Shown one piece after another: positions 1-64,000 of a stretch of DNA of 64,000 nt. Below the pieces are notes generated by a model. The model was not told where the DNA came from and made no database searches. It worked only from the letters and a program-made list of their open reading frames with translations. The stretch's first letter is position 1, and each line of letters begins with the position of its first letter. The translations under genes and the position numbers were made by a program. Source of the DNA: Methyloversatilis discipulorum (GTDB lineage Bacteria > Pseudomonadota > Gammaproteobacteria > Burkholderiales > Rhodocyclaceae); contig NZ_ARVV01000001.1 of the NCBI RefSeq assembly GCF_000385375.1, forward strand, positions 1,426,001-1,490,000. The letters run 5' to 3'.

Positions 1-32
1 AGACCGGTCATCACGAGCAGTGCGGAAATCAT
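1..32 (-). CDS. rnfB: Electron transport complex subunit RnfB, N-terminal fragment
   Basis: Only the first ten codons lie in the window, running off its left edge. The ATG at 32 overlaps the rnfA stop codon (ATGA), and the peptide begins [10 protein letters not shown], which resembles the hydrophobic N-terminal anchor of RnfB/RsxB. RnfB is the iron-sulfur subunit of the Rnf (Rsx) complex and normally follows rnfA directly. The call rests mainly on position and translational coupling, because too little sequence is visible for a domain match. Confidence 0.6.
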
Positions 33-607
33 GAGTCGAGTCCGGCGAAGCCCATGAAGGCCAGGCTCATCAGGCCGGCGGTGATCATGGCGATGGCGTT
101 GCCGCGGAAGGGCGCGGGGATGTCGGCGCCGTCCAGCCGCTCGCGGATGCTGGCGAACAGCACCAGCGCCAGCACGAAGCCGGCGGCCGAGCCGAAGCCG
201 AACAGCAGCGACTGCAGCAGGTTGTGGCGCGCCGCCTGGTTCAGCAGCGGTACGCCCAGCACGGCGCAGTTGGTGGTGATCAGCGGCAGGTAGATGCCCA
301 GCACCTGGTGCAGCAGCGGGCTGGTCTTCTGGATCACCAGTTCGGTCAGCTGCACGATGGCGGCGATGACCACGATGAAGCTCAGCGTCGACAGATAGCC
401 CAGGCCGAAGGGCTTGAGCAGGAAGGTGTCGATCAGATAGCTGGAGCCGCAGGCCAGCGTCAGCACGAACATGGTCGCCAGACCCATGCCGATCGCGGTT
501 TCGAGCTTTTTCGACACGCCCATGAAGGGGCACAGGCCGAGGATGCGCACGAACACCACGTTATTGACCAGCGCGGTGCCAAGCAGGATGAACAGGTAAC
601 TCGTCAT
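29..607 (-). CDS. rnfA: Electron transport complex subunit RnfA/RsxA
   Basis: 192-aa integral inner-membrane subunit of the Rnf/Rsx complex, which couples electron transfer between ferredoxin-type carriers and NAD(H) to ion movement, or reduces SoxR. It begins [19 protein letters not shown] and contains the characteristic segments [19 protein letters not shown] and [17 protein letters not shown], the latter with the conserved Cys. About six hydrophobic segments fill the protein, and the length matches the family. An upstream in-frame extension to 703 is basic and non-homologous, so I start at the ATG at 607. rnfB follows with an ATGA overlap. No promoter is obvious in the 160 bp before the next gene. 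Confidence 0.95.
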
Positions 608-743
608 GACGGGGCGAGGGTTCGCCGGATGTTTTCCGCAGGCCGCGGCGCAGGATGCACCGCGTAACCGGCGGATTATCCGGCACTGCAGCGCAGCACT
701 CAAGCTGCCGCAGGCGTCGGCGGCCGGTTATGTGCACAGAACC

Positions 744-768
744 GCGGCCGGGGCGGCCGTCCGGCCGC
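744..768 (-). terminator. GC hairpin after the GGDEF-EAL gene
   Basis: A perfect 8-bp inverted repeat (GCGGCCGG / CCGGCCGC, 9-nt loop) lies 3 nt past the stop of the minus-strand sensor gene. No T-tract follows, so it may be a weak or Rho-assisted terminator or an mRNA 3' stabiliser. Confidence 0.3.
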
Positions 769-770
769 GC

Positions 771-3686
771 TCAGACCAGTGCCGGCGCGGCGGCGATGCT
801 GTCCGGCAGCTGTTCCACCGGCAGCGGTCTGCTCAGCAGATAGCCCTGGAAGGCGTCGCAGCCGTGCGCCGACAGGAAGGCCATCTGGGCCTCGGTTTCG
901 ACGCCCTCGGCCACCACGTTGAGCCCGAGATTGCCGGCCAGCGACAGGATGGTGCGCACGATGGCGGCCGAGTGCGGGTCGCTCAGCACCTCGTCGACGA
1001 AGCTCTTGTCTATCTTGAGCTGGTCCAGCGGCAGCTTCTTCAGGTAGGCGAGCGAGGAGTAGCCGGTGCCGAAGTCGTCCAGCGCGAAGCGCACGCCGCG
1101 CTGCTGCAGCGTGCGCATCGTCGCCAGCGTCATGTCGAGGTCGCGGTGCAGCATGCTTTCGGTCAATTCGAGGCGCAGCCGGCGCGGATCGGCGCCGCTG
1201 TCGGCCAGTGCCTGCTCGACCCGCCCGACGAAGCCGGATTCGTGGAACTGCCGCTCGCTCACGTTCACCGCGATCGTCCACTGCGCCCGCAGCGGGTCGT
1301 CGGCCCAGGCGCGCAGCTGGGCACAGGCGGTGTCCAGCACCCACTGGCCGATCGGCAGGATGTGGTTGCTCTGTTCGGCCAGCGGGATGAAGGCCGCCGG
1401 CGACACCATGCCGCGCACCGGGTGTTCCCAGCGCACCAGCGCCTCGACGCCGGTGATGCGCCGCTCGACGTCGGTCACCGGCTGGTAGTGCAGCCGCAGT
1501 TCGCCGCGCTCGAGAGCGCCGCGCAGGTCACGCAGCAGCCTGGCGCGGGCGGTGGTGTTCTCCTGCAGCGCCGGGTCGAAAAAGCTGAGCCGGTTGCGAC
1601 CGCTTTCCTTCGCCTTGTACAGCGCCATATCGGCCTGCTTCAGCAGTTCGTCGGCGCGGTCTTCGGCGCAGTTGAACAGCACGGCGCCAATGCTGGCGGT
1701 GGAGCTGACCATCTGCCCGCCGAGGTCGCATTCGGCCGCCAGTGCTTCGCGCAGCTTGTCGCCGATCTCGCCGACGCGCAGCGAGGCAGTCTGCAGATCG
1801 ATGCCCAGATTGCCCAGGATGACGACGAACTCGTCGCCGCCCAGTCTCGCCACGGTGTCGGTGTCGCGCACACAGCTGCGCAGTCGCGCCGACATCTGCT
1901 GCAGCAGCGCGTCACCCTGGGCGTGGCCCAGCGTGTCGTTGATTTCCTTGAAGTTGTCCAGATCCATCAGCAGCAGCGCGCCGTGCTGCCCGTCGCGCAC
2001 GGCACCGGCGATGGCCTGGTCGAGCCGGCTGTTCATCAGACGGCGGTTGGGCAGGCCGGTCAGTTCGTCGTGAAAGGCCAGCCGTTGCGCCTCCTGCTCG
2101 GCCTTCTTGCGCGTCGTGATGTCGGCGCGTATCGCGATGTAGCGCTGCGGCACGCCATCGGCGTCGACCAGCGGCACGATGGTGGTGTGCACCCAGTACA
2201 GCGAGCCGTCCTTGGCCCGGTTGCAGATGTCGCCGTGCCACACCAGCCCTCTTGAAATGGTCTTCCACATGTCGGCGAAGAACCCGGGCGCGTGCGTGCC
2301 CGAGTTGACGACGCGGTGACTGCGGCCGACCAGTTCTTCACGCGCGTACTGCGAAATCTCGCAGAACTTGTCGTTCACGCGGGTGATGACGCCGCGAGCA
2401 TCGGTTTCCGCGACGATGGCGTGCGCGTCCAGCGCCGCCTTCAGCTCGCCAACCTCGCGCAGCGAGTCGAGCACGCGGCGCTGCGCACGCTCGCGCTCGG
2501 TGGTGTCGTTGAGGATCAGCACCACGCTGTCGATGCCGCCGTCGGCGCTGCGTTCCGGCACCAAGGTCGATGACAGGTGGACGGCGTTGCCGTCGTTTCC
2601 CGTGAAATGGCAGTCGAACTCCACGCGCCGCCCCTGCAGGGCCTCGGCCAGCCGTGGCCGCATCTGTCCGGCCAGCTGCGGCGGCATCACCTCGTCCACC
2701 GTGCGGCCGACGATGTCGCTGGCGGTCCGGCCCAGGTGCAGCTCGTGCATCGGGTTCACGTAGCGGAAACGCAGGTCGCGGTCGATGCGCGCGATGTCGG
2801 CCGGCACGTTGGACAGTATCGTGTCCAGCTCGCGCTCGCGCTCGCGCAGCGACTGTTCCGAGCGCTGCAGCAGTTCGTAGGGCTCGCGCAGGCCGATGAC
2901 GAAGGTCGCGCGATAGACGAAGGCGTAGGCGGCAATCTTGTACAGATGGCCGAACATGTTCATGAAATCCGACGCCGTCGTGTAATTGGTGAACGCCAGT
3001 TCGCCGATGCCCATCACGAAACAGGCGCAGGCAAGGTAGCGGGTGCGCTGGTCGGGCGTGACCCGGTTCTGCCAGAACAGCCAGCCGGCCACCGCCAGAT
3101 TGCCGATGCACAGCACGTACTCGAAGCCAGCCTTGAACGCCGTCACGCCGACGCCGGGCACGAAAGTCATCGGAAAGAGGTCGAGAAACCAGGTGCCAGC
3201 GACGAACAGCGCACCGGTGCCAAGCAGGCCGAGTGTCAGCCAGCTGCCACGTGACCCGGGCAGCGCGATGCGTGCCGCCACCAGCGCGACAGTCAGCAGT
3301 TCGAACGAGCGGCCGGCCAGCCAGAAGAAGATGGCTTTCGCGGTGCTGCTCTCGGTCAGCAGGGCCGGCATGCCGGCGTAACTCAGTGCGTGGATCAGGT
3401 CGCTGCCGGCAACCACCGAAAAACCGAAGATGAGCGTGTTGGAGGCGTAGTCGCCGGACTGGTCGAAACGGTGCCAGGCCATGATGACGACCAGCGCCGA
3501 CACCACGACCGAGAAGGTTTCGAGCAGAAGATGAAAGGCTAGCATCGCGCCATGCCGGCCCTCGAACAGCGGAATCGGCGGCAGCAGCGCCGCAACCAAC
3601 ATCAGCAGCAGGGCGATCAGGCAGACGACAGCCGGCGAACGCAGGCCGGCGGCACCGTCGACGGGTTCGGCATTTCGTGTGGGCAT
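771..3686 (-). CDS. MASE3-type membrane sensor with PAS, GGDEF and EAL domains
   Basis: 971-aa inner-membrane protein predicted to make and/or degrade cyclic di-GMP. Residues about 18-270 form seven to eight hydrophobic segments resembling a MASE3 sensor. A short coiled linker follows near 275-290, then two PAS domains (about 288-405 and 415-540, the second ending in a PAC-like ITTRKKAEQEAQ). The GGDEF domain has an intact RLGGDEFVV near residue 615. The EAL domain has intact EALVRWEHP near 747 and DDFGTGYSSL. Both catalytic signatures are complete, so the protein could be bifunctional; which activity dominates cannot be read from sequence. It stands alone, separated from rnfA by about 160 bp. 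Confidence 0.93.
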   Translation of the reverse strand: MPTRNAEPVDGAAGLRSPAVVCLIALLLMLVAALLPPIPLFEGRHGAMLAFHLLLETFSVVVSALVVIMAWHRFDQSGDYASNTLIFGFSVVAGSDLIHALSYAGMPALLTESSTAKAIFFWLAGRSFELLTVALVAARIALPGSRGSWLTLGLLGTGALFVAGTWFLDLFPMTFVPGVGVTAFKAGFEYVLCIGNLAVAGWLFWQNRVTPDQRTRYLACACFVMGIGELAFTNYTTASDFMNMFGHLYKIAAYAFVYRATFVIGLREPYELLQRSEQSLRERERELDTILSNVPADIARIDRDLRFRYVNPMHELHLGRTASDIVGRTVDEVMPPQLAGQMRPRLAEALQGRRVEFDCHFTGNDGNAVHLSSTLVPERSADGGIDSVVLILNDTTERERAQRRVLDSLREVGELKAALDAHAIVAETDARGVITRVNDKFCEISQYAREELVGRSHRVVNSGTHAPGFFADMWKTISRGLVWHGDICNRAKDGSLYWVHTTIVPLVDADGVPQRYIAIRADITTRKKAEQEAQRLAFHDELTGLPNRRLMNSRLDQAIAGAVRDGQHGALLLMDLDNFKEINDTLGHAQGDALLQQMSARLRSCVRDTDTVARLGGDEFVVILGNLGIDLQTASLRVGEIGDKLREALAAECDLGGQMVSSTASIGAVLFNCAEDRADELLKQADMALYKAKESGRNRLSFFDPALQENTTARARLLRDLRGALERGELRLHYQPVTDVERRITGVEALVRWEHPVRGMVSPAAFIPLAEQSNHILPIGQWVLDTACAQLRAWADDPLRAQWTIAVNVSERQFHESGFVGRVEQALADSGADPRRLRLELTESMLHRDLDMTLATMRTLQQRGVRFALDDFGTGYSSLAYLKKLPLDQLKIDKSFVDEVLSDPHSAAIVRTILSLAGNLGLNVVAEGVETEAQMAFLSAHGCDAFQGYLLSRPLPVEQLPDSIAAAPALV

Positions 3687-3797
3687 GTCGGTGACCGGGC
3701 CGGCTTCGCGTTGATCCAGGGTAAACGGCCGCCGCAGGCGGGGCCTTAAGCACGGATCGCACGCTATTGCTTATGTTGCAGCCGGTCAAGCTGCCCG

Positions 3798-3829
3798 GCC
3801 ACCCCGGCAGATCATGCTGGCGGGGTGGC
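3798..3829 (-). terminator. Hairpin downstream of the TonB receptor gene
   Basis: Arms GCCACCCCGGCAG and CTGGCGGGGTGGC form a 13-bp stem with one mismatch around a 6-nt loop, 20 bp past the receptor stop codon. It has no T-run, so it is terminator-like only by position. Confidence 0.35.
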
Positions 3830-3849
3830 AGTCGAACGGGGGGCGAGCC

Positions 3850-6033
3850 TTAGAAATCGACCGTGGCGCTGAGCATGGCGGTACGCGGCGCGCCCTGCAC
3901 CAGATAGCTGGAGCCGGGGTAGCCGCCGGCCGCCGCCCAGTAGGCGCGGTCGCTCACGTTGTCGACGCGGGCGCGGAAGGTGACGTCCTTGCCGGCGACT
4001 CGCGTGATGTAGCGCGCGCCGAGGTCGAAGCGCGTCCAGCTCGGGATGGACGCGGCGTTTTGCGCATCGAAGTACTGTGACGCGGTGTAGATGGTGCGTG
4101 CGTCCAGGCTCAGGCCGCGCAGCAGCGGCACATCCCACTCGACACCGAAAGTGTATTGGGCGGACGGTACGCCGATCGCACGGTTGCCGTCGTTGCTGCC
4201 GCCGGCCGTGCGCTCCAGTTCGGCGTCGATCCAGGTGGCGCCACCGAGCAGGCGCAGGCCCTGCAGCGGTTCGCCGTACAGCGTCAGCTCAATGCCGGTG
4301 TTCTGCTGCTCGCCGCTGGCGCGGAACACGTTGTCGGCGCCGACGAAAGCACTCGGCAACTCGATCGAGAACACCGCCAGACCGGCGCCGAAGCGCTTGT
4401 CCTCGTACTTCACGCCGGCTTCCGTCTGCTTCGACACGAAGGGCGACAGGCGCTCGTTGGCATTGACCGCGGTGTTCGGCGCGGTGCCGCCACGGGTCAG
4501 TGCCTCGGCGTAGTTGGCGTACAACGACATTTCCTGCGTGAGCTTATATACCGCACCGACCGCCGGTGTGAGCTTGGTCTTGTCATAGGAGGTGCCGAAT
4601 ACCGCGTAGTCGTTGTAGGGAACGTCGATGATCTTCTGCAGCCGCGCGCCGAGTGTGAGCAGCAGTCGGTCGTTGGCAAAGGCCATCGTGTCGGCGAGGG
4701 CCAGACTGAAGCTGCGGGTCTTCTGCTGTGTCTGCGGCGAGTTCAGCTCGGGATTGGCGGCACCGCCCGGTCGTGCAACCGGTTGCGGGTCGTAGAGGTT
4801 ATCGACGAAGGCGGCGCCGAACTCGTTCTCGTTCTTCTCGGTGCGCCAGTGGCCGGCTATCGACGCCGTCAGGCGGTGCTGGACCGCTCCTGTCGTCACC
4901 TGGGTACGGATACCGGCCTCGCCCGTTACCACCGTCTCGTCGCGATAGTTGTCGAAGCGGCTGGAGTTGATCGTGCCGTTCGAGTCCAGGAAGTGGAAGG
5001 GCAGTGAGTTGCGTTCCTTGCCACGGCGCGCGCCCACCGCCACCCAGGTGGTGGTGACGTCGCTCAGATCGAACTCTGCACGCACCGTGCCGAACACGGT
5101 CTGGTCGCCGGAGTAGATCCACGGCTGCGAATAGTTCGACGACGCGCTCGGCGGACGCGGGACGAATGTGAGACCGCCGCCGCGCAAGAGGCTTGGACGG
5201 CCCTCGATCAGGTTCTGGTCCTGCATGCCGACGTCCGCCGACAGCCGGAAGTCGCGGCCGCGGTAATCCGCGCCCAGCGAGAACATTTCGAAGTCCTTGC
5301 GTTCGTTGTCGATGCCGGTGCCGCCGACGCGTCGGGCTGCGTTCACGCGCAGGCCCAGTTCCTTGTTTTCGCCGAAGCGGCGCGCCACATCGGCTGCGAG
5401 GTAGTCCTGACCGCCGGTCTGCAGACCGTAGGTCAGGCGTGTCAGGTCCTCGTTCGGTGCGCGCTTGGGCACCAGATTGATCGAGCCGCCGATGCCGCTG
5501 CCTGCTGTGCCGCCCGGTGCGGCGCCGTTGACGAAGGTGTTGGCGCCGCGCAGCACCTCGACGCGTTCGAGGAACTCGGTTGCCACGTACTGCCGTGGCA
5601 GCACGCCATACAGGCCGTTGTAGGCCATGTCGTCGGAGAACAGCGGGAAGCCGCGGATGACGTACAGCTCCTGGAAGTTGCCGAAGCCGCGCGAAATGCG
5701 CACGGTCGGGTCATTGCGCAGCACTTCGGCGACGCCCGAGGCCTGCTGGTCCTCGATCAGCTGACTCGTATAGGCGGTAGTGCTGAACGGGGTGTCCAGC
5801 GTGCTCTGGTTGCCGAGTATGCCGATACGCGCCCCCTTCGCCACCTGTCCGCCGGCGAAGGCGGGCGGCAGGCCGGCGGCCGACGCGTCGGCGCTGGCTT
5901 CGACCACCACCGGTGCGAGCGTGATCGGCGCCGACGGATCTTCGGTCTGCTGGGCGTGAGCAACGGTGCTGGCGAGCGCCGCCATGATGGCGAGCGCAAG
6001 GGGAGGGCGCGGGAAAGAAGGGGCGTTCTTCAT
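3850..6033 (-). CDS. TonB-dependent siderophore-type receptor
   Basis: 727-aa outer-membrane beta-barrel receptor of the FhuA/FpvA-like class that imports ferric siderophores using TonB energy. A signal peptide ends at about residue 27 (ALASTVAHA). The plug contains IRGFPLFSDDMAYNGLYG and a VEVLRGANTFVNG segment typical of the family, followed by a GGSINLVPKRA strand. The C-terminus ends in an aromatic (LSATVDF), as expected for barrel assembly. An in-frame extension to 6306 runs through the divergent promoter and gene, so the ATG at 6033 was chosen. It is divergent from a PepSY transmembrane protein, a common pairing in iron-uptake loci. The ligand cannot be told from sequence. Confidence 0.93.
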   Translation of the reverse strand: MKNAPSFPRPPLALAIMAALASTVAHAQQTEDPSAPITLAPVVVEASADASAAGLPPAFAGGQVAKGARIGILGNQSTLDTPFSTTAYTSQLIEDQQASGVAEVLRNDPTVRISRGFGNFQELYVIRGFPLFSDDMAYNGLYGVLPRQYVATEFLERVEVLRGANTFVNGAAPGGTAGSGIGGSINLVPKRAPNEDLTRLTYGLQTGGQDYLAADVARRFGENKELGLRVNAARRVGGTGIDNERKDFEMFSLGADYRGRDFRLSADVGMQDQNLIEGRPSLLRGGGLTFVPRPPSASSNYSQPWIYSGDQTVFGTVRAEFDLSDVTTTWVAVGARRGKERNSLPFHFLDSNGTINSSRFDNYRDETVVTGEAGIRTQVTTGAVQHRLTASIAGHWRTEKNENEFGAAFVDNLYDPQPVARPGGAANPELNSPQTQQKTRSFSLALADTMAFANDRLLLTLGARLQKIIDVPYNDYAVFGTSYDKTKLTPAVGAVYKLTQEMSLYANYAEALTRGGTAPNTAVNANERLSPFVSKQTEAGVKYEDKRFGAGLAVFSIELPSAFVGADNVFRASGEQQNTGIELTLYGEPLQGLRLLGGATWIDAELERTAGGSNDGNRAIGVPSAQYTFGVEWDVPLLRGLSLDARTIYTASQYFDAQNAASIPSWTRFDLGARYITRVAGKDVTFRARVDNVSDRAYWAAAGGYPGSSYLVQGAPRTAMLSATVDF

Positions 6034-6060
6034 TGCAGGGGAGGGCACGGGGGTGAGGTA

Positions 6061-6093
6061 GAATCGTGAGTAACGAATCGTATTACGAATCGT
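6061..6093. promoter_or_regulatory. Triple GAATCGT repeat in divergent receptor/PepSY promoter
   Basis: GAATCGT occurs at 6061-6067, 6075-6081 and 6087-6093. The last two lie inside two adjacent 9-bp near-palindromes (ACGAATCGT at 6073-6081 and 6085-6093), so 6073-6093 has dyad symmetry with three mismatches. It is 28-60 bp upstream of the receptor start and 90-120 bp upstream of the PepSY start, in an otherwise AT-rich stretch. It is a candidate operator for an iron-responsive or other repressor; it does not closely match the classical Fur hexamer array. Confidence 0.5.
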
Positions 6094-6181
6094 TCTTGTT
6101 TTTGTATTGTTTGCGACTTTTTGCACACCGTCGCGGCGTGCTGTCGTATCCCTGCTACCCCGAGTCCGGCCCCGTCCATCG

Positions 6182-7387
6182 ATGAAATCCGCTACGCCCG
6201 ACACCGCCACGGCTTCCTGTACGTCCGCCGTACGCCCCCGCGCCACCTCGCTGCAGCGATGGGTGTGGGTGCACAAATGGTCCAGTCTGGTGTGCACGCT
6301 GTTCATGCTGCTGCTGTGTCTGACCGGTCTGCCGCTGGTTTTCTATCATGAGATCGACCACGCTCTCGGCAAGCACATCGAGGCGCCGGAAATGGCTGTC
6401 GGCACCGCGCATCTGCCGGTCGACCGCATCGTCGAGTCGGCGCGCCTCCACCATCCCGATCTGGTGCCGCTCTACCTGTTCAAGGAAGAGGACGAGCCGG
6501 ACATGTGGGTGGTCAAGATGGACACCCGGCCCGACACCGACGAGACGCAGGCGAAGTTTTCGGTGGTCGACGCGCGCACCGGCGACGTCCTTGGCGAGCC
6601 CCGTTTCGACGAAGGTTTCATGCACCTGATGTACCGGCTGCATGTCGATCTGTTCGCCGGTCTGGCCGGCCGGCTGTTCCTCGGCTTCATGGGCCTGTTG
6701 CTGGTGGTCGCGCTGGTCAGTGGCGTCGTGCTGTACGCCCCTTTCATGCGCAAGCTTGATTTCGGCGAGGTGCGTCGCAGCCGCTCGACCAAGCTGTGGT
6801 GGCTGGACATGCACAACATGCTGGGCATCGTCACCGTCACCTGGGCGCTGGTCGTGGGTGGAACCGGCGTCATCAACACCTGGGCAGACCTGATCCTGAA
6901 GGCCTGGCAGGCGGAACAGGTTGCCGCGCTGAAGACCGCCGGAGCCGGTGCCGCGCAGGGCGGCAGCGCGGCGCCGCTGCAGTCGCTGGTCGACGCTGCA
7001 CTGGCCGCCGAGCCGGGCATGGCCGTTGCCACCGTCGCCTTTCCCGGCACGCTGCTATCGACGCCGTCGCACTACGCCGTCTTCCTGCACGGCGACACGC
7101 CGCTCACTGCCAAGCTGTTGAAGGCCACGCTGGTGGACCCGGTCAGTGCGGCGGTGATCGAAACGAAACCGCGCCCCTGGTACGCCACCGCGCTGCTGCT
7201 GTCGCAGCCGCTGCACTTCGGCGACTACGGCGGCCTGCCGCTCAAAATCCTGTGGGCGCTGCTCGACCTGGTCACCCTCGTCGTGCTGTGGAGCGGGCTC
7301 GTGCTGTGGTGGCGCAAGCACAGGCATGCCGCTGCGGCTCCCGTCAGCGTCGGGCATGGCACGACCACCGCGCGAGGTGGCGCATGA
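6182..7387 (+). CDS. PepSY-associated transmembrane protein (PiuB-like)
   Basis: 401-aa inner-membrane protein of the PepSY_TM family, found beside TonB receptors and thought to help release or reduce imported iron chelates; the exact reaction is unsettled. Four long hydrophobic segments are visible: near the N-terminus after LQRWVWVHKWSSL, near residues 170-195 (FLGFMGLLLVVALVSGVVLY), near 220-240, and at the C-terminus (ALLDLVTLVVLWSGLVLWW). Conserved family features include the early H-K-W and a later WWLDMHNMLG. Start chosen at ATG 6182; a TTG at 6107 would add a basic tail inside the regulatory region. Overlaps the next gene by ATGA. Confidence 0.88.
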   Translation: MKSATPDTATASCTSAVRPRATSLQRWVWVHKWSSLVCTLFMLLLCLTGLPLVFYHEIDHALGKHIEAPEMAVGTAHLPVDRIVESARLHHPDLVPLYLFKEEDEPDMWVVKMDTRPDTDETQAKFSVVDARTGDVLGEPRFDEGFMHLMYRLHVDLFAGLAGRLFLGFMGLLLVVALVSGVVLYAPFMRKLDFGEVRRSRSTKLWWLDMHNMLGIVTVTWALVVGGTGVINTWADLILKAWQAEQVAALKTAGAGAAQGGSAAPLQSLVDAALAAEPGMAVATVAFPGTLLSTPSHYAVFLHGDTPLTAKLLKATLVDPVSAAVIETKPRPWYATALLLSQPLHFGDYGGLPLKILWALLDLVTLVVLWSGLVLWWRKHRHAAAAPVSVGHGTTTARGGA

Positions 7388-7560
7388 AGGGCGCGAAATC
7401 GAATGTCGCCATCTTCCGCTGGCCGCTGCTGATCGCCGTACTCACCGCCGCCGGCCTGCTGTCGGCCCTGGTCGGCGACGAAGCCTGGGACGCCTTGTCG
7501 TGGGCGCTGCTCGCGGTGCCGGTGGGGCTGTGCGGGTATTTCAGTTTCGCCAGGCGATGA
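7384..7560 (+). CDS. Small two-helix membrane protein in PepSY operon
   Basis: 58-aa protein (begins MKGAKSNVAIFRWPLL) with two hydrophobic segments split by a short GDEAWDALSW loop and a basic tail. Its ATG overlaps the PepSY stop codon (ATGA), which implies translational coupling. Small proteins of this shape, with a Trp-Asp-x-Leu-Ser-Trp loop, often follow PepSY genes in siderophore loci (recalled, not searched). Function unknown; an accessory subunit of the PepSY protein is a reasonable inference. Confidence 0.75.
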   Translation: MKGAKSNVAIFRWPLLIAVLTAAGLLSALVGDEAWDALSWALLAVPVGLCGYFSFARR

Positions 7561-7622
7561 GCTGACGGCGTTGCGGGGGATGGCGGCGGATGCGGCGCCT
7601 CACTCGTCTATACGGCGCACTG

Positions 7623-7886
7623 TCAGCGTGAGGCCCTGCGTCTCGCAGTACGCACCAGATTGACTAAGGCGATCAGCAGGCAACCCAGCGCCGGCAGGCA
7701 CCACACGAAGGCCGCGTCGGTGTGCACTGTCTGCGTCGCCGCGTCGTAGTGGCGGCCAAGTTCATTGAAGTCGATCCTGAGGTAACGCGAGTACCAGAGC
7801 CAGAAGAACGGCAGCGATGCCACGAGCGGCAGAACGACCCCGGGGGAGGGAATCCGCCTCGACAGCGGTCGGTACTTACGCGTCAT
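7623..7886 (-). CDS. Hypothetical small membrane protein
   Basis: 87-aa protein with two hydrophobic segments (about residues 17-33, ending in FFWLWYSRY, and 60-78, FVWCLPALGCLLIALVNLV) joined by a polar loop and ending in basic residues, consistent with an inner-membrane protein with both ends in the cytoplasm. No family recognised. It lies convergent to the PepSY operon. Start is the ATG at 7886; a weak purine-rich stretch precedes it. The hydrophobic pattern and clean reading frame support it, but it could be lineage-specific. Confidence 0.55.
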   Translation of the reverse strand: MTRKYRPLSRRIPSPGVVLPLVASLPFFWLWYSRYLRIDFNELGRHYDAATQTVHTDAAFVWCLPALGCLLIALVNLVRTARRRASR

Positions 7887-8187
7887 GCTTGATCCGAGCG
7901 GTGCATCGATAAGATGTGCGTGGCCGTGCTCATTCCTGGCGCAGTTCGGATCGCATCAGCGACCTCGGGCAGGCCGCACGGCAGGACATCTTATCGGTCC
8001 TGTCAGATGCGATCTGTATTGCGTCGGCCGAGCGCTTCGCCTTCGGGGTGTCGGACATTTACGAGATTGGTCCGCGGGGGGGGGCGATTCAACCCCATGA
8101 TTGTTGACGCAAACAACGATGACGGTTGCGCCCAAGTGGAACCTCGGGCGCAATCGTTTGGAACGCCACTTCGGCGCGGGGGCTGGC
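7887..8187. other. Intergenic stretch, no gene seen
   Basis: No convincing coding region. It holds a run of nine G near 8075 and an 8-bp inverted repeat (TTGCGCCC / GGGCGCAA, 8126-8153) that could end transcription of the minus-strand PEP-CTERM gene, though no T-run follows. Base composition is lighter in GC than the surroundings. Confidence 0.4.
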
Positions 8188-8880
8188 TCAGATGTCCTGC
8201 CGCGGACCTCTGCGGGCGGAGAGCAGCGACAACACGCCAAGTCCGATCATGAACATTGCGTATGTCGACGGTTCGGGTACCGGCGCTAAAGCGAGCGAAA
8301 AACGGACTTCAGCTTGCCCTGTGCTGAAAATGATGGCGCCGGGATCGGGAATCCCTGCATGAAGGTTGAGCGGCATCAGAGAAAGGTAAGAGAAGGATCC
8401 ATGATCAAAACTAGCGGCATAACTGTAATAGCCCGTACGCAACGCGTCGGTCGCGTAAGTGACCGTCTTGTTCATCGAACCGAAGATCATCCCCGCCGGT
8501 GCGCCAAGCCCATCAATCAGTACTTCGCCTGTCAGGGTCGGGGACGTCCAGGCACCGGCTTCGACGAAAGGCAGGTTTCCGACAAATACCGATACTTCCC
8601 CGGTGAATCTGAAACCTTCGTTCGCAAAAACACTGAAGCTGACCAAGCCGAACTCTTGATTGGAGCCCGAACTGTCGGCGACAAAATCGGGAGGGATGTT
8701 CCAACCGAATTCAATGTGATCTTCGTCCGAGAAGGTGAAATCGAGACCATTGCCCAGCGCGACATCTGAGTAGGCGAGAGTGAATTTCTCAAAGCTCACC
8801 GTTTGCCACGCCGCGACAGCATTGGGAGTTGAGGAGAGGGCCAGAGAAAAGAGAAGAGCAGCTGATGCGCGAATTTTCAT
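8188..8880 (-). CDS. PEP-CTERM sorting domain protein
   Basis: 230-aa exported protein. A signal peptide (about residues 1-25, ending NAVAA) leads a beta-rich, low-cysteine body, and the C-terminus carries the tripartite exosortase signal: VPEPSTYAMFMIGLG, a hydrophobic helix, and a basic tail. Such proteins are cut and anchored by an exosortase (XrtA/EpsH type) and often belong to exopolysaccharide-linked surface material. The body has no recognised domain. ATG at 8880, preceded by GAAGG. Codon use and base composition are clearly less GC-rich than flanking genes, which suggests acquisition. No exosortase gene is in this window. Confidence 0.85.
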   Translation of the reverse strand: MKIRASAALLFSLALSSTPNAVAAWQTVSFEKFTLAYSDVALGNGLDFTFSDEDHIEFGWNIPPDFVADSSGSNQEFGLVSFSVFANEGFRFTGEVSVFVGNLPFVEAGAWTSPTLTGEVLIDGLGAPAGMIFGSMNKTVTYATDALRTGYYSYAASFDHGSFSYLSLMPLNLHAGIPDPGAIIFSTGQAEVRFSLALAPVPEPSTYAMFMIGLGVLSLLSARRGPRQDI

Positions 8881-9250
8881 CAATGAAACCTTCAGGATTG
8901 ACTCAGTTTGCCCCTCTTAGCAAGAACTGATCCAATGCTGATTACGCGTACGTCTTGAGGTTCCTGGGTCCCAGAGCATCGCATGGGTTGTAAGGATTTC
9001 TGACACGCGTAGAGGAATCGACTCTGCGTCGCAACGCACTGGCGAACACCGGGAGTTTTCTGTTGTGTGCATCAGCCGCGATCATCGCGTGCGTCCAGTC
9101 TGCTGACCAGCGGACTCGCTCTGCGATCAAATCACGGTGATCAGACCCGATGTCTCCGCGGCTATCGTATTGCTCGTGCCATCCGCGCGGCATGAGGCGC
9201 GCTGAGCTCACATGTGGCGTCTGATACAGGCGCCGCACGCATTGGGTGCC
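8881..9250. other. Intergenic stretch of lighter composition
   Basis: About 370 bp without a supportable gene. A 98-codon minus-strand frame (8942-9238) exists, but its product is basic, lacks any recognisable motif and has no good ribosome site. The composition matches the neighbouring PEP-CTERM gene, so this may be degraded acquired DNA. Confidence 0.4.
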
Positions 9251-9670
9251 TTACGACTTCAGCAATCCACCCAGCACCCCCATCGCCGCCTGCAGCGCAT
9301 CTCCTTCGGGCGCCTTGCCGTCGGGCGACAGCTTGTCGATCAGCTGCGGCAGCAGGCCGGCGAGACCGGAGGATACTTCCTGCGAGGACATGCCGACCTG
9401 CTGGGCGACACCGCCGATCTGTTCGGCGCCGAATACGGCCTTGATCTGGTCGCCGGAGATCGGCAGGTTGGGGCCGGAACCCAGCCACGAGGCGATGACG
9501 TCGCCCAGGCCGCCCTGCTGGAACTTCGCGATCAGCCCCTGCAGGCCACCGATCTGCGGACTGTTGATCAGGCTCATCGCGGCCTGGATCAGTGCGGCGT
9601 TGCCGCCGGCGCCGGATTGTCCGCCGAGCGCGCCGGCAACCTGTCCGGCGATCGAGTCGAAAAGTCCCAT
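9251..9670 (-). CDS. YidB/DUF937 family protein
   Basis: 139-aa glycine- and glutamine-rich protein beginning MGLFDSIAGQVAGAL, the typical opening of the YidB/DUF937 family. It has the family body of short amphipathic helices (GGLQGLIAKFQQGGLGDVIASWLG, then IKAVFGAEQIGGVAQQVGMSS) and a Leu-rich end (LLPQLIDKLSPDG). Function is not established for the family. No signal peptide or membrane helix is visible, so it is probably cytoplasmic. A GGAGAACGT ribosome site precedes the ATG at 9670. Confidence 0.85.
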   Translation of the reverse strand: MGLFDSIAGQVAGALGGQSGAGGNAALIQAAMSLINSPQIGGLQGLIAKFQQGGLGDVIASWLGSGPNLPISGDQIKAVFGAEQIGGVAQQVGMSSQEVSSGLAGLLPQLIDKLSPDGKAPEGDALQAAMGVLGGLLKS

Positions 9671-9737
9671 GACGTTCTCCTTCAGTGAATGAAAGGGCAG
9701 ATTACGCCAGCCGCGTGACGAGTGGGAGGCAAGGCTT

Positions 9738-9986
9738 TCAGCCTATGAGTGGCCGCGTGTGCAGCCGGGTGTTCAGCGTATCAACCGTTTCCGCCCAGTC
9801 GGCGTCCTGGGCCACGGCGTCGCGCAGGAAGGCGGCCTGGGCGGGATTCCAGAAGCGGGCTTCGTGCAGCGGGACGCCATTGTCGAGATGGCCACAAGTG
9901 GCGATGAAGCGCTCGATCGACCGCGCGTCGTTCGGCAGACCGAGCTGGGCGAACAGGGTTTCCATCGAATGCGGGCTGATGTCCAT
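9738..9986 (-). CDS. DUF2789 family protein
   Basis: 82-aa protein beginning MDISPHSMETLFAQLGLP, matching the short DUF2789 family (about 75-80 aa, function unknown). A good ribosome site (CAGGAGAACG) lies just before the ATG at 9986. An in-frame extension to 10094 would overlap the end of fumC and adds no homologous sequence. It lies 56 bp downstream of fumC and may be co-transcribed with it. Confidence 0.85.
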   Translation of the reverse strand: MDISPHSMETLFAQLGLPNDARSIERFIATCGHLDNGVPLHEARFWNPAQAAFLRDAVAQDADWAETVDTLNTRLHTRPLIG

Positions 9987-10042
9987 GACGTTCTCCTGAC
10001 TGAGTGGGTACTTCAGGTACGAATGCGTGATGCGTGCGAAGT

Positions 10043-11470
10043 TCATTGCGTGCCCGACGCGCGTTCGCCCACCATTGCGCTGGGCGTCACCCACAGGTCG
10101 AACTGCTCGCCGCTCACGTCGCCCGAGGCAAGCGCCGCCTCGCGCAAGGTCAGGCCTTCGCGGTGGGCGCGGGCGGCGATCTTCGCTGCGCGGTCGTAGC
10201 CGATGTGCGGCACCAGCGCGGTCACCAGCATCAACGACTGCTGCATCAGCGTGGCGATGCGATCGCGCCGCGCTTCGATGCCGGCGACGCAGTGGGCGTC
10301 GAAGCTGCGCATGCCGTCGGCGAGCAGGCGGATGCTCTGCAGCACGGCGCCGGCGATCAGCGGCTTGTAGACGTTCAGTTCAAAGTTGCCGGAGGCGCCG
10401 CCCATCGTGACGGCGACGTCGTTGCCGATGACCTGGGCGCACAGCATCGTGAGCGCTTCGCACTGGGTCGGGTTCACCTTGCCCGGCATGATGGAACTGC
10501 CGGGCTCGTTCTCCGGCAGCGCCAGTTCGCCCAGACCACTGCGTGGGCCGGAGGCGAGCCAGCGGATGTCGTTGGCGATCTTGCTCAGCGCGACGGCCAG
10601 CGTTTTCAGCGCACCATGCAGCGCAACCAACGGCTCGTGCCCGGCCAGCGCGGCGAACGGGTTGTCGGCGCAGACGAAGGGCAGGCCGGTGCCGTCGGCC
10701 AGCTTGTTCGCCACCCGGGTGCCGAATTCCGGATGGGTGTTCAGGCCGGTGCCAACCGCGGTGCCGCCGATCGCCAGCGCATGTACTGCCGGCAGTGCTG
10801 CAACGATGGCCGAGCGGGCCAGCGCGAGCTGGGCGGCGTAGCCGGAGAATTCCTGGCCCAGCGTCAGCGGTGTGGCGTCCTGCAGATGGGTGCGGCCGAT
10901 CTTGACGATGTCGGCAAAGGCGACCGCCTTGTCGGCCAGCTGCGCGTGCAGCGCGTCGAGTGCCGGCATCAGCGCGCGCCGGACGGCGTAGGCGGCGGCC
11001 ACGTGCATGGCCGTCGGGAACACGTCGTTCGACGACTGGCCCATGTTCACGTCGTCGTTCGGGTGCAGCGTGCGCGCCTCGCCGCAGTCGCCGCCCATCA
11101 GCTGCGAGCCGCGGTTGGCCAGCACCTCGTTCATATTCATATTGGTCTGCGTGCCGGAGCCGGTCTGCCACAGCGACAGCGGAAACTCGTCGTCATGCTG
11201 GCCAGCGAGCACCTCGTCAGCGGCAGCGACGATAGCGGTCATGCGCTCGGCCGGCAGTTTGCCCAGCCGGCCATTGGCCAGCGCCGCCGCGCGCTTGACC
11301 GCGGCCAGCGCGTGTATCAGTTCGCGCGGCATGCGCTCGGTCGAGATCGCGAAGTGCTGCAGCGAGCGCTGCGTCTGCGCGCCCCACAGGCGGTCTGCCG
11401 GCACCTCGATCGGGCCGAAGGAATCGTGTTCGGTGCGGGTGACGTTGGGCGGCTGCGTGGCGGTATCCAT
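10043..11470 (-). CDS. fumC: Class II fumarate hydratase
   Basis: 475-aa cytoplasmic TCA-cycle enzyme that hydrates fumarate to malate. It belongs to the aspartase/fumarase superfamily and carries the signature [11 protein letters not shown], the substrate-binding stretch [16 protein letters not shown], and [17 protein letters not shown]. Class II enzymes need no iron-sulfur cluster. Length fits the family (about 460 aa) with a short N-terminal extension. ATG at 11470 chosen; further upstream the frame runs through the helicase promoter region. It is divergent from the DinG-type helicase gene. Confidence 0.96.
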
Positions 11471-11603
11471 GGCGGTCTCTCTTCGAAGCCAGTTTTCAGG
11501 ATAGGACATGACGACGCCACGGTCCGGCCGCCGGTGTGATGACGACGGTGCTGCGGTACACTCCGGGCCGGTTTCAGCCGTCTTCCGCACTTCATCCCTC
11601 TCC

Positions 11604-13547
11604 GTGTCCGACATTCCCGCCACCTTTGCACCCGACGGCCCGCTGGCCCGCGCCATCCCCGGTTTTACGCCGCGCACGCAGCAGACCGAAATGGCCGAAC
11701 GCGTGGCCCAGGCCATCGCCGACCGCAGCGTGCTGGTGGTCGAGGCAGGCACCGGCACCGGCAAGACTTACGCCTATCTGGTGCCGGCGCTGCTGTCCGG
11801 CGCCAAGGTGATCGTGTCTACCGGCACCAAGACGCTGCAGGACCAGCTCTACGGCCGCGATCTGCCGACCGTGCGCGGTGCGCTCGGCGTGCCGGTCAGC
11901 ATCGCGCTGCTCAAGGGACGCGCCAACTACCTGTGCCATTACCACCTCGAACGTTCGCTGCAGGAGGGCCGTTTCGGCTCGCGTGAAGACGCCTCTCACC
12001 TGCAGGCCATTGCCCGCTGGGCCAAGGTGACCAGCACCGGCGACAAGGCGCAGTGCAGCGAGGTGCCGGAAGAGTCGGGTGCCTGGTCGCATGCGACCTC
12101 TACGCGCGACAACTGCCTCGGCCAGGACTGTCCGAACGCCAAGGAATGCTTCGTCACCGCCGCGCGCCGCGAGGCGATGGAGGCTGACGTGGTGGTGGTG
12201 AACCATCATCTGTTCTTCGCCGACCTGATGCTGCGCGACGAGGGCGTGGCCGAACTGCTGCCGGCCTGCAACGCCGTCGTGTTCGACGAAGCGCACCAGC
12301 TCGCCGAGACCGCCAGCCTGTTTTTCGGCGAATCGGTATCGACCTCGCAGATGCTCGAGCTGGCGCGCGACACGCGGGCCGAGGCGCTGGTCGGCGCCAA
12401 GGACTTCAAGCAGCTGCCGGAATCGGCCGAGCGCATGGTGAAGGCGGTGCGCGACCTGCGGCTGGTATTCCGCGAGGAGAACGTGCGGCTGTCGGCGGCA
12501 CAGATCGACGAGCGCCCGGCGTTCGCACCGGCGCTGGCCACCGTGCTGGAGGCGCTGAACGAACTGGCCGGTCTGCTGGAAACGCAGGCGGCGCGCAGCG
12601 AGGGGCTGGAGAAGTGCTGGCAGCGCGCGCTCGACCTGATCGCCCGCGTCGAGCGCTGGCAGGCGGGCGAGAAAGCGGGCGAGCAGTCGGACCGCGTGCG
12701 CTGGGCCGAGGTCTATACGCAGGCGCTGGCGCTCAACGCCACGCCGCTGTCGGTGGCCGACATCTTCCGCCGGCAGATGGAAGACAACCCGCGTGCCTGG
12801 ATCTTCACCTCGGCCACGTTGTCGGTGGGCAACGATTTCGGCCACTACTGCGGCGAACTGGGGCTGCACAACGCCGAAACCGCGCAGTGGGGCAGCCCCT
12901 TCGCCTACGAACAGCAGGCGCTGCTGTACGCCCCGGAAAACATGCCGGAGCCGTCGGCGCCGACCTATGCCGAAGCCGTGGCGCGTGCCGCCTGGCCGCT
13001 GATCAAGGCCTGCCGCGGCGGCGTATTCGTGCTGTGCACATCGCTGCGCGCGATGAAGCGCATCCACGAGCTGATCGAGGACAAGCTGTCGGCTTACGAT
13101 CCGGAGCGGCCGCTGCTGATGCAGGGCCAGGCCACGCGCAGCGAACTGCTGGACCGCCACCGCGCCGCCGGCAACGCCGTGCTGGTCGCCAGCCAGAGCT
13201 TCTGGGAAGGCGTGGATGTGCGCGGCGACGCGCTGCAGCTGGTCATCATCGACAAGCTGCCGTTTGCGCCGCCGGACGACCCGGTGCTGTCGGCGCGCAT
13301 CGAACACCTGAAGAAACAGGGGCGCAACGCCTTTTCCGAATACCAGCTGCCGCACGCGGTGATCAGCATGAAGCAGGGCGCCGGCCGCCTCATCCGCGAC
13401 GAGCGCGACCACGGCGTGCTGATGGTGTGCGACCCGCGGCTGGTCGAGAAGCACTACGGCAAGGTGATCTGGCGCAGTCTGCCGCCGATGCGCCGCACCC
13501 GCAGCGCCGACGTCGCTGTGCAGTTTCTTGAAAGTCTTGCCGGCTGA
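11604..13547 (+). CDS. DinG/YoaA-type ATP-dependent DNA helicase
   Basis: 647-aa superfamily 2, XPD-like 5'-3' helicase. Walker A is EAGTGTGKT (about residues 47-55) and Walker B/DEAH is VFDEAHQL (near 228). Between them are the cysteines expected to ligate the 4Fe-4S cluster (NYLCHY, then CLGQDC and KECF). The C-terminal half has the [13 protein letters not shown] and [12 protein letters not shown] motifs. YoaA helps DNA repair and replication together with the HolC clamp-loader subunit; DinG resolves R-loops and DNA structures. Start chosen at GTG 11604, which gives a family-like N-terminus (residues 16-24 reading PGFTPRTQQ). An upstream in-frame start at 11508 adds sequence that overlaps the fumC promoter. 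Confidence 0.9.
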
Positions 13548-13560
13548 AAGCTGGCGGGAG

Positions 13561-13820
13561 TCGAAGCCGGCGGTCCGCGGCGGCCGCGTCGCGGCCAAGG
13601 CCGCTCCCACGGGGTCGGCGCCTGAACGGCGGCTGGAGCTCGGGATCGGGGCTCTGTGGGAGGGGGCTTCGGACCCCGACGGCAGCTTGCGTCGAAGCTG
13701 GCGGTCCGCAGCGGCCGTGTCGCGGCCAAGGCCGCTCCCACGGGTCGGCGCCCGAACGGCGGCTGGAGCCCGGGAGCGGGGTCTGTGGGAGGGGTCTTCT
13801 GACCCCGACAGCGGCCTGAA
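13561..13820. repeat. Two tandem REP-like intergenic units of about 131 bp
   Basis: Two copies of an approximately 131-bp unit (13561-13691 and 13692-13820) lie between the helicase gene and the CbiM-like gene, with a short start of a third copy. Each unit holds an inverted motif reading GTGGGAGCGGCCTTGGCCGC on the minus strand (near 13587-13610 and 13718-13741) and a GTGGGAGGGG...GACCCCGAC motif on the plus strand (13656-13680 and 13785-13809). These resemble the palindromic REP/BIME repeats common in high-GC proteobacteria. No reading frame is conserved across the copies. Confidence 0.75.
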
Positions 13821-13941
13821 CCGAAGCCCGCGGCTGCTGCTTACTGCCGGTACCGCTCCGGCGATGCCGGGCGCTTGCTTCACGTCATGAACGCAGGCGT
13901 CTTGGCGTGCCACACTGCGCGGCGTGTGATCGGGAGGCGGT

Positions 13942-14580
13942 GTGTTCGCAATCGAAATCTGTCTGCTGCTGCTGGCGCTCGGCGTCAGCGCACTCATGCG
14001 GCCCTGGCGCATGTTGGCCGGGCCGCTCGGGGCGCCGTGGGCGGCTTCGCTGGTGGTGCTGTCGCTGCTGTGGGTGCTGCCGCAGATGCTGCCCAGCGGC
14101 ATCTCGATCCAGCTTTCGGGCGCCTGCCTGCTGGTGCTCATGTTCGGCTGGCCGCTGGCGGTGATCGAACTGGTGCTGGTCGCGCTGGCGGTGTGGCTGC
14201 TCGGCGATCTCGGTTTCGCCGCGGTGCTGTCGCAGCTGGTGTGGATAGGTCTGGTGCCGGCCACGCTGGCACTGGCGCTGGGCGAAGCCTTGCGCCGCGG
14301 CCTGCCGGCGCATCCCTTCATCTATGTGCTGGGTCGCGGCTTCATCGGTACCGCGATGAGCATTTTTGCGGCCGGTGCGGCCTACGAGTTCATCCACCAC
14401 CTGCTTGGCGGCGTCGCCGTCGAGCACGCACTGGTCGCGCGCTGGCTGATGGCCTGGGGCGACGCCTTCCTGACCGGCATGCTGGTGGCGGTCTTCGTCG
14501 CCTTCGTGCCCGAGTGGCTGGCCACCTGGTCGGACCAGCGCTACCTCGGGTCGCCGCCCCCGCCGCCACCTTCGTCCTGA
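13942..14580 (+). CDS. CbiM-like energy-coupling factor permease protein
   Basis: 212-aa integral membrane protein with six to seven hydrophobic segments, ending in a proline run (RYLGSPPPPPPSS). It resembles short proteobacterial proteins annotated as energy-coupling-factor ABC transporter permease, related to the cobalt/nickel S-component CbiM. The metal-binding N-terminal His of true CbiM is not seen, and no EcfT or ATPase gene is adjacent, so transport function is uncertain. GTG start at 13942 with a GGGAGG site 6 nt upstream. Confidence 0.65.
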   Translation: MFAIEICLLLLALGVSALMRPWRMLAGPLGAPWAASLVVLSLLWVLPQMLPSGISIQLSGACLLVLMFGWPLAVIELVLVALAVWLLGDLGFAAVLSQLVWIGLVPATLALALGEALRRGLPAHPFIYVLGRGFIGTAMSIFAAGAAYEFIHHLLGGVAVEHALVARWLMAWGDAFLTGMLVAVFVAFVPEWLATWSDQRYLGSPPPPPPSS

Positions 14581-14586
14581 GCGCGC

Positions 14587-15888
14587 TCAGGCACTGCGCA
14601 CGCGCGGCGCGTCCGGCTCCGGTTTCGCGAAGGCGCGCTCGGCGCGCAGGGCTTCGGCCAGCGCACGCTGACCGTCGCGTTGCGCCGCCTCGATCAGCGT
14701 CAGATCGATGATGTCGCGCTGCGCGTGGCTGCCGCCGAAGCGGTGCGACACGTGGCGGATCGGCCGCAGCAGGCGCACGGTGCTCGCGTAGTCGCCCTCG
14801 CCAAAGGCGGCGATGCCGCGCGTGGCGGCACGGCCGACTTCGGCGATGAAGCCGGCGTTGTCGCCTTCGCCTGCCAGCGCCATTTCCTGTGCGTCGATCA
14901 GGCTGCGCATCTGCGCGGTGCGGCCGGTGGCAGCGAACGCCATCATCGCGTGCATGTCGCTGAAGGCGTAGAGGCTGCGCGCGGCCATCGGTGCCCAGCG
15001 ATCGGCCACGGCCTGCCAGCGTTCGCCGACATCGATGCCGCGCAGATGCAGCCGCCACAGCAGCGCCGACATGTCGATGAAGTCGAATACGAGGCCCGGT
15101 GCGCGGCCGAATACGGCCTCGTCGAACAGCGCGAGCACTTCGTCGATTTCGCCGACGCCGAGATGGAACAGCGCCAGATGCCAGTGGTTGTGCACGGCGA
15201 GGAAGCTGTCCTGTGCCCATGCCTGAGGTGCGGCGCGCATCCAGGCGATGCCGTCACGGCGACGGCCCTGCATTTCCATCACGTGCGCGACCGCGTGCTG
15301 CGCCCAGCCGTCACGCGGCTGGATCTCGACCGCCTGCCGGCCGTAGCGCTCTGCACGCAGGTAGTCGCCGGTCTCTTCCAGTCCGAAAGCCAGCATGCCG
15401 GCCACCGCGTGCCAGGCCGGCATGTCCATGCTCCAGGCTGGAAGGGCGCGGGCGATGCGGTCGCGCAGCATGCGCGAGTCGCCGAGCAGGAAGTCGCATT
15501 GCTGGCCGGCCTGCAGCGCCAGCACGTCGAGCGGGTGATCGATCGCGATGTCTTCGAGCACGCGCGCAGCGGCTCGCCAGCGGCCCGCGGTCATCAGCGC
15601 GACCGCACGCAGGTGGCGGCTTTCGCGTTCGTTCGCCGGCAGCTTCGCCGCCGTGGCGTGGGCGGCGGCGGCGACCGGAATGCCGGCCGGCTCGGTGCCG
15701 AGCAGGTGCAGATAGGCACGCAGCACGTGGCCCATCACCATGTCCGGCGCCTCGGTGAGCGCGCGGTCGACGGTGGCGACCGGGTCGCCGATGAAACAGC
15801 GCAGTTCGTGCTCGGCCTGTTCCAGCAGTTCGATGCTGCGGGCGGTCGCACCGGTGAGCGCGAGGCCGGCGGGGTTGTTCAGGGACAT
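14587..15888 (-). CDS. Tetratricopeptide (TTC38-like) repeat protein
   Basis: 433-aa soluble protein made of helical repeats. It contains alternating W/H/A-rich helices with conserved HAVAHVMEMQGR and HNHWHLALFHLGVGE segments, as in the TTC38 family. Such proteins are annotated as TPR proteins without known biochemical role. No signal peptide or membrane segment is seen. The ATG at 15888 (MSLNNPAGLAL) has an AGTGAAACG-type upstream region; an ATG at 15915 adds nine residues. Convergent with the CbiM-like gene, with 6 bp between stops. Confidence 0.75.
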   Translation of the reverse strand: MSLNNPAGLALTGATARSIELLEQAEHELRCFIGDPVATVDRALTEAPDMVMGHVLRAYLHLLGTEPAGIPVAAAAHATAAKLPANERESRHLRAVALMTAGRWRAAARVLEDIAIDHPLDVLALQAGQQCDFLLGDSRMLRDRIARALPAWSMDMPAWHAVAGMLAFGLEETGDYLRAERYGRQAVEIQPRDGWAQHAVAHVMEMQGRRRDGIAWMRAAPQAWAQDSFLAVHNHWHLALFHLGVGEIDEVLALFDEAVFGRAPGLVFDFIDMSALLWRLHLRGIDVGERWQAVADRWAPMAARSLYAFSDMHAMMAFAATGRTAQMRSLIDAQEMALAGEGDNAGFIAEVGRAATRGIAAFGEGDYASTVRLLRPIRHVSHRFGGSHAQRDIIDLTLIEAAQRDGQRALAEALRAERAFAKPEPDAPRVRSA

Positions 15889-15982
15889 CGTTTCACTCCT
15901 GTGGTGGTTGAACACAGGCGTATCTACGTACTCCGCTGCGGACTGGAGACAGGCGGGGCGTGACCGGTGTCACGCCCGGTCT

Positions 15983-16234
15983 TCATTGTTGATAGGCCAG
16001 TTCGAGGTCGGTGTCGAGTTCGATCACGCAGTCGAGCACGCGGCTGGTCAGGGTCTCGTCGTCGTCGGTCCACATCGAATCGGGTTCGTCGTCGCGGGTG
16101 GACAGCGGTGCGATGTCGAAATCGACGAACTGGTCGCCGATCTTCAGCACCGTCATGCCGGAAGCGTGGTCGGCCAGGGTCCAGTCGTCCGGCACCTGCA
16201 GCTCGGCGGTCACGCGTACGGTCAGTGTCTTCAT
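15983..16234 (-). CDS. Conserved hypothetical acidic protein
   Basis: 83-aa acidic protein beginning MKTLTVRVTAELQVPDDWTL, with a beta-strand-like N-terminus and a D/E-rich C-terminal half. It has a clear GGAGACTGCA site before the ATG at 16234. I recognise no family. It is soluble and cytoplasmic by composition. It sits 46 bp downstream of the pseudo-receiver gene and could be its operon partner. Confidence 0.65.
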   Translation of the reverse strand: MKTLTVRVTAELQVPDDWTLADHASGMTVLKIGDQFVDFDIAPLSTRDDEPDSMWTDDDETLTSRVLDCVIELDTDLELAYQQ

Positions 16235-16280
16235 TGCAGTCTCCTATGGAAGTGCAGCACTGTACCGCGCATGCGTCCGC

Positions 16281-16691
16281 TCACACAGCGTTGTCGACAC
16301 GCGCCCGGCTGAGCATCTGAAGTGCCTGCAGTACGGCCTTGACCTTGAACGGGCGCAGCAACACATGATCGATGCCCAGATCGCGCAGGCGTTGTACGTC
16401 CTCCACGCCACAACTGCTCATCGTTACCGCCAGCGGCGTACGTGCGCTGCATAGCGTCCTGCCACTCCGCAACTGCTCGATCAGGGCGTAACCCCGGTCG
16501 TCGATACAGACCAGAACGCCATCGTAGGAAGCAGTGGCGAGCAGCGATGCTGCGGCGTCGCTGCCACTCGTTTCGTGGACGTCGGCGATGTCGAGGTCGC
16601 GGGCCACCAGTGCGATGGTGCGCCGGACCATGAAATCCGGCTCGATCACGAGCAGCAGCGGGCGTCGTGTGCGGTGCGCGCTTCTCTCCAC
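16281..16691 (-). CDS. Stand-alone degenerate response-regulator receiver
   Basis: 136-aa protein with a CheY-like receiver fold. It begins with the beta-1 strand LLLVIEPD and has FMVRRTIALV as helix 1. The site where phospho-acceptor Asp normally sits (YDxVLxD) reads YDGVLVC, so the acceptor is Cys, and the conserved Lys-Pro after beta-5 reads LLRPF. It is therefore probably a phosphorylation-independent pseudo-receiver. There is no output domain. A GTG start at 16691 lies 1 nt past the GAF gene stop, with GGAGG just upstream, so the two are probably translated together. Confidence 0.7.
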   Translation of the reverse strand: MERSAHRTRRPLLLVIEPDFMVRRTIALVARDLDIADVHETSGSDAAASLLATASYDGVLVCIDDRGYALIEQLRSGRTLCSARTPLAVTMSSCGVEDVQRLRDLGIDHVLLRPFKVKAVLQALQMLSRARVDNAV

Positions 16692-16692
16692 G

Positions 16693-17199
16693 TCAGGCGC
16701 CTCCTGCGCCGCGCGGACGCGCGGTCAGTTCCTCGACGACCAGCGCACGCAGGCTGCCCAGTATGCCCAGATCCATTTCATCGAGCCTGCGAGGTGCTTG
16801 GTCTATCAGACACAGCGTGCCGACGACCAGGCCGGACGCCAGACGCAACTGGGCGCCGGCGTAGAAGCGTATGTGCGGTGGGCCGGTTACCAGCGGGTTG
16901 TCGGCGAAGCGCTCGTCGAGCAGCGCATCCTCGATCACCAATGGCACATCCATGCTCAGCGCATGGCCGCAGAAGGACACTTCGCGCGATGTTTCGCAGG
17001 CGTCCAGACCGACGCGGGACTTGAACCACTGACGGTTCTCGTCGACCAGAGAGATGAGCGCGATCGGCACGTCGAACTCGCGCGCCGCGAACTGCACGAT
17101 GCGGTCGAAGCGCTCTTCCGGCGGTGTGTCGAGCAGAAGCAGCGCGCGCAGCGCGCCAAGTCGTTCGCTTTCGTTCTCGGGGATCGGGGGCTGCTTCAT
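16693..17199 (-). CDS. GAF domain protein
   Basis: 168-aa cytoplasmic protein that is essentially one GAF sensor domain. It opens MKQPPIPENESERLGALR and continues LLDTPPEERFDRIVQFA, ISLVDENRQWFKSRVG, CGHALSMDVPLVIEDA and FYAGAQLRL. This is the pattern of the GAF domains usually fused to GGDEF or kinase modules, where it precedes the output domain; here it stands alone. Ligand unknown. ATG at 17199. It precedes the pseudo-receiver gene by 1 nt. Confidence 0.8.
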   Translation of the reverse strand: MKQPPIPENESERLGALRALLLLDTPPEERFDRIVQFAAREFDVPIALISLVDENRQWFKSRVGLDACETSREVSFCGHALSMDVPLVIEDALLDERFADNPLVTGPPHIRFYAGAQLRLASGLVVGTLCLIDQAPRRLDEMDLGILGSLRALVVEELTARPRGAGGA

Positions 17200-17311
17200 G
17201 GTCAACTCGACTGGACAGACAGTTGAGGGGCGGAAGGAGGCGCCTTCCGGTTGCACATCCGTCGGCCGCACCGTACCGTGTCGCCCGGACTTTTCGCAAG
17301 GCCTCGTGGGA

Positions 17312-17971
17312 ATGACCGTCAATCTGATCGAACTCGAAAGCGGCGATGCGCCGATCGCCACCGTCATCGTGCTGCACGGTCTTGGCGCCGACGGCAACGA
17401 CTTCGTGCCGGTGTGCCGGCGGCTGGATCTCGATGCCGTCGGCCCGGTGCGCTTCGTGCTGCCGGACGCACCGGAACGCCCGGTCACGCGCAACGGCGGC
17501 TACATCATGCGCGCCTGGTTCGACCTCTACGCGCCAGGCGCCGGGCAGGAAGCCGAGGCCGACGTGCGCGCGTCGCAGGCGCTGGTCGATGCGCTGATCG
17601 CACGCGAGGTCGAACGTGGCGTGCCGGCGTCGCGCATCGTGCTGATGGGGTTCTCGCAGGGCTGCGCGATGGCGCTGTTCGCCGGGCTGCGGCACGCCGA
17701 GCGGCTGGCCGGCATCGTCGGGCTTTCCGGCTATCTGCCGCTGGCGGCCGCGACCGCCGATGAGCGCAGCGAAGCGAACGCCGACGTGCCGGTCTTCCTG
17801 GCGCACGGCACGCAGGACGGCGTGGTCACGATCGACCGCGCGCTGGCCACGCGCGAGGTGCTCGACGCGCTGGCCGTGCCCTACGAGTGGCACGACTACG
17901 ACATCGACCACGAAGTGAGCATCGAGGAAATCCGCGACATCAACCGCTGGCTGCTGCGCGTGCTGGCCTGA
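17312..17971 (+). CDS. Alpha/beta-hydrolase carboxylesterase/phospholipase
   Basis: 219-aa cytoplasmic serine esterase of the YpfH/EstB/acyl-protein-thioesterase family. The nucleophile elbow is GFSQG (near residue 116), the oxyanion segment is LHGLGADGNDFVP, the acid is in AHGTQDGVV and the catalytic His is in DYDIDHEVS. Length is typical (about 220 aa). Substrates are likely short-chain esters or acyl thioesters. ATG at 17312; longer in-frame starts run into the divergent GAF gene. Confidence 0.9.
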   Translation: MTVNLIELESGDAPIATVIVLHGLGADGNDFVPVCRRLDLDAVGPVRFVLPDAPERPVTRNGGYIMRAWFDLYAPGAGQEAEADVRASQALVDALIAREVERGVPASRIVLMGFSQGCAMALFAGLRHAERLAGIVGLSGYLPLAAATADERSEANADVPVFLAHGTQDGVVTIDRALATREVLDALAVPYEWHDYDIDHEVSIEEIRDINRWLLRVLA

Positions 17972-18105
17972 CGGCGTTGCCTTCCGCGCAGGCGCCTCTG
18001 CGAACGCGATGCTCGCATCGTTGAGGTGCTTGACCCGGGGCGGTGTCCGATCAGGGGCACTGTCGCGGTCGGAAGATCGCTCCTGCAGCGGCTGGGCTCT
18101 TCAGT

Positions 18106-18690
18106 TCAGTCCACCCAGCCTATCCGCCCCTGTCCGGCGTCGTTGAGGCGGGCGATGAACGATGCCGCGTCGGGCTCCGGCAGGCTGATCGTCATCGTGA
18201 CCACCGAGTCGTGGGTGACGTCGACCAGCGTGGCGCGAGCGGCGTCGATCTCTCGCCGCACCGTACCTTCGAGCGCATAGGGCAGGGTGCAGCGGAGCAT
18301 GCGCAGCTTGGTCAGTGGCACCTTGACCGCACCGGTCAGCGCCGACGCGACCGCGTCGGTGTAGGCACGCACCAGACCTCCAGCGCCGAGATTGATGCCG
18401 CCGTAGTAGCGCACGACGGTGGCCAGCACGCCCTCCAGATCCTGATGGCGCAGCACTTCCAGCATCGGCCGGCCGGCCGTGCCGCTGGGCTCGCCGTCAT
18501 CGACCGCCGCCGACTGACCGCCGGCCAGCAGCGCCCAGCACACGTGGGTCGCACCCGGGTGCTGGCGCCACAGTTCGAGCACGCGCGCCTGCGCCGAAGC
18601 GCGGTCGCGCATCGGCTCGACGCAGCCGATGAAGCGGCTCTTCTTGATCGTGAGGTCGCTGTGGACCGCGCTGGCGAGGGTGTTCGGCAT
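18106..18690 (-). CDS. IMPACT family protein (YigZ-like)
   Basis: 194-aa protein of the UPF0029/IMPACT family. It carries the hallmark stretches KKSRFIGCVEPM, DDGEPSGTAGRPML and VVRYYGGINLGAGGLVRAY, followed by a C-terminal DUF1949-like ferredoxin-fold region. YigZ-type proteins have been linked to translation-factor or proline-dipeptidase relatives, but the role in bacteria is unclear. Cytoplasmic. ATG at 18690. About 134 bp without features separates it from the convergent esterase gene. Confidence 0.9.
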   Translation of the reverse strand: MPNTLASAVHSDLTIKKSRFIGCVEPMRDRASAQARVLELWRQHPGATHVCWALLAGGQSAAVDDGEPSGTAGRPMLEVLRHQDLEGVLATVVRYYGGINLGAGGLVRAYTDAVASALTGAVKVPLTKLRMLRCTLPYALEGTVRREIDAARATLVDVTHDSVVTMTISLPEPDAASFIARLNDAGQGRIGWVD

Positions 18691-18737
18691 GGGGCGGCAA
18701 GCTTAGCGCAGTGCGCCCCCGGCCGGGTTTCAATGCG

Positions 18738-18836
18738 TCAGAGCATGGCCTCCTGCTCGCCCCTCTCGTCGTGTTCCAGCATCCAGTGCGCCAGCTCAAG
18801 CCGTTCCGGCGGCAGCCCGGCGTCGAGCCGCGGCAT
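18738..18836 (-). CDS. Possible very small or remnant coding region
   Basis: A 32-codon frame (MPRLDAGLPPERLELAHW...) that has protein-like composition and continues open but startless upstream (EPDGIAIALQAA precedes the ATG). It may be the tail of a decayed gene or a short peptide gene upstream of the IMPACT gene. No family recognised. Confidence 0.2.
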   Translation of the reverse strand: MPRLDAGLPPERLELAHWMLEHDERGEQEAML

Positions 18837-18970
18837 CGCCGCCTGCAGCGCGATCGCGATGCCATCTGGTTCGCAGGCGATGCGCCGCCGCGGCTGTACG
18901 GGGCGAACGCCCTTGCGTATGCTCCGCGCGTGGCCAACGCGCGGTTGGCGATGCTCCGGGGGAGAGCGGA

Positions 18971-20365
18971 ATGCGTGGCATGTTCGTATTGATGGCGGTC
19001 TGCGGCGCGCTGAGTGGCGCGGCGCAGGCGCAGACTGACTGGCTGTCGGGCATGCCGACGGTGAAGCAGGTTGAGTCGGCGGTGCAGGGACGCAGCGAGC
19101 GCGACACTGCGGCGCAGACCAGTGCCGTGCTGCAGATCATGGACGGCGTGGTGCAGAGCCTGTCGCCCAAGCCCTTCGATGCGGACCGGCTGGCGCCGGA
19201 CGTGAAGCGCCGCCTCGGCGAATACCGCGCTGCACGCGAGCGCATCGACGCACGCGAGACGGCGAAGTTCTCCGGCAGCAGCTGCGAGGGCGATCACTGC
19301 GAGAAATATCTTTATCCGCGTTGCCAGCAGAAGTACGTGTTCTCGGCCGAGTTCTACCGCGTGGTCATGGATCGTCACTTCGCGCCCGAATGGCAGCGCA
19401 GCTGGGTGCCCAAGGTGCATGGCACCTTGTGGCAGCGGGCGCTGAAGCTGCCCGCCGGCACGCCGCTGCCGGCCGGCTTCGGTGATGGCCCGCCATGCTC
19501 CGGTCGGGTGGCCGGCGCCGACTACAGCGAACCCGGCATACTCGATTACGCCACCGCCGGTACCGACATCGGCCTCGACCTCGTTGCCAGTCTGCTGGTG
19601 GGCGACGTGCGCACCTACCGCAAGCCACGCGAGCTGCTCGACGACGTGATGCCCGGGCTGCTGCTGGCCGCTGGCGCTGCGATGATGCTCATCGTGCTGG
19701 CGCTGCGCCAGACCTTGCGCGACGTGTCGCTGGACCGCGGCAATGCGCGCAAGCTGGTGTCGTCGGCGCCTTACGAACTGGATATGTTCGCCGGCGACAT
19801 CCAGGGTTACAGCCGCGGCATCGAGACGATCACCACGGTCAGTGGCGGACAGAACAACACGCCGGTCACCAGTTCGTCGCGCAGCGTACTGCACGAGCGC
19901 TTCTTCCTGGTCGGGCCGGTCGGCGGTGAGGTCGAAGTGAAACTGACCGACGCCGACTCGGGTGCGCGCGACGGCCACCGGATGACCGCAGCGTGGATAC
20001 AGAAGCCGGGTAAGACCGGCGGACCGTGGCTGTTCATGCGCAACCACACGATGCGCACCACGATGTGGTTCGGCAACAACGCGAAGAAGCCTTACGGACT
20101 GCGCAGTTGGCCGGTGTGGGCGCTGGCCGCGCTGTTCGTCGGCACCTGCATCTGGATCGGCGTGCGCGCCGATGCACTGCGCGTCGTCAAGGACGGCTGG
20201 GACGTGACCGGCCATCTGCTCGTATGGTTCGGTCTGCCGGCGCTGCTGGTGGTCGCCTCGCTCTTCATGTGGATCTACGCGGTGCGCGGCCGCAGGCTTT
20301 CGCGCTTCCGCCGCGAGGTGGACGAACGACTGATACCTGAACTCGATCGCGCTGCCGGCCTCTGA
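18971..20365 (+). CDS. Unknown exported membrane protein with three late helices
   Basis: 464-aa protein of unrecognised family. A signal peptide (about 1-21, ending GAAQAQ) leads a periplasmic domain of about 190 residues with cysteine-containing segments (SSCEGDHCEKYLYPRC and GDGPPCSG). A helix follows near 228-248 (PGLLLAAGAAMMLIVLAL), then a polar beta-rich domain facing the opposite side, then two helices (WALAALFVGTCIWIGV and LLVWFGLPALLVVASLFMWIY) and a basic tail. ATG at 18971 is preceded by GGGGGAGAG. No operon partner; the DUF423 gene starts 44 bp downstream. I cannot assign a role. Confidence 0.7.
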   Translation: MRGMFVLMAVCGALSGAAQAQTDWLSGMPTVKQVESAVQGRSERDTAAQTSAVLQIMDGVVQSLSPKPFDADRLAPDVKRRLGEYRAARERIDARETAKFSGSSCEGDHCEKYLYPRCQQKYVFSAEFYRVVMDRHFAPEWQRSWVPKVHGTLWQRALKLPAGTPLPAGFGDGPPCSGRVAGADYSEPGILDYATAGTDIGLDLVASLLVGDVRTYRKPRELLDDVMPGLLLAAGAAMMLIVLALRQTLRDVSLDRGNARKLVSSAPYELDMFAGDIQGYSRGIETITTVSGGQNNTPVTSSSRSVLHERFFLVGPVGGEVEVKLTDADSGARDGHRMTAAWIQKPGKTGGPWLFMRNHTMRTTMWFGNNAKKPYGLRSWPVWALAALFVGTCIWIGVRADALRVVKDGWDVTGHLLVWFGLPALLVVASLFMWIYAVRGRRLSRFRREVDERLIPELDRAAGL

Positions 20366-20409
20366 GCTGCCGCAGTCGCCCGCCTTTTTTTGCTTACTGG
20401 ACCTTTTCG

Positions 20410-20787
20410 ATGTCTGCCGATGCCCGCCGTTTTCTTTTCTTCGCAGCGCTGACCGGCGCACTCGCCGTGATGCTCGGCGCCTTCGGCGCGCACGCGCTGA
20501 AGGCGCGGCTGGACGAGAACATGCTTGCGGTGTGGCAGACCGCGGTGCAGTACCACTTCTGGCACGCGCTGGCGCTCGGGCTGGTCGGCCTGCTGGCCAT
20601 TCACCTGCGTGATTCAGGGGCGCTGCGCGTTGCCGGCTGGTTGATGCTGCTGGGCATCGTCGTGTTCAGCGGCAGTCTTTACGCGATGGCCTTGAGCGGT
20701 GTGCGCGCACTTGGGATGGTGACGCCGCTGGGCGGACTTGCCTTCATCGCCGGCTGGCTGGTGCTGGCAATCGCCGTCAGGCGCTGA
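20410..20787 (+). CDS. DUF423 family membrane protein (YgdD-like)
   Basis: 125-aa protein with four hydrophobic segments and the family hallmarks LGAFGAHALKARLDENMLAVWQTAVQYHFWHALAL (spread over about residues 21-60) and VFSGSLYAMAL. Length is typical. DUF423/YgdD proteins are small inner-membrane proteins of unknown function. ATG at 20410 follows a TTTTCG tract with a weak ribosome site, 44 bp after the upstream unknown membrane protein. Confidence 0.9.
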   Translation: MSADARRFLFFAALTGALAVMLGAFGAHALKARLDENMLAVWQTAVQYHFWHALALGLVGLLAIHLRDSGALRVAGWLMLLGIVVFSGSLYAMALSGVRALGMVTPLGGLAFIAGWLVLAIAVRR

Positions 20788-20855
20788 GACGGCGAGGGCA
20801 CCACCTCCCGCCCGGCCGAGAGACGACCGCTTCCGGAAGGGGCCGCGCCGTGCGC

Positions 20856-21122
20856 TCAGTGCAGTTCGGGCCGGTGCACCGCGCAGAAGCGCTCGACCGC
20901 TGCCTTGGTGCGTGCCCGCTGCTCCATGTCGAGGCGCTGCGAGGCCTGCTTTTCCGCGTCCTGCAGGATGCGCAGCATCAGGTCGGCGCCGCCGTCGCTC
21001 TGCAGCATGGCGCCCGCCAGCGTGGCGGCCAGCATGGTCGGCAGGCCGGTGTAGTCGGCGAGCACGTCGACTTCCAGTTCGCTCAGATTGCTGTGATCGA
21101 GACAGTCGCGCAGTGACAACAT
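20856..21122 (-). CDS. Conserved hypothetical protein
   Basis: 88-aa soluble protein beginning MLSLRDCLDHSNLSELEVDVLADY. It is predicted all-helical and ends with a Cys/His-containing VERFCAVHRPELH. The opening resembles small beta-proteobacterial proteins of unknown function, though I cannot name the family. An ATG-proximal upstream extension to 21200 reads through the serS leader and is unlikely. It is divergent from serS, leaving about 140 bp for both promoters. Confidence 0.65.
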   Translation of the reverse strand: MLSLRDCLDHSNLSELEVDVLADYTGLPTMLAATLAGAMLQSDGGADLMLRILQDAEKQASQRLDMEQRARTKAAVERFCAVHRPELH

Positions 21123-21135
21123 GACGTTCGCGTGA

Positions 21136-22617
<1,482 letters not shown>

Positions 22618-22627
22618 CACGCAAAAA

Positions 22628-22654
22628 TCGCGCCGACGCTTTCCGCCGGCGCGA
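22628..22654. other. Hairpin between serS and tRNA-Ser
   Basis: TCGCGCCG and CGGCGCGA arms can pair just after the serS stop. The plus-strand side is followed by CCCCTG, not T, so termination would be weak. A TACACT at 22664-22669 could be the -10 box of the tRNA gene. Confidence 0.35.
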
Positions 22655-22706
22655 CCCCTGTGCTACACTGCGCGCCGCTTCGCGACCACGAAGTTCGCAG
22701 TAACCC

Positions 22707-22798
<92 letters not shown>

Positions 22799-22806
22799 CA
22801 CCACAC

Positions 22807-22834
22807 AAAAAAGCGCCTCTCGGGGCGCTTTTTT
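22807..22834 (+). terminator. Rho-independent terminator after tRNA-Ser
   Basis: AGCGCC-TCTC-GGGGCGCT stem flanked by six A and six T. It ends the tRNA transcript and, because the A-run gives T on the other strand, could also end the convergent hemerythrin gene. Confidence 0.9.
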
Positions 22835-22882
22835 GTTGCCCTCTCGGCACGTTGTCCGGCAGCCGCAACGCGGAGTCGTTGC

Positions 22883-23362
22883 TCACTGCGCGACGGCCGA
22901 AAGCAGTTCTTCCTTGCGCTGTTTCATCTGCTCGCCCAGTTCCGAAAGGTCGAGATCGGTGTCCTTCACCTTCGGGAACATTTCGTTCTGTTCTTCTTTC
23001 ACGTGATGCTTCACGTACTCGGAGAGCACTTTCACCTTTGCGTCGTACATTTCGCCGTCCGGTTCGACGTCCTTGATCTGCGCGATCAGGTCTTTCAATG
23101 ACGCGTGCTCGACGGTCGCCTCGGGTACCAGTTCCTTGTCCTTCAGTGCAGCTTTTACAGCCGGATAGAAGATTTCTTCTTCAATCTGGGCGTGCACGTC
23201 GAGCTCCGTACAGATTTCATGCACGAGTTTCTTCTTCTGAGCGCTTGTGCGGGCGGCCTCGTACTGCTCGAACAGTTCGCTGACGTGCTTGTGGTCGGCG
23301 CGAAGAAGGGTCAGCGCCTCCTGCGATTTGCGCGGGGATGAGTTTGACGAATCGGCCTTCAT
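22883..23362 (-). CDS. Hemerythrin HHE domain protein
   Basis: 159-aa cytoplasmic helical-bundle protein with the di-iron ligands of the hemerythrin family: the HKHVSELFEQYE helix, HAQIEEEIFYPAV (HxxxE), EHASLKDL and HHVKEEQNEMFPK. The family binds oxygen or acts in nitrosative/oxidative stress and iron-cluster repair, depending on the member. ATG at 23362. It has lower GC and a more lysine-rich composition than its neighbours. Monocistronic, convergent to tRNA-Ser. Confidence 0.92.
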   Translation of the reverse strand: MKADSSNSSPRKSQEALTLLRADHKHVSELFEQYEAARTSAQKKKLVHEICTELDVHAQIEEEIFYPAVKAALKDKELVPEATVEHASLKDLIAQIKDVEPDGEMYDAKVKVLSEYVKHHVKEEQNEMFPKVKDTDLDLSELGEQMKQRKEELLSAVAQ

Positions 23363-23503
23363 GTCGGGAATCTCCGGTCAGTAGATGGGATGTGTGCGAG
23401 GAGCCTTGGCGGCGCCCGCCGGCACTCGCTAGCAAAGCGGGTGCCCTGCGGGCCGCGTGCGGGTCACATCCCCTTGATCGGGCGCGGGGCCGGTCGTACG
23501 CGC

Positions 23504-25642
23504 CTAGGTCGCGTCGTTGCACGGCCCGGGGGCGTACTCGACCCGGTTGCGGCCGCCGCTCTTGGCGCGATAGAGCGCTTCGTCGGCCTTGCGCAGCAGG
23601 GCCGAAAAATCGAGGCAGTCGGGCATCAGTTCGCCGATGCCTATGCTCAGCGTGTAGTGCGCCGGCTGGCCGTCGAATTCGGGCGGGTTTTCGGCGACAC
23701 GCTCCATCAGGCGCTCGGCGAAGGCGCGCGCGCCGTCCAGTGCGGTGTGCGGAAGCAATACGGCAAATTCCTCGCCGCCGAGACGACCTGCGCTGTCCGA
23801 ATCGCGCAGCAGGCTGGACAGGATGATGGCGAAACTGCACAGCACGGCGTCGCCGCCCGCGTGGCCGAAATGGTCGTTGATGCGCTTGAAGTGGTCGAGG
23901 TCGGCCATCAGCACGGTGAGCGGCGTTCCATAGCGGCGGGCGCGCACGAACTCCTCCTCGGCGACTTCGAAGAAATGGCGGCGGTTGGCGAGGCCGGTCA
24001 GTGCGTCGGTGTTGGCCAGGATGCGTACCGCCTCTTCGGCCAGCTTGATGCGCGTGATGTTCTCGTGGCTGAGCAGCACGCGTTCGCGCGCCGCGTCCAT
24101 CGGCGTCACCTTCAGGCTGAACCACTGCCGCTCGTGCGGCGCGTGGCAGGCGTACTCCATCTGGAACAGCGCCGACCGGCCGAGCATGACCGACAGGATG
24201 CCTTCGCACGCGGCCTCTGCATGGGGGGCTTCGTCGCGGTCGCAGCGGGCGAGGGCGTCGAGGTAGTTCACGCCGACGAAGGTCATGTTGCCGGTGTAGC
24301 CGCCGCGCTCGGCAAAGGCGCGCCAGCTGGAATTCGTCTCGACGATGACGCCGCGCTTGTCGAGCACGGCGACGTGGGCGGTGATGGCGTTCAGCGCTGC
24401 GGTCTTGAGCTGACGGTCGGCATCGCGCTCGGCCTCGAGCCGGCTGCGGTCGGTGATGTCGACGAACATGACGACGATGTGTCGCAGACGATGCTGGGTG
24501 TCGAACTCGGGGTAGGCGTGGACCAGCACCCACAGCGTATCCGCGTCGTCGTGACGGACGCCGACCACGACGTCGTTCATTTCCTGGCCCGACACGAGCA
24601 CGCGGCGCACCAGATCGCGTTCCGGTGCCAGCGCCTCGCCGCTCTGGTCGATGAAGCGGCAGCCAAGCTGGGCGATCGTCCGGCCGGCGAGCAGCGCCGA
24701 ATCCATGCGCAGGATGCGGCAGGCTTCCGGATTGCCGTACAGGATGCGGGCGTCGGGCGCGCAGACCAGCACGGCCGCGTGCAGGTTGTGCATCAGCAGG
24801 CGGTGGCGCAGTTCGCTGTCGGCCAGCGCGGTCTGCGCCAGATGGCGGTCGTGGACGTCCTCGATCACGGCGATGAAGTGCGAGGGGGCGCCCATCTCAT
24901 CGAGCAGCAGAGAGATCGTCAGGCGCGCCCAGGTGGCGGTACCGCTCTTGTGCAGCAGGCGCTTCTCGATCGAGTAGGTGGTCTGTTCGCCACTGCGCAC
25001 GCAGCGCAGCGGGTGAATGTCCAGCGAGATGTCTTCCGGATGGGTGATGGCCTCCATCGTCAGCGTGCGCAGTTCGCTGGCGCGAAAGCCGAGGATGTCG
25101 CACAGCTTCGGGTTGACGCGCAGGAAGCGGCCTTCGAGGTCCATCAGTGCAATGCCGACGGCGGCCTGGTCGAAGGTGCCGCGGAAGCGCTGTTCGCTCT
25201 CGCGCAATGCGTGTTCGGCGAGCTTGCGGCCCGACATGTCGCGCACGATGCCGAGCACGCAGCGCTGGCCGTCGAACACGACGCGGCTCGCGTTCAGTTC
25301 GATCGGCAGTTCGCGCCGGCCGCCCTTCATGCGGAAGCGCAGTTCGTAGCGCCCGGGCGGTTCTTCGCCGTCGCCGGTCCGTTGCCGGAAGCGCTGCACC
25401 CACAGTTCGAGGAAGTCCGGCGCCACCACCGCGTCGAAACCCAGTCCGACGAAGTCGTCGTGCTCGTAACCGAGCATGCGCGGCAGCGCGGCGTTGGCAA
25501 AGATGAAGCGGTAGTCGCGGGCGATGAACACGCCGTCGGTCATGCGGTCGAGCAGGGTGCGGAAAACCGCACCGTCGGCACCGGTACCCTGACCGATGAC
25601 GGTTTCCGTGCCCGTAATGTTCAGCCCCGGATTGCTGTCCAC
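23504..25642 (-). CDS. Four-PAS diguanylate cyclase
   Basis: 712-aa soluble sensor predicted to make cyclic di-GMP. Four PAS domains run from about residues 25 to 540: a first with IFANAALPRMLGY, a second with LRVNPKLCDILGF and a PAC, a third with ILYGNPEACRILRM, and a fourth, divergent one with VAVLDKRGVIVETN. The C-terminal GGDEF domain carries RLGGEEFAVLL near residue 622 (active GGEEF form) after ANTDALTGLANRR. No membrane helices and no EAL domain. The ATG at 25642 is a plausible start, but an alternative closer to the first PAS is possible. Signal unknown. Confidence 0.92.
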   Translation of the reverse strand: MDSNPGLNITGTETVIGQGTGADGAVFRTLLDRMTDGVFIARDYRFIFANAALPRMLGYEHDDFVGLGFDAVVAPDFLELWVQRFRQRTGDGEEPPGRYELRFRMKGGRRELPIELNASRVVFDGQRCVLGIVRDMSGRKLAEHALRESEQRFRGTFDQAAVGIALMDLEGRFLRVNPKLCDILGFRASELRTLTMEAITHPEDISLDIHPLRCVRSGEQTTYSIEKRLLHKSGTATWARLTISLLLDEMGAPSHFIAVIEDVHDRHLAQTALADSELRHRLLMHNLHAAVLVCAPDARILYGNPEACRILRMDSALLAGRTIAQLGCRFIDQSGEALAPERDLVRRVLVSGQEMNDVVVGVRHDDADTLWVLVHAYPEFDTQHRLRHIVVMFVDITDRSRLEAERDADRQLKTAALNAITAHVAVLDKRGVIVETNSSWRAFAERGGYTGNMTFVGVNYLDALARCDRDEAPHAEAACEGILSVMLGRSALFQMEYACHAPHERQWFSLKVTPMDAARERVLLSHENITRIKLAEEAVRILANTDALTGLANRRHFFEVAEEEFVRARRYGTPLTVLMADLDHFKRINDHFGHAGGDAVLCSFAIILSSLLRDSDSAGRLGGEEFAVLLPHTALDGARAFAERLMERVAENPPEFDGQPAHYTLSIGIGELMPDCLDFSALLRKADEALYRAKSGGRNRVEYAPGPCNDAT

Positions 25643-25746
25643 GCCGTCCGCACCTCCATCCGCAGCATGCAGCGCCTCAGGGCGCCGACCCGCCGGCCGC
25701 CTATGGTGCGCTTGTCATGCGCGCCATGACAAGCGCTCGGTCCCGC

Positions 25747-26655
25747 TCACGCGGACTTGCTCTGCGCCAGCTCCTGCAGCGCATACGCATACGCCTCGGG
25801 AAAATCGATCAGCGCTGGCGACGAGCCGGTCTGAATAGAGCGGTAGAGACCGAACTGCGTCTTGTATTTCAGGCTGCCGATGGCCAGCGGGCCGATGCTG
25901 AGGAAGCGGGCCGGGCCGACTTCGACCGGAATCGCACGATCGTTCACGCCTATGCCTTCGATGCCGGACGGCGGCACGGCGTTGGTGTCGGCACAGGCGA
26001 TCAGCTTGCCGCCGGCCTCCAGCACTTCGGCATCGAGGATGCGGATGCCGGCCTTGGCGGCGCTGACGGCGATTTCGCTGTCAGCGATCACATTGACCTT
26101 GTCGCGGTGGGTTTCAGCGGACACCCATTCGACCTTGGCGTTGTAGCGCTCGCAGAAGCGCAGCGCCGCCTTGGAGTCGTCGTCGGCCGTGAGCTGGCAC
26201 AGCCGCGCCTTCGCGCCCTGTCGTGCGGCAAGGATGGCGGTGCACAGGCCGACCGGGCCGGTGCCGAACACCGATACCGTGCGCCCGGCCAGACCGGAGC
26301 CGGTGCTCGCATTGACCGCCTTCTCGACCAGCGCGACCACGGCGGCCGAGGTGGTGTAGGCGCCGTTCGGGTCGGCGAACACGCCGACCTGGAAGTCGCC
26401 GACCATGGCGCTCTTGGCGGACTGGAACATGTCGGTCGCCATATGTACGTCACGGCCACCGATGAAAATGCCGGTGTCGTTGAAGCGATTGGGCGGGCGA
26501 CAGAAGATGGCGTCCTGTACCAGCGCGGTCACGTTCTCCGGGCGGATGCCGGTGAGCGGTATCACCTGATCGAAGCCCGCATCGGCGGCGATGGTCACGT
26601 CGAAGGGGCTGATATTGCTGCCCGGCACCAGGAAATAGAGTATGCGTTGGGTCAT
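25747..26655 (-). CDS. mtdB: NAD(P)-dependent methylene-tetrahydromethanopterin dehydrogenase
   Basis: 302-aa cytoplasmic enzyme of the tetrahydromethanopterin-linked formaldehyde oxidation pathway, oxidising methylene-H4MPT to methenyl-H4MPT. The MtdA/MtdB N-terminus (RILYFLVPGSNISPFDVTIAADAGFDQV) and the nucleotide-binding FGTGPVGLCTAILAARQGA are clear, and length is as expected. MtdB is favoured over MtdA by overall resemblance and by the methylotrophic setting. No other H4MPT genes are adjacent. ATG at 26655 with a GGAGACAAC site. It ties this region to the methanol locus, since MxaFI produces formaldehyde. Confidence 0.88.
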   Translation of the reverse strand: MTQRILYFLVPGSNISPFDVTIAADAGFDQVIPLTGIRPENVTALVQDAIFCRPPNRFNDTGIFIGGRDVHMATDMFQSAKSAMVGDFQVGVFADPNGAYTTSAAVVALVEKAVNASTGSGLAGRTVSVFGTGPVGLCTAILAARQGAKARLCQLTADDDSKAALRFCERYNAKVEWVSAETHRDKVNVIADSEIAVSAAKAGIRILDAEVLEAGGKLIACADTNAVPPSGIEGIGVNDRAIPVEVGPARFLSIGPLAIGSLKYKTQFGLYRSIQTGSSPALIDFPEAYAYALQELAQSKSA

Positions 26656-26778
26656 CTAGTTGTCTCCTCGCTCCACCATGGCGTGTGGCTGTCGCCGTAC
26701 CGCGCGGGATGCTGCGGCGCACGGCGTACAGACCAGTCATATCGACGGTGGGGGACGACAACTTGAATCGGCAGGCCT

Positions 26779-27210
26779 TCAGTCCGCCGGCGCCCGGCAG
26801 GCGGCCTGCGGCGCGTCGCTGACGCCAAAGTCGCTGATTGCCCAGGCCAGCCGCGTGCCGTGGCTGCGGTTGAAGGCGTCCATCCAGGTCTCGACCGCGT
26901 CGCTCAGCGCGCGGGCGCCCGCGCTGTCGGGGCGCAGGAAGTCGGCGTGCGGCACCGCGCGGGTCAGCTGCGTCACCTGTTCGGTAATACCCTGCATGAA
27001 GGCGTCGACCGGCAGTCCGGCCGGGGCGGCTTCGCCCCGTGCCACCTCGACGCCCGGTCTGGCGAGCAGGCTCAGCGTGTGGCCGTCCTGCGTACAGGCG
27101 CGGATCAGCCGGTCGGTGCCGGCGCGCACATAAGCGCGTTCGGGCGGCTCTCCCGCCTGTGCGCCGGTCGTCGCCGCGGCCAGAAGAATGAGTGCAAGTA
27201 ACTGTTTCAT
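26779..27210 (-). CDS. Small secreted hypothetical protein
   Basis: 143-aa protein with a clear signal peptide (MKQLLALILLAAATTGAQA) and a mature domain of about 124 residues with two cysteines (IRACTQDG and AACRAP). I do not recognise a family. It is the last gene of a three-gene run (parvulin, 27215-27556, this), 4 nt after the previous stop. It is probably periplasmic and may be a client or partner of the parvulin. Confidence 0.65.
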   Translation of the reverse strand: MKQLLALILLAAATTGAQAGEPPERAYVRAGTDRLIRACTQDGHTLSLLARPGVEVARGEAAPAGLPVDAFMQGITEQVTQLTRAVPHADFLRPDSAGARALSDAVETWMDAFNRSHGTRLAWAISDFGVSDAPQAACRAPAD

Positions 27211-27214
27211 CGAT

Positions 27215-27556
27215 TCATTGCGCTTCGCCGGTCGGCAGGAAGCGGGCGTCGACCACTGTCCAGCGCTGGGCGCCGGAACGGGTTTCGGAACAGCCGAGCT
27301 GGCGGACGCTGCCGTCCGGCGGCAGGTCGTGGCGGCTGCGGTCGGCGGTCAGTACGTCGAGGTACCAGCGCTCGACCCACACCCGCAGCGTGCGGCTGCG
27401 GTCGCGATTGCGCAGGCCGGTCATCGTGCCGCCCAGCTGCACGCACTGAGCTTCGGGCTCGGCCACCCATTCGAGCGCGGCGTGCGCTGCATGATCGACG
27501 TCGCTGGCTGCGGCCGTGGCCGAGCACAGCGCCAGCAGTGACCAGGCTGCCCTCAC
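27215..27556 (-). CDS. Small secreted hypothetical protein coupled to ppiC
   Basis: 113-aa protein starting at a GTG (27556) that overlaps the parvulin TGA (GTGA). The signal peptide is VRAAWSLLALCSATAAAS, and the mature part includes AQCVQLGG and QLGCSE (two cysteines) and is rich in R/W (WVERWYLDVL), suggesting a small beta-structured periplasmic domain. No recognised family. The tight overlap makes co-translation with the foldase likely. Confidence 0.6.
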   Translation of the reverse strand: MRAAWSLLALCSATAAASDVDHAAHAALEWVAEPEAQCVQLGGTMTGLRNRDRSRTLRVWVERWYLDVLTADRSRHDLPPDGSVRQLGCSETRSGAQRWTVVDARFLPTGEAQ

Positions 27557-28344
27557 TTCACCACCGCGCGCGCCTGCAGTTCCTTCACGTAGCTGCGCCA
27601 TTTCTGCTCGATCAGCGACTCGACGATGCGCGGCTTCACGTCCTCGAAACGCGGCGGCTGCGCCGGACGCACGTCCTCCAGCCGGATCAGGTGCCAGCCG
27701 GCGCCGCTGCGCACCGGGGCGTCGCCCACCTTGCCGCGCGTCATCTGCGGCAGCGCGGCAGCGAATTCGGGCGAGAACTGCCCCTCCGGCGTCCATTCGA
27801 GCAGGCCGCCGGCCGGCGCGCTGTCGCTGTCCTTCGAGTGGGCCTTCGCCAGATCCTCGAAGCGCGCCCCCTTGCCCAGCTGGTCCTGCAGCGATTTTGC
27901 CTGTGCTTCGTCGGCGACCAGGATGTGGCGCACCCGGTATTCGCGCTCGCCGGCGCGACTCGACAACGTGTCGTAGACCTTGCGCACCTCGGCGTCGGCC
28001 GGCTGCGTGTTCAGGAAGAAGTCCTCGCGCAGCGCGTTCAGCAGCGCCTGCTGGCGCATGAATTCGATGCGCGTCTTCAGCGCTTCGCTGCGGCCGAGCT
28101 TGCGTTCCGCCTCCTGCGCCAGCACTTCGCGCCCGATCAGTTCCTCGCGCGCCTGGCGCGACAGATCGGGCGAGGCCGGACGGCCCTGGCGGATCTGCTC
28201 CTTGATGATGAAATCGAGCTGGGCGCGCGGTACCGGCCGGCCATTGACCGTGACAACGGTGTCGGTGGCGGCGACGGCCGGCAGGGCGACGAGTGTGGCA
28301 AGAGCGGTGGCTAGGGCGGTGGCGAGCAGGCGGCTGCGATGCAT
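27553..28344 (-). CDS. Periplasmic parvulin-type peptidyl-prolyl isomerase
   Basis: 263-aa exported PpiC/SurA-type foldase. Signal peptide (about 1-26, ending PAVAA), a SurA-N-like helical region (ARAQLDFIIKEQIRQG... LIGREVLAQEAE), then one PpiC rotamase domain from EYRVRHILVADEAQA to GWHLIRLEDVRP. It contains the characteristic ARFEDLAKAHSKDS and GGLLEW. It catalyses cis-trans isomerisation of X-Pro bonds in the periplasm. Followed by two small secreted proteins in the same operon. Confidence 0.9.
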   Translation of the reverse strand: MHRSRLLATALATALATLVALPAVAATDTVVTVNGRPVPRAQLDFIIKEQIRQGRPASPDLSRQAREELIGREVLAQEAERKLGRSEALKTRIEFMRQQALLNALREDFFLNTQPADAEVRKVYDTLSSRAGEREYRVRHILVADEAQAKSLQDQLGKGARFEDLAKAHSKDSDSAPAGGLLEWTPEGQFSPEFAAALPQMTRGKVGDAPVRSGAGWHLIRLEDVRPAQPPRFEDVKPRIVESLIEQKWRSYVKELQARAVVK

Positions 28345-28558
28345 GGCTTCGATGTGCGGACGTGACGGAAAAGGAAAGCACTATCCGCGACTGCGGACGT
28401 CGCTGCAGGCGGTGTCTGCCCCGGATTCCGGTGAGGATGTCCCGACTGCCCCTGACCCTCTTTCGCTGCGGGGGCTTGTTGCGGCGCACGAAAGGATTAC
28501 GCTGTCGGTTCTCGTAAACACCCGCTGCTCACGAGGCGGCGGCACAGGGAGAACCCTC

Positions 28559-28792
28559 ATGTCCAAGCACCAGAAAACCTTCCAGCTCACGATCCGCCAC
28601 ATCGACCTGATCGAAGACGCGCTGCGCGACAAGATCGGCTGTCTGGCGCAGGTCGCGGTCGCCAGCGGCGACGTGGCCGCGAGTGCCGGCAACGATGCGC
28701 TGATCCACGAACTGAACGAGCTGCTCGGCAGCCTGCACAACCAGAAGATCTTCTACAGCCAGGTCAACCGGACCGGCGTGCCGGCGGGCTGA
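28559..28792 (+). CDS. Small conserved hypothetical protein
   Basis: 77-aa protein beginning MSKHQKTFQLTIRHIDLIEDALR. It is polar, probably helical and cytoplasmic, with a late LIHELNELLGSLHNQKIFYSQ segment. A GGGAGAACCC sequence lies before the ATG at 28559. I do not recognise the family. It is convergent with the protease gene at the end of the mxa run (19 bp between stops). Confidence 0.65.
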   Translation: MSKHQKTFQLTIRHIDLIEDALRDKIGCLAQVAVASGDVAASAGNDALIHELNELLGSLHNQKIFYSQVNRTGVPAG

Positions 28793-28811
28793 GTCCGGCC
28801 GGCGGGCGGCT

Positions 28812-29795
28812 TCAGTCGCCGCGCGGCAGCGGACGCAGCCGTGCCAGCGCCGTCGTGCTGGCGGCGACGGCCTCGTCCAGCCCCTCGCTGCGCGCCCAGG
28901 CGGCGATGCGCGTCAGTTCGATCTCGCTGTCGCGCGCGCCGTCGAGCGCCTGCTGCAGGCACTGCGACATGCGCGCCGGCCGCGCCAGTGCGCGCGCCGC
29001 GCGGGCGCACATCAGCGCGGCGGCCGGCGCGTGCGGCTCCGCCTCCATCCACTCGTCGGCCATCTGCGCCACCGTCGGCCAGTCCTTGCGCGACAACGGT
29101 TCGAGCAGGCGCATGAACCAGGGCTGATGTGCTGGCAACTGCGCCCACAGCGCCGAACCGGGCAGTGGCTTCGGCGCCTCTTCGGCGCGTTCGCGCAGGC
29201 GGTCGGTCCAGTCGGCAGGCATCGCGAAGTACTCGGTGCGGCCGGCGCTGGTCAGGAAGGTGGTGATGCCGATCAGTCGGCCTTCCTCGTCGAACAGTCC
29301 GCCGCCGCTCGCACCCTGCAGGAAGCCGGCCGAGGTCTGGATGACGTGGCTGCCGCCTGCTGAATGCAGATCGACGATGAGGCCGCGCGCAAAATGCGCT
29401 TCCATGCCGCCCGAGTAACCGTGGGCGAGCACGCGTTCGCCCAGCGCCAGGGTGCGAGTCGGGCGCAGCTCGACCGCCGGGTAGGGCAGCGGCTCGGCGG
29501 TGCGCAGCAGGCAGAGGTCGCGCGACACGTCGGCGCGCTGGCCGACCACCGCGTGTCGCGCCAGCCCGCGCGACAGCACGATGATGCGGGCGTGGCGCGT
29601 GACGTGGCAGTTGGTCAGTGCGCTGTCCGGCCCGATCACGACGGCCGAGCCGACCGACAGATTGTCGTCGTCGCCCAGTGCCGACACCTTCAGCACGGCG
29701 CGCGACATCTTCATCATGGCTTCGGCTGATGGCGCGGCGCCAGTCGCGGTCGAGGCGCCGATACAGGCGGCGACGATCAGCAGCCGGCGCTTCAC
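28812..29795 (-). CDS. Trypsin-like serine protease with C-terminal helical region
   Basis: 327-aa exported protease at the tail of the mxa operon. The GTG start (29795) overlaps the SoxYZ-like gene stop. Signal peptide about 1-20 (KRRLLIVAACIGASTATGAA). The trypsin-like triad is visible: His in ALTNCHVTRHA, Asp in SRDLCLLR, Ser in GASGGGLFDEEG. The last about 130 residues (AQMADEWMEAEPHAPAAALMCARAARA...) look like TPR-like helical repeats and may bind a partner. Position, fully overlapping with the carrier and mxaD-adjacent genes, implies a role in maturation or quality control of periplasmic methanol-oxidation proteins; this is inference. Confidence 0.85.
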   Translation of the reverse strand: MKRRLLIVAACIGASTATGAAPSAEAMMKMSRAVLKVSALGDDDNLSVGSAVVIGPDSALTNCHVTRHARIIVLSRGLARHAVVGQRADVSRDLCLLRTAEPLPYPAVELRPTRTLALGERVLAHGYSGGMEAHFARGLIVDLHSAGGSHVIQTSAGFLQGASGGGLFDEEGRLIGITTFLTSAGRTEYFAMPADWTDRLRERAEEAPKPLPGSALWAQLPAHQPWFMRLLEPLSRKDWPTVAQMADEWMEAEPHAPAAALMCARAARALARPARMSQCLQQALDGARDSEIELTRIAAWARSEGLDEAVAASTTALARLRPLPRGD

Positions 29796-30592
29796 GGCGT
29801 GGCGGTGTCCGGCGGAAAGCGTGCGTTGAAGTGGCGTTCGCGGCTGTCGTCGACCTGCACGTCGAGGTGGCGCGCATCGGCGGCGATGCCAAAGCGCAGA
29901 TAGGGATTGCGGCTGATCGAAATGTCGAGCTCTGCGTCGAGCAGCGGGCGACCGTCCTGCAGCAGGCGCAGTGCGCGCACGTAGTCGGCGGCGACGTAGC
30001 CGCGCGTGTCCAGATCGACCTCGAGGCCGGAGTGGTTCGGGTGGCGGATGCGCAGTTCGACCTCGCTGCGCCCGCCTGCCGTGTCGAAGCGGCGCATCGA
30101 CATGCGGCCGATCGCCGCCTCGCCGTCGTCTGCCGGACCCATCGGCGCCGAACAGCCGCCGGCGGCGCGCACGAAGTGCTCGGCCATGTAGAGCCGGCCG
30201 TCGTCGGTTTCGCCGATCGCGCGCACCATGGTGTAGCGCTCGACGCGCAGCCGCGTCTCGATGCTGCCGACCACCGCGTCGTGCAGCGTGAAGCGCGCGG
30301 CGAGCGGCGACGGGTTCTCGTCGACCAGCAGCCACAGCGTGCGCAGTGCGCCGCCCGCCGGGCCCACGTGCAGCGCAACCGGCACCATCGAAGCGTCTTC
30401 GGCGCGGTCCGGCGCTTCGAGCGCCAGCACGGCGCTGTCGGTGTGCAAGCTGCGCTCGCCGAACAGCGCGCTGCGCACTTTCGGCCAGGCCGCATCGGCC
30501 GACGCCGGCGGCAGCGCGCCGACGAACAGCGACACCGCCAGCAGCCAGCGCGCCGGCGAGGTCGCCGCCCGCAGTGTCGGCAGCGCGTTCAT
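29792..30592 (-). CDS. Quinoprotein dehydrogenase-associated SoxYZ-like carrier
   Basis: 266-aa periplasmic fusion of SoxY-like and SoxZ-like domains. A signal peptide (about 1-33, ending PPASADA) is followed by the SoxY-like part, ending in AAGGCSAPMG (Cys is the likely carrier residue), then a SoxZ-like part with HPNHSGLEVD and SISRNPYLRF, close to the SoxZ HPMETGL and SKNPYLSF segments. This family travels with PQQ dehydrogenase genes; what it carries is unknown. ATG 30592 overlaps the mxaD stop (ATGA), and the protease gene overlaps its own stop. Confidence 0.85.
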   Translation of the reverse strand: MNALPTLRAATSPARWLLAVSLFVGALPPASADAAWPKVRSALFGERSLHTDSAVLALEAPDRAEDASMVPVALHVGPAGGALRTLWLLVDENPSPLAARFTLHDAVVGSIETRLRVERYTMVRAIGETDDGRLYMAEHFVRAAGGCSAPMGPADDGEAAIGRMSMRRFDTAGGRSEVELRIRHPNHSGLEVDLDTRGYVAADYVRALRLLQDGRPLLDAELDISISRNPYLRFGIAADARHLDVQVDDSRERHFNARFPPDTATP

Positions 30593-31122
30593 CAGGGTTT
30601 GGCGGACGCTTCGATCTGCGTGCGCACCGCGTCGAGGCCGGGGCGCATCAGCGCGCGCAGCGCCTTCACCGCGCTCTCGTCGTCCATGCCGGCGGCCGGA
30701 TCGTTGCCGGTGTCGGCGCGGTAGCCGCGCGCCTGCCACACCAGCTTGCTGCCGCTGCCTTCGGCCTTGACGGTGAGCCGGCCGGAGTAGGAACTGACCG
30801 GCAGCACGGCCGGGTCGGCGTTGCCGGAGCGGTAGTTCATGCTCATCGCGGCCGCGTCGTAGTCGTCGAGCTGTTCGGTCACGGTGCCGGTCGGCAGCGT
30901 CAGCGTGCGGGTCGAACCGGCTTCGTTGCCGCGGTCGGCCGACGAGGCCTTGATCGCCGGATTCCACTTCGCGATGCCGGCGAAGTCGCCGACCACCGCC
31001 CAAACGGCGGCCGGCGGCGCGGCGATGACGACCGACTCGTCGATCTTCTGCGGCGTCGGTCCGTGCGCCACGGCGAGCGGTGCGAACAGTGCGAAGGTGA
31101 GAACGGACAGCGGGGCTTTCAT
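30592..31122 (-). CDS. mxaD: MxaD, periplasmic methanol-oxidation accessory protein
   Basis: 176-aa exported SRPBCC-fold protein. Signal peptide (about 1-19, ending PLAVA) leads VVIAAPPAAVWAVVGDFAGIAKWNPAI, typical of the START/PYP-like fold, with PTGTVTEQLDDYD following. MxaD is reported to improve electron transfer between methanol dehydrogenase and cytochrome cL; mutants grow slowly on methanol. It lies 3 bp after mxaL and overlaps the next gene by ATGA. Confidence 0.88.
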   Translation of the reverse strand: MKAPLSVLTFALFAPLAVAHGPTPQKIDESVVIAAPPAAVWAVVGDFAGIAKWNPAIKASSADRGNEAGSTRTLTLPTGTVTEQLDDYDAAAMSMNYRSGNADPAVLPVSSYSGRLTVKAEGSGSKLVWQARGYRADTGNDPAAGMDDESAVKALRALMRPGLDAVRTQIEASAKP

Positions 31123-31125
31123 GGA

Positions 31126-32127
31126 TCAGGCACTCCTGAAGGTGAACAATCGTTGGGCGCGGCGGCGGACCGCCGACGGCGCCGGTGCGAGGCTGGCGAG
31201 CAATGCCGCGAGGCCGGCCAGCGCGAACAGCGGGCGCAGCGCGAACCGGGTGTCGGCGACGCGGCCGCCCGGCAGTGCACGCAACTGCGCAGCGATCTGC
31301 TCCGGCGAGCGTGCGACCGCGACGCCGAGACCGGTGCGCTGGGCCAGGTCTTCGAGCACGTCGTCGCGGCGCAGCGACAGGTGGTCGTTGTCGGAGCCGG
31401 GCGCGCGCTGCGGCGCGTTGCGGATGTCGCCGCCCAGCTTCTCCATGTCGAGTACCGACAGCGTCGGCGCGCCGGCGCTGGCGAAGCCGGCGGTGTCCTC
31501 GGCGGTCCAGTAGCCCTCGATGCGGCCCTTCTCGCCGAGCTTGGGTACCGGCTCCGGCTGTTCGCCGCCGACCCCGAACAGCAAACCCGGTACCTCGCCT
31601 GCCTCGCCGTCCCAGGCCGGTATGCGGCCGGGGTGCAGGGCCGGCGCCTGGTGGCCGTCGGTGAAGAAGGCGAGGGCGGCGCCCGGCGTCATCCGGCGGA
31701 TGTCGTCGAGTGCGGAGTAGGTGCCGTAGTACAGATGGCTGTCGGCCGCCCACGCCATGCGCCAGTCGATGTGGCCGATGGCGTCGCTCAGTGCGGCGCG
31801 GTCGATGCAGACGTCGACCGGCATCAGCAGCGGCTGCGTGCGCCGCTCGACGAAGATGGACACGCCCACCTGCGTGCCGCAGGGCAGACGATCGAGTGCG
31901 GCGATGGCCAGCTGTTTCGCGTGGTCGAGCCGGCCGATGCGGGCGTCGGCCGGGCCGACGTCGCGGGTGTTCATGCTCTGCGTGATGTCGAACACCATCA
32001 TGTAGGTGCCGACGCGCCGTTCGATCTGCACCGCCGGGGCGAACAGCGCCACGCCAAGACAGGCACTGGCCGCGGCGAGCAGCCAGAAGCGCGCACCGCG
32101 CCCGCGCAGGGTGTCGGTGAACTTCAA
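31126..32127 (-). CDS. mxaL: MxaL, VWA-type methanol dehydrogenase maturation protein
   Basis: 333-aa membrane protein. An N-terminal helix (FWLLAAASACLGVALF) is followed by a von Willebrand A-like domain with modified MIDAS (MMVFDITQSMNTRD), then a C-terminal helix (LFALAGLAALLASLAP). MxaL acts with MxaA, MxaC and MxaK in inserting calcium and assembling active methanol dehydrogenase. I start at TTG 32127, which overlaps the mxaK stop (TTGA) and gives an MKFTD-like N-terminus next to the helix; a GTG at 32163 in frame is the alternative. Confidence 0.85.
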   Translation of the reverse strand: MKFTDTLRGRGARFWLLAAASACLGVALFAPAVQIERRVGTYMMVFDITQSMNTRDVGPADARIGRLDHAKQLAIAALDRLPCGTQVGVSIFVERRTQPLLMPVDVCIDRAALSDAIGHIDWRMAWAADSHLYYGTYSALDDIRRMTPGAALAFFTDGHQAPALHPGRIPAWDGEAGEVPGLLFGVGGEQPEPVPKLGEKGRIEGYWTAEDTAGFASAGAPTLSVLDMEKLGGDIRNAPQRAPGSDNDHLSLRRDDVLEDLAQRTGLGVAVARSPEQIAAQLRALPGGRVADTRFALRPLFALAGLAALLASLAPAPSAVRRRAQRLFTFRSA

Positions 32128-32720
32128 TGCATGCCCCGCGGCGCGCCGACCATTTCTGTCCACGCCGCCTTGTCGGGCAGCGCGTCGTCATCGACCTTGG
32201 TTTCCTTGCCGTCCTTGCGCCAGTTGCGCACTTCGTAGTCGGGCACCAGCACCTGCGCCAGTTCGAAGTTGTAGCGCGCGCCCCAGTCCTCAGGCTGTTC
32301 GCGCAGTGCGCGGCGGTAGCCGGTCTTGGCCAGTTCGACGAGGGTGATGGCGCGCGCCGCCGCACCTTCGCCGGTGGCGACCTCGATCGCCCGCCGCAGG
32401 TAGATGTTGGCGGCATTGACCCGGGCGGCCCGTGCCAGCACCGGGTCGCCGCGCAGTTCGGCCTGCGCCTCGGCTTCGCTGTAGGCGGCCAGCGCCGCGT
32501 CGTTGTCGCGCTTGCGGTCGAGTGATACCGCACGGGCGAACAGCACCATCGGTGGTGCGCCGGCGTCGGCCACGCCGTCGCGCATCTGCCGGTTGGCGTC
32601 GTGCGCGCGCCAGCCCTGCCACAGCGCATGCAGGCTGGCGGCCGCGGCGAGTGCGGCCAGCAGGTAGAGCAGTGCGGCCGAGCGGCGGCGCAGCAGGTGA
32701 AGGAGTGCGGACGGCGACAT
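32124..32720 (-). CDS. mxaK: MxaK, methanol dehydrogenase maturation protein
   Basis: 198-aa protein with one N-terminal helix (ALLYLLAALAAAASLHAL) and a TPR-like periplasmic helical region (LFARAVSLDRKRDNDAALAAYSEAEAQAE..., ARYNFELAQVLV). Members are part of the mxaACKL set needed for calcium incorporation. ATG 32720 overlaps the mxaC stop (ATGA); an ATG at 32732 is possible. Identity comes from position as well as topology, because MxaK is poorly conserved. Confidence 0.8.
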   Translation of the reverse strand: MSPSALLHLLRRRSAALLYLLAALAAAASLHALWQGWRAHDANRQMRDGVADAGAPPMVLFARAVSLDRKRDNDAALAAYSEAEAQAELRGDPVLARAARVNAANIYLRRAIEVATGEGAAARAITLVELAKTGYRRALREQPEDWGARYNFELAQVLVPDYEVRNWRKDGKETKVDDDALPDKAAWTEMVGAPRGMH

Positions 32721-33700
32721 CAGCGTGACCATGCGGGAACCTCGAAAGTGCGGGCGGCCAGCAGCAGCAGGCTGCAGGCGAAGGCGATGCCGATGAACAG
32801 CCCGCCGAGGTCCTGCCGCGGCGGTGTTTCGCGGTAGCGCAGCGGCTGGTTCTGCAGGCGGGCGACGTCGGCGATGGCGCGGGCGAGCGCGTCCGGCGTG
32901 TCGGCTTCGTACAGCCGGTAGGGCACGCCGAGGTCGCGGAAGTACTCGTTCAGGAAGTACTCCGGCGCCGGGTCGAAGCCGGCTTCCGGGTCCGGCGGGT
33001 CGGACGGACCGCGGCCGCCGGCGGTGCGCAGGAAGATCCAGTACAGCGCGCTGCGGTTCTCCGCGAACAGGCGGCGGATCTGGTTCTGCTTGCGCACATC
33101 GATCTGAGCGGCGCCGTCCGACACCAGCAGCACCACGCGCGAGCCGGTCACCGGCTTGTCGCGGAACTGTTCCAGCGACATCGTCAGGCCAGCGGCGATA
33201 TTGGTCAGCCCGACGCCGGGCGCGGCCGACGCGCGTATCGCGGCGCGCACCGCGTCGTGGTCGGCGGTCAGTTCGAGGCCATGCACCGGCGCCGTACTGA
33301 AGGACACGACGCCGAACAGGTCGCGCGGGCGCTCGCGCACGAAGTCTTCGAGCAGGCGGGCGGCGGCGCGGCCTTTGGCTTCGTCGCCCTGCTGCGCGTC
33401 ACGGCCGGCGAAGCCGTCGCTCATGCTGGCGCTGCGGTCCAGCGTGATGACGACGTGGGCGCCGGTGCCGATCCGTTCGACGTCCTCGCCCTGGCGGTGC
33501 GGACCGGCCAGCGCGATCACGCTGCCGAGCACCGCCAGCGCACCGAGCAGGCGCAGTGCGACGGCCAGCGCGCGCGAGGCCGGATCGGCCGGCACGCCAG
33601 GCAGCCAGCCGTGCGGCAGCGTGCGCTGGCCGTGCCACAGCAGCGGCAGCAGCGCGAGCAGTGCAGCCCACAGCCAGTGCGGATGATCGAAGGACATCAT
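32720..33700 (-). CDS. mxaC: MxaC, VWA-type methanol dehydrogenase maturation protein
   Basis: 326-aa membrane protein of the BatA type. N-terminal helices (WAALLALLPLLW and ALRLLGALAVLGSVIALAG), then a VWA domain with a clear MIDAS DRSASMSDG and later VSDGAAQID, then a C-terminal helix (FIGIAFACSLLLLAARTF). Needed, with MxaA/K/L, for calcium insertion into MxaFI. Two ATGs (33700 and 33697) open it; the stop overlaps mxaK. It starts 7 nt after mxaA. Confidence 0.87.
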   Translation of the reverse strand: MMSFDHPHWLWAALLALLPLLWHGQRTLPHGWLPGVPADPASRALAVALRLLGALAVLGSVIALAGPHRQGEDVERIGTGAHVVITLDRSASMSDGFAGRDAQQGDEAKGRAAARLLEDFVRERPRDLFGVVSFSTAPVHGLELTADHDAVRAAIRASAAPGVGLTNIAAGLTMSLEQFRDKPVTGSRVVLLVSDGAAQIDVRKQNQIRRLFAENRSALYWIFLRTAGGRGPSDPPDPEAGFDPAPEYFLNEYFRDLGVPYRLYEADTPDALARAIADVARLQNQPLRYRETPPRQDLGGLFIGIAFACSLLLLAARTFEVPAWSR

Positions 33701-33707
33701 GTCGCGC

Positions 33708-34652
33708 TCACGCCGCTTCGACGACGGAGGACGGGGTGACCGAACGCCGCCGCGCGCCGAGCCGCTCGCGGTCGCGCAGTGCCGCCAGCAGCGGCAGCAG
33801 CGCGTCGGGCTGCGTGTAGCGCGGGTCGGGCGGCAGGCCGTAGAAGCAGGCTCGCGAGGCAGCGAAGGCTGCTTCCAGCGCTGGCGCCTGATCGGCAAAG
33901 GCCGGGTGGGCGGCGATGAAGTCCGGCAGCGTGGAGGCGAAGATGGTCTGCCCGGCGCTTTCATTGCACGCGTGGTGCAGCGCGCGGAAGGCCTGTTCGA
34001 GCGCTTCCGCGTCGTCGCGGCCGCGCAGCGCGCGCACGCTGCGCCAGGCGCGGGCGAACGGACGCGCGCGCTGCGCGCCCAGCCGGCCGGCCACCCACAG
34101 CGCAGCCAGCAGCAGTGCCGCCGCGGCGCCGGCCCAGCCCAGCGCACGCGCGAGCGGCGCGCTGCTGTCGAAGGCGGTGGCGCGGTAGCCCGGATGCACG
34201 CTGCTGACGATGTCCTTCTTCGACGCCCAGTGCAGCAGCGGCGCCGTGCTCAGATCGAAGGCCGGCACCTTGATCTCCGCCACTGCGTTGTCCTTGCGGA
34301 AGCGCAGCACGGTGGGCGACAGGCGCAGCGTCTGCGGTGCGCGCACGCTCTTCATCAGCTGCCATTCCAGCGTGTAGAGGCGGCAGTCGGCACAGCGCCC
34401 GGGCGCGTCGGCGACGGCGAGGCTGCGCAGTTCGAACTGGCGGTCGCCCTGGCCCGGCTCCGGCAGGCCGTCGCGGTCGGGCGTCCAGCCGGGTGCCACT
34501 TCGAGTGTCAGTCGCACCGGCACGGTGTCGCCGATGCGGTAGCCGAAGTTGCGCGGCCACTCGATCTGCTTCAGCGTGACCGTCGCCATCGCCGGCACGG
34601 TGAACAGGCAGAGCAGCAAGGAAAGAAGTGCAGGGACGGAGGACCGTTTCAT
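33708..34652 (-). CDS. mxaA: MxaA, calcium-insertion protein for methanol dehydrogenase
   Basis: 314-aa exported protein with a signal peptide (about 1-23, ending TVPAMA), a beta-rich periplasmic domain with LKQIEWPRNFGYRIGDTVPV and a CADCRLYTLEW Cys pair, one helix (ALGWAGAAAALLLAALWVAG) and a helical cytoplasmic tail. This matches MxaA, required for active, calcium-loaded methanol dehydrogenase. ATG at 34652 overlaps the mxaS stop (ATGT/TGA within 4 nt). The long frame upstream is mxaS read in another phase. Confidence 0.85.
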   Translation of the reverse strand: MKRSSVPALLSLLLCLFTVPAMATVTLKQIEWPRNFGYRIGDTVPVRLTLEVAPGWTPDRDGLPEPGQGDRQFELRSLAVADAPGRCADCRLYTLEWQLMKSVRAPQTLRLSPTVLRFRKDNAVAEIKVPAFDLSTAPLLHWASKKDIVSSVHPGYRATAFDSSAPLARALGWAGAAAALLLAALWVAGRLGAQRARPFARAWRSVRALRGRDDAEALEQAFRALHHACNESAGQTIFASTLPDFIAAHPAFADQAPALEAAFAASRACFYGLPPDPRYTQPDALLPLLAALRDRERLGARRRSVTPSSVVEAA

Positions 34653-35494
34653 GTCTGCAGGAAGTAGCGGTTGAACTGCACCGGATCGATGCGATCGTCG
34701 ATGAACAGCGGCGGGCGTCCATGGCGCAGCGCGATGTGGCGCAGCCGTTCGCGGCGGGCCGTCCGTGCCTCGTCGAAGGCGCGGGCGAGCGCCGGGCGCT
34801 GCAGCAGCAGACGCTCGGCGCCGCTTTCCAGGTCGCGCAGGCGGGCGATGCCCCAGCGCGAAGAGGCGTGCTGCTCCCGGCTGTCGCCGAGTACCACGGT
34901 GACCACGTCGTGTCGGGCGAGACTGCCGAGCACGCGGTTCAGGCGCTCGTCCGGCATATGGCCGTCGGTGAGCAGGAACACCAGCGAACGCCGGCGCGGC
35001 AGCAGCGGGGCGGCTTTGAGCAGTGCGCTGTTGTCGTCGCCATCCGGCACGTGGGCGCGCAGCCGGGCGAGCGCGGCGCGCGCACCGGCCGCGCTGCGGC
35101 AGGGCGGCAGTGTCAGTTCCGCACGTATGCGGTGGTCGCAGGCGATCAGTGCGAACGGATCGCCGATGCGCCACGCGGCGTGCGCGATCGCCTCCGCGAG
35201 TTCGGCGGCCAGCGCATGCCGGTGCGTCGCGCCGTGGTAGTCCATCGAGCGCGACACGTCGACCAGCACCACCACCGGCACCACGGCCTGTTGCCGGAAC
35301 AGCCGCACCCATACGCGCTCCGACGGATCGCGCAGCGTCGCCCGCAGGTCGAGCCGGCGCGCGTCGCGGTTGCCGGTCAGCGGCACGCTGCGTTCGAAGT
35401 CGTGCCCCGGGCCGGACAGCGTGCCGCGGTGCGCCCCCGCCGTGACCGCGCGACTGCGCCAGCGCAGCGCGTAGGCGAGCGCGGACGGTGTCAT
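34649..35494 (-). CDS. mxaS: MxaS, DUF58 protein of the mxa cluster
   Basis: 281-aa cytoplasmic DUF58 protein. Segments include FERSVPLTGNRDARRLDLRAT and a degenerate VWA-like core with VLVDVSRSMDYHGATHRHALA (DxSxS present) and LVFLLTDGHMPDERL. MxaS is the conserved partner of the MoxR ATPase MxaR; the pair probably remodels maturation proteins. ATG at 35494 overlaps the mxaR stop (ATGA). Confidence 0.88.
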   Translation of the reverse strand: MTPSALAYALRWRSRAVTAGAHRGTLSGPGHDFERSVPLTGNRDARRLDLRATLRDPSERVWVRLFRQQAVVPVVVLVDVSRSMDYHGATHRHALAAELAEAIAHAAWRIGDPFALIACDHRIRAELTLPPCRSAAGARAALARLRAHVPDGDDNSALLKAAPLLPRRRSLVFLLTDGHMPDERLNRVLGSLARHDVVTVVLGDSREQHASSRWGIARLRDLESGAERLLLQRPALARAFDEARTARRERLRHIALRHGRPPLFIDDRIDPVQFNRYFLQT

Positions 35495-36513
35495 GGCGAG
35501 GCGACCTGGCGCAGCACCTCGGCGACGAAGGGACGGGCGTAGAGCGGGCGCTGCGTCTCGTACACCGGGTTCAGGCACAGGCGATGCGCGATCGCCTCGA
35601 AGAACACCGCGTGCAGGTCTTCCGGCACCAGGCGGTCGCGGCCTTCGAGCCAGGCCTGCACCCGGGCGGCGCGCGCCAGCATGGCCACACCGCGCGGGCT
35701 GGCGCCGGACAGGATGAACTGGTCGATGTCGACGTCGGACAGCTGCACGCCGTAAAGCGCGGGCTGGCGCGTCGCCAGCCAGAGGTCGACGCCGTAGTCG
35801 TCGAGTGCCGGGCTGGACTGCACGGTGTCCTGGATGGACTGCGCGACGTCGTTCAGGCGCGTGTGGTCCAGCATGCCGGGCTCGACGCTGGAGATCAGCG
35901 CGTCGGCGTCGTGGAAGCGGGTGTCGAACATCAGGCCGCGCAGCTGGTCGCGTGCGTCCGGCGCCTCGACCGACACTTCGAGCAGGAAGCGGTCGCGGGC
36001 GGCGGAGGGCAGTTCGAAGGTTTCCTCGCGCTCGACCCGGTTGCGGTCGGCGAACACCTGCATCCACGGCAGCGTGTACTCGCGGTTGAATGCACTGACC
36101 GTGCGTTCGGCCATCAGGCGCAGCAGCAGCGCATGCACCTGTGGCCGCGCGCGGTTGATCTCGTTGAAGAAGAACACCGCCAGTTCGCTGCCCTGCGCGA
36201 TCAGCGGGCCGGGTTCGACGCGCGGCCGGCCGTCGTCGCCGACATAGGTGTGATAGACGAGGTCGCCCGGCATCAGGTCCACGGTGCCTTCGATGCGCTG
36301 GTAGGCACCGCCGATGCCGCGTGCCACCGCCTTCAGCAGCGTGGTCTTGCCGACGCCGACATCGCCTTCGAGCAGCACGTGGCCGCGGGCGAACACGGCG
36401 ATGGTCATCAGTCGCACGGTGCGCGGCATGCCGACCAGCACCGCGTTGAGCTGGCGCTCGAAGTCGAGCGCACGGACCCGCCATGCCGACAGGTCAACAG
36501 GTTCGGAGTGCAT
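35491..36513 (-). CDS. mxaR: MxaR, MoxR-family AAA+ ATPase
   Basis: 340-aa AAA+ ATPase. Walker A is GDVGVGKTTLLK (near residue 51), Walker B is FFFNEINRARPQ, and sensor/arginine-finger regions follow in ELPSAARDRFLLEV. The C-terminal lid includes GASPRGVAMLARAARVQAWLEGRD, the classic MoxR signature. It is thought to act as a chaperone with MxaS during dehydrogenase activation. ATG 36513; a long hairpin lies in the 140-bp gap behind mxaI. Confidence 0.93.
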   Translation of the reverse strand: MHSEPVDLSAWRVRALDFERQLNAVLVGMPRTVRLMTIAVFARGHVLLEGDVGVGKTTLLKAVARGIGGAYQRIEGTVDLMPGDLVYHTYVGDDGRPRVEPGPLIAQGSELAVFFFNEINRARPQVHALLLRLMAERTVSAFNREYTLPWMQVFADRNRVEREETFELPSAARDRFLLEVSVEAPDARDQLRGLMFDTRFHDADALISSVEPGMLDHTRLNDVAQSIQDTVQSSPALDDYGVDLWLATRQPALYGVQLSDVDIDQFILSGASPRGVAMLARAARVQAWLEGRDRLVPEDLHAVFFEAIAHRLCLNPVYETQRPLYARPFVAEVLRQVASP

Positions 36514-36605
36514 CCGGGATTCCAGATCGGGTTGGCCGCGAGGGCGCGGCTGGGAAGGCGTGACGGAAGGCGCGCAGCGCGCCGCGTTCCGCGTGGCCTT
36601 CGGGA

Positions 36606-36642
36606 ACCCGGCCGGGCGAGAGGGGAGCTCGCCCGGCCGGGT
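36606..36642 (-). other. Perfect 15-bp hairpin between mxaI and mxaR
   Basis: Arms ACCCGGCCGGGCGAG and CTCGCCCGGCCGGGT pair perfectly around a 7-nt loop, 12 bp past the mxaI stop. There is no T-tract in the direction of transcription, so it fits a 3' stabiliser, processing site or attenuator that separates highly expressed mxaFJGI from mxaR-D rather than a full terminator. Confidence 0.75.
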
Positions 36643-36653
36643 GTATGCGACGA

Positions 36654-36935
36654 TCAGTTCACGTCGTACTTGAAGGTGCCGGTGGCGTTGAGCTGCTCGA
36701 CGCGCTTGGCATTGCGCGCTTCCATCTGCTTGATGGAGTCGCCCTGCTTGGCCAGTTCCTTGGCGTCGTGCTTCGGGTCGTACTTGGAGCCGGCGACCTT
36801 GGCCGGATAGCCCGGCTTCGGCTCCCAGCAGTCGCCGGCTGCCTTGCACTTGGTGCCGTCGTAGGCGTGGGCGCCGCCGGCCAGCAGCAGGAGAGCGGAA
36901 GTGGCTGCGAGGCGGGCTGCAGTGCGGATCTTCAT
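36654..36935 (-). CDS. mxaI: Methanol dehydrogenase small (beta) subunit MxaI
   Basis: 93-aa exported beta subunit of the alpha2-beta2 methanol dehydrogenase. Signal peptide ends GGAHA (about residue 22), then YDGTKCKAAGDCWEPKPGYP with the disulfide cysteines and GSKYDPKHDAKEL, followed by the long helix (QMEARNAKRVEQL) that lies along MxaF. Lysine-rich, as usual for MxaI. ATG at 36935 has GGAGG 7 nt upstream; an ATG 6 nt earlier is too close to that site. Its presence identifies the classical MxaFI enzyme, since XoxF enzymes lack it. Confidence 0.97.
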   Translation of the reverse strand: MKIRTAARLAATSALLLLAGGAHAYDGTKCKAAGDCWEPKPGYPAKVAGSKYDPKHDAKELAKQGDSIKQMEARNAKRVEQLNATGTFKYDVN

Positions 36936-36975
36936 TGTCATTCCTCCATGGTTGTGATGTGGGTGCTGCACATGA

Positions 36976-36991
36976 CGGCCCGGATGGGCCG
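36976..36991 (-). other. Hairpin between mxaG and mxaI
   Basis: CGGCCC-GGAT-GGGCCG stem (6 bp) in the 76-bp mxaG-mxaI gap. Like the other two hairpins in this operon it has no T-run; it may tune relative expression of neighbouring cistrons. Confidence 0.4.
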
Positions 36992-37011
36992 GGTCGAAAA
37001 CTTCGCCTTCG

Positions 37012-37491
37012 TCAGTTCGCCTGCTTCCACAGTGCCTTGGCCGGATCGCCCTTGTAGACCGAGCGGATCCAGCTCATGATCACCAGGATTTCGTCCTGCG
37101 ACAGGTGCCCGCTCTGCGGTCCCATCATTCCCTGCAGACCGCCGTAGATGCTGGAGAACAGCCCCGGATCGGTGGCGTTGGCCGGGTAGGTCCAGTAGTC
37201 GTCGGCCAGGCCGGGGCCGAGCTTGCCTTCGGCGTGGTGACCGTGACAGCCCGAGCAGGCGGTCGAGTACAGCGACTCGCCTTCGGCGATCTTGGCGGCG
37301 TCGGTGTTGTAGGGGTTGATGCCCGTCTGTTTGAAGGACTTCACCGCCGGACTTTCCTCCTTGCCGGAGAAATCGAGCGGCGAACCTTCGATGATGTTGT
37401 AGAAGCGCGGCGGGCTGCCGGCGGCGATCGCCGTGGCGATGGCGCCACCCATCAGGGTTGCCGCGACCAGTTTGCTGACTTGAAACTTCAT
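37012..37491 (-). CDS. mxaG: Cytochrome cL, electron acceptor of methanol dehydrogenase
   Basis: 159-aa periplasmic class I-type cytochrome. Signal peptide about 1-24 (ATAIAA). One heme site, CSGCH at residues 79-83, and a Met-containing GMMGPQSGHLSQDE as the likely axial ligand region, as in cytochrome cL. It takes electrons from PQQ in MxaF and passes them to cytochrome cH. ATG 37491 overlaps the mxaJ stop (ATGA). Confidence 0.95.
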   Translation of the reverse strand: MKFQVSKLVAATLMGGAIATAIAAGSPPRFYNIIEGSPLDFSGKEESPAVKSFKQTGINPYNTDAAKIAEGESLYSTACSGCHGHHAEGKLGPGLADDYWTYPANATDPGLFSSIYGGLQGMMGPQSGHLSQDEILVIMSWIRSVYKGDPAKALWKQAN

Positions 37492-38327
37492 CCCTTGCTG
37501 TCCTTGTTTCCTTCTGCCACCGGGTGCGGCGGCAGAATCTGTATGCCTTCGGCGCGCAACACGCCCTCGATGTCGTCGCGACTGCGCGCGAGCGCGGCTT
37601 CGATGCGGGCGAGCAGTGCGTGATCGTCCTTGCGCACGGCGATCGCGGTATCGAAGTGGAAATGCACCGGCTCGCCGTTCGACTTGCTGGCCTGGGCCGG
37701 TACCTGCGTGACCTTCAGCGGCGTTGCTGCGCTCTTGATGTAGCGGGCGACCGACGGTGCCCAGGCCACGGCGACGTCGATCTCGCCGGCGGCAAGGTCG
37801 CGGATCAGCTTTTCGCTGTCGTAGCGCACGTAGCGGTTGCGCGGCGCCTTGTTGCCGCCGAGCGACATCATGTAGCGGAAGCTGTCGGCATATCGGCCGA
37901 GCTGTACCAGCATCACCTCTGCCGGCGTGCCGGGTATGACGCCGATGTGCGCGGTCTGCAGAGCCGGGCTGTCCCAGCCGGTCACCTCCTGGCCGAAATC
38001 GGCGCGGGTGACGAACACATAGCTCGAACGGTAGTAGGCGCGGGTCGTGGCGACGCGGGGATCGCCCGCATCGACGCCGAGCATGACGTCGCACTTGCCT
38101 TTGTCGAGCAGGTCGCGCACCACGTAGCGCGGATCGCTGAAGCCGACGCGCTCCAGTTTCATGTCCATGGCCGCCGCCAGCTTTTCGGCGATGCGGTCCT
38201 CGAATCCTTCGCCCCGCTCGTTGGCGTAGGGCATTTCGTTGTCGGCCGCGCACACCTTGAGCGTGCCGGCGGCGTGCGCGACGCCGCCGAGCGCGCACAG
38301 CAGCGCTGCAATGAGGGTCTGTTTCAT
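37488..38327 (-). CDS. mxaJ: MxaJ, periplasmic solute-binding-like methanol oxidation protein
   Basis: 279-aa exported protein with the fold of amino-acid-type substrate-binding proteins. Signal peptide about 1-19 (LGGVAHA), then LKVCAADNEMPYANERGEGFEDRIAEKLA and GKCDVMLGVDAGDPRVATTRAYYRSSYVF. MxaJ is required for assembly or stability of MxaFI and was found associated with it; its ligand is unknown. ATG 38327 has an AGGAGATCC site. 54 bp separate it from mxaF, and that gap holds a hairpin. Confidence 0.93.
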   Translation of the reverse strand: MKQTLIAALLCALGGVAHAAGTLKVCAADNEMPYANERGEGFEDRIAEKLAAAMDMKLERVGFSDPRYVVRDLLDKGKCDVMLGVDAGDPRVATTRAYYRSSYVFVTRADFGQEVTGWDSPALQTAHIGVIPGTPAEVMLVQLGRYADSFRYMMSLGGNKAPRNRYVRYDSEKLIRDLAAGEIDVAVAWAPSVARYIKSAATPLKVTQVPAQASKSNGEPVHFHFDTAIAVRKDDHALLARIEAALARSRDDIEGVLRAEGIQILPPHPVAEGNKDSKG

Positions 38328-38347
38328 CGTGGATCTCCTGCCTGAAA

Positions 38348-38374
38348 CGGGCATGGCGCCATGCGCCATGCCCG
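38348..38374 (-). other. Perfect 12-bp hairpin between mxaF and mxaJ
   Basis: Arms CGGGCATGGCGC and GCGCCATGCCCG pair perfectly around CAT, 7 bp past the mxaF stop. No T-run follows. It would protect the 3' end of the abundant mxaF message or limit read-through to mxaJ. Confidence 0.75.
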
Positions 38375-38381
38375 GTACGTC

Positions 38382-40208
38382 TTACAGCGAGAACACCATC
38401 ACGCCGCCGCCCATCTTGGTGTACTGCTGGAGCTCCTTGAAGGCGCCCACTGCACCGAGACCTGCGGTCGGGTCGGTCAGGTCGAACACGAGGCCGACAC
38501 CGGGCCAGCCGCCGACGCCGTAGTAGATGGCGACGTACTGCTTGCCCTTGTGCTCGTAGGTGACCGGGTGGCCGATGACGCCGGACGGGAGCTTGAATTC
38601 CCACAGCGTCTTGCCGTTGTCGGCGTCGACCGCCTTGATCATGCCGTCCAGCGTGCCGTAGAAGACGAGGTCACCCGCGGTGCTGGTCGTGCCGCCCCAG
38701 ACCGAGAACTTCTCGTCCTTGACCCACTTGAACTTCGACGTCTTGACGTCGTAGGCCTTGACCTGACCCATGTTGCCGTTGTTGCCCGGGGTGGCGTACA
38801 TGTTCAGCGTGGCGCCGACGAAGAACTGACCCGCGCGGTAGGGCAGCATGAACGGCTCCCAGTCCATGCAGATCATGTTGGTGCCGAGCATGACCAGTTC
38901 GCGCTTCTTGTCGATCGAGTCGTGACCCTGGTTGTGATAGCCCATGGCGGACGGGCAGATGCCCTTGGCCAGGTGGTCCATGCGGGTCGAGTACTCGGGG
39001 TCGCGGATGGGCACGCCCTTCTTCATGTCGTAGCCCTTGAACACGTTCACCGACGGGTCGATCTTGTCGGCGCGAACGAGGTTGCCGTTCTCGCGGTTCA
39101 GGGTGTAGACGATGCCGTTGCGGTCCGGGTGGGTCAGCAGCTTCTGCTTCTTGCCGTCGACCACCTGGTCGGACAGGCCGATCCAGTTCACGCCGGCGTA
39201 GTCCCACTCGTCATGCGGCGTCTTCTGGAAGGCGAACTTGGCCTTGCCGGTCTTCACGTCGCGACCCCAGATGGCCATCGTCCACTTGTTGTCGCCCGGG
39301 CGCATGGTTTCGTTCCACGGCGCCGGGTTGCCCGAGCCGTAGTACATCAGCTTCAGTTCCGGGTCGTAGGCGTACCAGCCCCAGTTGGTGCCGCCGCCGA
39401 TCTTCCATGCGTCGCCTTCCCAGGTCGAGGTGCCGAGGCCCTTCTGACCGTAGTGCGGGTTGGCCATGTTGAAGTCGTCGGCCAGCAGGATGTCCTCGTC
39501 CGGGCCGGTGGCGTAGGCGCGCCATACCTGCTTGCCGTCCTTGATGCGGTAGGCGGTGACGTAGCCGCGCACGCCCAGTTCCGCACCCGACGAACCGACG
39601 ATGACCATGTCCTCGACCACCATCGGCGCCTGCGTCAGCGTGGAGCCGACCTTGGGGTCGGAGTTCTCCATCTTCCACAGTTCCTTGCCGGTCTTGGCGT
39701 CCAGCGCGACGATGTGGCCGTCGAGCTGGGTCTTGAAGATCTTGCCGTCACCGTAGGCCAGGCCGCGGTTCACGACGTCGCAGCACGCGACTGCACGGAC
39801 CGAGGCGTCCTGCTTGGGCTTGTGTTCCCACAGGATCTTGTTCGGGTTGTCGAGATCGATCGCGTAGGTGATGTTCGGGAAGGGCGTGTGGATGTACATG
39901 ATGCCGTTCACCACCAGCGGACCGCCTTCGTGGCCGTGCAGCACGCCGGTCGAGAAGGTCCACGCGGCCTTCAGGTTCTTCACGTTGCTGCGGTTGATCT
40001 GCTTCAGACCGCTGTAGTGGCTGTGGTCGTAGTCCTTGCCCTGCATGACCCACTGACGGTCGTCCTGCGACAGCTTGATCAGCTCGGCGTTGGCGAGCGC
40101 GGCACCCGATGCGGACGCCAGCGCGAAACCGGCGATCGCGGTGGCGACGGCGCGGCTCAGACGTTTCTTGTGCAGACCGGTCCGGCCGGTTGCTCTTTTC
40201 AGTGACAT
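38382..40208 (-). CDS. mxaF: Methanol dehydrogenase large subunit MxaF (PQQ, calcium type)
   Basis: 608-aa periplasmic quinoprotein that oxidises methanol to formaldehyde, passing electrons to cytochrome cL. A signal peptide (about 1-39, ending GAALA) precedes an eight-bladed propeller with the tryptophan docking repeats. The vicinal disulfide is AVACCDVV (Cys near 142-143). The catalytic region reads [11 protein letters not shown]: Asp336 followed two residues later by Ala338, the calcium MxaF pattern; lanthanide XoxF enzymes have Asp there. A strong AAGGAGGAG site lies before ATG 40208. First gene of mxaFJGIRSACKLD. Confidence 0.98.
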
Positions 40209-40498
40209 AGCGGTTTTCTCCTCCTTGGGTGGGGCGCGTGGGGATACGCGCATTCGCTTTCATGCGATCCGGGAGCCGGACCAGAACAGACCTGTGGGCC
40301 CGGAGATCGCAACCGCGGACGCTGCCGTCGACAGTCGGCCAGCGCTGCGGTCGAGCGAACTATAGGAATGTGCAGTGCAGCGATTGCGGTGTGCTGCGCA
40401 TTGCAACGAGGGGATTTTGTCCCTCGGCTCCGGCGCTACCATCGACGGCACCGGTACCCCTGAAGCCGGATGTCCCGCCGCACTTCCATCGTCTCCGA
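40209..40498. promoter_or_regulatory. Divergent mxaF / mxaY control region
   Basis: 290 bp between the methanol dehydrogenase operon and its probable two-component regulator genes. It holds the mxaF ribosome site and an interrupted inverted repeat CGAGGGGATTTTGTCCCTCG at 40407-40426 (6-bp arms), a candidate binding site. I do not see a confident -35/-10 pair for either direction. Confidence 0.45.
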
Positions 40499-41860
40499 AT
40501 GACACTGAAGAACCGCCTGCTGCTGATCGTGCTCGTGCTCATGTGCCTGCTGCTGCTGACGCACGGCTTCCTGCACTACAAGGCGTGGCGCAGCGACTCG
40601 GTCGAGGAGATCGAGTCGGGCACACGGCTGGTGCTGCTGCTGCTGCCGGAGGACATGCCGCTGAACGCCGGCGACGGTCGCTCACCCATGCTCGATTCGC
40701 TGCTCGAACGCGTGCAGCGCATGAAGGACATCCGCCACGTGCGCATCGACGTGCTCGACCTTGCCGGTCGTGTGCTCGCCTCGTCCGACACCCGAGGTGC
40801 CAGCGGCTGGCCGGCGCCGGACGAGGCGCCGGTGCAGGCCGACGGCACGGTGCGCATGAAGCCGTGGCGGCTCAATGGCGAGATCGCCGGCTTCTATCGC
40901 GTGTCGCCGATGCCGTCCGACGAGATGCGCGAGAAGTGGGAGGGCTTCAAGCGGCTGAGCTATCTCACCGTGGCCTACAGCGTGCTGCTCGGGCTGCTGC
41001 TGTACTGGGCCATCTGTCGCGCGCTGGAGCCGGTGCATGCGCTGCGCACCGCGCTGCGCGACATCGAGTCGGGCCGTCTCGACGCGCGCCTGCCGGCCTT
41101 CCGCCTGCCCGATCTGGCGGAACTGTCGGCCTCGTTCAACCGGATGGCCAATTCGCTGGCCGAGGTGAGCCGCGAGCGCTCGGCGCTGCTGCGCAAGATC
41201 ATGGTGATGGAAGAGCAGACGCGGCGCGCCATCGCGCGCGACCTGCACGACGAAATGAGCACCTATATGGTGGCGATGCAGCCGCACGTCGCGGTGCTGT
41301 CGGCCGCCTGCCGGCGTGAGCCGGCGCTGGCCCGCTACAGCGGCAGCGCCGAGGCGCTGGGCGGCCACCTGGCGCAGCTGCTGGGCCGCGTGCGTGTGCA
41401 GCTGGAATCGCTGCACCCGGTGGAGATCGACGCGCTCGGTCTCTATAACGCGCTGCGCCAGCTGGTCGAGCAGCGCAGCGCGCAGGCGCCGCGGCCGCTC
41501 GAACTGGTGCTCAACCTCGAAGGCGAATCGGCCGACGCCGGACCGACGGTCGAGGCCAGTGCCTATCGCATCGTGCAGGAGGCGGTCACCAATGCCTTCA
41601 AGCATTCCGACTGCTCGCGCCTGCTGATAGGCGTGAGTACCGAGCAGGGCAGCGACGGCCGCGTGCTCAAGCTCGACATCTGGGACAACGGCAGCGCGCA
41701 CGGCATACCGACCGGCGTCGCCGGGCTGGGCATGCTGGGCATGCGCGAACGCGCGCTCGCGCTGGGCGGCGTCTGCAGCGCCGGCCCGGCTACCGGGGGC
41801 GGCTGGCGCGTCACCGTGCGACTGCCCTTCGCACGCAATGAACAGGAGATCACCGCATGA
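40499..41860 (+). CDS. mxaY: Sensor histidine kinase, MxaY type
   Basis: 453-aa NarX-like membrane kinase. N-terminal helix (LLLIVLVLMCLLLLTHGFL), a periplasmic domain of about 130 residues, a second helix (LTVAYSVLLGLLLYWAI), HAMP, then the HisKA_3 dimerisation helix with phospho-acceptor in ARDLHDEMS (near residue 250) and an HATPase domain (QEAVTNAFKHSDCS, DNGSAHGIP, GLGMLGMRERA). Divergent from mxaF and coupled to its response regulator (ATGA), which is the mxaYX/mxaB-type arrangement controlling methanol oxidation genes; this assignment rests on position. Confidence 0.85.
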   Translation: MTLKNRLLLIVLVLMCLLLLTHGFLHYKAWRSDSVEEIESGTRLVLLLLPEDMPLNAGDGRSPMLDSLLERVQRMKDIRHVRIDVLDLAGRVLASSDTRGASGWPAPDEAPVQADGTVRMKPWRLNGEIAGFYRVSPMPSDEMREKWEGFKRLSYLTVAYSVLLGLLLYWAICRALEPVHALRTALRDIESGRLDARLPAFRLPDLAELSASFNRMANSLAEVSRERSALLRKIMVMEEQTRRAIARDLHDEMSTYMVAMQPHVAVLSAACRREPALARYSGSAEALGGHLAQLLGRVRVQLESLHPVEIDALGLYNALRQLVEQRSAQAPRPLELVLNLEGESADAGPTVEASAYRIVQEAVTNAFKHSDCSRLLIGVSTEQGSDGRVLKLDIWDNGSAHGIPTGVAGLGMLGMRERALALGGVCSAGPATGGGWRVTVRLPFARNEQEITA

Positions 41861-42549
41861 ACAACCGACAGACCCGCATCCTTCTGGTCGATGACCACGC
41901 GGTCGTGCGCACCGGTTACCGCGCGCTGCTGGAGATGAACGAGTCGCTGCTGGTGGCGGCCGAGGCCGGCACCGCCGACGAGGCCTACGCCGCCTACCGC
42001 AAACACGCGCCCGACGTGGTGGTGATGGACATCATGCTGCCCGGCTCCAGCGGCATCGAAGCCACGCGGCGCATCGTCGCCTTCGACGAACAGGCGAAGG
42101 TGCTCATGTTCACGATGTGCTCGCACCCGACCGTGGTGCAGCAGGCGCTGGATGCCGGCGCGCTCGGCGTGCTGACCAAGGACAGCCCGGCCGAGCAGCT
42201 GGTCGACGCGGTGCAGTCGGTGGCGCGCGGCAAGCGCGTGCTGAGCCGGCAGGTGGCGGAAAGCGTGGCCTTCTCGCACTACCTGCCGGAATCCAAGCTG
42301 TTCGGTTACCTGACGCCGCGCGAATTCGAAATGTGCCGGCTGCTGGTGTCCGGCCATTCGATCGACGCCATCGCCGAACAGCTCAACCTGAGCCCGAAGA
42401 CGGTGGCCAACAAGCTCAGCACGGCGCGGCGCAAGCTCGACGTCAGTTCCGACATCGAGCTGGTGAAGCTCGCGTCAGAAGTCGGTCTGGTGCCCTGGGT
42501 GACCGAGCGCCGGCTGGGCCTGACCGACGCGCCGCCGGCGTCGCGCTAG
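41857..42549 (+). CDS. mxaB: NarL/LuxR-family response regulator, MxaB type
   Basis: 230-aa two-component regulator. The receiver is complete: [10 protein letters not shown] acidic pair, phospho-acceptor Asp in [13 protein letters not shown], and Lys in [12 protein letters not shown]. The C-terminal LuxR HTH reads [15 protein letters not shown] and [23 protein letters not shown]. Overlaps the kinase by ATGA. Probable activator of the divergent mxaF operon, as for MxaB in other methylotrophs; binding site unproven. Its last 4 nt overlap the convergent COG0523 GTPase gene. Confidence 0.85.
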
Positions 42550-43769
42550 GTTTGCTGCGCCGGCTCGTCGTCGGCGTCGGCAAGCGCCCACGGGTCGAAG
42601 GGATCGGGCAGCGTGCGCCAGGTGGACGAGCCGGCGGCCATTTCGGCGTCGGTCAGCAGACATGCGTCGAGCTGCTGGCGTATCCACGCCTCGTCCATGT
42701 CCATGCCGATGAATACCAGTTCCTGGCGACGGTCGCCGAAGGGCGCCAGCCAGCGCGCCTCGATCTGCTTCAGGTAGTCGCGGTCGGTCGGCCAGTCGGC
42801 GCGGTCCACCGCCGCCCACCACAGGCCGGCCGGGCGGTTGCGACAGATGCCGCCAGCCTGTGCCCATTCGCCGGCGAAATCCATGCGGCTGGCCAGCCAG
42901 AAGAAGCCCTTGCTGCGGATGACGCCCGGCCATTCGTCGTGGATCAGGTTCCAGAAGCGCTGCGGATGGAAGGGCCGGCGCTCGCTCCATGAAAAGCTGC
43001 GGATGCCGTAGGTGTCGGATTCCGGCACGTGGGTGCCGCGCATTTCCTGCAGCCAGCCCGGCGCTTCGGCGGCGGCGTCGAAGTCGAAGCGGCCGGTGTC
43101 GAGGATGCGGTCCAGCGGTACGCGTCCTTCGGTCGACTCGACCACGTCGGCGCGCGGGTTCAGCGCGCGCAGTATCGCGTGCAGGCGGTCGCGTTCGTCG
43201 GCACTGACCAGGTCGCACTTGTTCAGCACGATCACGTCGGCGAACTCGATCTGGTCGACCAGCAGGTCGACCACGGTGCGCTGGTCTTCGTCGCCGAGCG
43301 ATTCGCCGCGTTCGGCGATCATGTCCTGGCTCGAGTAGTCGCGCAGGAAGTTGTATGCATCGACCACAGTCACCATGGTGTCCAGCCGCGACACCGATGA
43401 CAGGCTGCTGCCGTCCTCGTCTTCGAAGGTGAAGGTTTCGGCCACCGGCAGCGGTTCGGAAATGCCGGTCGATTCGATCAGCAGATAATCGAAGCGGCCT
43501 TCGCGCGCCAGCCGCGATACCTCGATCAGCAGGTCTTCGCGCAAGGTGCAGCAGATGCATCCGTTCGACATTTCGACCATGCGGGCGTCGGTGCGCGACA
43601 GCTGCGCGCCGTTGGCGACGAGCTGGGCGTCGATGTTCACTTCCGACATGTCGTTCACGATGACCGCCACGCGGCGGCCTTCGCTGTTGGACAGCACGTG
43701 GTTGAGCAGGCTGGTCTTGCCGGCGCCGAGAAAGCCCGACAGCACGGTGACCGGAAGTCGTTCGTTCAT
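42546..43769 (-). CDS. COG0523 (CobW/ZigA-type) metal-chaperone GTPase
   Basis: 407-aa cytoplasmic GTPase. Walker A is [11 protein letters not shown] (about residues 11-21), the zinc-binding [10 protein letters not shown] follows (CxCC), the Mg/ESTG motif is [11 protein letters not shown], and the guanine motif is NKCD. A C-terminal CobW domain with W-rich [13 protein letters not shown] follows. ZigA/ZagA/YeiR relatives hand zinc to client enzymes and are induced by Zur during zinc limitation. Next to DUF1826, a PEP-CTERM protein, a ZnuD-like receptor and a Fur-type regulator, which supports a zinc role. ATG 43769; 3' end overlaps mxaB convergently by 4 nt. Confidence 0.9.
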
Positions 43770-43788
43770 GATGGTGTGGTTTCCGTTG

Positions 43789-44430
43789 TCAGAACACCGC
43801 ATCGAAGGCGGCGACGATGCGCAGCCGGTGCGGGGCGTCGAGTTGGGGTGAGCGGTGGATGACGCCGCGGCCGGCGTTGTCCGGCCACAGTTCGCCCTTG
43901 AGCAGCACGATGTCGCCGGCGGTGGCGCGATCGATGCCGGCGGCGTCGGTCATCACGGCGTCGCTGCCGAGGTGGCTGCGGTCGGCGCAACGGTCGTCCA
44001 GCCATTCGGTGGCCGGACCGATCCAGGTACAGAGCAGGCGCAGGGCGACGCGGTCGACGTGCCAGCGCGGGCACATGGCGCGGTCCAGCACCTCGATGCG
44101 CACGCCGACCCGCGTACAGCCGGTGAGGTCGGCCAGCAGTCCGGACAGCAGTTGCACGTCGGCATCGACGGTGTCGCGCCCGGGCAGTTCGGGCAGGGTG
44201 CCGATGGGCAGCGGGCTGCCGGCGTCGATCACCGCGCGCCGCCCGCTGCCAAGTGCGCCGCTGGCATGAGCCGCGTGCAGACAGTCGGCCAGACCGGGCG
44301 GCAGAGGGCGCTGCAGACGCACCAGATTGACGGCCGGATCGAAGACCTGCGCGAGGTCGGCCAACGTGACGGCGTCGACGGCACGGGAACAGGATGTCGC
44401 GGGAGCAGGGGGCTGAAATCGGATGTTCAT
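43789..44430 (-). CDS. DUF1826 family protein
   Basis: 213-aa soluble protein. It has a His/Cys-containing centre ([30 protein letters not shown]) and [12 protein letters not shown] near the C-terminus, the hallmark of DUF1826, an unexplained family repeatedly found beside COG0523 GTPases and zinc genes. The HxD-like WHVD and distant His suggest a cupin-like or oxygenase-like metal site, but no reaction is known. 19 bp upstream of the GTPase; likely one operon. Confidence 0.8.
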
Positions 44431-44467
44431 GGTGCGTGCAGGCGGGGTGTGCCCGCCTGCCTCGTCC

Positions 44468-45319
44468 TCAGCGCGCGCGTCGCGCGGCGACCGTGCCCAG
44501 CATCAGCAGACCGCCGAGCAGCATGGCCCAGCTCGCCGGTTCAGGCACCGGCGGCGCGACCGCGAAGTCGATGTAGAAGGTGCCACCGTCGCGCACGGCG
44601 GTATTGCTGCCCAGGTTCACCAGCGAGAACTGCGCGGTGTAGGTGCCGACCGCGGCGGCCGCGTCGGTGTAGAAGGTCGGCACGAAGTCGAAGCCATTGC
44701 CGTCGCCAAGCAGATAGAGGTTGCCGCTGTCGAACAGGTCCATGTCGCCATTGGCGGCGACCTTCAGACCCGGCGTGATGTACTCCAGCTTCAGCGCGAC
44801 CTGCACGCCGTCGAGCTGTGCGTTCCAGCGGTTGGCGCTGCTTGCGTACAGCACCGCCTCGGCGCTGCCGGCGGCGCCGTCGGCCAGCGACTGGATGGAC
44901 GACGCGCCGAGGTAGCTGTAATCGTGATGAGCGACGCTGTCATCGAGCACGCCGCTGACCAGCTTGCCGGCGAATGCTCCGCTGCCTGCGCGCAGCGCGA
45001 GCGTGCCGGGCAGCGGTGAAATGCGTGCCGACAGTTCCGGAATGCGGTTGTTGGCGTTGCTGCCGTTGATGACCGGCGCTGCGGCGCTGCCGGTATAGCT
45101 GTAGGCGCCGATGCCGTGGAAGTGGTTGCCGTGCTCCATCAGATAGGTGAGGCGGCCGTAGTTCGGATTGGCCAGGCCAGCAAAGGTGCCGCTGGCAATC
45201 GTCGCCAGGCTGTCGATCCCGATGTAGAAGCCGATGCCTTCATCGGCGCGCAGCGGCTCGCTGGCGTGTGCGAAGCCGGACATGAGGCCGGCAATGACGA
45301 GCAGGGCGCGGACTTTCAA
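44468..45319 (-). CDS. all3515-like, Zur-linked PEP-CTERM protein
   Basis: 283-aa exported protein. Signal peptide ends FAHAS (about residue 19). The body contains FYIGIDSLATIASGTFAGLANPNYGRLTYLMEHGNHFHGIGAYSY (around 30-75, His-rich) followed by NNRIPELSARISPLPG, resembling the all3515 family that is repressed by Zur in cyanobacteria. It ends in the exosortase signal VPEPASWAMLLGGLLMLG and RR tail. TTG start at 45319, with GGAG 6 nt upstream. Likely anchored at the cell surface and may bind zinc through the His cluster (inference). First gene of the operon reading into DUF1826 and the GTPase. Confidence 0.8.
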   Translation of the reverse strand: MKVRALLVIAGLMSGFAHASEPLRADEGIGFYIGIDSLATIASGTFAGLANPNYGRLTYLMEHGNHFHGIGAYSYTGSAAAPVINGSNANNRIPELSARISPLPGTLALRAGSGAFAGKLVSGVLDDSVAHHDYSYLGASSIQSLADGAAGSAEAVLYASSANRWNAQLDGVQVALKLEYITPGLKVAANGDMDLFDSGNLYLLGDGNGFDFVPTFYTDAAAAVGTYTAQFSLVNLGSNTAVRDGGTFYIDFAVAPPVPEPASWAMLLGGLLMLGTVAARRAR

Positions 45320-45424
45320 GATGCTCTCCTTTGTTGATAATCGAATATCAAAAGATACGGGGCGTAGTCTTTTTTGTAAAGGAGATTGCATTATCATTAG
45401 AGGCTGATCATCCGGAGACCTCTC
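45320..45424. promoter_or_regulatory. Divergent PEP-CTERM promoter with 18-bp dyad
   Basis: AT-rich region between two divergent PEP-CTERM genes. TTGATAATCGAATATCAA at 45334-45351 is palindromic except at two positions, the size and symmetry expected for a Fur/Zur-family site, 15 bp from the all3515-like start. A second element, GATTGCATTATCATTAG at 45384-45400, resembles GATTGCTATTGCTAATAG at 48431-48448 upstream of the paralogous PEP-CTERM gene and the receptor. Confidence 0.55.
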
Positions 45425-46279
45425 ATGCGCGTGCCCATCCGCTTCATGCACCTTGCTGCAGCACTGCTGTCCTTCCACGTTGCCGCGGCACATGCCATCC
45501 ACTTCGACGTCACCATCGGGCTCGACCAGGGACCGGTGGCCGGCAGCAGGATTACGGTCGGTGCCTATGGCGACCTGCCGTTCGAGCAGTTGCCGATCGA
45601 TGTCCACACCGGATACATGGTGTTCCCGGGCGACTTCGGCGACTTCGAGGGCGGGCCGAAAAGCACCGACGATCCGGGTTTCCAGGCTTTCCCGGGCAGC
45701 CTGTCCGGCGCCAGCGGTGCCCGAGATTTCATCGGTTTCAAGGCGGTCGGCACGCTGTTGCAGTGGGATGCCGCCAGCGGCACATGGTCGGCCGCCGATG
45801 ACGGCGTCGGCATTCGCCTGTACGGCGCGGTGCCACCGGCGGTGGCCAACGCCTACATCCAATCGCTGATCAATCCGCGCCTGGCACCGCCCGGTGCAGC
45901 GGCGAATTTCGAGTTCTATTCGCAGGGAACGCTGTTTACCGGCGCCGGCATCGAAGGCCCGGTCGCGGCGACGATAGACGACGCGAACGCCAACGGCGGC
46001 TTCCATGCGCACCTGGACTGGTTCATCGAAGGCGCGGCACCGTCCAGCGCCTATATGGTGACGCTGCAACTGACCGACGCGACGTCGATAGGTGGCCGCG
46101 GACGCTACGTCGATTCCGACCCTTTCCACGTGGTGTTCAACTACGGCCTCAGCGCCGAACAGTACGAAACTGCCTTCATGTCACGCGTCAGCCTGCCGGT
46201 GCCCGAGCCGTCGAGCTGGGTATTGATGGTGGTCGGTCTCGTGCTGACGACTTCGCTCGCGCGTCGGGTCAGAAGCTGA
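45425..46279 (+). CDS. PEP-CTERM protein, paralogue A of the zinc locus
   Basis: 284-aa exported protein: signal peptide about 1-24 (AAAHA), beta-rich body with GDFGDFEGGPKSTDDPGFQAF and GFHAHLDWFIEGAAPSSAYMVTLQL, then VPEPSSWVLMVVGLV and RR tail. The first two motifs recur in the protein at 48509 (FRDFSGGLFKTDDPGF and IHSHLDFSIGGADRALAGAYLITLQL), so the two are paralogues. The His-rich HAHLD/HSHLD segment is a plausible metal site. Convergent with the ZnuD-like receptor gene, overlapping it by 11 nt. Confidence 0.82.
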   Translation: MRVPIRFMHLAAALLSFHVAAAHAIHFDVTIGLDQGPVAGSRITVGAYGDLPFEQLPIDVHTGYMVFPGDFGDFEGGPKSTDDPGFQAFPGSLSGASGARDFIGFKAVGTLLQWDAASGTWSAADDGVGIRLYGAVPPAVANAYIQSLINPRLAPPGAAANFEFYSQGTLFTGAGIEGPVAATIDDANANGGFHAHLDWFIEGAAPSSAYMVTLQLTDATSIGGRGRYVDSDPFHVVFNYGLSAEQYETAFMSRVSLPVPEPSSWVLMVVGLVLTTSLARRVRS

Positions 46280-48410
46280 CGCTGAGGCCGGCTTCGACGC
46301 TGCGCCCCGGTTCCGGCGAGAAGCTGCGCAGGAAGGACACCGGGTTGCGCGCTTCGGCATTGAGCAGATTGCGCGCCTTCAGGTACAGCGTCAGCGTGCG
46401 GCCGCCGTCGAGCGGACGCACGTGGTTCAGGTTGGCGCTGACCAGGGTGTAGCCGTCGCTGGCGGTTTCGTTGGCGCCCGGCCTGTCCTGCGCCGCCTGT
46501 CGCGTCACGCGCACCCGCCCGGACCACGCCTCCTTGCTTATCGCCAGCTGCGTGCCGAAGCGCAGCGGCGGCATGCGCGGCACGTCTTCGTCGAGCGCCG
46601 GCAGCCGGGCGCGCACGGCGTCGGCGAAGACCGACCACTCGACGTCGCCGAAGCGGCTGGCCGCCCACTTCAATGCCAGTTCCGCTTCGAATCCCCTCAG
46701 CTTGGCGCGGCTCTGCGCGTATTGAACCACCTGCAGACACTCTTCCAGGCGGACGCAGGCGAAACGGAACTGCTCTTCGGCAGTGTCGTAGAAGAAGGCT
46801 TCGCTGAGCTGGAAGATGTAGTTGCTGACGTCGTTGGCGTACACGCTGACCGCAGCGCGCAATCGCGCATCCTCGTACAGCGCCGACAGGTCGATCGAGC
46901 GCGCGCCCTCCGTGTTCAGCCCGGGGTCGCCCAGATCGTAGGTGCGGGTCGCCAGGTGGGCGCCCAGCGAATAGAGCTCGTGGATCTCGGGCGCGCGTTC
47001 GGCATGCGCGGCGCTGACCGTGAAACTCAGTGCATCGGCCGCCTGCCAGCGCAGCGACGCGGAAGTGCTCTGTGCGTTGATGTGGCGCCGCGGAAAGCTC
47101 ACCGCGAAGCCGCCGGCAAGTTCGCGATCGCCGGCTTCCATGCGCGTCATTTCGCCGCGCCAGCCCAGTTCGAAGCGCAGGCTGGAGATGTCGACATGCT
47201 GCGTTGCGTAGAGGGCGGAACTGCGCATCGAGGTCTGCGGAATGAAAGCTTCGACGCCGAGCGCCGAGAAGTCGCGCCGTGTGTGGTGCACACCGACCGT
47301 GCCACCGAGGTGTTCGCCGAGGGTGTGCTCCAGTTCGATCCGCTGTTCGATCGCCTTGTTGCGGAAGGTGGTGGCGACGGCGCCCTGATCGACTTCGTCG
47401 TGCCGGTAATCGACGTGCGCCCCGGTATAGCGCAGCGACTGCAGCCAGCCTTCGCCCAGCCATTCGGCGCGGGTGTCGACGCGGCGGTTGTCCATCACGA
47501 TGCGCACCCGGTCGTCGCCGCCATGCGAGTGGCCGGGGGCGGGCGGAATGCCGTAGTCGTTCGACGCGTTGTTCACGGCGGCGCCCAGCAGCGCGTTGCC
47601 GATGAACAGGCTGCCGCCCAGCGTGCCGGCGGCGGCGCGTGCATCGCTGTTGTACAGGCGCCCGCAGCTGTTGCGCGTGTTGATCAGGCCGAACTGCTGC
47701 TGCACGGCGTCGTCGTCGACGGCGCAGCCGGCGATGCGGGCGTCACCGCGATCGCGGCTGCTGGCCGAGGCGTGCAGCGCGAACGGGCCGCGGCCGCCGT
47801 CGAGCCGCAGTGAACTGATCCGTTCCGACGCGTTGGTGTTGTAGCCGAGGTCGACCGCGCCGCTGAGTGCCTTCTGCGGCAGTCGCGTCGGAATGCGTTC
47901 GTCGGCCACGTCGACCACGCCGCCGATGGCGCCGCCGCCGTAGCGGATGGTGGCCGGGCCGCGCACGATGCGCACCGAATCCGCCACCGCCGTATCGGCA
48001 GTCGATGCGTGATCGGGGCTGAAGGTGGTGGCGTCGTGCGTGCCGCCACCGTTGCTCAGTACTTTCACCCGCGCACCGCTGAGGCCGCGGATGACCGGCA
48101 GGCCGACGCCGGTGCCGAAGGAGGCGTTGTGCACGCCCGCTTCGTCGCCCACCGTTTCGCCCAGCGTCGCGCCCTTGCGGTCGCGCAGCGCTTCGCCGCG
48201 CAGTCTGGATGCGCCCGCTTCGTTCGCCCCGTCCGGCGTTCGGCTGTCCTCGACGCGGATGGCAGGCAGTTCGATGGCGTCGGGGCTGTCGGCGACGTCC
48301 TGCGCGATCGCGCTGCGGCAGCAGGCGGTGAGCAGGAGGAGAGACAGGCTTCCGGCGATACCAGGGCGCCGGATCGCCCCGGGGTGGGGACGGACGAATC
48401 GAGAGGACAT
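46269..48410 (-). CDS. ZnuD-like TonB-dependent outer-membrane receptor
   Basis: 713-aa outer-membrane receptor. Signal peptide about 1-36. Plug segments GLPVIRGLSGARVKVLSNGGGTHDATTFSPDHA and VRIVRGPATIRYGGGAIGG are typical of the ZnuD branch, and a His-rich loop with APGHSHGGDD matches the zinc-capturing loop of ZnuD. C-terminus ends VEAGLSVSF. It is thought to import zinc (or heme in some members) using TonB. Flanked on both sides by paralogous PEP-CTERM genes and near a zur-type regulator. ATG 48410. Confidence 0.85.
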   Translation of the reverse strand: MSSRFVRPHPGAIRRPGIAGSLSLLLLTACCRSAIAQDVADSPDAIELPAIRVEDSRTPDGANEAGASRLRGEALRDRKGATLGETVGDEAGVHNASFGTGVGLPVIRGLSGARVKVLSNGGGTHDATTFSPDHASTADTAVADSVRIVRGPATIRYGGGAIGGVVDVADERIPTRLPQKALSGAVDLGYNTNASERISSLRLDGGRGPFALHASASSRDRGDARIAGCAVDDDAVQQQFGLINTRNSCGRLYNSDARAAAGTLGGSLFIGNALLGAAVNNASNDYGIPPAPGHSHGGDDRVRIVMDNRRVDTRAEWLGEGWLQSLRYTGAHVDYRHDEVDQGAVATTFRNKAIEQRIELEHTLGEHLGGTVGVHHTRRDFSALGVEAFIPQTSMRSSALYATQHVDISSLRFELGWRGEMTRMEAGDRELAGGFAVSFPRRHINAQSTSASLRWQAADALSFTVSAAHAERAPEIHELYSLGAHLATRTYDLGDPGLNTEGARSIDLSALYEDARLRAAVSVYANDVSNYIFQLSEAFFYDTAEEQFRFACVRLEECLQVVQYAQSRAKLRGFEAELALKWAASRFGDVEWSVFADAVRARLPALDEDVPRMPPLRFGTQLAISKEAWSGRVRVTRQAAQDRPGANETASDGYTLVSANLNHVRPLDGGRTLTLYLKARNLLNAEARNPVSFLRSFSPEPGRSVEAGLSVSF

Positions 48411-48508
48411 GCCGCAGCGGAAGGTGCGATGATTGCTATTGCTAATAGTATCGCGTTATCGTTAACGGCGATGTTCACTTCCTTTCCGTCCTCACCAAGG
48501 AGCAAGCG
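48411..48508. promoter_or_regulatory. Divergent receptor/PEP-CTERM promoter
   Basis: 98-bp AT-rich region. It holds the inverted repeat CTATT-GCT-AATAG (48436-48448), GTTATCGTTAAC (48455-48466, arms GTTA/TAAC), and an AAGGAG ribosome site for the rightward gene. The repeats are candidates for Fur/Zur-family binding; a consensus search is needed. Confidence 0.45.
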
Positions 48509-49228
48509 ATGAAATATTCCGGACCCGGTTCTTTACTGCGTGCGCTCGGCATGACCGCATTTCTTTCAACACAGCTCTTCGTGGCGGCGCAGGCGGCCGA
48601 TCACGCGGGCGATATCGAGGTCGGCATGGCGGCGGGCTCGCTGGTGGTCGATCCCGAGGGGCTGGCGCAGATTGCCGCCAATGGTTACCGCCTGTTCGAA
48701 GCGGACTTCCGTGATTTCAGTGGTGGCCTGTTCAAGACCGACGACCCGGGCTTCGTCGCGGAAGAGGGCGCGCTCGATGTCGGGCTGGTCGTCGGCTACC
48801 GCGGCCTTGGCGTGCTGCAGTCGTGGAACGGTTCGATGTGGACCAGCAGCGGTCCTTCGGTCTTCGTGTCGATCGAGGACGTGCTGGGCACGATCACTTC
48901 ATTCGGCTACGGCGCGGTCACCGATCCTGCCGGCGCGATCGCCCAAGTGTCCGGTGCCGGCGACATCCACTCGCACCTGGATTTCTCGATCGGCGGCGCG
49001 GACCGCGCGCTGGCCGGTGCCTACCTGATCACGCTGCAGCTCGAAGCGAACGGCGTGCTGGCGTCGTCGCCGTTCTACATCGCGTTCAACAACGGTCTGG
49101 AAGAAGCGGCATTCGAAGGTGCGGTCGGCGCGCTGATGGCGCCGGTGCCGGAACCGGCAACGTGGGCGATGCTGATCGCCGGCGTCGGTCTGGTGGGCGC
49201 GCTCGGCCGTCGCCGTCAGTGCGTGTGA
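48509..49228 (+). CDS. PEP-CTERM protein, paralogue B of the zinc locus
   Basis: 239-aa exported protein with signal peptide (about 1-29, VAAQAAD), a beta-rich body including FRDFSGGLFKTDDPGFVAEEG and IHSHLDFSIGGADRA, and C-terminal VPEPATWAMLIAGVGLVGALGRRR. Paralogue of the 45425-46279 product. ATG 48509 has AAGGAG upstream. Its 3' end overlaps the convergent zur-type gene by 13 nt, so the locus has little free space, as expected for a compact module. Confidence 0.82.
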   Translation: MKYSGPGSLLRALGMTAFLSTQLFVAAQAADHAGDIEVGMAAGSLVVDPEGLAQIAANGYRLFEADFRDFSGGLFKTDDPGFVAEEGALDVGLVVGYRGLGVLQSWNGSMWTSSGPSVFVSIEDVLGTITSFGYGAVTDPAGAIAQVSGAGDIHSHLDFSIGGADRALAGAYLITLQLEANGVLASSPFYIAFNNGLEEAAFEGAVGALMAPVPEPATWAMLIAGVGLVGALGRRRQCV

Positions 49229-49653
49229 TCGTGGTCGTGCGGATGCGTGTGCCCGGCTGAGGGCGCTCCGTCCGCGTCTCCTTTTCCGCTGCACGCGCTG
49301 CAGCGGCCGAACAGCGTCACGTCGTGCGCCTCGACCGAAAAACCGGCGGGCGCCAGTGCGTTCCAGTCGGTCTGGCATTCGGCGATGTCGAACACGCGGT
49401 CGCACTGCAGGCACTTGAAGTGATGGTGGTGACCGAGGTGAGCCACTTCGTAGCGCGGTGCCTCGCCCGGCAGACTGACTTCGCGGATGCGGCCTTCTTC
49501 GAGCAGCAGCTTGATGTTGCGATACACGGTCGCGAGCCCGAGCGCCGGCGCCTCGCTGCGTGCCAGCGCGTGCAGTTCGGCCGGCGACAGCGGCCGGCCG
49601 GCCGCTTCGATGGCGCCGAGTATCGCGGTGCGCTGACGCGTATTGCGCTCCAT
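49216..49653 (-). CDS. zur: Fur-family regulator, probable Zur
   Basis: 145-aa metal-dependent repressor. Winged helix from RQRTAILGAIEAAGRPLSPAELHALA to LGLATVYRNIKLLLEEG, then the metal-sensing part with HLGHHHHFKCLQCDRVFDI and a second CSAC pair forming the structural zinc site. The C-terminus is very His/Asp-rich (HTHPHDHDHTH), unusual and suggestive of zinc binding. Zur, rather than Fur or PerR, is favoured by the adjoining zinc-type genes. It starts 8 nt after the HAD gene stop and so is probably the last gene of the perM-hda-HAD run. Confidence 0.83.
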   Translation of the reverse strand: MERNTRQRTAILGAIEAAGRPLSPAELHALARSEAPALGLATVYRNIKLLLEEGRIREVSLPGEAPRYEVAHLGHHHHFKCLQCDRVFDIAECQTDWNALAPAGFSVEAHDVTLFGRCSACSGKGDADGAPSAGHTHPHDHDHTH

Positions 49654-49661
49654 GAGTGCGC

Positions 49662-50351
49662 TCAGACCTCGTCCGGCACGGCGGTGCCGGTGTGCAGATG
49701 CATGATCTGCCAGCCGTGTGCACGCGCGTGCGCGTCCAGCGTCGGGTCCGGATCGACCGCCACCGGATTGGTCACCCGGGTGAGCAGCGGCAGATCGTTC
49801 AGCGAGTCGCTGTAGAAGGTGGTGCGGCGGAAGCTGCCGAAATACAGCCCCAGTTCTTCCAGCCAGCGTTCGACGCGTTCGATCTTTCCTTCGCGGAAGG
49901 CCGGCGTGCCGCGCGGCTTGCCGGTGAATTCGCCGTCCTGCTGCGCGGGGATGGTGGCGACCAGATGCGGCACGTCAAGCTCGCGCGCGATCGGACCCGT
50001 GATGAAGCTGTTGGTGGCGGTGACGATGGCGCACAGGGCACCGCTTTCCAGGTGACCGTTCACCAGGCCGCGCGCACCGTCGGTGAGGCGCGGGCGGATC
50101 TGCTGCACCATGAACTCGGCATGCCAGGCGTCCAGCTCGGCACGCTTGTGGCGCGACAGCGGCGCCAGCTGGAAGTCGAGGAATTCGTGGATGTCCAGCG
50201 TGCCGGCCTTGTACTGCGCGTAGAAGGTCGCGTTGCGCGCCTCGTACAGCTCGCGGTCGAGCACGCCCTTGGAGATCAGGAATTGCGCCCACTCGAAGTC
50301 CGAGTCACCGGCGAGCAGGGTGTTGTCGAGGTCGAAAAGTACCAGTTCCAT
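49662..50351 (-). CDS. HAD-IB family phosphatase (SerB-like)
   Basis: 229-aa HAD hydrolase. Motif I is VLFDLDNTLLAGDSD, motif II is AIVTATNS, Lys motif in GKPRGTPAFREGK and motif III is FYSDSLNDLPLL. This is the subfamily IB pattern of phosphoserine phosphatase-like enzymes, which commonly follow hda in betaproteobacteria. Substrate not determined. ATG 50351 lies 13 bp after hda. Confidence 0.9.
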   Translation of the reverse strand: MELVLFDLDNTLLAGDSDFEWAQFLISKGVLDRELYEARNATFYAQYKAGTLDIHEFLDFQLAPLSRHKRAELDAWHAEFMVQQIRPRLTDGARGLVNGHLESGALCAIVTATNSFITGPIARELDVPHLVATIPAQQDGEFTGKPRGTPAFREGKIERVERWLEELGLYFGSFRRTTFYSDSLNDLPLLTRVTNPVAVDPDPTLDAHARAHGWQIMHLHTGTAVPDEV

Positions 50352-50364
50352 GGCGGTATCCGTA

Positions 50365-51057
50365 TCAGATCAGTCTGGTCTGCATGACCTCGCGCAGCAG
50401 CGGCAGTGTCACCGGGCGCTGGCGGGTCAGCGAATGTTCGTCGAGCAGGTCGAGTATGCCGAGCAGCGAGCGGATGTCGCGCCGGCCGTGGCGCAGCAGG
50501 TAATCGAACACCTCCTGTTCGACCTTCATGCCGCGCGCGGCCGCGTGTGCCTGCAGCAGTTCGATGCGCTCGTCGTCGTGCAGCGGCTGGATGCAGAAGG
50601 GCAGCATCTGGCCGATGCGGGTGCGCAGATCCTCGCGCAGCGGCAGCATGCGCGGCGCGCTGTTGCCGGCGGCGACCACAGTGATGCCGCGCGCCTGGGC
50701 CAGATTGATCGCGCGGAACAGCGCGCCCTGCGCCTCTGGCTCCAGCAGATGGATGTCGTCGAACAGCCAGAGTTTCGCGTGCGTCGCTTCGAGGGCGCCG
50801 ATCAGCGTATCCGGCAGCGTGAAGTTGATCTGGTCGACTTCGAGGTAAAGCCCGCGCGCCTTCGATTCGGCGGCCAGCGCGCGCAGCAGGTGGGTGCGAC
50901 CGCTGCCGCTGTCGCCCCACAGATAGACCGATGCACCCGGCTCGTCGCCGGTCATGCCGCGCAGATGGGCAAGCAGGTCGCGATTGGCGCCGGCCACGAA
51001 ATTGCTGAGGCTGGGAGCGGCGATCGGACGGATGTCGAGCAGCAGCTGACGCATCAT
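50365..51057 (-). CDS. hda: DnaA regulatory inactivator Hda
   Basis: 230-aa AAA+ protein related to DnaA domain III. It begins MMRQLLLDIRP (with the N-terminal clamp-binding region QLLLDI), then FVAGANRDLLAHL, Walker A WGDSGSGRTHLLRA and Walker B LWLFDDIHLLEP. Hda with the beta-clamp stimulates ATP hydrolysis by DnaA to prevent re-initiation. ATG 51057 overlaps the perM stop (ATGA). Confidence 0.95.
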   Translation of the reverse strand: MMRQLLLDIRPIAAPSLSNFVAGANRDLLAHLRGMTGDEPGASVYLWGDSGSGRTHLLRALAAESKARGLYLEVDQINFTLPDTLIGALEATHAKLWLFDDIHLLEPEAQGALFRAINLAQARGITVVAAGNSAPRMLPLREDLRTRIGQMLPFCIQPLHDDERIELLQAHAAARGMKVEQEVFDYLLRHGRRDIRSLLGILDLLDEHSLTRQRPVTLPLLREVMQTRLI

Positions 51058-52139
51058 TCGATGATCTTGGGCGCGTCGCCCTGGTAGAAATGGCTGGCCA
51101 GATAGTGCCGCCTGACTTCACGCAGGCCGACCAGCAAGGCAGCAGATGCGGGCAGCGCGATCAGCACGCCGACGAAGCCGAACAGCTGGCCGAAAGCCAT
51201 CAGCGCGAAAATGACCGCCAGCGGGTGCAGGCCGATGCGTTCACCCACCAGCCAGGGCGTGAGCAGGAAGCTCTCCAGCAACTGGCCCAGGCTGTAGACG
51301 ATGGCCACGCCGATCACCGGCGGCCAGCCCTGGAACTGCAGGGTGGCCACCAGCAGCGACAGCAGCAGGCCGGTCGAGAAGCCGACATAGGGGATGAAGC
51401 CGAGCAGGCCGGACAGCAGGCCCAGCGGCAATGCGTAATCGACGCCGGCGATCCACAGCCCGACGCTGTAGAACAGCGCCAGCGCCGCCATCACCGACAG
51501 CTGTCCGCGCAGGAATTCGGCCAGCACCGCGTCGATCTCGTCGACCAGCGACAGCGTGCGGTTCAGCCACGGGCGCGGCACCAGCTTGGCAACGCGATGG
51601 CGCAGTTCGCGCCAGTCACGCATCAGGTAGAACATGACGACCGGCGTCAGCAGCACGTTGGCCACGACGCCGACGATGACCGCGCCCTGGCTGCTGACGT
51701 ATTCCAGCGCCACCATCAGATAGTCCTGCGCGCTGCTCCAGTTCTTCGTGATGAAGCGCTTCAGGCTATCCACGTCGAGTTGCAGCGTGATGCCGAAATG
51801 CTGCTGCAGCCAGGGCACCAGCTGTTCGTGCGCCGCCGTCAGATAGGCGGGCAGGCGCGCGATCAGCGTGCGCACCTCCTGCTGGATCACCGGCACCAGG
51901 ATGAGGATGAGTCCGACCACCAGACTGATCACGAACAGGATGACCAGCACCACGGCAAGCGTACGCGGCACGCGCCGCCTGCACAGTCGTTCGACCAGCG
52001 GCTCGAAGATGTAGGCCAGCACCAGGCCCAGCATGAAGGGCGACAGCGTCGGTCCGAGCAGCCACAACAGGCCGACGATGGCCGCGCCAACGCCTGCCCA
52101 GAGCAGGGTTTGTTTGCGGTTGATGCCGGGAGGGGTCAT
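51054..52139 (-). CDS. AI-2E family transporter (PerM/TqsA-like)
   Basis: 361-aa inner-membrane protein with about seven to eight hydrophobic segments. Family features include GLVLAYIFEPLVERLCRRRVPRTLAV, LPLGLLSGLLGFIPYVGFSTG and LTPWLVGERIGLHPLAVIFALMAFGQLFGFVGVL. Substrates of these AI-2 exporter homologues are unknown in most bacteria. Coupled to hda; divergent from purM, the arrangement usual in betaproteobacteria. ATG 52139 chosen over a longer in-frame frame that reads into the promoter. Confidence 0.92.
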   Translation of the reverse strand: MTPPGINRKQTLLWAGVGAAIVGLLWLLGPTLSPFMLGLVLAYIFEPLVERLCRRRVPRTLAVVLVILFVISLVVGLILILVPVIQQEVRTLIARLPAYLTAAHEQLVPWLQQHFGITLQLDVDSLKRFITKNWSSAQDYLMVALEYVSSQGAVIVGVVANVLLTPVVMFYLMRDWRELRHRVAKLVPRPWLNRTLSLVDEIDAVLAEFLRGQLSVMAALALFYSVGLWIAGVDYALPLGLLSGLLGFIPYVGFSTGLLLSLLVATLQFQGWPPVIGVAIVYSLGQLLESFLLTPWLVGERIGLHPLAVIFALMAFGQLFGFVGVLIALPASAALLVGLREVRRHYLASHFYQGDAPKIIE

Positions 52140-52282
52140 GGCGGGGTGCGGGCCGGGGTAGAATGCGCACCCTTGGGGCGGAATGCGCGAATGCGGTGCA
52201 AAAACGCCCCGCAGTTTAGCAAGATTCCGCTGCACTCCCGTTCATTCATCCTGTTTTCCCGGCGCCCTGCGCCTCATACGTC

Positions 52283-53338
52283 ATGACTTCATCCAAGGAT
52301 TCCCGCGCTCCCCTCAGTTACGCCGCTGCCGGTGTGGATATCGATGCCGGCGACGCACTGGTCGAGCGCATCAAGCCGCTGGCCAAGCGCACGATGCGCC
52401 CGGAGGTGATCGGCGGCATCGGCGGTTTCGGTGCGCTGTTCGAGGTGTCGAAGAACTACCGCGAACCGGTGCTGGTGTCCGGCACCGATGGTGTGGGCAC
52501 CAAGCTGAAGCTCGCCTTCCAGCTCGACGGTCACGACACGGTGGGCCAGGATCTGGTGGCGATGAGCGTCAATGACATTCTGGTACAGGGCGCTGAACCG
52601 GTGTTCTTCCTCGACTACTTTGCCTGCGGCAAGCTCGACGTCGATACCGCGGCACGGGTGGTCGGCGGCATTGCCCGTGGCTGCGAACTGGCGGGCTGTG
52701 CGCTGATCGGCGGTGAAACCGCCGAGATGCCCGGCATGTACCCGGCCGGTGAGTACGACCTCGCCGGCTTTGCGGTCGGCATTGCCGAGAAGAGCCAGCT
52801 CATCAGTGGCGAAACCATCGCCGAAGGTGACGTCGTGCTCGGCCTGGCCTCCAGTGGCGCGCATTCGAACGGCTACTCGCTGCTGCGCAAAATCCTCGAA
52901 CGCGACGCACCGGACCTGAATGCCGATTTCCATGGCCGCACGCTGCGCGAAACCGTGCTCGAACCGACCCGCATCTACGTGAAGCCGCTGCTGGCGCTGA
53001 TGAAGGAAGCACCCGGGCTGGTGAAGGGCATGGCCCACATCACCGGCGGCGGTCTGCTCGACAACGTGCCGCGCGTGCTGCCGGCCGGCCTGTCGGCGCA
53101 CATCGACGCGTCCTCGTGGACACTGCCGCCGCTGTTCGCCTGGCTGCGCGAGGCTGGAAACGTGGCCGCTCAGGAAATGTACCGCGTGTTCAATTGCGGT
53201 ATCGGCATGGTGGTGATCGTGTCGGCGGCCGATGCCGACCGCGCGACGCAGTCGCTGACCGCGGCTGGCGAGACCGTCTATCGCATCGGCCGCATCGAGC
53301 GCTGCGGCGAGGGCGAGGCGCAGACGGTCGTCCGCTGA
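52283..53338 (+). CDS. purM: Phosphoribosylformylglycinamidine cyclo-ligase
   Basis: 351-aa cytoplasmic AIR synthetase of purine biosynthesis, converting FGAM with ATP to AIR. It contains the PurM signature [39 protein letters not shown], and [26 protein letters not shown]. Length matches the family. ATG 52283. Followed by a strong bidirectional terminator. Confidence 0.97.
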
Positions 53339-53394
53339 TCCAGAAGTGCGGAGCGCCGTACGGCGCTCCATGCGCTGCCTGCCTTCCAAGCGGG

Positions 53395-53429
53395 CAATAA
53401 AAAACCCGCCATTGGCGGGTTTTTTATTG
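53395..53429. terminator. Bidirectional terminator between purM and rpmG
   Basis: AAAAAACCCGCC-AT-TGGCGGGTTTTTT, flanked by CAAT/ATTG, is a perfect Rho-independent hairpin with T-runs on both strands. It separates the convergent purM and rpmG transcripts. Confidence 0.93.
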
Positions 53430-53463
53430 CGGCCCCGGCATTACGCCAGGCGGCTAGGAAGCC

Positions 53464-53631
53464 TCACTTGAGCTTGGTTTCCTTGTACATCACGTGCTTG
53501 CGAGCCTTGGGATCGAACTTCATGATCTCCATCTTTTCAGGCTTGGTGCGCTTGTTCTTCGTGGTCGTGTAGAAATGACCGGTGCCGGCAGTGGATTCCA
53601 GCTTGATCTTGTCGCGTCCGCCCTTGGCCAT
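53464..53631 (-). CDS. rpmG: Ribosomal protein bL33
   Basis: 55-aa protein, read on the minus strand as [20 protein letters not shown], then [19 protein letters not shown] and [16 protein letters not shown]. This is the zinc-free (C-minus) form of L33, lacking the CxxC pairs. Start ATG 53631 follows GGAAGGAAAG. It is co-transcribed with rpmB 65 bp upstream, as usual. Confidence 0.96.
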
Positions 53632-53696
53632 GACGTCTTTCCTTCCTGTCTATGCCGGCTGAGCCGGATTGCATTGTTCCGGCGTGGCCGGAAATC

Positions 53697-53933
53697 TCAG
53701 ATCTTTTCGCCGCGTGCGCGAATTTCGGCGAGCACGGTTTCGATGCCCTTCTTGTCGATCGTGCGCAGACCCTTAGTGCTGACGCGCAGGCTGACAAAAC
53801 GGCCTTCGGACTCCAGCCAGAAACGGCGTTGCTGGAGATTGGGCAGGAAGCGGCGCTTGGTCTTGTTGTTAGCGTGGGAAACGTTGTTACCCACCATCGG
53901 CGACTTCCCGGTAACTTGGCAAACGCGGGACAT
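53697..53933 (-). CDS. rpmB: Ribosomal protein bL28
   Basis: 78-aa large-subunit protein beginning [20 protein letters not shown] and including [29 protein letters not shown]. The zinc-binding cysteine set of C-plus L28 is absent except for one Cys, so this is a zinc-independent type. rpmG follows. ATG 53933. Confidence 0.97.
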
Positions 53934-53999
53934 GTTTCGAGCTCCAGAATCGGAAAAGCTCGCGATTATAGAGTACGGATCCGGTTTTGTTCAAGTTCT

Positions 54000-54677
54000 T
54001 CAAAGAATTCCGCGCTCGGCAAACGAGCAGGTCGCGCCGCTGCCGACGATGACATGGTCGAGTACGCGTACATCGATCAGTGCCAGCGACTGCTTCAGTG
54101 ACTGTGTCAGGAGGTCGTCCGCGCGGGACGGCTCCGCCACGCCGGACGGGTGATTGTGGGCGAGGATGACGGCCGCCGCATTGTGCGCCAGTGCCAGTTT
54201 CACCACTTCGCGCGGATAGACGCTGGTCTGCGTCAGCGTGCCGCGGAACAGTTCGACCGCCTGCAGCAGCCGGTTCTGCGCATCGAGCAGCAGCACCATG
54301 AATACCTCGTGCGCCAGTCCGCTCAGTCGCAGCTTGAGCCAGTCGCGCACCGCTTGCGGTGAGCTCAGTGCGTCGCGCTCCTTCAACTGTTCGCCCAGGG
54401 CACGCCGTGCCAGTTCGAATGTGGCCTTCAACTGTACTGCCTTTGCCGTTCCCATTCCCTTGACCCGGCACAGATCGGCGATGCTGGCGCTGCCCATGCT
54501 GGTCACGCTGTCGTCGAAATGCGCCAGCAGGTCGCGCGCAAGATCGACCGCCGATTTCCCGCTGACGCCGACGCGCAGGAAGATGGCCAGCAGTTCGGCC
54601 GATGACAGCGCCTCGGCGCCTTGCAGCAGCAGTCGCTCACGCGGCCGCTGGTCCGCGCTCCAGTCCTTGATCGCCAT
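54000..54677 (-). CDS. radC: RadC-family JAMM-domain protein
   Basis: 225-aa cytoplasmic protein. The N-terminal helix-hairpin-helix part ([22 protein letters not shown]... [17 protein letters not shown]) is followed by the JAMM/MPN+ metal site [15 protein letters not shown]. Despite the historic DNA-repair label its function is unclear. ATG 54677. It is divergent from coaBC, leaving about 45 bp for both promoters. Confidence 0.95.
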
Positions 54678-54722
54678 CGCGTTACAATCCGTCGTCGACT
54701 CGGCGCAGGATACTACATTGTC

Positions 54723-55925
54723 ATGAATTCCAAGGCGGAGCTGTCCGGGCGCACCATCGTGCTGGCCGTCACCGGTGGCGTGGCGGCCTACAAGTCGGCG
54801 GAACTGGCGCGCTTGCTGATCAAGCAGGGCGCGCGCGTACGCGTCGTGATGACCGAGGCGGCGAGTCACTTCATCGGCGCGGCTACCTTTCAGGCCATCA
54901 CCGGTGAGCCGGTGTGGTCTGACCTGTGGGATGCGCGCATGCCGAACGGCATGGCGCACATCGATCTCACGCGCGACGCGCAGTTGCTGCTGATCGCGCC
55001 CGCCACCGCCGATTGCATCGCGAAGCTCGTGCAAGGTCGTGCCGACGATCTGCTGAGCACGCTCTGTCTGGCGCGTGACGCAGCGTGCGCGCTGATGGTG
55101 GCGCCGGCGATGAACCGGCAGATGTGGGAACACCCGGCGACAGTCCGCAATATGAATACGCTGCGCGGCGATGGCGCCATTGTCGTCGGGCCGGCGGCGG
55201 GCGAGCAGGCCTGCGGCGAGGTCGGCCTCGGCCGCATGGTGGAGCCGGCCGAACTGCTGGAGGCAGTGCTTGCGCATTTCACGCCGAAGACGATGGCTGG
55301 CCGGCGCGTGCTGATCACGGCCGGACCGACCGCCGAAGCCATCGATCCGGTGCGCGTCGTCACCAATCTGAGCTCGGGGCGCATGGGCTACGCGCTGGCG
55401 TGCGCGGCGGCAAGGGCAGGCGCCGAAGTGACGCTGATAAGCGGACCGACCGGGCTGGCAAAGCCCTTCGGTGTCGAGCGCGTCGATGTGAGCAGCGCGC
55501 AGTCGATGCACGATGCGGTGCTGTCACGCTACGCCGCCTGCGATGTATTCATTTCGGTCGCTGCGGTCGCAGACTACCGGCCAGCGGCGCCCAGCGACCG
55601 CAAGATAAAGAAGAGCACCGACACGCTGTCGATCGACATGGTGCGCAATCCGGATATCCTCGCCGACATTGCGGCGCGCGCCGATGCGCCGTTCTGCGTC
55701 GGCTTCGCGGCCGAGAGCCATGACCTCGACACCTATGCACAAGGCAAGCGGGTGGCCAAGAAGCTGCCGCTGGTCGTCGGCAATCTGGTGGCCGACGGCC
55801 TGGGTGGTGAGGACAATGCGGTCGTGCTGTACGACGCTGACGGACGCCATCCGCTTGCGCGAGCGTCCAAGCCGGACATCGCGCGCGCCATCCTCGAACA
55901 CATTTCCCGATTGCTGAAAGACTGA
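54723..55925 (+). CDS. coaBC: Bifunctional CoaBC (PPC decarboxylase / PPC synthetase)
   Basis: 400-aa coenzyme A biosynthesis enzyme. The CoaC half (about 1-185) has [17 protein letters not shown], an HxxG-type start, and [13 protein letters not shown] (the PXMNxxMW motif); the CoaB half begins near [23 protein letters not shown]. It ligates cysteine to 4'-phosphopantothenate and decarboxylates the product. ATG 54723. dut follows 2 nt after its stop, so they are co-transcribed. Confidence 0.97.
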
Positions 55926-55927
55926 AG

Positions 55928-56377
55928 ATGTCCACTCTCGACTACAAGATTCTCGACGAGCGGTTGCGCGAATTGCCGCCGTCCTATGCAACGCCCGGTT
56001 CAGCCGGTCTGGACCTGCGCGCCTGCATAGACACGACGACCGTGTTGCGTCCGGGCGAGACGCTGCTGGTGCCCAGCGGCATCGCAATCCACCTCGAAGA
56101 TCCCGGACTGGCTGCGATGGTGCTGCCGCGCTCCGGTCTCGGCCACAAGCACGGCATCGTGCTCGGCAATCTGGTCGGGCTGATCGACTCCGACTACCAG
56201 GGGCAAATTTTTGTATCGCTGTGGAACCGTGGCGCGAGCGAATTTGTCCTCCAACCATTGGAGCGGATCGCTCAACTCGTCGTCGTGCCCGTTGTACAGG
56301 TGGCTTTGCGCGAAGTGTTTGATTTTGCTGCATCGCAACGAGGCGACGGCGGTTTCGGATCGACGGGCGGACGCTGA
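55928..56377 (+). CDS. dut: dUTP diphosphatase
   Basis: 149-aa homotrimeric dUTPase, hydrolysing dUTP to dUMP and PPi. Its five motifs are present: [39 protein letters not shown] and the flexible C-terminal [12 protein letters not shown] 55928 is 2 nt after coaBC, the usual arrangement. Confidence 0.97.
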
Positions 56378-56384
56378 CAAGTTC

Positions 56385-56405
56385 AGGGGCGACAACCCTT
56401 TTTTT
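56385..56405 (+). terminator. Weak terminator after dut
   Basis: A short AGGG/CCCT stem followed by seven T, 8 bp past dut. The stem is only 4 bp, so termination would be partial. Confidence 0.35.
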
Positions 56406-56558
56406 AATGGAAGTGCCGCGGTAAGCTTACGAGTTCAGGAAAGCGCCAGCCATAAGCCGACACTTATTCCCGGTCCAACGCAGGTCATGTAATCCTTTTG
56501 ACCGGAAGATCGTTTTTTTCCACTGCAACACCCACCAATCAATTGAGGAGAGCTGATT

Positions 56559-56939
56559 GTGATTCGCAAACATCTGGCAACCGTCGTGCTGGCCGCGCTG
56601 GCTTCGACCGCGATGGCGCAGGAAGCACCGTACAAGGTTGCCGAGGGCAACAAGGTGGACGCCAAGACCCTGCTGGGTTGGAAGACGTGGCGTTCGGCCG
56701 CCTGTGAGCGTTGCCATGGCGCGAACCAGGAAGGCATGGTTGGTCCTTCGCTGATCGAAGGTCTGAAGAAGTACACGAAGGAAGAGTTCGTCGGCATCGT
56801 CGTCGATGGCACTCACGCAGACCGCGGCATGCCCCCGCACCCCTTCCTGAAGGGTGAGAAGATCGATGGTCTGTACGCCTACCTGAAGGGTCGCTCGGAC
56901 GGCAAGATCGCCCCGGGCAAGGTCACCCCGATGGAGTAA
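56559..56939 (+). CDS. Small periplasmic c-type cytochrome
   Basis: 126-aa exported cytochrome: signal peptide about 1-20 (LASTAMA), one heme site CERCH at residues 49-53 (SAACERCHGANQEGMVGPSL), and an axial Met candidate in DRGMPPHPF near residue 91. It resembles small class I cytochromes of PQQ-linked systems but its partner is not evident; it could accept electrons from cytochrome cL or another dehydrogenase. GTG start at 56559 with GAGGAG upstream. Monocistronic, ending in its own terminator. Confidence 0.88.
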   Translation: MIRKHLATVVLAALASTAMAQEAPYKVAEGNKVDAKTLLGWKTWRSAACERCHGANQEGMVGPSLIEGLKKYTKEEFVGIVVDGTHADRGMPPHPFLKGEKIDGLYAYLKGRSDGKIAPGKVTPME

Positions 56940-56978
56940 TCCCGGTCCGGACGATCAACGATCGTCCTGCCCGATGAG

Positions 56979-57004
56979 AGCCCGCCGCAGAGCGGGCTTT
57001 TTTT
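56979..57004 (+). terminator. Terminator after the cytochrome gene
   Basis: AGCCCGC-CGCAGA-GCGGGCT followed by six T: a good Rho-independent terminator for the plus-strand cytochrome gene. A smaller hairpin (GGACGAT/ATCGTCC, 56949-56967) precedes it. Confidence 0.9.
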
Positions 57005-57060
57005 CGCCCGTCGCGCCGTGCCGCAACGGGCGAGGCGATGCGACGACGGTCCTCCACAAC

Positions 57061-57088
57061 GAAAAACGGCGCCCTTTTGGGGCGCCGT
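57061..57088 (-). terminator. Terminator after malate synthase
   Basis: ACGGCGCCC and GGGCGCCGT arms, followed on the minus strand by TTTTTC, 22 bp past the aceB stop. Convergent to the cytochrome terminator. Confidence 0.88.
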
Positions 57089-57110
57089 CCGTGATGCTGC
57101 AGGGGTAGGC

Positions 57111-58733
57111 TTACTCCATGCGTTCGTAAGCCGGCAGCGTCAGAAAGTCTTCCAGTTCGGTCGCCACGCACATATCGCCGAACAGCTTGGCGGCACTGGC
57201 GTAGGTTTCGGTGTAGGCGTCGCCGAGCAGGGCGCGGATCTTGTCCAGTTCCTGCGTGATCAGGCTGCGCACCATGTCGGCGGTCACCTTGCGGCCGTCG
57301 TCGAGGATGCCCTTCGGACTGCGGATCCACGACCACACCTGGGCGCGGCTGATTTCGGCGGTCGCCGCATCTTCCATCAGGCCGTGGATGGGCACGCAAC
57401 CGTTGCCGTCCATCCATGCACCCAGATACTGGATGCCGACATTGATGTTGGTGCGCAGACCGGTTTCGCTGATCGGGCCTTCCGGACGGAAGTCGAGCAG
57501 ATCGGCGGCGCCGTAGTTCACGTCGAGCTGCTTCTCGATCTGGTTCGGCTTGTCGCCGAGCACCGACACGAACTCTTCCATCGCTGCCTGCACCAGACCC
57601 GGGTGAGCCACCCAGCCGCCGTCGTAACCGTCATTGGCGTCGCGGCGCTTGTCCGAACGGATGCCGGCCATCGCCTTTTCGTTGGCGTCCGGATCGTTCT
57701 TGTTCGGAATCAGCGCGCTCATGCCGCCGATCGCCGGGGCGCCGCGCTTGTGGCAGGTCTTGATCAGCGACAGCGCGTAGGCGCGCATGAAGGGCACGGT
57801 CATCGTGATCTTGCTGCGATCGGCCAGGCAGAAATCGCGATCGTTACGGAACACCTTGATGCACGAGAAGATGTAGTCCCAGCGGCCTGCGTTCAGGCCG
57901 GCGCTGTGATCGCGCAGTTCGTACAGGATTTCTTCCATCTCGAACGCGGCGTGCAGCGTTTCCACCAGCACGGTGGCCTTGATCGTGCCGCGCGGGAGGC
58001 CCAGCATTTCCTGGGCGGCGACGAACACGTCGTTCCACAGGCGGGCTTCGCGGTGGCTCTGCAGCTTGGGCAGATAGAAGTAGGGGCCGGCACCGCGGGC
58101 GAGCAGTTCCTTGGCGTTGTGATAGAAGTACAGCCAGAAGTCGAACAGGCCGCCCGACACGCGCTGACCGTCAATGGTCACGTGCTTCTCGTCGAGGTGC
58201 CAGCCACGCGGGCGCACCTGCAGCACGGCGACCTTGTCGTTCAGCTTGTAGGTCTTGCCCTTGTATTCGACGCTGATCGTGCCGCGCACGGCGTCACGCA
58301 GGTTGATCTGGCCTTGTACCTGGTTGTCCCAGGTCGGCGAATTCGAGTCCTCGAAATCGCTCATATAGCTGTCGGCACCGGCGTTCAGCGCATTGATGAT
58401 CATCTTGCGCTCGGTCGGGCCGGTGATTTCGATGCGGCGGCACTCCAGTGCTTTCGGCAGCGGCGCGATCTTCCAGTCGCCTTCGCGCACGTGCAACGTG
58501 TCGGCCAGGAAATCGACCGGCTTGCCAGCGTCGATCTCGGCGGCGCGGGTCACGCGCGCGGCGAGCAGTTCGCGGCGACGCGGTTCGAACTGGCGGTGCA
58601 GCTGGGCGAGCAGCGACAGCGCTTCGAAGGTCAGGATGGTCTGGTATTCGGCGCTGACCGGAGCGGCGATGCTCACACCGGCGGGCAGATCCATGGCCCG
58701 GTTCAGCTTGTCTGCAGATTCAGCGATAGTCAT
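57111..58733 (-). CDS. aceB: Malate synthase A
   Basis: 540-aa cytoplasmic enzyme that condenses glyoxylate and acetyl-CoA to malate. Core motifs include DFEDSNSPTWDN, QVRPRGWHLDEKH, TVLVETLHAAFEMEEILYEL, CIKVFRNDRDFCLADRSKITMTVPFMRAY and the C-terminal acid SRAQVWSW. Length is the compact A form. With aceA at 60 kb it makes the glyoxylate shunt, which can regenerate glyoxylate for serine-cycle methylotrophy. Divergent from a LysR gene. ATG 58733. Confidence 0.97.
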   Translation of the reverse strand: MTIAESADKLNRAMDLPAGVSIAAPVSAEYQTILTFEALSLLAQLHRQFEPRRRELLAARVTRAAEIDAGKPVDFLADTLHVREGDWKIAPLPKALECRRIEITGPTERKMIINALNAGADSYMSDFEDSNSPTWDNQVQGQINLRDAVRGTISVEYKGKTYKLNDKVAVLQVRPRGWHLDEKHVTIDGQRVSGGLFDFWLYFYHNAKELLARGAGPYFYLPKLQSHREARLWNDVFVAAQEMLGLPRGTIKATVLVETLHAAFEMEEILYELRDHSAGLNAGRWDYIFSCIKVFRNDRDFCLADRSKITMTVPFMRAYALSLIKTCHKRGAPAIGGMSALIPNKNDPDANEKAMAGIRSDKRRDANDGYDGGWVAHPGLVQAAMEEFVSVLGDKPNQIEKQLDVNYGAADLLDFRPEGPISETGLRTNINVGIQYLGAWMDGNGCVPIHGLMEDAATAEISRAQVWSWIRSPKGILDDGRKVTADMVRSLITQELDKIRALLGDAYTETYASAAKLFGDMCVATELEDFLTLPAYERME

Positions 58734-58960
58734 GTGCGTGCGCTCCGATAACGGTTCGAGAGCCGGTATGACGTGAGCGTTCTTGCTCCGTGCTCCGGAC
58801 AGGTTGGCCGTCCCTCACACCCGATCGGCGGCGGTGGTGCCGTCGTCGGGCGGGTGTGCCGCAGCGGGCGGGTTGCGCACGGTGCGGGCGGGAGGACCGG
58901 GGTCTAACGTCCGATGCATCAGACCAGGTTGTGCCCGGCATGAATTGCTGCATCTGCACA

Positions 58961-59030
58961 AATACTAGACTTTCCTTATGCATCCGTTAAGCTTTCCTTA
59001 AGTACATTTATCTTTTACTTTTAGTACAAA
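58961..59030. promoter_or_regulatory. aceB / LysR divergent control region with direct repeat
   Basis: The 297-bp gap between the two genes is AT-rich near the LysR start. CTTTCCTTA is repeated at 58970-58978 and 58992-59000, 22 bp (about two helix turns) apart, and TTAAG...CTTAA flanks the second copy. This spacing fits a LysR-type or other dimeric regulator. The part nearer aceB shows nothing distinctive. Confidence 0.45.
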
Positions 59031-59978
59031 ATGGATCGCTTCAAGGAGATAGAGTCCTTCGTTTCGGTTGCGGCGCACGGCAGTCTTTCGGCGGTTGCGA
59101 AACTCGAAGGCGTGCAGCCGGCCGTGATCGGTCGGCGCATGGATGCGCTGGAAGAGAGGCTAGGCGTCAAATTGATGCTGCGCACTACGCGCAAGCTGAC
59201 GCTGACGCATGAGGGCAGTGCCTATCTGGAGGATTGCCAGCGCATTCTCAACGAGCTGGCGAGTGCGGATGCTGCAGTGACCGCTGGCGGCGCCAGGGCC
59301 ACCGGCCTGCTGCGCGTCAGCGCGCCGGCCGGCTTTGGCCGGCGCCACGTGGCGCCGCTGGTGAAGCGCTTCATGGCGCTGAATCCCGAGGTCAAGATTT
59401 CGCTCGATCTGACCGACCGCATGGTCGATCTGGTGAACGAAAACGTGGACTGTGCGGTGCGCATCGGCAGCCTGCCCGATTCCAGCATGATCAGTATCAA
59501 ATTGGGCGAGACGCGACGCGTCGTCGTCGCGAGCCCGGACTACCTCGCCCGCTTCGGCAAACCCGGGCACCCGTATGACCTCCTCCAGCATCGTTGTCTC
59601 GGCCTCGGGCCGAACCGCTCGCAGGCGCGTGGCTGGAGTTTCATGGCCCACGGCGAGCCGATCACGCTGCGCATCACCCATCTGGTCGAATGCAACGACG
59701 GTGCCGTGTTGCGTGACTGGGCACTGAGCGGGCTCGGGCTGGCCTGGCGTTCGTACTGGGAAGTGCGCGAGGATCTGGCGAACGGAGCGCTGGTCGAGGT
59801 TCTCGGCGATTTTGCGGCGCCGCCCATGGGCATCTATGCGCTGTTTCCGCAGCGTCGTCATCTGCCCTTGCGGGTGCGGCTCTTCGTCGATCTGCTGAAG
59901 CTCACCTACGGCGACCTGGCTTACTGGGAATCCGGCGGTACATTCATTCCCGATCTGCCGCAGCCGATAGAGGACTAA
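59031..59978 (+). CDS. LysR-family transcriptional regulator
   Basis: 315-aa DNA-binding regulator. The N-terminal HTH reads VSVAAHGSLSAVAKLEGVQPAVIGRRMDALEERLG, followed by LMLRTTRKLTLTHEG and the periplasmic-binding-like effector domain (SLDLTDRMVDLVNENVDCAVRIG). It sits between aceB and aceA, divergent from aceB, so a role in glyoxylate-shunt control is a fair inference. Ligand unknown. Confidence 0.9.
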   Translation: MDRFKEIESFVSVAAHGSLSAVAKLEGVQPAVIGRRMDALEERLGVKLMLRTTRKLTLTHEGSAYLEDCQRILNELASADAAVTAGGARATGLLRVSAPAGFGRRHVAPLVKRFMALNPEVKISLDLTDRMVDLVNENVDCAVRIGSLPDSSMISIKLGETRRVVVASPDYLARFGKPGHPYDLLQHRCLGLGPNRSQARGWSFMAHGEPITLRITHLVECNDGAVLRDWALSGLGLAWRSYWEVREDLANGALVEVLGDFAAPPMGIYALFPQRRHLPLRVRLFVDLLKLTYGDLAYWESGGTFIPDLPQPIED

Positions 59979-59990
59979 GGAAGGGGAAAC

Positions 59991-60025
59991 AAAAAAGCCG
60001 CCCGGCGAGAGCCGGGCGGCTTTTT
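59991..60025. terminator. Bidirectional terminator between lysR and aceA
   Basis: A perfect hairpin, AAAAAGCCGCCCGGC-GAGA-GCCGGGCGGCTTTTT, ends both the plus-strand LysR gene and the minus-strand aceA gene. Confidence 0.93.
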
Positions 60026-60062
60026 CAATTCAGCAGACCCGCTGTTGCGGGTCCGGTCCATC

Positions 60063-61361
60063 TCAGTGGAACTGCTCTTCTTCGGTCGAACCGGTCAGCG
60101 CGGTCACCGACGAAGTGCCACCCTGGATGGTGGTGGTCACGTCGTCGAAGTAGCCGGTGCCGACTTCCTGCTGGTGCGACACGAAGGTGTAGCCGCGGTC
60201 GCGGGCCGCGAATTCCGGCTCCTGAACCTTTTCCACGTAGGCGGACATGCCGCGGGCCACGTAGTCCTGAGCCAGATCGAACATGTGGTACCACATGTTG
60301 TGGATGCCGGCGAGGGTGATGAACTGGTACTTGTAACCCATCGCGCCCAGCTCGCGCTGGAACTTGGCGATGGTCGCGTCGTCGAGGTTCTTCTTCCAGT
60401 TGAACGACGGCGAGCAGTTGTAGGCCAGCATCTTGCCCGGGAACTTGGCGTGGATCGCGTCAGCGAAGGCCTTGGCGAAAGCCAGGTCAGGCGTGCCGGT
60501 TTCGCACCAGATCAGGTCGGCGTACGGGGCGTAGGCCAGACCGCGCGAGATGGCTTGTTCCAGACCCTTCTTGGTCTTGTAGAAGCCTTCGGCGGTGCGC
60601 TCGCCGGTGACGAAGGGCTTGTCGATCGGATCGCAATCGCTGGTCAGCAGGTCGGCGGCTTCTGCGTCGGTACGGGCCAGGATCAGGGTCGGGACGCCGT
60701 AGACGTCAGCGGCCAGACGGGCGGCGATCAGCTTCTGCACGGCTTCCTGGGTCGGCACGAGCACCTTGCCACCCATGTGACCGCACTTCTTCACGGAGGC
60801 CAGCTGGTCCTCGAAGTGCACGCCGGCGGCGCCAGCGCGGATCATTGCCTTCATCAGTTCGTGGGCGTTCAGCACGCCGCCGAAACCGGCTTCTGCGTCG
60901 GCCACGATCGGGGCGAAGTAGTCGATGTAACCCTTGTCGCCAGCGTAGACGCCCTTGGCGTGCTGGATTTCGTCAGCGCGCTTGAAGCTGTTGTTGATGC
61001 GGCTCACGACGGTCGGAACCGAGTCAACCGGGTACAGCGACTGGTCCGGGTACATCGCTTCGTACGAGTTGTTGTCGGCAGCGACTTGCCAGCCCGACAG
61101 GTAGATCGCCTTGACGCCGGCCTTCACCTGCTGCATGGCCTGACCACCGGTCAGCGCGCCCAGGCAGTTGATGAACGGCTCGTTGTTGACCAGATCCCAC
61201 AGCTTTTCCGCACCGCGGCGGGCCAGCGTGTACTCGACCGGGAAGGAGCCGCGCAGGCGATAGACATCCTCGGCGGTGTAGCCGCGCTTGATGCCCTTCC
61301 AGCGGGGGTTCTCGTCCCAATCCTTCTGAATCTTGGCGATTTCCTGTTCTTTCGTGCTCAT
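60063..61361 (-). CDS. aceA: Isocitrate lyase
   Basis: 432-aa cytoplasmic enzyme splitting isocitrate into glyoxylate and succinate. The catalytic [14 protein letters not shown], the substrate loop [13 protein letters not shown] and VHFEDQLAS are intact, and the C-terminus matches the family. ATG 61361 chosen; an in-frame 61481 start reads into the long leader. Followed by a strong bidirectional terminator. Confidence 0.98.
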
Positions 61362-61807
61362 TGCATGTCCTCGAAGAAAAAAACAACCCGAACAGGCAGC
61401 CTGCGCCACCCGTAAGCCCTGACTTTGAAATGCTTCCTGAAACGGTGCTGACACCCATGCCGGACCGTGCGGTCCGGGCATCCTTCGGCCGATGAACCGA
61501 TGCGGGCCGATCCACGAAACCCGCGTGGGCCTGTCGCAGCGGTTGGCAGCAAGCAGACCGGGCGCCCGGGAAGCCGACCGATGAATGGAACCGGACGGCT
61601 ATCGTGACGGGCTCAAGTATAAAGAGGCTTTGGCAAAGCAACAAGAGGTCTTGTATAAGACATAAGAAGTCGTGTTTTCAAATAAAACAAAGACTTGTCT
61701 TGTTGGCTCTGTTGGGTGTGTGAAAAAGTGCAGAAAAATCTGCAGAAACTTGTGCGCTGCGAAAGGCGCCGTCGACACCGGGCCGCGAACGCCGGTCGCG
61801 CGCACGC
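61362..61807 (-). promoter_or_regulatory. Long aceA upstream region with GTCTT/AAGAC repeats
   Basis: 446 bp without a gene. AT-rich core at 61620-61710 holds GTCTTGTATAAGAC (61648-61661) and AAGACTTGTCTT (61690-61701), two inverted repeats built from the same GTCTT/AAGAC half-sites. These look like operators for a GntR- or other dimeric regulator of aceA. The part near 61711-61800, between here and rraA, shows nothing further. Confidence 0.5.
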
Positions 61808-62287
61808 TCAGATCAGCGACCGTGGGCAGACGATGACGCCGTCGGCATCGGCATAAAGGTAATGGCCGGGGACGAAGTCGATGCCGCCGAAGCTGACGGT
61901 GAGGTCGACCTGGCCTTCATTGCGTTTGACCGTCTTCAGCGGATGCGTGCCGAGCGCGCAGACACCGATGTCCATCTCGCCGATCGCCGCCGAGTCGCGG
62001 ATGCAGCCGTATACGACGATGCCGGCCCAGCCGTTCTTCACCGCCAGGGCTGCGATCTGGTCGCCAACCAGCGCGCGGCGCATCGAACCGCCGCCATCCA
62101 CCACCAGCACGCGGCCGTTGCCCGGCGCTTCAAGTGCTTTGCGAACCAGACCGTTGTCCTCGAACAGCTTCAGCGTCGTGATCTGGCCACCGAAGGCAGC
62201 ACGGCCGCCGTAGCTGCGGAACATCGGTGCACAGATGCGCAGTTCGCTTTCGAATTGGTCACACAGGTCTGCGGTGTGGATGTCCAT
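61808..62287 (-). CDS. rraA: RraA family protein (RNase E regulator / HMG aldolase)
   Basis: 159-aa cytoplasmic protein starting [18 protein letters not shown]. It contains [55 protein letters not shown] and ADADGVIV, the RraA/4-hydroxy-4-methyl-2-oxoglutarate aldolase family. Family members either inhibit RNase E or act as metal-dependent aldolases; sequence does not decide. ATG 62287. Downstream of clpA in the same direction, separated by a terminator. Confidence 0.93.
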
Positions 62288-62321
62288 GAGTCGTCCTTTC
62301 TGTTCGGGAGGCGTGGCAGAC

Positions 62322-62351
62322 AAAAAAAGAGGCGGCCATTATGGCCGCCTC
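62322..62351 (-). terminator. Terminator after clpA
   Basis: GAGGCGGCCAT and ATGGCCGCCTC pair around one base, followed by seven T on the minus strand, 22 bp past the clpA stop: a strong Rho-independent terminator. Confidence 0.93.
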
Positions 62352-62372
62352 GGTTGCCGGTGTGGGCGCCTA

Positions 62373-64000
62373 TCAGGCGGGCGTCGCGAGTTCTTCCTCG
62401 TCGAACACCAGTTTCACCTTCTTGTCGCCGTCGAGGTCGATGGTCACCTTGCCGCCGCTGGTCAGGCGACCGAACAGCAGTTCGTCCGCCAGCGCGGAGC
62501 GGATGGTGTCCTGGATCAGGCGCGCCATCGGACGCGCCCCCATCAGCGGATCGAAGCCCGCCTCGGCCAGCCAGCTGCGCAGTTCTTCCGAGAACTGCAC
62601 GTCGACCTTCTTCTCCTGCAGCTGACCCTCGAGCTGCATCAGGAACTTGTCGACCACGCGCAGGATGATTTCGCGGTCCAGCGGCTTGAACGAAATGATG
62701 GCGTCCAGGCGGTTGCGGAACTCTGGCGTGAACAGGCGCTTGATGTCGGCCATCTCGTCGCCCGGCTGACGCTCGGTCGTGAAACCGATGACCGACTTCT
62801 GCAGTGTCTCCTGGCCGGCGTTGGTCGTCATGATGATGACCACGTTGCGGAAATCGGCCTGACGACCGTTGTTGTCGGTCAGCGTGCCGTGGTCCATGAC
62901 CTGCAGCAGGATGTTGAAGATGTCCGGGTGTGCCTTCTCGATTTCGTCCAGCAGCAGCACGGAGTGCGGCTTCTTGGTCACTGCTTCGGTCAGCAGACCG
63001 CCCTGATCGAAGCCGACATAACCCGGAGGTGCGCCGATCAGGCGACTGACCGCGTGACGCTCCATGTACTCGGACATGTCGAAGCGGATCAGTTCGATGC
63101 CCATGCAGTAGGCAAGCTGACGGGCGACTTCGGTCTTGCCGACGCCGGTCGGGCCGCTGAACAGGAAGGAGCCGATCGGCTTGTTCGGATTGCCGAGACC
63201 GGAGCGCGACATCTTGATCGCGGTGGCCAGTGCATCGATCGCGTTGTCCTGACCGAACACCATGTTCTTCAGGTCGCGGTCGAGGTTGCGCAGTGCCGAG
63301 CGGTCGTCGTTCGACACATGCTGCGACGGCACGCGCGCGATCTTGGCAACGATTTCCTCGATCTCGGTCTTGCCGATCACCTTCTTCTGCTTCGACTTCG
63401 GCAGTACGCGCTGCGCCGCACCGGCTTCGTCGATCACGTCAATCGCCTTGTCCGGCAAGTGACGGTCATTGATGTAGCGCGCCGACAGTTCCGCGGCCGA
63501 CGAAAGCGCCGTCGACGAGTACTTCACGCCGTGATGCTGTTCGAAGCGCGACTTGAGGCCCTTCAGAATGGACACGGTCTCTTCGACGCTGGGCTCGGTC
63601 ACGTCGATCTTCTGGAAGCGGCGTGACAGCGCATGGTCCTTCTCGAAGACGCCGCGATATTCGGTGTAGGTGGTCGCGCCGATGCACTTCAGCTGGCCCG
63701 ACGACAGCGCCGGCTTCAGCAGGTTGGAGGCGTCCAGCGTACCGCCCGAGGCGGCGCCTGCGCCGATCAGCGTGTGGATCTCGTCGATGAACAGGATGGC
63801 GTTCGGGTTGTCGAGCAGCTGCTTCAGCACCGACTTCAGGCGCTGTTCGAAATCGCCGCGGTACTTGGTGCCGGCGAGCAGGGCGCCCATGTCCAGCGCG
63901 TAGATGGTTGCGTCGGCGAGGATGTCGGGCACCCGTCCTTCGATGATCCTGCGCGCGAGCCCTTCGGCAATGGCGGTCTTGCCGACGCCGGCTTCGCCGA
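62373..64000 (-). CDS. clpA: ATP-dependent Clp protease ATPase ClpA, N-terminus missing
   Basis: About 542 visible residues of ClpA; the gene runs off the right edge. The first AAA+ domain begins at its Walker A (GEAGVGKTAIAEGLARR) and includes GTKYRGDFEQRL and FIDEIHTLIGAGA. The second AAA+ domain has GPTGVGKTEVARQLA, LLLDEIEKAHPDI and MTTNAGQETL. ClpA unfolds substrates, with ClpS for N-degrons, and feeds them to ClpP. ClpS/clpP lie outside the window. The missing part is the N domain and linker. Confidence 0.97.
   Translation of the reverse strand, partial: GEAGVGKTAIAEGLARRIIEGRVPDILADATIYALDMGALLAGTKYRGDFEQRLKSVLKQLLDNPNAILFIDEIHTLIGAGAASGGTLDASNLLKPALSSGQLKCIGATTYTEYRGVFEKDHALSRRFQKIDVTEPSVEETVSILKGLKSRFEQHHGVKYSSTALSSAAELSARYINDRHLPDKAIDVIDEAGAAQRVLPKSKQKKVIGKTEIEEIVAKIARVPSQHVSNDDRSALRNLDRDLKNMVFGQDNAIDALATAIKMSRSGLGNPNKPIGSFLFSGPTGVGKTEVARQLAYCMGIELIRFDMSEYMERHAVSRLIGAPPGYVGFDQGGLLTEAVTKKPHSVLLLDEIEKAHPDIFNILLQVMDHGTLTDNNGRQADFRNVVIIMTTNAGQETLQKSVIGFTTERQPGDEMADIKRLFTPEFRNRLDAIISFKPLDREIILRVVDKFLMQLEGQLQEKKVDVQFSEELRSWLAEAGFDPLMGARPMARLIQDTIRSALADELLFGRLTSGGKVTIDLDGDKKVKLVFDEEELATPA

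What the first reader, a model, noticed from the sequence alone, without database searches (positions are those of the whole stretch)
42546..49653. Compact zinc-starvation locus built from PEP-CTERM surface proteins and a ZnuD-like receptor
COG0523 GTPase (CxCC motif), DUF1826, all3515-like PEP-CTERM protein, two paralogous PEP-CTERM proteins, a ZnuD-like receptor with GHSHGG loop and a His-tailed Fur-family regulator form one dense module with overlapping convergent ends. COG0523, ZnuD and all3515 are known Zur-linked families. The new idea is that exosortase-anchored surface proteins with His motifs (HFHG, HAHLD, HSHLD) capture zinc and pass it to the receptor. No direct evidence for that hand-over is in the sequence.
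Basis: partly seen in the sequence, partly recalled or inferred. Interest (0 to 1): 0.82.

Follow-up and report, generated by a model that had tools for sequence, protein, structure and literature searches.

The report
Receptor with paired surface zinc-scavenging proteins
This methylotroph locus carries what looks like a zinc-starvation uptake system in which two related surface proteins of an unnamed family travel with their own branch of an outer-membrane zinc receptor, one of them even fused to it in another bacterium, which suggests that bacteria can feed a zinc receptor with dedicated scavenger proteins.

Summary
The locus is real and correctly described. Seven genes at 42546-49653 encode ZigA (COG0523), DUF1826, ZepA/all3515, two paralogous PEP-CTERM proteins (PEP-A, PEP-B), a ZnuD-like TonB-dependent receptor and a Fur-family regulator.

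Part of the idea is in print: ZepA is a Zur-controlled zinc exoprotein, and hand-over to an outer-membrane receptor was already proposed for it (PMC10957091).

What I did not find in print is PEP-A/PEP-B. They share a ~220-residue Ig-like domain without a Pfam or NCBIfam name, with an invariant HxH. A ZnuD-like receptor lies within 1 kb of it in 41 of 43 fetched loci, against 0 of 20 control windows around other PEP-CTERM genes, and beside it in all 7 genomes positive in broad samples. Receptors near the domain form one clade (43 of 43 rows; 26 other ZnuD-like receptors fall outside) and keep all four ZnuD zinc ligands. In one genome domain, autotransporter barrel and receptor form one reading frame.

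Footprinting in the genus finds a shared near-palindrome in both divergent promoters; a relative without zepA, pepA and pepB has a perfect copy between regulator and DUF1826.

Zinc binding and hand-over remain inference. Exosortase anchoring is not essential, since the anchor varies.

The parts
42546..43766 (-). ZigA, COG0523 zinc metallochaperone GTPase (CICC motif)
   Evidence: NF038288 686 bits, cut-off 600; cobW and CobW_C domains
43789..44430 (-). DUF1826 protein, overlaps the start of the longest ZigA frame
   Evidence: PF08856 169 bits; in relative G005 a DUF1826 gene lies beside the regulator with a perfect operator-like site at its start
44468..45319 (-). ZepA (all3515 family) PEP-CTERM exoprotein
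   Evidence: NF040463 273 bits, cut-off 75; H63, H66, H68 invariant in the 13 sequences aligned, window included, matching the H-X2-9-H-F/Y-H motif published in PMC10957091
45335..45350 (.). operator-like near-palindrome TGATAATCGAATATCA upstream of zepA
   Evidence: 1 mismatch to TGATAANNNNTTATCA; conserved across the genus
45382..45399 (+). second operator-like site, next to pepA
   Evidence: 2 mismatches to GATAAYRCRTTATYRTTA (G000:C1:1471382-1471399); conserved
45425..46279 (+). PEP-A: signal peptide, Ig-like HxH domain (45494-46180; H194 and H196 at 46004-46012), PEP-CTERM tail
   Evidence: AlphaFold model pLDDT 92.6; no Pfam or NCBIfam name for the domain
46269..48410 (-). ZnuD-like TonB-dependent receptor; zinc-ligand equivalents D133, H134 (48009-48014), E339 (47394-47396), H485 (46956-46958); clade-specific C552 and C558
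   Evidence: ligands from PMC4557270, placed by counting along the alignment
48443..48460 (-). operator-like site between receptor and pepB
   Evidence: GATAACGCGATACTATTA, 2 mismatches (G000:C1:1474443-1474460); conserved region in the 9 rows aligned
48509..49228 (+). PEP-B: paralogue of PEP-A (domain 48599-49129; H154 and H156 at 48968-48976), PEP-CTERM tail
   Evidence: AlphaFold model pLDDT 90.0
49216..49653 (-). Fur-family regulator, probably Zur, with a His-rich tail
   Evidence: PF01475; best PDB relatives 3mwm 58.5, 7vo0 57.6, 3eyy 55.8, 2o03 (FurB, labelled zinc uptake regulator) 53.5 bits; present in exactly the 9 module genomes plus G005 among 13

Best explanation
The locus is a zinc-starvation module kept silent by its own Zur-type Fur-family repressor. 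When zinc is short, the repressor leaves a TGATAA-N4-TTATCA-like operator in the two divergent promoters (zepA|pepA and receptor|pepB). The cell then makes a ZnuD-like TonB-dependent receptor, the known zinc exoprotein ZepA, two secreted Ig-like HxH proteins (PEP-A, PEP-B) and the cytosolic factors ZigA and DUF1826. PEP-A and PEP-B are dedicated partners of this receptor branch: they sit at the outer surface beside it, bind Zn(II) through the conserved HxH and neighbouring residues, and load it into the receptor's buried Asp-His-Glu-His site for TonB-driven import. Shown by comparison of sequences: the module, a conserved operator-like site linked to the regulator, close receptor-domain linkage, one receptor clade, intact receptor zinc ligands, one natural fusion, an autotransporter-borne domain in two lineages. 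Inferred: repression and its release, that the metal is zinc for PEP-A/PEP-B, that they bind it, that they touch the receptor, that they hand metal over.
For: A ZnuD-like receptor (over 100 bits) lies within 1 kb of a domain gene in 41 of 43 loci, against 0 of 20 windows of 20 kb around other PEP-CTERM matches picked by hand in 6 genomes (best 33.6 bits). At least two domain genes in 38 of 43 loci; three of the five others (L069, L071, L081) are contigs under 7 kb. In evenly drawn samples the domain was found in 5 of 369 class genomes and 3 of 398 phylum genomes (own genome in both; 7 distinct); all 7 have 2-3 copies and the receptor beside them. In the class sample at least 48 of 369 genomes have a ZnuD-like receptor at E <= 1e-30 (at most 3 candidates scored per genome). 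Tree of 69 receptors: the 43 with the domain nearby are one side of one branch (SH-aLRT 99; 1 change, 0 of 500 shuffles as low). D133, H134, E339 and H485, the equivalents of the four ZnuD zinc ligands, are invariant in all 69; C552 and C558 in 43 of 43 of the clade and 2 of 26 of the rest. Fusion in L077:9776-16180: domain, PATR repeats, autotransporter barrel, plug, TonB barrel in one 2134-residue frame. Autotransporter-borne domain also in L186 and L188. Operator-like site; perfect copy in G005 between regulator and DUF1826. Zinc context elsewhere: ZrgA (PF10986) in 4 of 4 neighbours picked by eye and scanned (L065, L068, L074, L076); Zur-like regulators in L066 and L074 (93 and 89 bits, below the cut-off of 167); GTTAT-N3-ATAAC sites in Nitrosomonas-type loci.
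Against: No experiment. The operator cannot be called from the window alone: with up to 3 mismatches 3 matches, 2.4 expected. The pattern was drawn from these same loci; with up to 3 mismatches it gives 67 hits in 13 genomes against 21 for the reversed pattern, and it does not find the G005 site. Three of 9 module genomes (G003, G007, G009) have no site at one mismatch or less. NCBIfam does not place the regulator in Zur (26 bits against 167) and ranks PerR models higher; in the PDB search 3eyy (Nur, as I recall) scores nearly as high as the first two. The domain loci were partly fetched by patterns that include FH[AS]HLDW, so invariance of HxH is partly built in. The N-terminal His is missing in several PEP-A proteins, so only HxH is invariant. 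G309 has a second ZnuD-like receptor 270 kb from its domain genes that scores higher against the window's receptor (450 bits) than the one beside the domain (396). Linkage and fusion show partnership, not metal transfer. The fusion is seen in one MAG contig. No ZnuA (PF01297) was found in this genome, so the inner-membrane step is unknown.
Confidence: 0.6

Rival explanations
1. PEP-A and PEP-B do not carry metal. They are structural or docking partners of the receptor (lid, scaffold or co-receptor, as TbpB is for TbpA) and capture a foreign zinc source such as a zincophore or a zinc protein.
Against: HxH kept in 32 of 32 members of both paralogous groups (partly built in by the fetching patterns) and His-Asp repeats on some members (PEP-B of L068 ends in DHDHDH, PEP-B of L074 has HDHDHDH soon after the signal) fit metal binding better.
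Confidence: 0.25
2. The module is a zinc-starvation locus, but PEP-A/PEP-B act like ZepA as freely shed exoproteins; their linkage to the receptor is mere co-regulation.
For: ZepA is found in the Anabaena exoproteome (PMC10957091); some domain proteins show no anchor.
Against: A zepA gene is not seen within the fetched stretch of many trio loci (stretches reach at most 10 kb to each side), while the receptor is within 1 kb of the domain in 41 of 43; the receptor clade tracks the domain; fusion and autotransporter-borne domains.
Confidence: 0.1
3. The metal is not zinc but another transition metal (Ni, Co, Cu or Mn), and the regulator is Nur-, PerR- or Fur-like.
For: NCBIfam ranks PerR models above Zur for the regulator; 3eyy (Nur, as I recall) is the third PDB hit at 55.8 bits, close to the first at 58.5; HxH sites also suit Cu and Ni.
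Against: ZigA and ZepA above their curated cut-offs, ZrgA and Zur-like neighbours in other lineages, all four ZnuD zinc ligands kept, first two PDB relatives of the regulator 3mwm and 7vo0 (Streptomyces Zur, as I recall).
Confidence: 0.12
4. Chance or drift: genes of unrelated function that happen to lie together in Methyloversatilis.
For: PEP-CTERM genes are numerous in this genome (in one search, 40 of 95 candidates were scored and 40 matched, nearly all by the PEP-CTERM tail alone).
Against: Recurrence in other beta- and gammaproteobacterial genera in different gene orders, 0 of 20 controls.
Confidence: 0.02

Closest known systems
ZepA / all3515 system (Anabaena and scattered bacteria, PMC10957091)
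   Same: Same family member in the locus; secreted PEP-CTERM zinc protein, Zur-type site, COG0523, TonB-dependent receptor, other PEP-CTERM genes and a Fur gene in the neighbourhood; hand-over to a receptor already proposed there.
   Different: The sections and passages that I read (12, 13, 17, 18; figures not held) name no domain family for the other PEP-CTERM proteins and no specific receptor branch; here two HxH-domain paralogues and a receptor clade are defined. Profile comparison of the two families is inconclusive (E 0.0018, probability 15%).
ZnuD zinc receptor (Neisseria, PMC4557270, passages read)
   Same: Plug and barrel; all four ligands of the high-affinity zinc site; a His loop.
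   Different: Separate clade with a conserved Cys pair and HxH partner genes; 320 bits against the ZnuD cut-off of 950.
HasA-HasR hemophore, TbpB-TbpA and azurin-OprC (recalled; azurin-OprC also mentioned in PMC10957091)
   Same: A secreted or surface-held protein serves a dedicated TonB-dependent receptor.
   Different: Zinc (inferred) instead of haem, iron or copper; two paralogous Ig-like proteins. Sequence relation to those partners was not compared.
ZrgA zinc uptake system (Vibrio; search listing of PMC9817125 only)
   Same: ZrgA genes lie within about 4.5 kb of trio genes in a Nitrosospira, two Nitrosomonas and a Methylotuvimicrobium locus.
   Different: Not part of the window; no match in this genome, but that search had no positive control.

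Membership tests
ZepA / all3515 | NCBIfam NF040463 above cut-off | tested here: met
   273 bits, cut-off 75
ZepA / all3515 | H-X2-9-H-F/Y-H zinc motif | tested here: met
   HGNHFH in the window protein; the three His invariant in the 13 sequences aligned; motif from PMC10957091
ZepA / all3515 | zinc-dependent phenotype and zinc binding | not testable with these tools
   needs experiments
ZnuD | TonB-dependent receptor architecture | tested here: met
   PF07715 and PF00593
ZnuD | high-affinity zinc ligands Asp99, His100, Glu340, His499 | tested here: met
   D133, H134, E339, H485, placed by counting along the alignment; invariant in 69 of 69; ligands from PMC4557270
ZnuD | NCBIfam NF038289 cut-off | tested here: not met
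   320 bits against 950; therefore called ZnuD-like, not ZnuD
ZigA (COG0523) | NCBIfam NF038288 cut-off | tested here: met
   686 bits against 600
Zur | Fur-family fold | tested here: met
   PF01475 76 bits
Zur | NCBIfam Zur equivalog NF008646 | tested here: not met
   26.5 bits against 167; the protein is therefore called probably Zur, on its gene company and
Zur | operator in front of zinc genes | tested here: inconclusive
   a conserved operator-like site is there; that this regulator binds it is not shown
Zur | zinc-dependent DNA binding | not testable with these tools
   needs EMSA
Hemophore-type receptor pair | secreted partner genetically linked to one dedicated receptor | tested here: met
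Hemophore-type receptor pair | partner binds the ligand and docks on the receptor | not testable with these tools
   needs binding assays
PEP-CTERM / exosortase substrate | PEP-CTERM tail | tested here: met
   PF07589 on all three window proteins
PEP-CTERM / exosortase substrate | exosortase gene in the genome | not tested

The most novel reading that the evidence does not exclude
Beta- and gammaproteobacteria have a protein-fed outer-membrane zinc uptake machine: a distinct ZnuD-like receptor clade that works together with paralogous Ig-like HxH carrier proteins of an unnamed family. The carriers are held at the surface by whatever anchor the lineage has (PEP-CTERM, VPxPA-like tail, autotransporter), and in one bacterium a carrier is fused to the receptor itself, so that zinc is collected by one protein and passed to the other without a small-molecule zincophore.
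Probability: 0.5. Interest if true: 0.82.

Novelty: new variant of a known kind. Interest (0 to 1): 0.72.

Why it matters
How a secreted zinc protein such as ZepA delivers its metal is stated as unknown in PMC10957091. This locus gives a concrete, testable pair: a receptor branch and the unnamed domain that comes with it, with a natural fusion as physical evidence. It also ties a likely function to a domain that Pfam and NCBIfam did not name, and offers a small self-contained regulon in a methylotroph genus.

Tried and rejected
Operator from the window alone: with up to 3 mismatches 3 matches, 2.37 expected, so not significant; the claim was moved to comparison between species. Generic GTTAT-N3-ATAAC boxes: no convincing match in Methyloversatilis. 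They appear in seven Nitrosomonas-type loci (10 sites at one mismatch or less in 135 kb, 3.95 expected from first-order Markov resampling; by my reading of the coordinates 9 of the 10 lie between or just upstream of zinc-related genes, 1 inside a receptor frame) and upstream of zepA in L094.

Exceptions to operator exclusivity: G010:C29:56874, 2 mismatches, in a genome without the module. It resembles the 3-mismatch site at window 54709, which lies at the start of a coaBC-like frame; that they are the same site is inference. Of the 9 places two are unrelated: G000:2320420 inside a frame, G011:77553 between frames.

Two of 43 loci without the receptor within 1 kb: L080 (one domain gene beside zepA) and L092 (a further copy in G041). 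Homology of the HxH domain with ZepA: inconclusive. Known fold: no clear match. PDB sequence search with the domain profile: one hit, E 0.11. Domain on plasmids: no match. ZnuA in the genome: none, with 11 of 14 control genomes positive. ZrgA in the genome: none, but no control rang, so inconclusive. One search found three Fur-family places in the genome; the other two were not studied further. I recall similar proteins from planctomycetes but could not test this. Literature: searches showed no paper on the HxH pair; this covers the open-access library only, without figures. One search (Methyloversatilis and zinc) listed nothing relevant.

Limits of counts: the domain searches scored at most 8 and 7 candidates per genome, the receptor search at most 3, so absences are not proven. 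Of the matches listed only the 30 loci fetched entered the tree, that is, the best-scoring ones; receptors without the domain were judged on about 1.5 kb of flank plus the negative domain search in the same genomes (except L157, whose genome G309 has the domain elsewhere). Rows dropped from the tree: L063 receptor (345 aa piece) and L080 (no receptor); identical sequences went in once. Many rows are close kin.


Full report
WHAT IS THERE. The window lies in a complete single-contig genome of 4.25 Mb, of the genus Methyloversatilis by its nearest relatives (the M. discipulorum MAG L044 is 97% identical in PEP-A). Next to the regulator, upstream and on the same strand, is a HAD-family phosphatase gene (49662-50351; NF052360 histidinol-phosphatase model, 296 bits against 280), and the order phosphatase-regulator-module is kept in the genus loci.

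WHAT IS ALREADY KNOWN. ZepA (all3515) was shown in Anabaena to be a Zur-controlled exoprotein that mediates zinc uptake. The authors report COG0523, TonB-dependent transporter, other PEP-CTERM and Fur genes around zepA in several phyla, and propose that ZepA passes zinc to an outer-membrane receptor (PMC10957091; abstract, sections 12, 13, 17, 18 and passages read, figures not held). DUF1826 beside Zur-regulated COG0523 genes is in a figure legend of PMC2770081 (one passage). What I did not find in print is the pair PEP-A/PEP-B and its tie to one receptor branch.

THE HxH DOMAIN. Homologues of PEP-B and PEP-A (27 and 43 proteins at E <= 1e-3, 91 with the joint profile, from capped candidate lists) share a domain of about 220 residues. 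In 32 domain sequences the two His of HxH are invariant together with T58, P61, G62, W98 and Y187 (numbering of the trimmed PEP-A); D5 is nearly so. Most of these loci were found with the patterns GxFH[AS]HLDW or GGPxxTDDPG, so part of this invariance is built in; it also holds in the 85 sequences, which come from the window and from database searches by other means. No member matches a relevant Pfam or NCBIfam family (PEP-CTERM tail or scattered weak hits only). AlphaFold gives confident models (pLDDT 92.6 and 90.0) of an Ig-like beta sandwich without a clear relative in the PDB. The HxH sits on a strand (residues 193-196 of PEP-A). Some members carry His-Asp repeats (L068, L074).

THE RECEPTOR PARTNERSHIP. 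A scan of the species-genome collection with PEP-A patterns gave 38 loci, from Methyloversatilis, Methylobacillus, Nitrosospira, Nitrosovibrio, Nitrosomonas, Aquabacterium, Rubrivivax, Methylotuvimicrobium, Methylomicrobium, Microbulbifer, Cellvibrionales and less exactly named records. In 41 of 43 loci examined (the window, these 38, and L082, L089, L090, L092 from unnamed relatives) a ZnuD-like receptor lies within 1 kb of a domain gene; around 20 other PEP-CTERM matches, picked by hand in six genomes, it was 0 of 20. These loci were fetched by the domain, and several are close kin, so I also drew genomes evenly: the domain is rare (5 of 369 in the class, 3 of 398 in the phylum, own genome in both) but each of the 7 distinct positive genomes has two or three copies and the receptor next to them. 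In the class sample at least 48 of 369 genomes have a ZnuD-like receptor at E <= 1e-30, so the receptor is far commoner than the domain. A tree of 69 receptors puts all 43 with the domain nearby on one side of one branch (support 99) and the 26 others on the other (quick search, no bootstrap; the 26 are the best-scoring others). One of the 26 (L157) comes from a genome that has the domain elsewhere, beside another receptor. The clade has a Cys pair (C552, C558; 43 of 43 against 2 of 26) and a few other private residues, while the four ZnuD zinc ligands are invariant in all 69 (ligands from passages of PMC4557270).

FUSION AND DISPLAY. In another gammaproteobacterial genus (G130, G260) the domain is the passenger of a 933-934 residue autotransporter whose gene overlaps the end of the receptor gene by one base. 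Elsewhere the tail is PEP-CTERM, a VPxPA-like tail, a dockerin (L074), Kelch repeats (L068), or absent (a rough pattern with errors both ways called 47 of 86 domain proteins PEP-like). I take surface position beside the receptor, not the exosortase, as the shared theme.

REGULATION. Alignment of the receptor|pepB region in 9 and of the zepA|pepA region in 8 genus members shows a conserved near-palindrome in each, core TGATAA-N4-TTATCA. In 13 genus genomes that core with at most one mismatch occurs at 9 places: 6 in front of zepA (6 of the 9 module genomes), 1 in G005, 2 elsewhere; the reversed pattern gives none. A longer pattern drawn from the loci gives 22 hits with at most 2 mismatches, 21 of them in the module; in the window's genome only the two module sites. 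With 3 mismatches allowed it gives 67 hits against 21 for the reversed pattern. That pattern is circular for the module but not for its near-absence elsewhere. Independent support: G005 has no zepA and no full-length domain protein, and shows no receptor or ZigA in the 10 kb fetched around its regulator, but it has the regulator and, next to it, DUF1826, with a perfect core site at the DUF1826 start; the longer pattern does not reach that site. The regulator occurs in exactly the 9 module genomes and G005, and was not found in G008, G010, G011. Its nearest solved relatives are 3mwm and 7vo0, which I recall as Streptomyces Zur, with 3eyy close behind; NCBIfam leaves it unnamed with PerR models on top. 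In Nitrosomonas-type loci a different, classical-looking site lies in zigA|receptor and zepA|pepB intergenic regions. The Anabaena Zur box, which I recall as TGATAATNATTATCA, is close to the core found here; PMC10957091 reports a 16-bp motif upstream of proteobacterial zepA genes whose letters are in a figure that I could not see.

MECHANISM AND DEGREE OF CERTAINTY. I think it most likely (about 0.6) that PEP-A and PEP-B collect zinc at the surface and serve their own receptor in the way stated. Step by step: that it is a zinc-starvation module with a receptor-partner pair I hold at about 0.85; that the partners bind zinc at about 0.65; that they hand it over directly at about 0.5. The two copies might be two steps (capture and docking), which nothing here tests.

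NOVELTY. The principle (a secreted protein serving a TonB-dependent receptor) is known; the domain family, the receptor clade and their fusion appear to be an undescribed variant for zinc, as far as the searches named above reach.

Noticed in passing
   Followed up: partly
L045:6993-8201 and the corresponding genes in L046, L047, L089: In four genomes of the genus the COG0523 gene is a diverged form (392-400 bits to the window's ZigA; L045 388 bits to the ZigA model, cut-off 600) that in L045 and L047 lacks the CxCC stretch by eye.
   Followed up: partly
L057:5034-7454, L059:13870-16422, L068:5010-7580: A large protein with a spermidine-synthase-like domain (PF01564, tested in L059 only; the others alike by eye) lies inside the module of Nitrosospira-type and Methylotuvimicrobium loci.
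   Followed up: partly
L053:5286-7571, L061:2609-4774, L066:5967-7571, L070:4719-6167: Large putative lipoproteins lie near the receptor and domain genes; those of L066 and L070 match a right-handed beta-helix, so they may be another surface part of the system.
   Followed up: partly
window genome G000:C1:263611-265437: A second ZnuD-like receptor (239 bits) elsewhere in the genome, while no ZnuA (PF01297) was found, so the inner-membrane zinc importer is unknown.
   Followed up: no
L074:12554 and 13466-14044; L065:5394-6023; L068:1360-1905; L076:3071-3538: ZrgA zinc-uptake genes lie near the trio in Nitrosomonas, Nitrosospira and Methylotuvimicrobium loci; in L074 a perfect GTTAT-N3-ATAAC site lies between nearby frames.
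   Followed up: partly
window 54700-54726: A site with 3 mismatches to the operator pattern lies at the start of a coaBC-like frame, and like-looking sites occur in several relatives; taken as unrelated.
   Followed up: partly
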